Below are positions 1 to 23,703 of a DNA stretch of 23,703 bases, one piece after another (the first letter of the stretch is position 1; each line of letters starts with the position of its first letter). The stretch is from a virus. The notes below the pieces were generated by a model. That model worked only from the letters and a program-made list of their open reading frames with translations, was not told where the DNA came from and ran no database searches. The stretch spans positions 1-23,703 of the IMG/VR virus record IMGVR_UViG_3300034407_003137. One strand, 5' to 3'. Position numbers and translations under genes: made by a program.

Positions 1-1
1 T

Positions 2-1033
2 AATTTAGATGCTAAAAATCTAGCCGATATAGGAACTGCACCAGTAACAGATTACGCTAAAACTCTTTTAGATGATACTACCGCTGCTGCTGCTAGAACT
101 ACATTAGGTTTAGCTATCGGTTCAGAGGTTCAAGCCTTTGATGCTGATTTAACTGATATTGCGGCATTAACTTGTGCCAGGGGTGATATACTAGTTGGCA
201 ACTCTAGTTCGGATTGGGCTAATTTACCTATAGGGACTGCCAATAAGGTTTTAGTTAGTGATGGTACTAATCCAGTATGGTCAGACAACTTAGCAACAAC
301 AACAATAGGTGGTCAATCATTATTGCCACAGCAAATAACAATTTCAAACGGAACTGATGCAGATCATGATATTGATTTTACAGCTGGCAACTTTAATTTT
401 GACGATGGATCAGGGCAAGCGGTAGCAACTGCATTAACTAAGCAACTTGATGCTGCTTGGGTCGCTGGTGATAATGCTGGTGGCTTAGATACTGGCTCGG
501 TTGCTACAGATACGACTTATTATTGTTTTGCAATTTACAATCCTGCAACTCAAACAAGTGATTTTTTATTTTCCACCTCTTCATCTTCTCCTACTATGCC
601 AAGCGGTTATACTAAGAAAAAAAGAATAGCAAGTTTATTGACTGATGGGTCAGGAAATATTAGAAATGGCAATTACACTTTTTTTGATAGTGGCTATAGA
701 TTTATATATAATACTATATTAGCAGCTTTTACAGCAGCATCTCCTGTATCAGGCACCGATTTAAGTTTAGACTGCCCACCAAATACCTTCGTGTTACTTT
801 CTGGCTCTATGGCTCATACTGGTTATTTTTCTTGGTATTCTGTAAACTCAAAAATAGAGGGTGGTGAAGTTATATGTGGTGTTGTTGGTAATGTTCTCGC
901 TGCAAGATCTTCAATTACTCCGCCTTTTCCAATATTGGCTGATTCTAGTTCCGATATCCAGCATGGCTATGTTTCTGGCAGTGGTCCATCATCGGTTGAT
1001 TTAGATTTATACGGTTGGATTGAATATTTATAA
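2..1033 (+). CDS. Tail fibre protein, C-terminal part (gene cut by the left edge)
   Basis: The frame is open from base 2, so the gene begins outside the window and the TTG at 323 is not its start. About 343 residues are visible. The first ~100 residues carry the motif DDTTAAAARTTLGLAIGSEV followed by QAFDADL. This is the repeat seen in many phage tail fibre and collar proteins, which form trimeric shafts. The rest is rich in Gly, Ser and Thr, as in a receptor-binding or beta-structured tip. Position just before the lysis genes fits the end of a late tail operon. The tail-fibre class is well supported; the receptor specificity is not readable from sequence. Confidence 0.82.
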   Translation, partial: NLDAKNLADIGTAPVTDYAKTLLDDTTAAAARTTLGLAIGSEVQAFDADLTDIAALTCARGDILVGNSSSDWANLPIGTANKVLVSDGTNPVWSDNLATTTIGGQSLLPQQITISNGTDADHDIDFTAGNFNFDDGSGQAVATALTKQLDAAWVAGDNAGGLDTGSVATDTTYYCFAIYNPATQTSDFLFSTSSSSPTMPSGYTKKKRIASLLTDGSGNIRNGNYTFFDSGYRFIYNTILAAFTAASPVSGTDLSLDCPPNTFVLLSGSMAHTGYFSWYSVNSKIEGGEVICGVVGNVLAARSSITPPFPILADSSSDIQHGYVSGSGPSSVDLDLYGWIEYL

Positions 1034-1041
1034 ATAAAATT

Positions 1042-1653
1042 ATGACATACTTAAAAAACAAAACAACAAACGAAATAATCAAACAAGAGGGTGGTTATTT
1101 ACAACTTAGTAAAAACATTAGAGATCAATTCATTGAGGCAAATCAAGAAGAGGTTGACTTTTATTTATTACAAGAAGCTAGAGATGTTAGACTTGGAGAA
1201 TTAACCACTTATCACGCATCTGACGAAGTTAGAATCTTAACTATAAACGGAGTCTTTAAGGTAACCACTGATTACGAATCTTCAAGACAATATTTCTCTG
1301 AATTAGTTAATAAAAGTATTAATTCTGTTAATGCTAAAAATGATATTCAAAGACTAGCTGGAAAAGTTGAAACCCATACTACCGATAATGTAATTATTGA
1401 TTGGTTGCTTAACGGACAAACAGTCCAAGTGCCAGTTACACTGTTAAGGATTGCACAATATCAAATAGGAGAAATTGTTGATAATAATTATTTACAATTT
1501 GAGACTCACTCTGTCAATATAAAAAATATAGCTGATTTAGAAAACAACCCTTTAGTTGAAAATGAAGTTATACAAGATAGGATTAATCAAATTAACTCTT
1601 ATGACTTCACTGCTGGTTATTTAAAAAATCAAGCCCTTAATTTTACAATTTAA
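1042..1653 (+). CDS. Hypothetical protein downstream of the tail fibre
   Basis: A 203-residue soluble protein starting 8 bp after the tail fibre gene; it has no signal peptide or membrane segment. The N-terminal third is charged and helical. A segment around residues 65-95 (ILTINGVFKVTTDYESSRQY) loosely resembles the small 'value plus indexing' domains of tail-fibre-associated proteins such as DUF4376. The position directly after a fibre gene suggests a fibre assembly chaperone or a virion-associated accessory protein, but this is inference from context. No catalytic motif is visible. Confidence that the gene is real is high; confidence in any function is low. Confidence 0.75.
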   Translation: MTYLKNKTTNEIIKQEGGYLQLSKNIRDQFIEANQEEVDFYLLQEARDVRLGELTTYHASDEVRILTINGVFKVTTDYESSRQYFSELVNKSINSVNAKNDIQRLAGKVETHTTDNVIIDWLLNGQTVQVPVTLLRIAQYQIGEIVDNNYLQFETHSVNIKNIADLENNPLVENEVIQDRINQINSYDFTAGYLKNQALNFTI

Positions 1654-1663
1654 TAAATTGGTA

Positions 1664-2251
1664 ATGAAACTACAAAACGGAGATCAACTATATTATCAAA
1701 CTAAACTAACCAAAAGGAATATATGGAATTTTCCTTTTAGGTTTGTAATTCAGATCGTTAGGAGAAAATCTATTACAGTTAATCATAAAAGCTATAGATT
1801 TGAACATATGAATGTCCATGTGGATGGTTATATTTACGAATCATTAGGCAAGGCTTACTGGGATCATTCAAAGAAAGGAACTATAAAAACGCCTACTGGA
1901 TACAGATTATCCGTTAATGACAAAGATACTGAAATAATAATATTAAGATTAAAAAACCCTCTTTCCACCGATGAAGCAGGAAAGTTAAAAAAAGACTATG
2001 AAATTAATCTCAACAGAAAATACAGCATTGCAGAGGCTACCATATCATGGCTTGAAAATTGGTTGCCAGAAAAACTAAGGAAGGATTGGTTCAGAGAATC
2101 AACCACCGATGAGTTTTTTTGTTCTAAATATGTCAATATGGGATTTTATAATATAATGAGACTTAAAATTTTGCCAAGATTATTTACCCCAAACGAGTCT
2201 TTTATACATTGGCTACCCAAATGTGAAATAATCAAATATGAAATGGACTAA
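1664..2251 (+). CDS. Permuted papain-like (YiiX/YebB-type) amidase or peptidase
   Basis: I place the start at the ATG at 1664 rather than the upstream in-frame TTG at 1658, giving 195 residues. The layout fits the circularly permuted NlpC/P60 fold. A His-containing strand comes early (HMNVHVDGYIYE, His48/His52), and a catalytic-type Cys comes late in EFFCSKYVNMGF (Cys153), the equivalent of the CSELV motif of YiiX/YebB proteins. Such enzymes cleave peptide, amide or lipid-linked bonds in cell envelopes. Lying between a tail fibre gene and the lysis membrane proteins, it may be a virion-associated or accessory cell-wall enzyme. No signal peptide is visible. The next gene begins inside its last 14 bp, suggesting coupled translation. 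The family call rests on motif layout only. Confidence 0.6.
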   Translation: MKLQNGDQLYYQTKLTKRNIWNFPFRFVIQIVRRKSITVNHKSYRFEHMNVHVDGYIYESLGKAYWDHSKKGTIKTPTGYRLSVNDKDTEIIILRLKNPLSTDEAGKLKKDYEINLNRKYSIAEATISWLENWLPEKLRKDWFRESTTDEFFCSKYVNMGFYNIMRLKILPRLFTPNESFIHWLPKCEIIKYEMD

Positions 2252-2852
2252 TTTAAGAGATATATCATTATTTATTTCCGCCATAATCTTTGGCTCAATG
2301 GCTTTCTTGAGTTACTTTGATAAAGGAAAATCTATTTCTGCACACAACATTAATAACGCAAAGATCCAAGCCGTCTTGCAAGAGGGTATTAAATATTGTG
2401 GCATAGGTTATTATTCAAGCCTATTCGATATTAAAGACCATTTAACTAACACAGGGTCAAAAAAAGCTACAATGATTGAGCAATATGGATGGCTACCAAT
2501 TATAGGTAAGGGTTGGAAAGTTACGCCCACTAAAACCTTCAATAAAAACTGGTCTAAGTCAATATCTATTGACGATAAGTTAAGTCTTGATTTTATTCAT
2601 TCTTTCAAAGATACAAAGCCTGTTTATTACCCTAACATTAAAACTATTCAACATATACCATTAATTAATCAACTACTAAAAAGGTCAGATGTTAACCCTA
2701 GATCTGCAAGTGTGGTCGTTGTTAAGGAAAATTCTAATATAATTTATGCTAATATTCTTTCTAATACTGATCCGAAAAACCAAAAATGCGAAAACCAGAA
2801 AGGATATAAAATCCTTCAAAAGACGGCGAACTTTATTAAGGATTTATTATGA
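2238..2852 (+). CDS. Membrane-anchored hypothetical protein
   Basis: A 204-residue protein with one hydrophobic segment near the N-terminus (about residues 10-27, ISLFISAIIFGSMAFLSYF), followed by a mostly polar domain. This fits a signal anchor with the remainder in the periplasm. It overlaps the preceding gene by 14 bp and the next by 4 bp (ATGA), so it is translated as part of the late/lysis operon. Two Cys residues (CGIGYY and KCENQKG) could pair in the periplasm. No family is recognised. Its position suggests a role in lysis, superinfection control or envelope interaction, but nothing in the sequence decides between them. Confidence 0.7.
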   Translation: MKWTNLRDISLFISAIIFGSMAFLSYFDKGKSISAHNINNAKIQAVLQEGIKYCGIGYYSSLFDIKDHLTNTGSKKATMIEQYGWLPIIGKGWKVTPTKTFNKNWSKSISIDDKLSLDFIHSFKDTKPVYYPNIKTIQHIPLINQLLKRSDVNPRSASVVVVKENSNIIYANILSNTDPKNQKCENQKGYKILQKTANFIKDLL

Positions 2853-3157
2853 TAAACGAGACAGGAACTATAATAAAAATCTTAAATAATTCAGACTACC
2901 TAATATTTCTATTTTTATTTGGATTAGCTATGGTTTTACTTACTTTAAGTTTAAAAAAGAGGTATGAAAATTATATTAATGAAGTTTTTAATAAGAAGTT
3001 AGAAGTTTTGATTGAAGGTGGAAAACAAGCAGATTTAAGATATAAGGATTTTGAAAAAGATATGGTCAAAATGAAAGAGGATGTGTCAAAGATGAAAGAC
3101 TGCGTACATTCCTTAAAAGGATCATATAAAATGTTTGAAGCTTTTACTAAGAAATGA
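2849..3157 (+). CDS. Small membrane protein with coiled coil
   Basis: A 102-residue protein with one strongly hydrophobic segment (about 17-35, YLIFLFLFGLAMVLLTLSL). It is followed by basic residues and a charged heptad-like helix (about 60-90, KDFEKDMVKMKEDVSKMKD). It begins at an ATGA overlap with the previous stop and ends in a similar overlap with the next gene. A membrane anchor plus coiled coil is common among phage lysis accessory proteins and i-spanin-like proteins. A separate, better spanin pair lies downstream, so this is more likely an accessory or antiholin-type protein. The topology is supported; the function is not. Confidence 0.68.
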   Translation: MINETGTIIKILNNSDYLIFLFLFGLAMVLLTLSLKKRYENYINEVFNKKLEVLIEGGKQADLRYKDFEKDMVKMKEDVSKMKDCVHSLKGSYKMFEAFTKK

Positions 3158-3405
3158 AAGAGGATTTAAAAGAGACAGTTAAGGAGTTTTTAGTAATTCC
3201 TATGTTTTCTTATTTTGATAGACATAGGAGGCAAGGGAGGATATTTTTTAGGGGTTTGATATGCTCGCTACAACTATTTGCTATTATTTACGCTATTATT
3301 TATGGAATTATTACAGGTGTGGGGTCGATAATTATATTAAAAGGGTACTTTCTTGACATTATCAATAATTTAATTAAAATATCAAGTGATTGTAATCTAA
3401 TTTAA
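3154..3405 (+). CDS. Small membrane protein of the lysis cluster
   Basis: An 83-residue protein with a long hydrophobic stretch (about 35-65) that could form one long or two short membrane segments. A basic, arginine-rich region lies before it (FDRHRRQGRIFFRG). The positive-inside rule puts the N-terminus in the cytoplasm. The start overlaps the upstream stop (ATGA), consistent with translational coupling. Small size, membrane segments and its place in the lysis cluster make it a possible second holin, antiholin or pinholin. A promoter-like sequence for the next gene lies near its 3' end. No family is recognised. Confidence 0.65.
   Translation: MKEDLKETVKEFLVIPMFSYFDRHRRQGRIFFRGLICSLQLFAIIYAIIYGIITGVGSIIILKGYFLDIINNLIKISSDCNLI
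3353..3380 (+). promoter_or_regulatory. Candidate sigma70 promoter for the holin/spanin genes
   Basis: TTGACA (3353-3358), 16-bp spacer, TAAAAT (3375-3380), lying inside the end of the upstream gene and about 29 bp before the next start. Both hexamers match the promoters used elsewhere in this genome. Chance matches do occur in A+T-rich coding DNA, so confidence is moderate. Confidence 0.42.
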
Positions 3406-3408
3406 ATC

Positions 3409-3687
3409 ATGAGCAAGAAACAAAAAACCATAACAACTAATCAGCCAGTAACATTATTTCAAAATGTAGTTGGTCACACTTCTTCAAAAAGGGTTTCTGG
3501 TATTATATGTTTATTAGTAGGTGCAATATTACTTACTTACAATATAATATTTGGCATTCATAATAAAACAGCGGTAGAATTTGACAAGATAACCGATGCA
3601 ATATCTATATTTTTTTGGGCTGGCTCTGGCTTACTTGGTGTTAGTGTAACTGAATATTTTGGAAAACTTAATCCATTTAAAAAATGA
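3409..3687 (+). CDS. Holin-like protein (two membrane segments)
   Basis: A 92-residue protein with two predicted membrane helices, about residues 29-50 (VSGIICLLVGAILLTYNIIF) and 68-85 (ISIFFWAGSGLLGVSVTEYF). Both ends are polar, and the C-terminus is lysine-rich (GKLNPFKK). Size, topology and position directly before the spanins fit a class II holin. Holins make the inner-membrane lesions that release or activate the endolysin. The downstream M15 endolysin has no signal peptide and would need such a pore. The next gene starts inside the last 4 bp (ATGA). The assignment rests on topology and neighbours, not on a family motif. Confidence 0.6.
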   Translation: MSKKQKTITTNQPVTLFQNVVGHTSSKRVSGIICLLVGAILLTYNIIFGIHNKTAVEFDKITDAISIFFWAGSGLLGVSVTEYFGKLNPFKK

Positions 3688-3911
3688 TTCGCTATATTAT
3701 AGGGTCAGTCTTTGGTGGTTTTATTGCTTTAATAAGTGCTTACTTTAAAGGTAAATCAGTTGTTAAGGAGCAAGTAAGAGTTAAAGAGTTAGAAAAAGAA
3801 ATTGATAATCAAAATGAAGTTAAAAAGATTAAAAAGCGAGTTAATAAAAGTAAGTCTGATTCTAGGAATACTAAGCTTAACAGGTTGCGTAAAAGAGTTA
3901 AAGCCAAATAA
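3684..3911 (+). CDS. Rz: Inner-membrane spanin subunit (Rz-like)
   Basis: A 75-residue protein with an N-terminal hydrophobic segment (IIGSVFGGFIALISAYF, about 4-20). It is followed by a highly charged helix rich in Lys and Glu (KEQVRVKELEKEIDNQNEV) and a basic tail. This is the type II signal-anchor plus periplasmic coiled-coil plan of i-spanins. An o-spanin lipoprotein gene starts inside it in another frame, the classic Rz/Rz1 nesting. The pair spans the periplasm and fuses inner and outer membranes in the last step of lysis. The protein is shorter than lambda Rz (about 150 aa), within the range seen for compact phages. The assignment depends largely on the embedded lipoprotein. Confidence 0.72.
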   Translation: MIRYIIGSVFGGFIALISAYFKGKSVVKEQVRVKELEKEIDNQNEVKKIKKRVNKSKSDSRNTKLNRLRKRVKAK

Positions 3912-4056
3912 AGTTGATAACTTTTGCGAATGGGCTTTGCCCTTAGACCTGACAGAAAAAGATTTTAACTTCCTAGAAAAACAAGCTAGTATTAAATTAA
4001 TAGATGTGCTAGATGTATATAATACAGAATTTAATATTCAATGCAATGAAAACTAA
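3814..4056 (+). CDS. Rz1: Outer-membrane spanin lipoprotein (Rz1-like), overlapping the i-spanin gene
   Basis: I start this at the ATG at 3814; an in-frame TTG at 3802 is less likely. The 80-residue product opens with a basic n-region, a hydrophobic core (LIKVSLILGILSL) and a lipobox LTGC. This makes it a lipoprotein exported and acylated at that Cys. The mature part contains FCEWALPLDLTEKDF and ends in an N-x-x-F-x-x-x-C pattern. This matches the C-x-W-A-x-P-I ... D ... N ... C pattern of Rz1-type phage proteins. Its first ~98 bp lie within the i-spanin gene in a different frame. A lipoprotein spanin implies an outer membrane, hence a Gram-negative host. The next gene starts inside its last 11 bp. 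Confidence 0.8.
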   Translation: MKLKRLKSELIKVSLILGILSLTGCVKELKPNKVDNFCEWALPLDLTEKDFNFLEKQASIKLIDVLDVYNTEFNIQCNEN

Positions 4057-4603
4057 TATAATTTATATCCTATTATCATTCTTAGTTTTAGCATCCGCAA
4101 TAGTTGCAGCAGATAAAGCATATGGAGTAGAGTATAAGCCATTTATTGGCAAATCAGTAACTTACTACAACACAGATAGCACTCAAATTAACAAGAACGA
4201 GCATTTAAGCCGCATAGGCGACTATTTAAAAGGGGGTCATGTAGGTCTATCCATATTTAAAAATAACAGCTTTATTAGCTGTGCTAGCAACCGATTATTA
4301 CAACAACCAACCAAGATTAGATTTTTAAGTGGTCATATCGAAAGAAAATTCTTAAACGACACTTGCTCTTTAGGAAATTCTTTTCCTTCAAGATTTGGCA
4401 GATGGTCATCCTCTATTGCTTTATCAAGTGTAAATGTTTATGATAAATATAGTGGCGTAACCACTAGAAAATCAGCCTTCATTAAAGGTTTAGGTGCTGG
4501 TTTATTTAGGGGCAAGAATTACTACGGCGCATATTGGTTTGACCGTAACAACGAACTAGGCTTTAAAAATGCTTTTGGCTTAGTTTATAATAGATATTTC
4601 TAA
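4046..4603 (+). CDS. Exported protein, possible small outer-membrane beta-barrel
   Basis: The start at ATG 4046, rather than 4013, puts a standard signal peptide at the N-terminus: MKTN, a hydrophobic core (IIYILLSFLVLASAIVA) and likely cleavage near the A-D-K-A region. The mature part has alternating aromatic and polar residues and many Gly. It ends in VYNRYF; a terminal Phe with aromatic residues at alternate positions is the usual C-terminal strand signature of outer-membrane beta-barrels. The 185-residue size fits an 8-stranded barrel. It lies between the o-spanin and an exported nuclease. A phage-coded outer-membrane protein here could alter the surface, for example to block superinfection. 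This is inference; no family was recognised. Confidence 0.7.
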   Translation: MKTNIIYILLSFLVLASAIVAADKAYGVEYKPFIGKSVTYYNTDSTQINKNEHLSRIGDYLKGGHVGLSIFKNNSFISCASNRLLQQPTKIRFLSGHIERKFLNDTCSLGNSFPSRFGRWSSSIALSSVNVYDKYSGVTTRKSAFIKGLGAGLFRGKNYYGAYWFDRNNELGFKNAFGLVYNRYF

Positions 4604-4627
4604 TGGACGACGAATTAACTTTTTAAA

Positions 4628-5050
4628 ATGACTAAAATATTTAGTATTATATTATTAACAACTATATTTACTTGTGAAAGCTATGCTAATTCCTTTGGTG
4701 CAGAATATATCCGTAATTATGATGGTGACACGGTAACCGTAAACCTTAATTGCGGCACTGATTATTTTTGTAGGAATAGATCTGTTAGGATTTACGGAAT
4801 AGACACGCCAGAAATACGAACTAAAGACAGATGCGAAAAAAGAAAGGCAATATTAGCTAAAATATTTGTTAGTGATAAACTATCTGGTGCAACTGAAATC
4901 ATAGCCCATGATTGCCTACATGGCAAATATCATAGGGAAGTCTGCGAGATCATTTACGATGGTCATAATCTAGGTGAAGAGCTAATAGCTAATGGCTTAG
5001 CTTATCCTTATTTTGGCAAAACTAAGCAAAAAATTAATTGGTGTGAATAA
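4628..5050 (+). CDS. Exported staphylococcal-type thermonuclease (SNase)
   Basis: A 140-residue protein with a signal peptide (about 1-20, ending S-Y-A) followed by a complete SNase OB-fold domain. Recognisable motifs are YDGDTVTV (31-38, metal-binding Asp residues) and VRIYGIDTPEI (53-63, catalytic-type Arg54 and Glu62). Further on are GKYHREV (99-105, catalytic-type Arg103) and NLGEELIANGLAYPY. SNases cut DNA and RNA with Ca2+. Export places it in the periplasm. Several Cys residues (42, 48, 69, 96, 106, 139) could form disulfides there. It sits within the lysis cluster and its stop overlaps the start of the endolysin by 1 bp. A role in degrading released or incoming DNA, or in reducing lysate viscosity, is inference. 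Confidence 0.9.
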   Translation: MTKIFSIILLTTIFTCESYANSFGAEYIRNYDGDTVTVNLNCGTDYFCRNRSVRIYGIDTPEIRTKDRCEKRKAILAKIFVSDKLSGATEIIAHDCLHGKYHREVCEIIYDGHNLGEELIANGLAYPYFGKTKQKINWCE

Positions 5051-5514
5051 TGTTTTGGGAAAAAAAGAATTTAGAAAAGATAACCACTAAAAACTTTCAT
5101 TATAGTGAGTTTTTTTATAGTGTAAAAGCAAGGTTAAACGGTATAAATAATGACACTAGCAATCTAGCGGTATTAAGGAACTTAAAATACACAGCAAAGC
5201 AGATGCAGAAGATCAGGGATTTATTAGGTTTCCCCATCACGATAACAAGCGGTTATAGATGTGAAGATTTAAATGATTTAGTTGGTGGATCAAAAGGGAG
5301 TTATCACCTAATCGGACAAGCGGCAGATTTTATATGCCCTAGATTTGGCGATGCTACTGATATAATTAGAAAAATAAAAGATAGTAACATCCTTATAGAT
5401 CAATGTATTGCGGAATATAGAAACGGCGATCAATGGGTTCACGCTTCTTTTTTAAAACAACCTAGAAAAAGCTTCTTGGTTTATAAAGACGGTAAATATT
5501 CTGTTATAAATTAA
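5050..5514 (+). CDS. Endolysin, peptidase M15 family (M15_3-type)
   Basis: A 154-residue single-domain protein matching D-Ala-D-Ala carboxypeptidase / L-Ala-D-Glu endopeptidase-like M15 enzymes. It shows ITSGYRCEDLNDLVGGS (65-81), the zinc-binding SYHLIGQAADF (His86, Asp93) and WVHAS (third ligand His131). The upstream acidic residue Glu122 may be the catalytic base. These enzymes cut peptide bonds in peptidoglycan stems. There is no signal peptide, so release through a holin is expected; a holin candidate and spanins lie just upstream. It starts at a TAATG overlap with the nuclease gene. Its last 11 bp overlap the remnant of a methyltransferase gene on the opposite strand, where two transcription units converge. 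Confidence 0.9.
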   Translation: MFWEKKNLEKITTKNFHYSEFFYSVKARLNGINNDTSNLAVLRNLKYTAKQMQKIRDLLGFPITITSGYRCEDLNDLVGGSKGSYHLIGQAADFICPRFGDATDIIRKIKDSNILIDQCIAEYRNGDQWVHASFLKQPRKSFLVYKDGKYSVIN

Positions 5515-5620
5515 TATATAACTTTTCTTTAACCACTTTCTTTTTTTCTTCTGAGTTATTAAACAGACTAAGTTTATCTATTTCAAATAATACTTTATGC
5601 GGTGCATTATACTCACTCAT
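5504..5620 (-). pseudogene. C-terminal fragment of a D12-class DNA adenine methyltransferase
   Basis: The 38-codon reading frame from the ATG at 5620 begins MSEYNAP and ends EKLYIN. In D12-class N6-adenine methyltransferases of phages, an (F/V)-x-SEYN-x-P segment followed by a short basic C-terminus ending E-K-L-(F/Y) forms the last ~40 residues. The frame stays open upstream to 5659, reading KYTCFMSEYN. The Met is therefore probably internal, and the true gene once extended into what is now the end of the HNH gene. The N-terminal fragment of the same type of protein lies at 6312-6473. No central part with the DPPY motif is present between them. The family call is from memory of the motif and should be checked by alignment. 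Confidence 0.6.
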
Positions 5621-5636
5621 AAAACAAGTATATTTA

Positions 5637-6236
5637 TTAATATCCGTAAACTTCTTTTCTTATTTTTAATGCGTTATCTAGTGTTTTTGTATATCTTGAT
5701 TTTCTATTTCCTATAAATATCCTGTAATTACTAGTTGGTTTAGGTATGTAACCAGTTATATCAAAAATATAATCTAAACCAATATTACTTTTTGGTCTTT
5801 GATTTCTATTTTGCTCTGCTCTTGTTACAAATCGACAATTTTTAGGTTCATAATTTCCTTTCGGGTTTATTCTGTCAATAGTTAAGGTGTCTTTATATCC
5901 ATTATCTAAGCACCATTTTTCAAAATTAAAAAAACCATTCTCTTTATTTAACCATTCTTCACAAATAATTACTCCTTTTGCACCATAGTTTTTATAGTCT
6001 TTACAGGATTTTCTATAACATCTTTTTTTCATTCCTGACCATTTGCTGTATAATGGGCTTTTTGTTTTATCATCTCTTACCCATTTAAAAGAGTTGTTAT
6101 TTAATTCTCTTTTAACACACATTCCACACAAACCTTTTACAGCATACCTTTTTTCAACAATGCCTTTTTTAGTTTTATATCTATTTAAAGCACCATAAAG
6201 AGAGATATCTCTTTTGCAATTTTTACAAAATTTCAT
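5637..6236 (-). CDS. HNH homing-type endonuclease with zinc finger and AP2-like tail
   Basis: A 199-residue protein in three parts. The first is an N-terminal zinc ribbon (CKNC at 4-7, CGMC at 37-40). The second is an HNH core with NYGAKGVIICEEW (83-95), FFNFEKWCLDNGY and IDRINPKGNYEPKNCRFVT (120-138), ending EQNRNQR. The third is a C-terminal segment (about 155-195) with the basic, YRIFIG-type look of AP2/NUMOD-like DNA-binding repeats. This is the plan of free-standing and intron-encoded phage homing endonucleases, which cut a specific site and copy themselves in. It lies between two fragments of a DNA methyltransferase gene and has its own promoter. No intron splice signals could be established. 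Confidence 0.88.
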   Translation of the reverse strand: MKFCKNCKRDISLYGALNRYKTKKGIVEKRYAVKGLCGMCVKRELNNNSFKWVRDDKTKSPLYSKWSGMKKRCYRKSCKDYKNYGAKGVIICEEWLNKENGFFNFEKWCLDNGYKDTLTIDRINPKGNYEPKNCRFVTRAEQNRNQRPKSNIGLDYIFDITGYIPKPTSNYRIFIGNRKSRYTKTLDNALKIRKEVYGY

Positions 6237-6271
6237 TTTTAAATAAATTATAAGATTAATAACTTATAACT

Positions 6272-6300
6272 ATAATATATTTAAGAAACAAATTAGTCAA
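6272..6300 (-). promoter_or_regulatory. Promoter of the HNH endonuclease gene
   Basis: On the minus strand: TTGACT (6295-6300), 17-bp spacer, TATTAT (6272-6277). The predicted start near 6265 leaves a ~30-nt leader before the ATG at 6236. It lies after the premature stop of the methyltransferase fragment, so it belongs to the inserted segment and would give the endonuclease expression independent of the host gene. Confidence 0.6.
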
Positions 6301-6311
6301 TAAAAATATAT

Positions 6312-6473
6312 CTATACTCCGCAAAGATCAAAGAAATATTTTGCTCGTGGCTTTACTTCTAGCATCTTTCTTAATAGATCAACAGCTATCTTATTTTTAG
6401 AACCCATATAAGGCACTCTAAGATTTTTTATGTTTTCTGGTATTATCGGATATCCGAATAAATCATATCTCAT
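6312..6473 (-). pseudogene. N-terminal fragment of a D12-class DNA adenine methyltransferase, truncated at motif I
   Basis: Fifty-three codons from the ATG at 6473, too short to be noticed as a gene at first sight. The product contains RVPYMGSKNKIA (19-30), the N-terminal signature of Dam/D12 methyltransferases. It continues to KYFFDLCGV and then a TAG stop. Family members read F(V/I/F)DLFGGGG or FDLCGGGGS at this point (S-adenosylmethionine-binding motif I). The gene therefore breaks inside motif I, right where the HNH segment begins. It is coupled to the upstream gene by a TAATG overlap, so the fragment is probably still translated. Without the rest of motif I and the DPPY motif it cannot be an active methylase. 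Confidence 0.72.
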
Positions 6474-6835
6474 TAAGTATTATTTAAAATATAATTATTT
6501 AACTCTTCAACTGTCTTGCCAATTCTCTCAGCTTCATACTTAGGATAGTCACCCTGTAAAATCTGACTATATACTCTTAATCTAACCTGCCTTACTAATT
6601 CATCTTGATCACCATATTTAGCTTCCCATGTTTTAACTCCTATATGATGAATCCCCTCTTCCCCTCTATGGTGATTATAGCAAATTGGCATAATATCGTA
6701 GTTACTACTTTTAGCCCCGTAGCCTCTGTTTTTAGTGTTATGATGTAGCTCTGGTATTCCACCACAGATTAAACAGCCTAACTCGGCCACCATTCCCATG
6801 TATGCTCTTTCTTCTTTACTAGCCCTCTTTTTCAT
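6473..6835 (-). CDS. HNH nuclease resembling RecA-dependent nuclease Ref / DUF968
   Basis: A 120-residue protein. It has a zinc-binding pair CLIC (21-24), LHHN (30-33), then IMPICYNHHRGEEGIHH (48-64) and WEAKYG. This is the pattern of the small beta-beta-alpha-metal nucleases related to P1 Ref and the recombination-associated NinX/DUF968 phage proteins, which act on D-loops or recombination intermediates. In the same leftward unit lie an ERF annealing protein and a DUF1064 nuclease-like protein, supporting a recombination role. It starts within the last 4 bp of the DUF1064 gene and its stop overlaps the start of the truncated methyltransferase. Substrate specificity is inferred. Confidence 0.8.
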   Translation of the reverse strand: MKKRASKEERAYMGMVAELGCLICGGIPELHHNTKNRGYGAKSSNYDIMPICYNHHRGEEGIHHIGVKTWEAKYGDQDELVRQVRLRVYSQILQGDYPKYEAERIGKTVEELNNYILNNT

Positions 6836-7203
6836 TTTATCACTTCTCTAAATTCATAATTAATATAATCTTCATCACTCCTAAATATGTATAAAAGCAA
6901 TTTCTTTTTTATTCTGTAAACTGGATTTTCAGCGGTTATTTTACTTTTTAAATCCTCCACAATAACCTTGTCGCCCTCCTTATAAACAAAGTCAGCAACA
7001 TAATTTATTGATCTATGCTTTACCCCTTGACTGTCAGTAAAAGATGATTGTAATTCAAACGCAACTTGCAATTGTAAATCAGATATGTTTTTAACTTTCT
7101 CAAGTAATTTAAGATCTGTATATCTCTTTCCCTCTGCCTTAGAGTCAAATTTTATACCATCAATTATTGTTGGTATATTATTATATTTAAAACGCTTTCT
7201 CAT
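6832..7203 (-). CDS. DUF1064 family protein, putative PD-(D/E)xK-type nuclease
   Basis: A 123-residue protein matching the DUF1064 pattern. It opens with FKYNNIPTIIDGIKFDSKAE and KRYTDLKLLEK, then ISDLQLQVAFEL, NYVADFVYKEGDKVIVEDLK (71-90) and a basic YRIKKKLLLYIF segment. The combination of Glu (SKAE), Asp (YVADF), E-D-x-K (VEDLK) resembles the active site of restriction-endonuclease-fold resolvases and packaging/recombination nucleases. It is common in phage early regions next to annealing proteins. It follows its upstream neighbour with the TAA-TT-ATG junction used throughout this genome. Family assignment is strong; enzymatic role is established only by analogy. Confidence 0.82.
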   Translation of the reverse strand: MRKRFKYNNIPTIIDGIKFDSKAEGKRYTDLKLLEKVKNISDLQLQVAFELQSSFTDSQGVKHRSINYVADFVYKEGDKVIVEDLKSKITAENPVYRIKKKLLLYIFRSDEDYINYEFREVIK

Positions 7204-7205
7204 AA

Positions 7206-7646
7206 TTATTTTAATTTAGGTTGTTTAACTATCCTGCTTAACAAGCCTTTCTTTACTTTTTCGCTTGACTTCTCAATACTGTCGCAATTCTCTTTAACAA
7301 AGGAGGTAAATATATTTTGAAATTGTCTTGTTTGTTCTTCTGCTATCTCACACACATTATTAAGACTCATAGATATTATAGTGTTTATAAAATCTTGGTC
7401 TAGCTTTAAATCAAGACTCATATTACCTTTATCTGTTTTAGTTTGTTTAAAAGCCACACTACCAACATAATAATATATTTTATAATTCTTTCCATAACTA
7501 CACTCTTCTATTTCCTCAAAAAACCCTTTTGTCTTTAGAAATTCATTTTTAAGCTTTAATATTTCCTCGTTTTCTTCTGGATTATTATACTCTTTAGTTT
7601 CAAAAGTCTTACAAACTGAACTTATATTTAAACTATTTATTTTCAT
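7206..7646 (-). CDS. Hypothetical early protein
   Basis: A 146-residue soluble protein, acidic near the N-terminus (NPEENEEILKLKNEF) and basic at the C-terminus (KVKKGLLSRIVKQPKLK). It has a beta-rich centre (NYKIYYYVGSVAFKQTKT) and a helical C-terminal third with predicted amphipathic character (EIAEEQTRQFQNIFTSFVKE). No motif or membrane segment is seen. It is joined on both sides by the TAA-TT-ATG junction to a larger unknown gene upstream and to the DUF1064 gene downstream. The three are thus probably one translational unit, and a recombination or replication accessory role is possible but unproven. Confidence 0.7.
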   Translation of the reverse strand: MKINSLNISSVCKTFETKEYNNPEENEEILKLKNEFLKTKGFFEEIEECSYGKNYKIYYYVGSVAFKQTKTDKGNMSLDLKLDQDFINTIISMSLNNVCEIAEEQTRQFQNIFTSFVKENCDSIEKSSEKVKKGLLSRIVKQPKLK

Positions 7647-7648
7647 AA

Positions 7649-8302
7649 TTATTTTATTAAATTTTTAAAATCATTGTATCTATTTCTATATTCTTCACTT
7701 ATACATAATGAAAAACCCATATTCATAGCCCATAAGTCAATTGCTTTTAATATTTCTATCATTTTTTCTTTAGAGCAATCTCTAATCCTGCCTAACTCTT
7801 TTTGATTTTGGCGAGCCTCAATTAATTCTTCAACCGTCGCATCTGGTACTAACTTTTTTAAATTACTAAGATTTATTTTTACATATATTAAAGCCTCCTC
7901 TTTTGTTATTTTTCTAAAATAGCCAGCTTGAGCCTTTAAAACCTCCTTAAAACTATCCTTGTTATGCACAATCTTGCCATATTTACAATTTCCAGTCTCC
8001 GCTAAGTGTTTATTATATTGAGGCAATAAAACTTCTACTGCAAAATGGAAAGCATTATTCTGGGGTGTAGTCTTACCTCCTTGATTGCAACTAGAATATG
8101 AATCTACAGCCTTTTCTTGTTTATAATAAGATCTAATTAATTCATTTTGTAAGCCGATATTTTTTTCTAAATCACAACTTTTATCATATTGTAAAATGGT
8201 ATTTCCATTATAAGCCTTCACCTCTTTAAGTGAAAATTGATCTCCAGAAAATTTTATCTTTTCCAGCCTTGTTTTAAATTGCTTATATGTTAAATCTTGC
8301 AT
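7649..8302 (-). CDS. Hypothetical early protein (217 aa)
   Basis: A soluble, mostly helical protein with no recognised domain. Visible features are a Cys/Ser/Gly/Asn-rich loop near residues 70-80 (YSSCNQGGKTTPQNN), a helical middle (KEVLKAQAGYFRKITKEEALIYVK) and an acidic/basic C-terminal helix pair. It begins about 50 bp after the XRE regulator gene and ends with a TAA-TT-ATG junction to the next gene. Conserved blocks are not apparent to me, so no function is offered. Position in the unit with ERF, DUF1064 and Ref-like proteins is compatible with DNA metabolism. Confidence 0.68.
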   Translation of the reverse strand: MQDLTYKQFKTRLEKIKFSGDQFSLKEVKAYNGNTILQYDKSCDLEKNIGLQNELIRSYYKQEKAVDSYSSCNQGGKTTPQNNAFHFAVEVLLPQYNKHLAETGNCKYGKIVHNKDSFKEVLKAQAGYFRKITKEEALIYVKINLSNLKKLVPDATVEELIEARQNQKELGRIRDCSKEKMIEILKAIDLWAMNMGFSLCISEEYRNRYNDFKNLIK

Positions 8303-8355
8303 ATTAAAAAACTTTAATTATTATAACCGCCATATTAACTAATAAATTAATTATG

Positions 8356-8640
8356 TTAGCCGCTCAAATCTTGCTTGGTCTCTGTATTATTATGACCATT
8401 AATCTTTTTTAGTTCCTTTGGAATTAAGTCAGTGACGCACACACCTAAGACTTGCGCTATAATATATAACCTTTCTAGTGTGAGCCTATAAGCTCCATCC
8501 TCGTTATACTGTAACATTTTAGCACTAAATTTTTGATCTTTTGGCAATTCTTCTGGCAATTTATTTATTAAATCTTTCCTACTAAATCCTAACTCTTTTC
8601 TAACAAATTTTACCCTCTTGCCTAATATTCTATTTATCAT
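8356..8640 (-). CDS. XRE-family helix-turn-helix regulator
   Basis: A 94-residue protein with one HTH domain. It opens with LGKRVKFVRKELGFSRKDLINKL (about 6-28), the helix 1-helix 2 pattern of Cro/CI-type proteins. The recognition region follows (KFSAKMLQYNEDGAYRLTLE) and then LYIIAQVLGVCVTDLIPKE, the typical last helices. A short polar tail follows. It starts within the last 11 bp of the upstream gene, so it is expressed as part of the leftward early unit and not from its own divergent promoter as a lambda CI would be. It is a candidate to bind the conserved operator found in the spacers of the early promoters; that link is inference. Confidence 0.85.
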   Translation of the reverse strand: MINRILGKRVKFVRKELGFSRKDLINKLPEELPKDQKFSAKMLQYNEDGAYRLTLERLYIIAQVLGVCVTDLIPKELKKINGHNNTETKQDLSG

Positions 8641-8962
8641 TTTTAAAATAGTTTATGTCTTGATTTAGATTAATATAAGCATCTCCATAATTGCCATATC
8701 TAAGAGCTTGAGAGCATAGTTTTAATTGATTTATCATAAGTTGAATATTTACTTGAATTGCCTCTGTGTCGCTAAATTCAGCTTTAATCATCTTTTCAAT
8801 GTCGGATAAAACATTACTCATTGATCTAGGCTTTTTATCAAATACAACCTCCGCCATATCTATTAATCTTGACTCATTAAAATGCTTTAAATCCTCTGGT
8901 GACAGACTTGATTTTAATTTCTCTTCTGCCTGCTTATATTGTAATAATAGTTCTTTACTCAT
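8630..8962 (-). CDS. Hypothetical protein upstream of the XRE regulator
   Basis: A 110-residue, probably all-helical soluble protein. The N-terminal part is charged (KQAEEKLKSSLSPEDLKHF); the C-terminal half has a helix-loop pattern around IQLMINQLKLCSQALRYGNY and ends in a short polar tail. It overlaps the regulator gene by 11 bp and the upstream 49-codon gene by 8 bp, a sign of tight translational coupling. No family is recognised. Co-translation with an HTH protein leaves open that it modulates the regulator, but nothing in the sequence shows this directly. Confidence 0.68.
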   Translation of the reverse strand: MSKELLLQYKQAEEKLKSSLSPEDLKHFNESRLIDMAEVVFDKKPRSMSNVLSDIEKMIKAEFSDTEAIQVNIQLMINQLKLCSQALRYGNYGDAYINLNQDINYFKNDK

Positions 8963-9104
8963 TGATTATTGATTTAATATTTTTTATAAATTCCTTTGTA
9001 ATCTTAGTCGGTATTGTTTTTTTATCTCTAAAAAGATTCTCAAATCTTTTGTTTAAATTATTTACCGTCTCTAACTTTTGTCTTAACTTTTGTTTTTTTA
9101 TCAT
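8955..9104 (-). CDS. Small basic hypothetical protein (49 aa)
   Basis: A 49-codon gene filling the gap between the ERF gene and the next leftward gene. Its product is lysine-rich and helical (MIKKQKLRQKLETVNN at the start, KEFIKNIKSIINE at the end) with a net positive charge. It starts 1 bp after the ERF stop and overlaps the next gene by 8 bp, so its spacing is that of a real operon member. Without it there would be an unexplained 140-bp hole in a tightly packed unit. A basic helical microprotein could contact nucleic acid, but no function is known. Confidence 0.6.
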   Translation of the reverse strand: MIKKQKLRQKLETVNNLNKRFENLFRDKKTIPTKITKEFIKNIKSIINE

Positions 9105-9105
9105 T

Positions 9106-9768
9106 TTATTGTAATTGAGTTAATAAATTATCTTTCAGCTCCTTAACTTCATTAAATAAGGTTGTGTCATGTTTATATAATTTACTTATATCAGATTTAT
9201 AATCTCCGCAAATATCTTCAACATCATCCTTACTAGTCGCTTGCATTAATTTATCTTTTATAATATTAGCGGTATTAAGGTTTGACTCCTTCATTACTTC
9301 CTTCATATCATTATCAACCACCTTACTAATTTTTTTAGCTATACTAGTTGTTTTACCCTCCTTACTATTATCCATAGAATCAGCATCTTGATTATCATCT
9401 ATACATAAAAGACCATTTAAGGCGTATTTTCTAGCATAAGAAGAGGTTGCCCCTGTGATTTGACTTGGATCCATACCTTTTTTACTTTCTGGCTCCCTTG
9501 CATAAGCGACGCTATTTACTTTTGAATTTAAATCTCCAATTTCAGCAGTAGCTTTAATATAAAATCTGTCGCCAATAACAACAGGCTCATCATTAATTAC
9601 TAAAATTAGATTATATTCATCTAATAATGGCTTAACTCCTTCAAGGATAGACTCCGCATTTCTATATTTGTAATTACCAAATTTATTATATAGGTTTTTA
9701 GGGCAATTTAATTCCACTTGAACACGATTTAATTTATCGTGAAATGTTAATTCTTTTTTTTCTGTCAT
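9106..9768 (-). CDS. erf: ERF-family single-strand annealing protein
   Basis: A 220-residue protein clearly of the ERF superfamily, phage recombinases that anneal complementary single strands. Visible are KLNRVQVELNCPKN (12-25), GNYKYRNAESILEGVKPLL (31-49), GDRFYIKATAEIGD (66-79) and the hallmark GMDPSQITGATSSYARKYAL (98-117), followed by NGLLCIDDNQDAD. The C-terminal ~80 residues are polar and less conserved, as in other ERF proteins. It is the likely partner of the SSB encoded at 19216-19608 and of the nuclease-like genes downstream. It is the second gene after the strong early promoter at 9994-10022, with a 4-bp gap to its upstream neighbour. Confidence 0.92.
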   Translation of the reverse strand: MTEKKELTFHDKLNRVQVELNCPKNLYNKFGNYKYRNAESILEGVKPLLDEYNLILVINDEPVVIGDRFYIKATAEIGDLNSKVNSVAYAREPESKKGMDPSQITGATSSYARKYALNGLLCIDDNQDADSMDNSKEGKTTSIAKKISKVVDNDMKEVMKESNLNTANIIKDKLMQATSKDDVEDICGDYKSDISKLYKHDTTLFNEVKELKDNLLTQLQ

Positions 9769-9772
9769 GATT

Positions 9773-9964
9773 TTAGTATTTAGTTATTAATTGAGATCCT
9801 ACTTTTTTATTATATCTTTCGACTGATCTTCGTATAATGCTATCAAATAATCTGTAAACTTGATCTATTTTATTATCAACGCCCTGATCTGAAAATGTTT
9901 TTAATTTCTTGAAAAGATTTATAACTAATCTTTTTTCTTTGTATGTGTAAGTATTTAGTGCCAT
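9773..9964 (-). CDS. Small hypothetical protein, first gene after an early promoter
   Basis: A 63-residue basic, helical protein (YTYKEKRLVINLFKKLKTF; VYRLFDSIIRRSVERYNKK). Its ATG lies ~20 nt after the GTAATCAA leader of the promoter at 9994-10022, and the ERF gene follows 4 bp after its stop. It is thus the leading gene of an operon that contains ERF, the XRE regulator and the nuclease-like proteins. No family is recognised. The start is well fixed by the leader spacing, which matches that of the other early promoters. Confidence 0.68.
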   Translation of the reverse strand: MALNTYTYKEKRLVINLFKKLKTFSDQGVDNKIDQVYRLFDSIIRRSVERYNKKVGSQLITKY

Positions 9965-9993
9965 AATTTATTAATTTAATTGATTACCCTTTA

Positions 9994-10022
9994 ATTTTAG
10001 CAACTCACTTTCTAATTGTCAA
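9994..10022 (-). promoter_or_regulatory. Early promoter with conserved operator-like spacer
   Basis: Minus strand: TTGACA (10017-10022), the 17-bp spacer ATTAGAAAGTGAGTTGC, TAAAAT (9994-9999). Spacer identity with the promoters at 12180, 12925 and 20600 goes beyond what sigma70 requires and suggests an operator inside the spacer. GTAATCAA lies downstream at 9980-9987, about 20 nt before the ATG at 9964. Confidence 0.82.
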
Positions 10023-10026
10023 GTAT

Positions 10027-10188
10027 TTATTTTACATGTAATGATAAAAGTTTAATAATAATTTCCGTCATATCGTCTAATATTTCTTGACATTTAAGAT
10101 CGGTGTTAGGTATTTCACCCCTTAAAGCTTCAATTTTATTATCAAGATTTTCCACTTCCTGAATTACTTCTATTTGGTAAGAGTCCAT
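10027..10188 (-). CDS. Small acidic hypothetical protein (53 aa)
   Basis: A 53-codon gene on the minus strand ending 5 bp before the -35 box of the next promoter. The product is acidic and predicted helical (MDSYQIEVIQEVENLDNKIE, then GEIPNTDLKCQEILDDMTE and a hydrophobic tail IIIKLLSLHVK). It begins 7 bp after the stop of the upstream gene. The compact fit between an upstream stop and a promoter is the main support. No family is recognised; a small regulator or inhibitor is possible but not shown. Confidence 0.55.
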   Translation of the reverse strand: MDSYQIEVIQEVENLDNKIEALRGEIPNTDLKCQEILDDMTEIIIKLLSLHVK

Positions 10189-10195
10189 AATATTT

Positions 10196-10417
10196 TTATT
10201 TAACTTGATTATCTATTAACTTTATTAAATCCTTCCTATCACTTGCTTTTATTCTAGGGTATCTTTCATCAACTAGATCAAAAATATATTCTGATAATTC
10301 TACCCCTTTCAATTCTTTGCACAATTTAATCTTAGAAAAAAACTTTCTAATTTTAATTTTCTTTTCAACTACCTTAGATAGCTTTATTGACACTCTTTCC
10401 ATTTTACATTTATTCAT
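10196..10417 (-). CDS. Small basic hypothetical protein (73 aa)
   Basis: I use the internal ATG at 10417, which has the TAATTATG context shared by most genes here. The longer frame begins at 10435 inside the upstream gene. The 73-residue product is strongly basic at the N-terminus (MNKCKMERVSIKLSKVVEKK, then IKIRKFF) and ends with a charged helix (PRIKASDRKDLIKLIDNQ). No membrane segment or motif is seen. It sits in the part of the leftward region that holds the pentapeptide-repeat genes. The basic character would suit nucleic-acid binding, but this is only a general impression. Confidence 0.6.
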   Translation of the reverse strand: MNKCKMERVSIKLSKVVEKKIKIRKFFSKIKLCKELKGVELSEYIFDLVDERYPRIKASDRKDLIKLIDNQVK

Positions 10418-10419
10418 AA

Positions 10420-10536
10420 TTATAGCCCTATACATTGTTTATATTGATCGCTTTTAATATCGCACTTACTCACTCCTGCGAATGCAGAGGATAATAAAAA
10501 CACAAAAGATATTATTATTAATATTGTATTTTTCAT
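10420..10536 (-). CDS. Tiny exported peptide with signal sequence (38 aa)
   Basis: A 38-codon gene linked to the upstream pentapeptide gene by TAA-TT-ATG. The product is a textbook signal peptide (MKNT, a hydrophobic core IIISFVFLLSS, cleavage after A-F-A). It is followed by only 18 mature residues containing two Cys (KCDIKSDQYKQCIGL). The mature peptide could be a disulfide-bonded periplasmic microprotein. Its stop overlaps the region just before the next gene's start. No family is recognised. Signal peptide and junction context are the support; the function is unknown. Confidence 0.58.
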   Translation of the reverse strand: MKNTILIIISFVFLLSSAFAGVSKCDIKSDQYKQCIGL

Positions 10537-10538
10537 AA

Positions 10539-11018
10539 TTATTTTATTAAGTGTTTGATCTTATCTAATTGACTTTGTGTTAGTTCAATTTGGATTTTTT
10601 CATCTTCGATTATCTCAATTTCTCGATCTAGACATTTGTGGAGTGAGTTATTTCTTGTTCCTGAAATTGATTTACATTTTAAAGATTCATAAGCTATGCA
10701 AAAAGCATAATATTTTATGTTATCAGCATCGATCTTGCGAGCATAGAGATTGCGAGCATCGATATTATGAGCATTGAGATTGTGAGCAACGATATTGAGA
10801 GCAATATCGATCTTGCGAGCATAGAGATTGCGAGCATCGATATTGAGAGCATTGATATTGTAAGCATCGATATTGTGAGCAACGATATTGTGAGCTTTTA
10901 GATTACAAGGAATTTTACAATCAAAAGTGATCTCTAAATCCTCCTTCAATACTATTGTGTTGGATTCATTGGCAGTTGCTATTAAATCGTCTAGTTCTTT
11001 TTGTGTTGTTATTTTCAT
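10539..11018 (-). CDS. Pentapeptide-repeat protein, copy 1
   Basis: A 159-residue protein in three parts. The N-terminal cap (about 1-40) contains the block DDLIATANESNTIVLKEDLE. About 12 pentapeptides of A-x-N-(I/L)-x type follow (NIVAH, NIDAY, NLYAR), predicted to form a right-handed quadrilateral beta-helix. The conserved C-terminal cap is YYAFCIAYESLKCKSISG with CLDREIEIIEDEK. The same cap is seen in pentapeptide proteins of other phages. One repeat carries an extra residue (KIDIALNIV), caused by a 3-nt insertion, which breaks the register. A second copy lies at 11283-11789 with nearly identical caps. Some pentapeptide proteins mimic DNA to inhibit gyrase; whether this one does is unknown. 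Confidence 0.85.
   Translation of the reverse strand: MKITTQKELDDLIATANESNTIVLKEDLEITFDCKIPCNLKAHNIVAHNIDAYNINALNIDARNLYARKIDIALNIVAHNLNAHNIDARNLYARKIDADNIKYYAFCIAYESLKCKSISGTRNNSLHKCLDREIEIIEDEKIQIELTQSQLDKIKHLIK
10722..10905 (-). repeat. 15-bp tandem repeat tract coding the pentapeptides of copy 1
   Basis: About 12 degenerate 15-bp units on the minus strand (type GCTCACAATATCGAT). Units vary mainly at the third residue-coding triplet (CAC, TAC, CTC, CGC). One unit has a 3-nt insertion that disturbs the 15-bp period. Confidence 0.85.
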
Positions 11019-11034
11019 TATTATTTTATTTGTC

Positions 11035-11280
11035 TTAAAATCTGTTCTTTACTACAATATAGTAATATAGTTTTTTTTCTAGTTTTTGAATTACGAAATT
11101 TATTTTTTTAATATCTTTTTTTGTTTTCAAAAGTTCTTTTTGATCTAAAGGGAAAAGTTTTAACTGCACTAACTTATCTAGCATCTCTCTATTTATTTTT
11201 AGTCTTTTTAATATTAGATATTTATTACAGTTCAATAAAATTGAAAAATAGATTTTTTTATTTAAGTTTAAAATTTTCAT
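11035..11280 (-). CDS. Small basic hypothetical protein between the two pentapeptide genes
   Basis: An 81-residue, very basic helical protein (KILNLNKKIYFSILLNCNKY; TKKDIKKINFVIQKLEKKLYYY). It follows the second pentapeptide gene through the TAA-TT-ATG junction and precedes the first copy by 16 bp. It is thus embedded in a repeat-gene / small-gene / repeat-gene unit. There is no signal peptide, although the N-terminal third is fairly hydrophobic. No family is recognised. It may be a passenger of the duplication that produced the two repeat genes; no second copy of it was found. Confidence 0.62.
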   Translation of the reverse strand: MKILNLNKKIYFSILLNCNKYLILKRLKINREMLDKLVQLKLFPLDQKELLKTKKDIKKINFVIQKLEKKLYYYIVVKNRF

Positions 11281-11282
11281 AA

Positions 11283-11789
11283 TTAATTTATTAAGTGTTT
11301 GATTTTATCTAGCTGAGCTTTTGTTAGTTCAATTTGGATTTTTTCATCTTCGATTATCTCAATTTCTCGATCTAGACATTTGTGGAGTGAGTTATTTCTT
11401 TTTCCTGAAATTGATTTACATTTTAAAGATTCATAAGCTATGCAAAAAGCATAATATTTTATGTTATCAGCATAGATCTTGCGAGCATCGATATTGAGAG
11501 CATAGAGATTATGAACATCGATATTATGAGCATTGAGATTGCGAACATCGATATTGTGAGCACCGATATTGAGAGCATAGAGATTATGAGCATCGATATT
11601 GCGAGCATCGATATTGTAAGCATCGATATTGAGAGCATCGATATTGTGAGCAACGATATTGTGAGCTTTTAGATTACAGGGAATTTCACAATCAAAAGTG
11701 ATCTCTAAATCCTCCATCAATACTATTGTGTTGTATTCATTGGCAGTTGCTATTAAATCGTCTAGTTGTGTTTGGTTTGTTATTTTCAT
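11283..11789 (-). CDS. Pentapeptide-repeat protein, copy 2
   Basis: A 168-residue paralogue of the protein at 10539-11018. Caps are almost the same; differences include T-x-Q/K-E versus T-Q at the N-terminus, GKRNN for GTRNN, and KAQLDKIKHLIN for SQSQLDKIKHLIK-like residues at the end. The repeat region has about 14 regular pentads (NIVAH, NIDAL, NIDAY, NLYAL, NIGAH, NIDVR) without the slip seen in copy 1. The two tracts differ in length and unit order while the flanks are conserved. This suggests duplication followed by unequal recombination or replication slippage within the 15-bp repeats. It follows a small DUF4116-like gene through TAA-TC-ATG. Confidence 0.85.
   Translation of the reverse strand: MKITNQTQLDDLIATANEYNTIVLMEDLEITFDCEIPCNLKAHNIVAHNIDALNIDAYNIDARNIDAHNLYALNIGAHNIDVRNLNAHNIDVHNLYALNIDARKIYADNIKYYAFCIAYESLKCKSISGKRNNSLHKCLDREIEIIEDEKIQIELTKAQLDKIKHLIN
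11466..11674 (-). repeat. 15-bp tandem repeat tract coding the pentapeptides of copy 2
   Basis: About 14 degenerate 15-bp units on the minus strand of the same family as the tract at 10722-10905. Periodicity is uninterrupted. Downstream flanks (11283-11465 and 10539-10721) have exactly equal length, 183 bp, so all of the length change between the two genes here is upstream of that point. Confidence 0.85.
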
Positions 11790-11791
11790 GA

Positions 11792-12013
11792 TTATATTTT
11801 ATAAAATTCTATTAATTGCTTTGGTGTTGCTCTTAAATTAAAACAAGATCCAGCCATATGTTTTTTAGCTTCTTTATTTTGCTTTACTGCCGCTAGTACT
11901 ATTTCTGGCGTTTTTTTTAAAACATATCTTAAAGATAGTCCGTCTTTTTTAACCATTTCCAAACATTCTTTGTCGGATTGATTAAACTTTAATTTTAATT
12001 GAAAAGGAGTCAT
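11792..12013 (-). CDS. Small DUF4116-like repeat protein
   Basis: A 73-residue protein containing DKECLEMVKKDGLSLRYVLK followed by TPEIVLAAVKQNKEAKKHM. This is the helical repeat of DUF4116 proteins (E-I-V-L-A-A-V-K-Q-N-G-x-A-L), of which about one and a half units are present. The ends look complete: an ATG with TAATTATG context and a TAA-TC-ATG junction to the pentapeptide gene downstream. DUF4116 proteins usually carry many repeats, so this is a minimal member. The function of the family is unknown. It adds a third kind of short-repeat protein to this early region. Confidence 0.66.
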   Translation of the reverse strand: MTPFQLKLKFNQSDKECLEMVKKDGLSLRYVLKKTPEIVLAAVKQNKEAKKHMAGSCFNLRATPKQLIEFYKI

Positions 12014-12015
12014 AA

Positions 12016-12150
12016 TTATATAAATTTACTTAATAACCTAACCAAGAAGAATCTAAAAGGGCTTAACCTCGCTAGATTTGTTAAACTTCCCTCATCGTGG
12101 AAATCTGCTTTGTAAAGATAAAATTTGATATGGTTTAATTGTTTAGTCAT
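12016..12150 (-). CDS. Small hypothetical protein (44 aa), first gene after an early promoter
   Basis: A 44-codon gene whose ATG at 12150 lies ~20 nt after the GTAATCAA leader of the promoter at 12180-12208. It is joined to the next gene by TAA-TT-ATG. The product (MTKQLNHIKFYLYKADFHDE at the start, RLSPFRFFLVRLLSKFI at the end) has a basic, aromatic, amphipathic C-terminus that might associate with membranes. Promoter, leader and junction give good support that it is translated, although it is short. No family is recognised. Confidence 0.66.
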   Translation of the reverse strand: MTKQLNHIKFYLYKADFHDEGSLTNLARLSPFRFFLVRLLSKFI

Positions 12151-12179
12151 AATTTATTAATTTAATTGATTACCTCTCT

Positions 12180-12208
12180 ATTTTAGCAACTCACTTTCTA
12201 ATTGTCAA
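12180..12208 (-). promoter_or_regulatory. Early promoter with conserved operator-like spacer
   Basis: Minus strand: TTGACA (12203-12208), the same 17-bp spacer as at 9994 and 12925, TAAAAT (12180-12185). Leader GTAATCAA is at 12166-12173. It drives the unit with the DUF4116-like and pentapeptide-repeat genes. Confidence 0.82.
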
Positions 12209-12217
12209 GTAAATTAT

Positions 12218-12664
12218 TTATTCTACTTCAATTACCTCTTTATCATTTTTAATTAACGCTTTAATTAATATGTCGCAAGCATTAGTTGTATTTTCTTCTC
12301 CTGTATTTTCAACTAATATTTCTCTTAATTCTTCAATTTCAAAACTTCCTTGTTGGTAGTCAAAATATTCTAATAAATAATCAACGCAGTCTTGCTCTTC
12401 TGGTTCTAAATCTGTATCCCATATTGTGTTATCTTGATTTACAAACCTTTCTATCCATCTTCTTTTGTTGGTTTTGGTGAATTCTTTTAAATATCTATAA
12501 CATTCTTCCCAGTTGACAAATATAGCGGTTTGCTCTCCAAAAAATATAAGTTCTAAACGCCCCTTAAAATGACCATGTATTGACTTTTGTACGATAAACT
12601 CGTCATTTAACTTGTTTTTCAAATGATACAGTGATTTGTTTTTATAATCTTGTTCTTTTGTCAT
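12218..12664 (-). CDS. Hypothetical early protein (148 aa)
   Basis: A soluble protein with a basic N-terminal half (KGRLELIFFGEQTAIFVNWE; KTNKRRWIERFVNQDN) and a strongly acidic C-terminal half (TDLEPEEQDCVDYLLEYFDY; EIEELREILVENTGEEN). The acidic, aromatic C-terminal region could mimic nucleic acid or bind a basic partner, as in some phage inhibitors, but there is no sequence match to support this. It starts 1 bp after the stop of the upstream gene and ends about 10 bp before the -35 box of the next promoter. No family is recognised. Confidence 0.66.
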   Translation of the reverse strand: MTKEQDYKNKSLYHLKNKLNDEFIVQKSIHGHFKGRLELIFFGEQTAIFVNWEECYRYLKEFTKTNKRRWIERFVNQDNTIWDTDLEPEEQDCVDYLLEYFDYQQGSFEIEELREILVENTGEENTTNACDILIKALIKNDKEVIEVE

Positions 12665-12665
12665 T

Positions 12666-12893
12666 TTAATCTGTTAAAACTTTTCTATCAATTTCTTGTT
12701 TTTGAATTTTGCCCCAAACAATATTGCTAATTATTTTACCAACTTTGTCTTTTTGGTTGTATAATTCTTTATCTCTTTTTAAAATGGCTTTTATCATTTT
12801 CTTAATATTATCTTCGGTAGGCTGTTTATTTTCCTTGATAAGGTTAAAAGCTATTCTTTCTAAAAATGTTTTTTCTGTATTATTAAGTTTCAT
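12666..12893 (-). CDS. Small hypothetical protein, first leftward gene; paralogue of the protein at 21232
   Basis: A 75-residue helical protein, first gene after the divergent leftward promoter at 12925-12953. Its centre (IAFNLIKENKQPTEDNIKKM, then IKAILKR and a further ~20 residues) aligns without large gaps to IALEMVNNNLEPTPKNIEST ... QNILKR of the 77-residue protein at 21232-21465. Both are the first genes after promoters of the same family and both are preceded by ACTAATTATG. They are probably distant duplicates with a shared job, perhaps regulatory. No known domain was recognised. The similarity was judged by eye. Confidence 0.68.
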   Translation of the reverse strand: MKLNNTEKTFLERIAFNLIKENKQPTEDNIKKMIKAILKRDKELYNQKDKVGKIISNIVWGKIQKQEIDRKVLTD

Positions 12894-12924
12894 AATTAGT
12901 TTGGTTTAAATTGATTACCTCTCT

Positions 12925-12953
12925 ATTTTAGCAACTCACTTTCTAATTGTCAA
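12925..12953 (-). promoter_or_regulatory. Main leftward early promoter with conserved operator-like spacer
   Basis: Minus strand: TTGACA (12948-12953), 17-bp spacer ATTAGAAAGTGAGTTGC, TAAAAT (12925-12930), leader GTAATCAA at 12911-12918. It lies back to back with a weaker rightward promoter at 12961-12988, only 7 bp apart. Confidence 0.83.
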
Positions 12954-12960
12954 GAACTAT

Positions 12961-12988
12961 TTGCAATTTAATTTTAACTGTTTAATAT
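12961..12988 (+). promoter_or_regulatory. Candidate rightward promoter for a non-coding RNA
   Basis: TTGCAA (12961-12966), 16-bp spacer, TAATAT (12983-12988). The -35 box is imperfect, but the predicted start (about 12995-12997) falls exactly on the GCAGGGGG arm of a GC-rich inverted repeat, and a strong terminator follows at 13199. Support is mainly from this fit. Confidence 0.38.
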
Positions 12989-12995
12989 TAATTTT

Positions 12996-13229
12996 GCAGG
13001 GGGTTCACTTCTTCTTTCATATTTATGTTGATTTAGAATATTGATTACGCCCCCCTGCGATTCCCCTTTACATTTAAAATTCATATACTAGAATAATTAA
13101 CGAGGCGAGCGGCTTAATGGTTTGGGTCGCTCAGATCTTTAAGTTTTGGGTTGCGAATCCGCCACCGCTTTATAACACACGCCCTTTTATTAGGTTGTGC
13201 CGTAGCCTTCATAGACTACGGCTTTTTTT
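12996..13229 (+). ncRNA. Candidate structured non-coding RNA in the divergent control region
   Basis: No gene fits the ~470 bp between 12894 and 13360, yet this stretch holds several GC-rich blocks in a very A+T-rich genome. GCAGGGGG (12996-13003) pairs with CCCCCTGC (13051-13058). GAGCG (13107-13111) can pair with CGCTC (13128-13132), or the overlapping AGCGG (13108-13112) with CCGCT (13165-13169); these are mutually exclusive. GGGTT-GCG-AATCC forms a small hairpin (13148-13160). The stretch ends in a factor-independent terminator. A promoter-like sequence lies just upstream. Together these suggest a ~234-nt RNA, or a structured attenuated leader. I do not recognise the family. A canonical tRNA does not fit. 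Confidence 0.42.
13199..13229 (+). terminator. Factor-independent terminator
   Basis: Stem GCCGTAG (13199-13205) / CTACGGC (13216-13222), 10-nt loop, then seven T residues (13223-13229). It is the clearest terminator in the window. No gene precedes it on this strand, so it must end a non-coding transcript. Confidence 0.85.
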
Positions 13230-13244
13230 ATGTCTAAAATTCTC

Positions 13245-13274
13245 TTGACAATTAAAATTACAGGTTAATAATAA
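13245..13274 (+). promoter_or_regulatory. Rightward promoter of the replication genes
   Basis: TTGACA (13245-13250), 18-bp spacer, TAATAA (13269-13274). The bases after the -35 box begin ATTA, as in the early promoter family, but the conserved operator core is absent. An alternative is TTACAG (13259-13264), 17 bp, TAAAAT (13282-13287). The first gene starts at 13361. Confidence 0.6.
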
Positions 13275-13311
13275 GATATGTTAAAATCGTTCCACAAAAC
13301 AATTTAACACC

Positions 13312-13335
13312 GGACGCCTCGCAATGGGGTTGTCC
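13312..13335 (+). promoter_or_regulatory. Leader hairpin of the replication transcript
   Basis: GGAC (13312-13315) pairs with GTCC (13332-13335), and CCTC (13317-13320) with GGGG (13326-13329) including one G-T pair, around the loop GCAAT. The hairpin lies 25 nt before the ATG at 13361. The segment CGCCTCG (13315-13321) is complementary to CGAGGCG (13101-13107) in the candidate RNA upstream. Confidence 0.5.
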
Positions 13336-13360
13336 AAGTAATTAAGTAATAAGTTTAAAT

Positions 13361-13555
13361 ATGGAAAATAAAATTCAAGAAGTTAATAGACTTCATCGTA
13401 GGCATACTGCCAAAATACTAACAAAATTAAAAGAAATAAACGCAGCAGAGATTATTATTGATGCTGTAAAAATGCAATTTTCGCATTACTCAAACGATAT
13501 TAAGGATCAGGTTCTAACAGGTAATTTTAAAAATAATGACAAATTTAATAGATAG
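13361..13555 (+). CDS. Small hypothetical protein, first gene of the replication operon
   Basis: A 64-residue, basic helical protein (MENKIQEVNRLHRRHTAKIL at the N-terminus; IIIDAVKMQFSHYSNDIKDQ in the middle). It overlaps the start of the replication initiator gene by 20 bp, which implies coupled translation. It is the first gene after the rightward promoter and its leader hairpin. No family is recognised. Position before an initiator gene recalls the small regulators (lambda cII-type position) of other phages, but the sequence shows no clear HTH. Confidence 0.65.
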   Translation: MENKIQEVNRLHRRHTAKILTKLKEINAAEIIIDAVKMQFSHYSNDIKDQVLTGNFKNNDKFNR

Positions 13556-14432
13556 CGGATTTATAAAGCTACAAAGAAAAATTTTAGAATGGGAATGGTA
13601 TGACGATATACCAACCAAAACCCTTCTTATTCATTTATTATTAAAAGCTAATTTTAAAGATAAAACTTGGCGTGGTATTTTGATCAAAAGAGGGGAGTTT
13701 TTGACAGGAAGAAAAGAACTTTCAAAGGAAACTGGTCTTTCAGAGCAACAAATTAAAACAGCTTTAAATAAGTTAAAATTAAGCCAAGAAATAGCAGTAA
13801 CAACAACCAACAAATTTTCTATTATAAAGGTAGAGAACTATTGCGATTATCAAGATAAAAAAATTGACAGCAACCAGCAAATAGAACAACCAACAACTAA
13901 CGACCAAACAACAATCAAACAACAATCAACCACAACTAAGAATGAAAAGAAAGAAAAGAAAGAAGTAAATAGTCTGATAGAATCACAATTTGAAGAGTTA
14001 TGGAATGAATACAAAATATTGCACACCCCGAAAGGAAACAAGGAAAAAGCATTAGATAAATTTAAGAAGCTTTTATCTAAAAATAAATTTGAAGATATAA
14101 TCAGAGGAACTAAAATTTATATTAAGAACTGCCATACTAAAAATATATACACAAAACAAGTAATATCATTTTTAAACGGTGAAACATGGAAAGAATACCT
14201 AGAAATAGATACTCAATCAAACACAGAGCAACGCACAACCGATTTAATCAATAAAATGATAAATGCTACACTGATTAATAGAATTAGTATTAAAAACTCA
14301 AATTTAGCTTGTTTTCACACAACGAAAGAAAATAAAGAAAAACTAAATAATTTGCCAGAAGATCAAAAGCAAGAAATTAGAAAAATTGTAAAAGATAGTT
14401 TTGGAATTAAAGAGATTGAATATATTTATTAA
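13536..14432 (+). CDS. Replication initiator / replisome organizer (DnaD-like, winged helix)
   Basis: A 298-residue protein. The N-terminal domain (about 8-106) is a winged-helix DNA-binding module found in many phage replication proteins: FIKLQRKILEWEWYDD, TKTLLIHLLLKANFKDK, WRGILIKRGEFLTGRKELSK and TGLSEQQIKTALNKLK. A low-complexity Gln/Thr-rich linker follows (about 110-135), then a lysine-rich joint and a C-terminal domain (FEELWNEYKILHTPKGNKEK, KAL-x-x-F-x-K) typical of helicase-loading parts. It would bind the phage origin, often located inside or near its own gene, and recruit the DnaB-type helicase encoded just downstream. Confidence 0.86.
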   Translation: MTNLIDSGFIKLQRKILEWEWYDDIPTKTLLIHLLLKANFKDKTWRGILIKRGEFLTGRKELSKETGLSEQQIKTALNKLKLSQEIAVTTTNKFSIIKVENYCDYQDKKIDSNQQIEQPTTNDQTTIKQQSTTTKNEKKEKKEVNSLIESQFEELWNEYKILHTPKGNKEKALDKFKKLLSKNKFEDIIRGTKIYIKNCHTKNIYTKQVISFLNGETWKEYLEIDTQSNTEQRTTDLINKMINATLINRISIKNSNLACFHTTKENKEKLNNLPEDQKQEIRKIVKDSFGIKEIEYIY

Positions 14433-14450
14433 CCTTAAATTAAAATAATT

Positions 14451-14711
14451 ATGACTATATTCACAAATATTCAGCATCGCAGAAATCAATTAATAACAAA
14501 AGGTTTAAACCCCAGTTCTTTAGTTTTAATAACTAATCAAAGAACAATGTATCATATTCTATATGATGCTGGAGTAGATAAAAAATTACTTAAAGACTCT
14601 AAAAATACTCAACAATTTTATGGGATGAAAGTTATTATTATAAAAAGTGACAATTTCCAACACAACCTTGATTTACATTTTGAAATACATGAATTAATAA
14701 ACCATGACTAA
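14451..14711 (+). CDS. Small hypothetical protein between initiator and helicase
   Basis: An 86-residue protein with TAATTATG start context, overlapping the helicase gene by 8 bp. The sequence is mixed alpha/beta (MTIFTNIQHRRNQLITKGLN, then SLVLITNQRTMYHILYD) and ends in a His-rich acidic segment (NLDLHFEIHELINHD). The position between initiator and helicase is that of helicase loaders, but at 86 residues with no AAA+ motifs it is not a DnaC-type ATPase. It could be a small adaptor; the function is not shown by sequence. Confidence 0.68.
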   Translation: MTIFTNIQHRRNQLITKGLNPSSLVLITNQRTMYHILYDAGVDKKLLKDSKNTQQFYGMKVIIIKSDNFQHNLDLHFEIHELINHD

Positions 14712-15999
14712 ATACGAGAACATAGAAGCAGAGCAAGTAATAATCGGATCTGCTATAATGAATAATAGCCTACTTCTAAATATAGCTGATATTTTAGAAG
14801 AAAAGCATTTTTATTATGAAGAGCATAAGATTATCTGGAGGGAGTTTATAAGAATAGGAAAAGAAGGCGGAACTGCTGACCCTGTAACCCTAAAGGGTTG
14901 CTTAAATAATGTAGCTTTTAAGCACCTAGGGGGCAGTAAATACCTTTCAATATTAATACAATTAGCAAGTGGAACTGCCGATATAAGAGGTTATGCAAAA
15001 ACACTAATTGAGCTGTGGAAAAAAAGAGAATTAGAAGTTTTGATTGAGAATTGCAAGGAGTCATTACAAGACAAGAATTTTGATTATTTATCTTCTAAAT
15101 TACAGAACGATATGCTAAAATTAGATAGTAATAATCCAGTGCAAAAGGTGCAGCATATTTCAGAGGTAATTGCCGATATTGAAAATGACGAAAGAAACTT
15201 ACTAGATAATGATTTTGTAACAACAGGATTTAATAAATTAAACCATATATTAAATGGCGGATTTCACAAGAAACAATTAGTTGTAGTAGGTGCCAGACCT
15301 TCCGTTGGTAAAACTTCAATTGCTCAACAAATGATATTAAAAGCTAGTGAGTCAGGTAAGAAATGCTTATTTATATCATTAGAAGTTGATAAAAAAAATG
15401 TATTCCTGAAATTTGTTAGTAATATGGTTAGCATTGACGGCTATAAACTGCAAATGAGAAAGTTTAATGAATCAGAATCAGAGGCAATAAAACAGGCTAA
15501 AGAAGATTTAAGAGAATTAAATATTTATGTCAATGATTCATCATCTCTTAATGTATCACAAATTGAAAACATAATCAAAAAGCAATTAGAGATAGAGCCA
15601 GTTGATATAGTTTTTATTGATTATATCCAGATCATAAGATTTTTAAATCAAGGTAATTTTAATGAAGCTAGTGCCATAAAAGAAAACACAAGCCGATTAA
15701 AAGAAATAGCTAAAAAATATAATGTAGGAGTTGTAGCATTAGCGCAAATTAGCCGTAAAGGGGTTGAGAATAACCAAGAGCCAACAGTTAATGATCTAAA
15801 GGGTTCTGGAGGTATTGAAGAAGATGCAGATGTTGCAATATTGTTGCATAGGGATAAAAACCAAGAAGATGACGGGAGTTATTTTGCTAATAATGGAAAG
15901 TTAATAATTGCCAAAAATAGGCACGGAGCAACGGGGGTCGTTGGCTTTGAGTTTGAGGGTAAATTTTCAAGATTTACCGAATCAGTAAATAATTTTTAA
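14704..15999 (+). CDS. dnaB: DnaB-type replicative DNA helicase
   Basis: A 431-residue protein with both domains of the DnaB family. The N-terminal domain (about 1-120) shows IEAEQVIIGSAIMNNS and the F-x-x-x-x-H-K-x-I-W pattern. The RecA-like domain (about 170-431) has Walker A GARPSVGKTS (196-205), FISLEV, and Walker B DIVFIDYIQI (301-310). It also has VVALAQISRKG (343-353), LKGSGGIEEDADVAILLHR (365-383) and KNRHGATG with the arginine-finger region. It unwinds the replication fork 5' to 3' as a hexamer. It acts with the initiator upstream and the SSB downstream. Length is slightly below the ~450-470 residues of bacterial DnaB, as is common for phage versions. Confidence 0.95.
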   Translation: MTKYENIEAEQVIIGSAIMNNSLLLNIADILEEKHFYYEEHKIIWREFIRIGKEGGTADPVTLKGCLNNVAFKHLGGSKYLSILIQLASGTADIRGYAKTLIELWKKRELEVLIENCKESLQDKNFDYLSSKLQNDMLKLDSNNPVQKVQHISEVIADIENDERNLLDNDFVTTGFNKLNHILNGGFHKKQLVVVGARPSVGKTSIAQQMILKASESGKKCLFISLEVDKKNVFLKFVSNMVSIDGYKLQMRKFNESESEAIKQAKEDLRELNIYVNDSSSLNVSQIENIIKKQLEIEPVDIVFIDYIQIIRFLNQGNFNEASAIKENTSRLKEIAKKYNVGVVALAQISRKGVENNQEPTVNDLKGSGGIEEDADVAILLHRDKNQEDDGSYFANNGKLIIAKNRHGATGVVGFEFEGKFSRFTESVNNF

Positions 16000-16000
16000 C

Positions 16001-16069
16001 ATGGAACACATAAGCAAACCAATAGAAAGAATATTAAAAGAAATTAAAGAAAATGATAATAAAAACTGA
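16001..16069 (+). CDS. Possible tiny peptide gene (22 aa)
   Basis: A 22-codon frame (MEHISKPIERILKEIKENDN start) beginning 1 bp after the helicase stop and overlapping the acetyltransferase start by 17 bp. It closes a small gap and could serve to couple translation of the two genes. The product is an amphipathic charged helix. At this length chance frames are common, so support is weak. Confidence 0.33.
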   Translation: MEHISKPIERILKEIKENDNKN

Positions 16070-16508
16070 AGAGTTAACATGGTCAGATCTAAAAGATTTT
16101 AATGATATACTGGAATCTTACATAAAAAATGTAAATATATTTATTGGTCAACCATTTACTAACCTTGAGGGGTGTCAAAAGTGGTATGTTAAAGAATATA
16201 TAAAACAATCTTTAAAACTAGACGATAGACACACTTGGTTAATGTTAAAAAAACAAGGTAAAAATATTGGAGTGCTGGGGTTAAGTGGAGGTTGTGACGG
16301 AAGCGGAGAAATAACCATTGCCATTAAAAAACGATATAGAAAAAAGGGATATGGTGCTTTATTCTTATTATTGGCAGAAATTTATATTCTAGACAGGGAT
16401 AAAACTATAGATTACCTATACGCAGAGCCTAATAAATATAGTAAAAAAATATTTATAAAAGCAGGATACAGTATAGACTACTATGAACCTTTTAAATACA
16501 TTAGATAA
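16053..16508 (+). CDS. GNAT-family N-acetyltransferase
   Basis: A 151-residue single-domain GNAT protein. The acetyl-CoA-binding motif A is clear: ITIAIKKRYRKKGYGALFLL, with the R-x-x-G-x-G/A loop at RKKGYG. It is preceded by GVLGLSGG and followed by YAEPNKYSKKIFIKAGYSID, the motif B (N-x-x-S-x-x-x-F-x-K-x-G-Y) of RimJ/RimL-like acetyltransferases. These transfer acetyl from acetyl-CoA to an amine on a protein N-terminus, metabolite or antibiotic. Its place in a phage replication operon suggests a host-modifying or anti-defence role, but the substrate is unknown. No separate promoter is seen before it. Confidence 0.86.
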   Translation: MIIKTEELTWSDLKDFNDILESYIKNVNIFIGQPFTNLEGCQKWYVKEYIKQSLKLDDRHTWLMLKKQGKNIGVLGLSGGCDGSGEITIAIKKRYRKKGYGALFLLLAEIYILDRDKTIDYLYAEPNKYSKKIFIKAGYSIDYYEPFKYIR

Positions 16509-16526
16509 CTTAAATTAAAATAATAT

Positions 16527-16555
16527 TTGACCAATAAATAAACACCATTTAAATT
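16527..16555 (+). promoter_or_regulatory. Promoter of the first Ala-rich repeat gene
   Basis: TTGACC (16527-16532), 17-bp spacer, TAAATT (16550-16555). The leader motif GTAATCAA follows at 16563-16570, with the usual distance to the ATG at 16586. The spacer lacks the conserved operator core, so this promoter shares the leader but perhaps not the repressor. Confidence 0.58.
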
Positions 16556-16585
16556 AAGTTTTGTAATCAACTAAATCAATAAACT

Positions 16586-17176
16586 ATGAAAAAAACATTA
16601 AAAGAATTTCTTGAAAAAAATAATGCTTGTAAAGGTGGTTATTTATTCGCTAAAGATCTAACCCTCGAAGAGTTCTTAGCAACTTGTCCTCGAGGAGATT
16701 GGATTTTATGGCTTTTTGTTAAGTCTAATCCAGATTCTTTAAAAGAACTAACCCTTGCAAAAGGTCATTGTGCCAACACGGTTAGACACTTGATGGAAGA
16801 TAAAAAAAGTATAAAAGCCGTAGATGTAGCCATTGCATTTGGCGAGGGTAAAGCAACTAAAAAAGAGTTAAATTCTGCTTCTGCCGCCGCTTATGCCGCT
16901 TCTGATGCTTCTGCCGCTTCTGCCGCTTATGCCGCTTCTGACGCTGATGCCGCTTATGCCGCTTCTAATGCCACTTATGCCGCTTTTGCCGCTTCTGCCG
17001 CTTATACCGCTTATACCGCTTATACCGCTTATACCGCTGATGCCGCTGATGCCGCTGATGCCGCTTCTGATGCCGCTTCTGGTGACTCCACTTCCCCTAC
17101 CTATAAACAAAACCAGATGGAAACAGCGGATATATGCAGGAAGTATTTACCTTTACAAATCTGGAATATAAAATAA
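16586..17176 (+). CDS. Ala-rich repeat protein, copy 1 (Imm-5-like in appearance)
   Basis: A 196-residue protein. The N-terminal ~97 residues form a folded-looking domain with an FLEKNNACKGG start, ATCPRGDWILWLF and LAKGHCANTVRHLME. A ~66-codon low-complexity helical tract of A-A-S / A-A-Y / A-A-D triplets follows, then the C-terminal cap QMETADICRKYLPLQIWNIK. Many phage and bacterial proteins share this plan (CPxxDWLLWL, then AAxAA repeats, then a short cap with Q-x-x-D-I-x-R-x-x-L). They are annotated as Imm-5-like putative immunity proteins; the true role is not established. A near-identical second copy lies at 17428-18075. Signs of domain repetition are strong; the family name is from memory. 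Confidence 0.8.
   Translation: MKKTLKEFLEKNNACKGGYLFAKDLTLEEFLATCPRGDWILWLFVKSNPDSLKELTLAKGHCANTVRHLMEDKKSIKAVDVAIAFGEGKATKKELNSASAAAYAASDASAASAAYAASDADAAYAASNATYAAFAASAAYTAYTAYTAYTADAADAADAASDAASGDSTSPTYKQNQMETADICRKYLPLQIWNIK
16883..17080 (+). repeat. 9-bp tandem repeat tract coding the Ala-rich region, copy 1
   Basis: 198 bp built from 9-bp units GCCGCTTCT, GCCGCTTAT and GCCGCTGAT plus variants. It includes a run of four near-identical ACC-GCT-TAT units followed by three GCC-GCT-GAT-type units. G+C content is far above that of the rest of the window. Confidence 0.9.
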
Positions 17177-17197
17177 TTATGAATAAAATAAAAGACA

Positions 17198-17425
17198 ATG
17201 AACAAAGAAAACAAAATAAGAGATTTATTAAACTCATTAGAGGAAAATCTTAATGAAAGTATTAATGATAATATAGAACCGATAGAAGATTTTAAAGTAT
17301 TTAATAAGTACTTTATTGACTGGTATAATGAAGATATTTCTAAGAAATTAGGTCTTTGGATTTCCTATTCCCATTCTCAACGATATTGTGATAAGATTGA
17401 TAACTTTTTAAATGAATTAAAATAA
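17198..17425 (+). CDS. Small acidic hypothetical protein between the two Ala-rich genes
   Basis: A 75-residue acidic helical protein (NKIRDLLNSLEENLNESIND; DNIEPIEDFKVFNKYFIDWY). Its ATG at 17198 has no ribosome-binding site. An ATG at 17179 in the typical TAATTATG context opens only a 24-codon frame that overlaps it, and may act to feed ribosomes to this start. It ends with TAA-TT-ATG into the second Ala-rich gene. The arrangement repeat gene / small gene / repeat gene mirrors the pentapeptide cassette on the other strand. No family is recognised. Confidence 0.62.
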   Translation: MNKENKIRDLLNSLEENLNESINDNIEPIEDFKVFNKYFIDWYNEDISKKLGLWISYSHSQRYCDKIDNFLNELK

Positions 17426-17427
17426 TT

Positions 17428-18075
17428 ATGAAAAAAACACTAAAAGAATTTCTTGAAAAAAATAATGCTTGTAAAGGTGGTTATTTATTCGCTAAAGATC
17501 TAACCCTTGAAGAGTTCTTAGCAACTTGTCCTCGAGGAGATTGGATTTTATGGCTTTTTGTTAAGTCTAATCCAGATTCTTTAAAAGAACTAACCCTTGC
17601 AAAAGGTCATTGTGCCAACACGGTTAGACACTTGATGGAAGATAAAAAAAGTATAAAAGCCGTAGATGTAGCCATTGCATTTGGCGAGGGTAAAGCAACT
17701 AAAAAAGAGTTAAATTCTGCTTCTGCCGCCGCTTATGCCGCTTATGCCGCTTATGCCACTTATGCCGCTTATGACGCTGATGCCGCTTCTAATGCCGCTT
17801 ATGCCGCTTATGCCGCTTATGCCACTTATGCCACTTATGCCGCTTCTGCCGCTTCTGGTGCCGCTTATGACGCTTCTAATGCCGCTTATGCCGCTTATGC
17901 CGCTTCTGATGCTTCTGCCGCTTATGCCGCTGCCGCCACTTATGCCGCTTCTGCCGCTTTTGCCGCTTCTGCCGCTTCTGGTGACTCCACTTCCCCTACC
18001 TATAAACAAAACCAGATGGAAACAGCGGATATATGCAGGAGGTATTTACCTTTACAAATCTGGAATATAAAATAA
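17428..18075 (+). CDS. Ala-rich repeat protein, copy 2 (Imm-5-like in appearance)
   Basis: A 215-residue paralogue of the protein at 16586-17176. Over the first ~290 bp I see only two base differences, both silent. In the C-terminal cap the only change seen gives CRRYLPL instead of CRKYLPL. The repeat tract is 85 codons against 66 and has a different unit order (A-A-Y units dominate; one irregular AAAATY stretch). This combination of near-perfect flanks and rearranged repeats means recent duplication or gene conversion with rapid slippage inside the tract. It is linked to genes on both sides by TAA-TT-ATG. Confidence 0.8.
   Translation: MKKTLKEFLEKNNACKGGYLFAKDLTLEEFLATCPRGDWILWLFVKSNPDSLKELTLAKGHCANTVRHLMEDKKSIKAVDVAIAFGEGKATKKELNSASAAAYAAYAAYATYAAYDADAASNAAYAAYAAYATYATYAASAASGAAYDASNAAYAAYAASDASAAYAAAATYAASAAFAASAASGDSTSPTYKQNQMETADICRRYLPLQIWNIK
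17725..17979 (+). repeat. 9-bp tandem repeat tract coding the Ala-rich region, copy 2
   Basis: 255 bp of 9-bp units, mainly GCCGCTTAT and GCCGCTTCT with GCCACTTAT variants, and one irregular segment near 17926-17940 that shifts the 3-residue period while keeping the frame. Confidence 0.9.
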
Positions 18076-18077
18076 TT

Positions 18078-18356
18078 ATGAACAATATAGAATTTCCAAT
18101 AAGACTAAACCCTAAAAACATAGGGTTAATAACTAAATTCATTAACGAAAAAATGGATATAAAAGCTAAAATATTAAAGCAAAACTTATCACAGAATAGA
18201 ATTGACGAACTGCCTTATAAAAACATTAGCACCCATGATCGAACAGGATATAAACACGCTTATATAAAAATAGAGGATATGTCAATTGAAATAGGTGACG
18301 AAATCCATATTGTAGGTGGTAAAATAACAGTAAAAAGAAGCTTGATTTATAAATAA
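18078..18356 (+). CDS. Hypothetical protein (92 aa)
   Basis: I start this gene at the ATG at 18078, which follows the previous stop in the TAA-TT-ATG junction; the longer frame from 18033 overlaps the Ala-rich gene without need. The product is basic with beta-type C-terminal strands (YKHAYIKIEDMSIEIGDEIH; IVGGKITVKRSLIYK) and a helical N-terminal half (KNIGLITKFINEKMDIKAKI). No domain is recognised. The next promoter (18342-18369) overlaps its last codons. Confidence 0.66.
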   Translation: MNNIEFPIRLNPKNIGLITKFINEKMDIKAKILKQNLSQNRIDELPYKNISTHDRTGYKHAYIKIEDMSIEIGDEIHIVGGKITVKRSLIYK

Positions 18357-18369
18357 TAAGTTTTAAAAT
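18342..18369 (+). promoter_or_regulatory. Candidate promoter of the coiled-coil / SSB genes
   Basis: TTGATT (18342-18347), 16-bp spacer, TAAAAT (18364-18369), followed by the leader motif GTAATCAA at 18376-18383 and the ATG at 18398. The -35 box is weaker than in the main family, but the leader is well conserved. Confidence 0.52.
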
Positions 18370-18397
18370 AAAAGAGTAATCAATTAATCAAATAATT

Positions 18398-19213
18398 ATG
18401 ACAAATAAACTAATATTACCAGAATTACCAAAAGAAAGGGGAGATATTATTAAGCAAGATAATGTTGATAAGTTATTAAATCAAATCAACGACCTAAATA
18501 ATATAGTCTTTGACTTCACAAAAGAAGATGATATCAGTCAAGCTAAAGACTTTAAGAAAAATGCTAATAAATTTATCAAAGAATTTAAATCTTTTTGTGA
18601 TCCGTTAGAGGAAGAGGGTAAGAAGATAGCTAAAACTAGAAGCAATATAAAGCTTACACTTGAAAAAATAGTTGATGAAAAACTATTCCCATTAAAAGAG
18701 CGAGAAGATAAAATCAAAGCTATTAAAAATAAATTATTCATCCCTAGTTTAGATATACATTCTTGCAAAAGTAAATTACAAGACTTAAATGATTTAAACA
18801 ATTATTCTTGGTTAGCCTTTGAAGAAGAAGCTACTGCATTAGTTGAACAATCTAAAAACTTCTTAGAAAATGAATTAATCAAATTTGAAAAAGAAGAGCA
18901 AGAAAGAATCGAAGCAGAAGAAAAAACTAAAAAAGAAAGAGAAGAGCAACTTGTAAAAGAAGCAGAAGAAAGAGCTAGAAGAGATGAGAGGAGGAAAATT
19001 GAGGAAGAAAAGCGACTAAAAGAAGAAAACGAGCAAAATATTTTAGACTACAAGCAAGAAGTTCAATGTGAAAAAGAACACAAGCGAACAATACACAATG
19101 ATATTTTGTCAGATTTGATGGATTTGGAAGAAGAAATAACAACAGATCAATACAAAGTCATTATTAAGGCAATCGCCAATGGTAGGATCAAACATTTAAC
19201 AATTAAATATTAA
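18398..19213 (+). CDS. Coiled-coil phage protein, DUF1351-like, linked to recombination genes
   Basis: A 271-residue protein. The N-terminal part (about 40-110) has QAKDFKKNANKFIKEFKSFC, DPLEEEGKKIAKTRSNIKLT and EKIVDEKLFPLKEREDKIKA. This resembles the phage proteins (DUF1351 and relatives) that are often found beside SSB, ERF/RecT or exonuclease genes. A long Glu/Lys/Arg coiled coil follows (about 165-225, EEKTKKEREEQLVKEAEERA). The C-terminal ~40 residues (DLMDLEEEITTDQYKVIIKA) form a short compact helical cap. It is joined by TAA-TT-ATG to SSB, which supports a role in single-strand metabolism. The family call is moderate. Confidence 0.72.
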   Translation: MTNKLILPELPKERGDIIKQDNVDKLLNQINDLNNIVFDFTKEDDISQAKDFKKNANKFIKEFKSFCDPLEEEGKKIAKTRSNIKLTLEKIVDEKLFPLKEREDKIKAIKNKLFIPSLDIHSCKSKLQDLNDLNNYSWLAFEEEATALVEQSKNFLENELIKFEKEEQERIEAEEKTKKEREEQLVKEAEERARRDERRKIEEEKRLKEENEQNILDYKQEVQCEKEHKRTIHNDILSDLMDLEEEITTDQYKVIIKAIANGRIKHLTIKY

Positions 19214-19215
19214 TT

Positions 19216-19608
19216 ATGGTAAACAAAGTAATATTAATAGGATCACTAGGGCAAGACCCTAAGTTTTCAAACTTAAACAACGGCAAAGAGGTTGGAGAAT
19301 TTTCCATTGCCACTAATGAGTACTGGAAAGATAAAAACACAGGCGAAAAGCAAAGCAAGACTGAATGGCACAACATAAAAGCATTTAACAGCGTTGGATT
19401 TGTTAAGTACCTTAAAAAAGGCTCTAAAGTCTATATTGAGGGAAGCCTTCAAACTAAGAAAAGCGTTGACAAGAAAGGGATAGAACGATATTATACTAGT
19501 ATTCTTTTAAATAAAGTAGAATTACTAGATAAGAGAGAAAGCGACCAGAATATTAACAAAGGAAATCAACAACAAGAAGATGATAACCTTTCGGAAATTC
19601 CATTCTAA
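19216..19608 (+). CDS. ssb: Single-stranded DNA-binding protein
   Basis: A 130-residue SSB of the bacterial OB-fold type. It opens with VNKVILIGSLGQDPKFSNL (2-20), then KEVGEFSIATNEYWKDK, EWHNIKAFNSVGFVKYLKKG (50-69) with conserved aromatic residues, SKVYIEGSLQTKKSVDKKG and the last strand YYTSILLNKVELL. A Gln/Asn-rich linker leads to the acidic tip DNLSEIPF, the docking site for partner proteins. It coats single strands during replication and works with the ERF annealing protein. Its start follows the coiled-coil gene by TAA-TT-ATG. Confidence 0.94.
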   Translation: MVNKVILIGSLGQDPKFSNLNNGKEVGEFSIATNEYWKDKNTGEKQSKTEWHNIKAFNSVGFVKYLKKGSKVYIEGSLQTKKSVDKKGIERYYTSILLNKVELLDKRESDQNINKGNQQQEDDNLSEIPF

Positions 19609-19609
19609 A

Positions 19610-19825
19610 ATGACCAGACTAGAACAATACATAAAAACCTACACAAGAAAACACAACTTCACCATAAGCGAAAAGCAGAAGGGGTTAATTGAAAAAGCTA
19701 AAGCCAGATTTCTAAAAAGAAAAAAGGGTATAGATACATTTAAAATGCTATTTATCCAGAATATAAACAGCTTCAAGCTAGATTTATCAGATGTATTTGA
19801 GTATAAGGCGGAAGGTAGAAAATAA
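19610..19825 (+). CDS. Small basic hypothetical protein after SSB
   Basis: I start at the ATG at 19610, 1 bp after the SSB stop; a longer frame from 19580 would overlap the conserved SSB tip. The 71-residue product is very basic and helical (TRLEQYIKTYTRKHNFTISE; KQKGLIEKAKARFLKRKKGI), ending with SDVFEYKAEGRK. Basic charge and its place after SSB suggest nucleic-acid contact. No family is recognised. It is the last gene before the packaging promoter. Confidence 0.65.
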   Translation: MTRLEQYIKTYTRKHNFTISEKQKGLIEKAKARFLKRKKGIDTFKMLFIQNINSFKLDLSDVFEYKAEGRK

Positions 19826-19880
19826 TAAAAACTATAGAAAGTAATATTGAGAAGGTAAAAACTGAACTAGGTATAAAATC

Positions 19881-19908
19881 TTGACAATAAAGACTAAAGA
19901 TATACAAT
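19881..19908 (+). promoter_or_regulatory. Promoter of the packaging genes
   Basis: TTGACA (19881-19886), 16-bp spacer, TACAAT (19903-19908), about 30 bp before the small terminase ATG at 19938. Both hexamers are near consensus; the early operator core is absent, as expected for a separate late-type control. Confidence 0.62.
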
Positions 19909-19937
19909 AGAACTATTTCAATTAATATCTTAAATAA

Positions 19938-20315
19938 ATGACCGAAGAAGTAAAAGATTTAGGGGGTAGACCATTACTATTTGAATCAGCAGAAGAGCTA
20001 CAAAAAAAGATAAATGAATATTACGAATGGTCAGAAAAGAAAGAAAAGCCAATGACTCTAGAAAGGTTGGCAGTATTTTTAGATTGTAGTGTTTGGACTT
20101 TAAGAAATTACCAGAAAAAAGAGAAGTTTTTCCCTGCTATTGAAAAAGCTAGATCAGTAGTGCTAGCGGACAAGGTAGAAAGACTGAATGAGGGCAAGGC
20201 TACAGCAGGGATCATATTTGACCTTTGTAACAACAATAAAGACTTATACACCAACAAGGAGAGAGATGGTAACGATAAAATCATCAATGTTTACACTAAT
20301 TCACCAGTTAAATAA
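19938..20315 (+). CDS. terS: Terminase small subunit (DNA-packaging gp3-like)
   Basis: A 125-residue protein with the pattern of P22-gp3-like small terminases. It begins GGRPLLFESAEELQKKINEY, then PMTLERLAVFLDCSVWTLRN (38-57, a helix-turn-helix for DNA recognition), FFPAIEKARSVVLADKVERL and the A-G-I-I-F-D-L-C-N-N segment. It recognises the packaging start site, commonly lying in or near its own gene, and hands DNA to the large subunit encoded 1.9 kb downstream. Unusually, five or six small genes and two early-family promoters lie between the two terminase genes. Its stop overlaps the next start (TAATG). Confidence 0.88.
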   Translation: MTEEVKDLGGRPLLFESAEELQKKINEYYEWSEKKEKPMTLERLAVFLDCSVWTLRNYQKKEKFFPAIEKARSVVLADKVERLNEGKATAGIIFDLCNNNKDLYTNKERDGNDKIINVYTNSPVK

Positions 20316-20527
20316 TGGAACTACTAACAAGCAAAGCAATAACTAAAAGAGTATCACCAACAACGTTAGAAGCATTATTGAAGCTAGAAGACAAGAAGTT
20401 AATCATAAAAGGCTTAATCAATGAGCTATTACCCATCTTCCCATCACTAGATCTTGAAGAATACAAAAAGATCAACAAAGAAATCATTAAATTGATTGAT
20501 TTCAAGCCAAAAACTCCAAAAAAATAA
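20315..20527 (+). CDS. Small hypothetical protein following terS
   Basis: A 70-residue protein translated from a TAATG overlap with the small terminase. It is helical and mildly basic (ELLTSKAITKRVSPTTLEAL; DLEEYKKINKEIIKLIDFKP) with a lysine/proline-rich end (KPKTPKK). The tight link suggests it acts together with the small terminase or is produced in fixed ratio to it. No family is recognised. A short G+C-rich non-coding patch follows its stop. Confidence 0.66.
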   Translation: MELLTSKAITKRVSPTTLEALLKLEDKKLIIKGLINELLPIFPSLDLEEYKKINKEIIKLIDFKPKTPKK

Positions 20528-20599
20528 ACCCCCACAGATCAAGGATTAGGCAACATTGCACACGCGGTGGAGACCAAAAATAATTCATTAATTATTTAC

Positions 20600-20628
20600 T
20601 TGACAATTAGAAAGTGAGTTGCTAATAT
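20600..20628 (+). promoter_or_regulatory. Early-family promoter with conserved spacer, between terS and terL
   Basis: TTGACA (20600-20605), the 17-bp spacer ATTAGAAAGTGAGTTGC identical to the three leftward early promoters, TAATAT (20623-20628). Leader GTAATCAA is at 20635-20642, ATG at 20660. Its presence here puts early-type control inside the packaging region. Confidence 0.82.
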
Positions 20629-20659
20629 TAAGAGGTAATCAAATTTAATCAATAATATT

Positions 20660-21157
20660 ATGACTAATAAACTAACAATATTAAAAAACTCTTTAGAAAA
20701 AAAGAATAAAATATTAGATCAAAGGTTTGATACTCATTTTGACGATGTAAGAAGGGGTAACGGTCAACCTATGAACGACAAAAGAAATGGAGCTAGTACG
20801 CTCAGAAGATGGGATAAACAAGAGGACGCAATCCGTAACCAAAAAAAGGAAATTGAAAAAACGGAAAGAGCTATAGAAAAAGAAGAGTGTAAGATTAATT
20901 ATTGTGAATCTATCAATAAAAAAATACCTCATCAAATTTTAAAGCTTGTAGAAAGTGGGATATTAACGCAATGGAGAAAATACCCAAATAGATTTTTTGC
21001 TGTAGGAGTTGATAAGGCTCGTATTATATGGGATATTAATAAGAAAGAATTAAGCTGTAAATATGTGTCCGCTATTCCTGACAAAGAACAGTATTCAAAA
21101 TTTAGAGATATATTTAATGGATTAAGAAAAGAAATTCATAATATTTATATTAACTAA
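20660..21157 (+). CDS. Hypothetical protein with N-terminal coiled coil (165 aa)
   Basis: The N-terminal ~90 residues form a charged helix with heptad-like spacing (LTILKNSLEKKNKILDQRFD; DKQEDAIRNQKKEIEKTERA), interrupted by a Gly/Asn-rich segment (RRGNGQPMNDKRNGAS). The C-terminal ~75 residues look like a compact alpha/beta domain (GILTQWRKYPNRFFAVGVDK, ARIIWDINKKELSCKYVSAI). Its own early-type promoter and leader indicate early expression. No family is recognised. The region between terS and terL often holds cargo genes in phages, and this fits that pattern. Confidence 0.7.
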   Translation: MTNKLTILKNSLEKKNKILDQRFDTHFDDVRRGNGQPMNDKRNGASTLRRWDKQEDAIRNQKKEIEKTERAIEKEECKINYCESINKKIPHQILKLVESGILTQWRKYPNRFFAVGVDKARIIWDINKKELSCKYVSAIPDKEQYSKFRDIFNGLRKEIHNIYIN

Positions 21158-21171
21158 CTCAAATAATTTAC

Positions 21172-21200
21172 TTGACAATTAGAAACTCACTTGGTAAACT
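21172..21200 (+). promoter_or_regulatory. Early-family promoter with the operator core inverted
   Basis: TTGACA (21172-21177), 17-bp spacer, TAAACT (21195-21200). The spacer begins ATTAGA like its relatives, but its core reads AACTCACTT where the others read AAGTGAGTT; the two are exact reverse complements. Leader GTAATCAA is at 21207-21214, ATG at 21232. Confidence 0.78.
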
Positions 21201-21231
21201 AAAGGAGTAATCAATTCAAATCAAACTAATT

Positions 21232-21465
21232 ATGACTAACTTAAATAATAAATTAACCCCAGAAGGAAAGCAAATGCAATATAGAATTGCTTTAGAGATG
21301 GTAAATAATAATTTAGAGCCTACACCAAAAAATATAGAATCAACTTTTCAAAATATTTTAAAAAGAAAATCAAATACAATAGAGGAGGAAAGAAACATTG
21401 TAAGAAATTTATTAAAACCTGAAATAATGGCAAAAGTAGATAAAAGAGTTAGAAATCAACATTAA
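21232..21465 (+). CDS. Small hypothetical protein, paralogue of the first leftward protein
   Basis: A 77-residue helical protein (MTNLNNKLTPEGKQMQYRIA, then LEMVNNNLEPTPKNIEST and QNILKRKSNTIEEERNI). The middle 45 residues align by eye with those of the 75-residue protein at 12666-12893, including the P-T-x-x-N-I and I-L-K-R blocks. Both genes are first in line after promoters of the same family and share the start context ACTAATTATG. The protein has no recognised domain. A shared regulatory or anti-host task is possible. Confidence 0.68.
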   Translation: MTNLNNKLTPEGKQMQYRIALEMVNNNLEPTPKNIESTFQNILKRKSNTIEEERNIVRNLLKPEIMAKVDKRVRNQH

Positions 21466-21505
21466 CTACAAAGACGGAGAATACACGATAACACACAAAT
21501 AAACC

Positions 21506-21574
21506 ATGAAAACAATACAAGAACAACAAAGCGAGGAAGTGCAGATTGCTATTAATGAAATGATATTAGGTTAA
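21506..21574 (+). CDS. Possible tiny peptide gene (22 aa)
   Basis: A 22-codon frame (MKTIQEQQSEEVQIAINEMI start) in the gap between two genes, ending 4 bp before the next ATG. The product is an acidic helix. It has the compact placement of other small genes here but is too short to be sure it is real. Confidence 0.35.
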   Translation: MKTIQEQQSEEVQIAINEMILG

Positions 21575-21578
21575 GTAT

Positions 21579-22052
21579 ATGAAAATAGTAGATATAAAAA
21601 ATAAGTCGTCAGAACGAAGAAGAATAGAGCAAGCATTTATATTTATTCAACTATACTTTGTTGTAAAATATGAAGCAATAAGCGGCTTTGAAGATAGGAA
21701 AAGTATAATAGAAAAGTATATTCAAGGCATATTAAAACCTAGTAGCCCAAAAGAGCTAAATAAGATCAATAATAGAATAGCCAAGCTAAATATTGATTGT
21801 GGAATAATGGATATGTTAAAAAACAACATACATGGACATAAATTTATATTACTAATGTATTTCTTAACCCTCGAAATTGTAGAAAACAGCAAAACTATAT
21901 TACCAGAAGAATTACAGTCATTATTTAATGACTTCCTAGAGGTAGAGAATGAGAATAACACGGAAGAGGCGAGGGAGAAATTAAGACTATCAGCAAGAAA
22001 GCAAGCTGGTAAATTGTTTATTAAATTACAAAGCTTAAGATATTATAAATAA
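21579..22052 (+). CDS. Hypothetical protein (157 aa)
   Basis: A soluble, predicted all-helical protein with a basic N-terminus (MKIVDIKNKSSERRRIEQAF), a hydrophobic helix (IFIQLYFVVKYEAISGF) and a second one (HKFILLMYFLTLEIVENS) separated by charged loops. The end is basic (LSARKQAGKLFIKLQSLRYY). The hydrophobic helices look amphipathic and not long enough for certain membrane insertion. No family is recognised. It lies two genes before the large terminase. Confidence 0.66.
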   Translation: MKIVDIKNKSSERRRIEQAFIFIQLYFVVKYEAISGFEDRKSIIEKYIQGILKPSSPKELNKINNRIAKLNIDCGIMDMLKNNIHGHKFILLMYFLTLEIVENSKTILPEELQSLFNDFLEVENENNTEEAREKLRLSARKQAGKLFIKLQSLRYYK

Positions 22053-22076
22053 ATTATAAATAGTAAAATAATATAA

Positions 22077-22232
22077 ATGGAATTTAACTTACACCCTAGG
22101 CAGGCAACACAAATGATAGAGGCTAAGACTGACGGCATTAACAACAAATATTCAGATCCAGAAAAACAATCAAAACTTGACGAATTAAATTTATTAACTA
22201 CAATAGAAGAAATACAAACTTTCGACTATTAA
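22077..22232 (+). CDS. Small hypothetical protein directly before terL (51 aa)
   Basis: A 51-codon gene whose TAA stop abuts the ATG of the large terminase (TAAATG), implying coupled translation. The product is polar and helical (MEFNLHPRQATQMIEAKTDG; SKLDELNLLTTIEEIQTFDY). Its length and placement fit a small terminase-linked accessory. No family is recognised, and the gene is supported mainly by the perfect fit to the terminase start. Confidence 0.6.
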   Translation: MEFNLHPRQATQMIEAKTDGINNKYSDPEKQSKLDELNLLTTIEEIQTFDY

Positions 22233-23537
22233 ATGGACATAACACTTCCCTATAATTATCAATTAAGGGATTATCAACAGCCTTTATGGGATGCGGTAAC
22301 TGTAGAAGGTTATAAAAGGGCAATCTATGTATGGCATAGAAGAGCGGGAAAAGATCTTTTTGGTCTTAATCTTATAATCCTTTATGCTTTAACTGGAACA
22401 CCTGGCACTTACTGGCATATTTTCCCTACATACAATCAAGGTAAGAAAGCAATATGGAGTGAATCAGATGTCAATGGTCGTAAATATCTTGACTATATAC
22501 CAAAAGAACTAATCAAACGCCAGAACAACCAAGAAATGAAGATCGAATTTTACAACGGTTCAGTCTATCAAATAGTAGGCTCTGATAATGTAGATGCTTT
22601 AAGGGGTGCTGGTATTAAGGGAGCTGTATTTTCAGAGTATGCAGAACAACGCCCTAGTGCTTGGGAGGTAATTCAACCAATGCTTATGGCAACTGGTGGT
22701 TGGGCTTTGTTTAATTTCACACCAAAAGGGCATAATCATTCTTATGAGCTGTTTGAAATGGCTAAACAGAATAAGAAATGGTTTTCTCAAATATTGACCG
22801 TTGACGACACAATGGGGCAGCACGAGTTTACAAAAGAGCAAATAGAGCAGATCAAACAAGAATTTATACAAAGAGGAAAGACATTAGACTTATTCAATCA
22901 AGAATATTACTGTAGTTTTAATAGTGCTATAGAGGGAGCTTATTATTCATCACAAATGAGTAAAGCCAAGGAAGACAAAAGGATTACCAATTTACCTTAC
23001 GAACCAAATCTATTAGTGGATACTTGGTGGGATTTAGGGGTTAATGATACAACGGCTATATGGTTCACACAGCAATACGGAAACGAAATAAGAATAATAG
23101 ATTATTTAGAAGATAGTGGAAGAGGTTTAGACAGTTACATTAAAGAGCTAAAAGAAAAGCCTTATATTTACGGAAATCACAATGCCCCACACGATATAAG
23201 AGTTAGAGAGTTTACAAGTGGTCGCTCTAGGTATGATATAGCATGGGATTTAGGTATAGCATTTGATGTAGTGCCGAATATTCCTGTTGCAGACGGAATT
23301 AACGCTGTAAGGGCGATATTTCATAAATGTATATTTGACGAAACTAAATGCAAAAAAGGATTATTAGCATTACAAAATTACAAGAAGCAATTTGACGAAA
23401 TAAGAAACTGCTTCAAAGACAAACCTCTTCATGATTGGTCAAGTAATGGGGCTGATGCTTTTAGATATTTAGCAGTAGGAATAGACGAAAAGAACTTCTT
23501 ACAAAATAAGAATCAATCAGACTACGCTATAACTTGA
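22233..23537 (+). CDS. terL: Terminase large subunit
   Basis: A 434-residue packaging motor of the Terminase_6 type. The ATPase part (about 1-200) has LRDYQQPLWDAV (11-22), a Walker A variant WHRRAGKD (34-41), FPTYNQGKKAIW, ALRGAGIKGAVFSEYAE (122-138) with the Walker B acidic pair, and NFTPKG (161-166, coupling motif). The nuclease part (about 255-420) has DTWWDLGVNDTTAIW with its catalytic Asp residues, a middle segment DIRVREFTSGRSRYDIAWDL, and DWSSNGADAFRYLAVG near the end with the last metal-binding Asp. It pumps DNA into the prohead and cuts it. Its TGA stop lies inside the -35 box of the next promoter. Confidence 0.95.
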   Translation: MDITLPYNYQLRDYQQPLWDAVTVEGYKRAIYVWHRRAGKDLFGLNLIILYALTGTPGTYWHIFPTYNQGKKAIWSESDVNGRKYLDYIPKELIKRQNNQEMKIEFYNGSVYQIVGSDNVDALRGAGIKGAVFSEYAEQRPSAWEVIQPMLMATGGWALFNFTPKGHNHSYELFEMAKQNKKWFSQILTVDDTMGQHEFTKEQIEQIKQEFIQRGKTLDLFNQEYYCSFNSAIEGAYYSSQMSKAKEDKRITNLPYEPNLLVDTWWDLGVNDTTAIWFTQQYGNEIRIIDYLEDSGRGLDSYIKELKEKPYIYGNHNAPHDIRVREFTSGRSRYDIAWDLGIAFDVVPNIPVADGINAVRAIFHKCIFDETKCKKGLLALQNYKKQFDEIRNCFKDKPLHDWSSNGADAFRYLAVGIDEKNFLQNKNQSDYAIT

Positions 23538-23561
23538 CAATAAAACAAGTTTTTCTATAAT
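23534..23561 (+). promoter_or_regulatory. Strong promoter for the structural genes
   Basis: TTGACA (23534-23539), 16-bp spacer, TATAAT (23556-23561): both hexamers are perfect consensus, the best in the window. The -35 box contains the TGA stop of terL (23535-23537). The next ATG is at 23590 with TTAATTATG context. Confidence 0.78.
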
Positions 23562-23589
23562 GGTAGTTATTTAACTTAATATTTTAATT

Positions 23590-23703
23590 ATGGGCGGTAG
23601 TAATGTAATTAGGCAGGTAGCCAATTTAACCTTACCAGGTATGATAGCAGAAGGAGTAAAAAGAAAGAAAAAGCAAGCAAGAGAAAGAGCAAACGCAACA
23701 GCA
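23590..23703 (+). CDS. Start of the next gene, probably structural (cut by the right edge)
   Basis: Only the first 38 codons are visible: MGGSNVIRQVANLTLPGMIA, then a very basic stretch (EGVKRKKKQARERANATA). The gene has the strongest promoter of the window and the TAATTATG-type start. Following terL, the usual order would give a portal, scaffold or other head protein; the visible N-terminus is too short to tell which. Confidence 0.62.
   Translation, partial: MGGSNVIRQVANLTLPGMIAEGVKRKKKQARERANATA

Follow-up and report, generated by a model that had tools for sequence, protein, structure and literature searches.

A hidden HNH endonuclease inserted in a DNA methylase gene has been described in the mycobacteriophage ShiLan (PMC11855218), AP2-associated HNH homing genes are found across a wide range of phages, marine Barbaviruses among them (PMC10448857), and in T4-like phages genes are split by free-standing homing endonucleases, as in the mobE and mobA insertions (PMC2988022). 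We analyzed a single metagenomic record of 23.7 kb (IMG/VR record IMGVR_UViG_3300034407_003137, positions 1 to 23,703; hereafter the window), in which an HNH endonuclease gene stands between the two ends of a methyltransferase gene. As in ShiLan, the HNH protein is small (195 aa there, 199 aa here) with zinc-finger-like parts, the site lies at conserved residues of a phage methylase, an intron or intein is not detectable, and the insertion has a stop codon at its 3' edge. The methylase frame of ShiLan, in contrast, stays open across the insert and may remain functional, whereas the frames here are broken; the ShiLan insertion is polymorphic among relatives, whereas here there is one instance and ~227 methylase residues are gone. 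The locus shares with the ICP1-like IPA-HNH genes an HNH domain too divergent for the Pfam HNH models, a C-terminus that may be AP2-like, and a distribution in phages, but those genes are often found in or close to essential genes (for DNA polymerase, RNR, and terminase), whereas here the recipient is an orphan methyltransferase and it is destroyed (PMC10448857). It resembles the mobE and mobA cases in that an endonuclease gene lies between two parts of a conserved gene with no detectable intron, and differs in that no residues are lost from the split T4-type genes, which form functional two-part enzymes, whereas here the catalytic core is lost (PMC2988022). With ShiLan, the insertion of an HNH gene into a phage methylase has already been described, and the variation at this locus is the loss of the catalytic core.

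The features of the locus are collected in Table 1. The 5' remnant lies in an ORF of 53 codons (6473-6312, minus strand; MRYDLFGYPIIPENIKNLRVPYMGSKNKIAVDLLRKMLEVKPRAKYFFDLCGV-stop), the last codons of which are already insert-derived. The TAATG overlap with the upstream gene, which a previous reading of this DNA made from the sequence alone (the sequence-only reading) had pointed out, is present at 6475-6471 and joins the DUF968 gene to the 5' remnant; it is also found in relatives (in L009, one of the IMG/VR contigs described below, the end of the upstream ORF and the methyltransferase start lie at 3001). A 53-residue leader peptide may still be made via translational coupling to the upstream gene. 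The 3' remnant (NKYTCFMSEYNAPHKVLFEIDKLSLFNNSEEKKKVVKEKLYINL-stop, NKYTCFMSEY...EKLYINL-stop), which encodes the last ~44 residues of the methyltransferase, terminates at 5504, in a frame that differs from the frames of both the 5' remnant and the HNH gene, and the Met of FMSEY is without any ATG before it. Its open frame shares about 20 bases with the 3' end of the HNH ORF, the overlap that the same reading had described, and its end is overlapped by 11 nt by the M15_3 peptidase gene.

Table 1 Features of the interrupted methyltransferase locus in the window.
Feature	Position (nt)	Strand	Basis or remark
DUF968 / phrog_1588 HNH-like gene	6473..6835	(-)	upstream of the methyltransferase remnant; Pfam and PHROG matches
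5' methyltransferase remnant	6319..6473	(-)	residues 1-51 and two bases of codon 52
Replaced block	5639..6318	(-)	~680 nt insert, edges certain to 1-2 nt; junction alignment with L009
AT-rich leader of the HNH gene	6237..6318	(-)	82 nt, about 13% GC
HNH endonuclease gene, intact, 199 aa	5637..6236	(-)	phrog_374, invariant residues, AF2, Foldseek
3' methyltransferase remnant	5504..5638	(-)	profile match; DNA alignment to L009
M15_3 peptidase (endolysin-like) gene, convergent	5050..5514	(+)	PF08291 E = 2.5e-17; phrog_894 endolysin E = 8.7e-34

When viral contigs were scanned with the 53-aa piece, ten loci were identified, eight of which (L002-L009) were 94% identical in amino acid sequence over residues 1-52. 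In relatives of sufficient length the frame continues into a methyltransferase of 318-324 aa, the C-terminal end of which corresponds to the window's 3' piece. A wider scan of viral contigs yielded 31 loci; after duplicate removal, the uninterrupted homologues that the sequence-only reading had suggested seeking were present as an intact single frame in 25 contigs, another four contigs ended within the gene, and two (L031, L041) were frameshifted. An HNH gene inside the methyltransferase gene was found in none of the deduplicated relative contigs. The D12-class adenine methyltransferase of phage Lau218 (AIA83194) and those of the IMG/VR contigs L002-L044 are homologues of the window's broken gene and, unlike it, are intact, with motif I, a leucine-rich repeat insert, and DPPY. 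The repeat (LEQLQQLERL...; L009 3001-3975, residues ~200-226) varies in length between near-identical contigs, a variation that could alter specificity or switch the gene, and it is within this repeat that the reading frame of L041 breaks. The two frameshifts in the L031 methyltransferase (2986-3921) are either real decay or sequencing errors.

Against a search profile built from the methyltransferases of five intact relatives, the 5' remnant matched positions 2-41 (E = 3.1e-19) and the 3' remnant matched positions 274-320 (E = 6.5e-18). Both match one methyltransferase profile and are therefore the two ends of one gene; with the intact 199-aa HNH gene between them, the proposal that a methyltransferase had been broken by an HNH gene was borne out. 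Pfam and PHROG searches of either remnant alone returned no matches because general libraries do not recognize pieces this short; the profile of the relatives was the only search to detect them. The intact relatives match PF02086 (MethyltransfD12) above its gathering score of 22, L009 at 39.8 bits (E = 5.8e-10 for the relatives) and L010 at 32.4 bits. For the Dam subfamily TIGR00571, L009 scored 27.3 bits against a cut-off of 114.85 and L010 was not listed, and thus of the D12/Dam identity first suggested, D12 was retained whereas Dam (27 bits versus 115 for L009) was dropped. By this profile assignment, the broken gene is a predicted orphan D12-class (PF02086) adenine methyltransferase. From motif I (from G53) through DPPY (253-256), the conserved residues kept in the relatives are missing in the window, including those between G53 and DPPY that are invariant among 15 relatives. 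Judged from its residues, the window carries D12 remnants and no member predicted to be able to act; with motif I cut and DPPY gone, we infer that the methyltransferase would be non-functional.

The junctions were located by alignment with L009, to which identity stops after ...TTTGATCTTTGCGG (6319) and restarts at AATAAATATACTTG (about 5639/5638). The stretch between these points measures 680 nt in the window and 682 nt in L009, where it corresponds to about 227 codons (residues ~53-279), the middle 70% of the gene, with DPPY and the remainder of motif I (GGGS) among them; motif I marks just one edge of the block that was replaced. The sequence-only reading had put the loss at ~150 central residues including DPPY, which holds for the loss itself but not for its size, about 227 residues in L009 numbering. 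A tblastn search for the missing core elsewhere in the window did not find it (best E 6.1). The near-equal lengths lost and gained (682 and 680 nt) are probably a coincidence, because the length of the leucine-rich repeat varies among relatives (L004 has 18 nt less, L002 3 nt less). Both methyltransferase ends retain about 91-95% DNA identity to the relatives (94% for the 3' remnant versus L009) and the junctions are clean. The 82 nt of leader precede the HNH start codon and none follow its stop, a TAA that spans the right junction; with the edges of the cassette so near the junctions, little beyond the nuclease gene therefore came in. Using L009 for comparison and L010 as the outgroup, we counted three nucleotide changes that fell to the window lineage where the remnants could be compared (two in the 5' piece and one in the 3' piece), which suggests that the core may have been lost recently, the counts being small and below what dating needs. 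The left-junction sequence was found in no other viral contig. The trinucleotide composition of the insert is ordinary for the window, with 24% of windows deviating as much, and composition was rejected as a sign of foreign origin.

The HNH protein matched phrog_374 (E = 1.8e-39) and, as the second match, PHROG 3377 (E = 7.7e-35). It consists of an N-terminal CxxC...CxxC, a central DRI-type HNH domain (residues 60-147), and a putative AP2-like C-terminus (residues ~170-198) that aligns with the AP2-like tails of the family and is without a match to Pfam AP2. The columns invariant in 28 aligned family proteins, including the DRI...GNYEP.NC motif, are kept in the window HNH. In the AF2 model, residues 61-140 have a pLDDT of 95-98, and the C-terminus is modeled with moderate confidence as a strand-strand-helix (pLDDT 64-74). 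Foldseek matched the model to viral proteins named HNH and AP2/ERF, with E down to 4.7e-12, and sequence and fold searches of the PDB with the HNH gave nothing significant, including any AP2 match. On these features, the gene is assigned to a phage DRI-HNH/AP2-like family, and its product is probably an active nuclease. Arginine R122 (5871-5873) is invariant in 28 of the 28 aligned members; I-HmuI-type motifs have DH, and the DR of this family puts an arginine where the usual catalytic histidine is expected. The family is large (948 phage records and >590 viral-contig matches), and the members found are only 31-45% identical to the window HNH, for which no close relative was found in viral contigs, bacterial genomes, or the records of the methyltransferase relatives. 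At none of 80 loci was a family member beside or inside this methyltransferase family. In the Bacillus phage vB_BauM_KLEB27-3, two gene parts annotated as DNA polymerase III alpha flank a member of the family. At the site itself, the HNH gene is absent in all relatives and present once, in the window, where it is accompanied by the deletion.

The leader of the HNH gene contains TTGACT-17-TATTAT at 6300-6272, which the sequence-only reading had taken as the gene's own promoter. The letters are there, but sites of this kind number nine in the region versus 8.8 ± 3.1 in shuffled sequence, and we rejected the promoter as evidence since its sites occur at chance frequency. No clear Shine-Dalgarno sequence was seen in the leader.

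Genes surrounding the methyltransferase differ between the window and its relatives. In L002-L009, the DUF968/HNH-like gene is represented by a 26-residue in-frame remnant (MKKRASKEER-IGKTVRELESYILNNT; L009 2921-3001), the product of a deletion independent of the methyltransferase loss. Between the conserved neighbors beside the methyltransferase, the window has the M15_3 peptidase and L009 has an unrelated 131-aa ORF (4047-4442, minus strand) that resembles DUF5675 by eye, an apparent swap of lysis genes. Further upstream, at 6832-7203 (minus strand), the window encodes a DUF1064/phrog_190 Holliday-junction-resolvase-type gene, where L009 has two ORFs (1984-2325 and 2330-2920) that, judged by eye, are RusA-like and cytosine-methyltransferase-like. 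Elsewhere in the window, the neighboring genes at 16586-17176 and 17428-18075 (plus strand) have near-identical ends but alanine-rich repeats (AAYAASDA...) in the middle that differ, as if a duplicated gene had diverged in its repeats, and the duplicated genes at 10539-11018 and 11283-11789 (minus strand) have near-identical ends and NIDAH/NLDAH five-residue repeats.

We consider it likely that a homing-endonuclease-type HNH gene replaced the catalytic core of the orphan D12-class adenine methyltransferase in this phage lineage. The HNH gene would have come in when a broken methyltransferase gene was repaired, or as the template of that repair, and a cut by the nuclease itself may have led to its entry. 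The core would have been lost in the same event by end-joining or illegitimate recombination or, alternatively, by a later deletion from the HNH stop to codon ~280. Once expressed, the HNH protein would nick or cut related genomes and thereby bias the inheritance of the segment in mixed infections. It counts against this explanation that insertion by homing does not normally delete the recipient gene. A more elaborate form of it, in which the nuclease cut and resection destroy the recipient, an equal-length cassette (680 for 682 nt) replaces the core, and the phage gives up methylation in exchange for a nuclease directed against competitors that carry the methylase, strikes us as very improbable. 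The gene could instead be interrupted and yet functional, through an intron, an intein, or a split gene comparable to nrdA of Aeh1. An HNH gene within a conserved motif does resemble an intron- or intein-borne homing gene, and functional split genes are known (PMC2988022), but about 227 residues, DPPY among them, are gone from the gene and were found nowhere else in the window, no RNA family was matched, and the HNH gene and the 3' remnant are in different frames. An Rfam search of 5000-7300, which ran the intron covariance-model check proposed earlier, gave no match up to E = 1. A group I/II intron was rejected for lack of an Rfam match and because the exons do not abut with the core missing, and an intein because the methyltransferase core is missing. 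Since there is no Rfam match, the ends do not abut, and the frames of the HNH gene and the 3' end differ, we therefore read the locus as no intron, intein, or split functional gene, and give a working interrupted gene almost no credence; the earlier view of an insertion plus a deletion in place of a simple intron agrees with the negative Rfam result and with the loss of the center seen against the relatives.

Ordinary decay, in which a dispensable methyltransferase was deleted through random illegitimate recombination and the HNH gene was captured by mosaic exchange with its nuclease activity playing no part, is the alternative to which we give the most weight, while still regarding it as unlikely. 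Two relatives, L031 and L041, have frameshifted copies of the methyltransferase, the DUF968 gene was independently shortened by an in-frame internal deletion in L002-L009, and nearby genes were also swapped (L009 has another gene in place of the window's M15 peptidase), which marks the region as mosaic and prone to deletion. The incoming gene, however, is a homing-type nuclease that both starts and stops almost exactly at the junctions, as an HNH cassette would and a random segment would not. It is improbable, in turn, that the assembler fused a methyltransferase-bearing phage to the HNH sequence of another population and that no such genome exists. Such a chimera would fit a locus known from one 23.7-kb metagenomic record, with a left junction unique among viral contigs and an HNH gene absent from all the relatives' records searched, but it needs two independent junctions that both leave the remnants in the same order and orientation, and about as far apart, as in one gene, a long shared word is visible at neither of them, and the composition of the insert is unremarkable for the window.

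In many described cases, the host gene of a homing endonuclease is kept working via introns, inteins, or split subunits. The replacement of the methyltransferase core by the HNH gene, as we favor it, would provide a clean natural case in which a selfish nuclease gene has inactivated the DNA methyltransferase of a phage and intact neighbors are at hand for comparison. Current ideas on the behavior of homing genes are unchanged by this case, which adds a D12 methyltransferase to the landing sites of HNH genes and suggests that the orphan methylases of phages are dispensable enough for such a loss.
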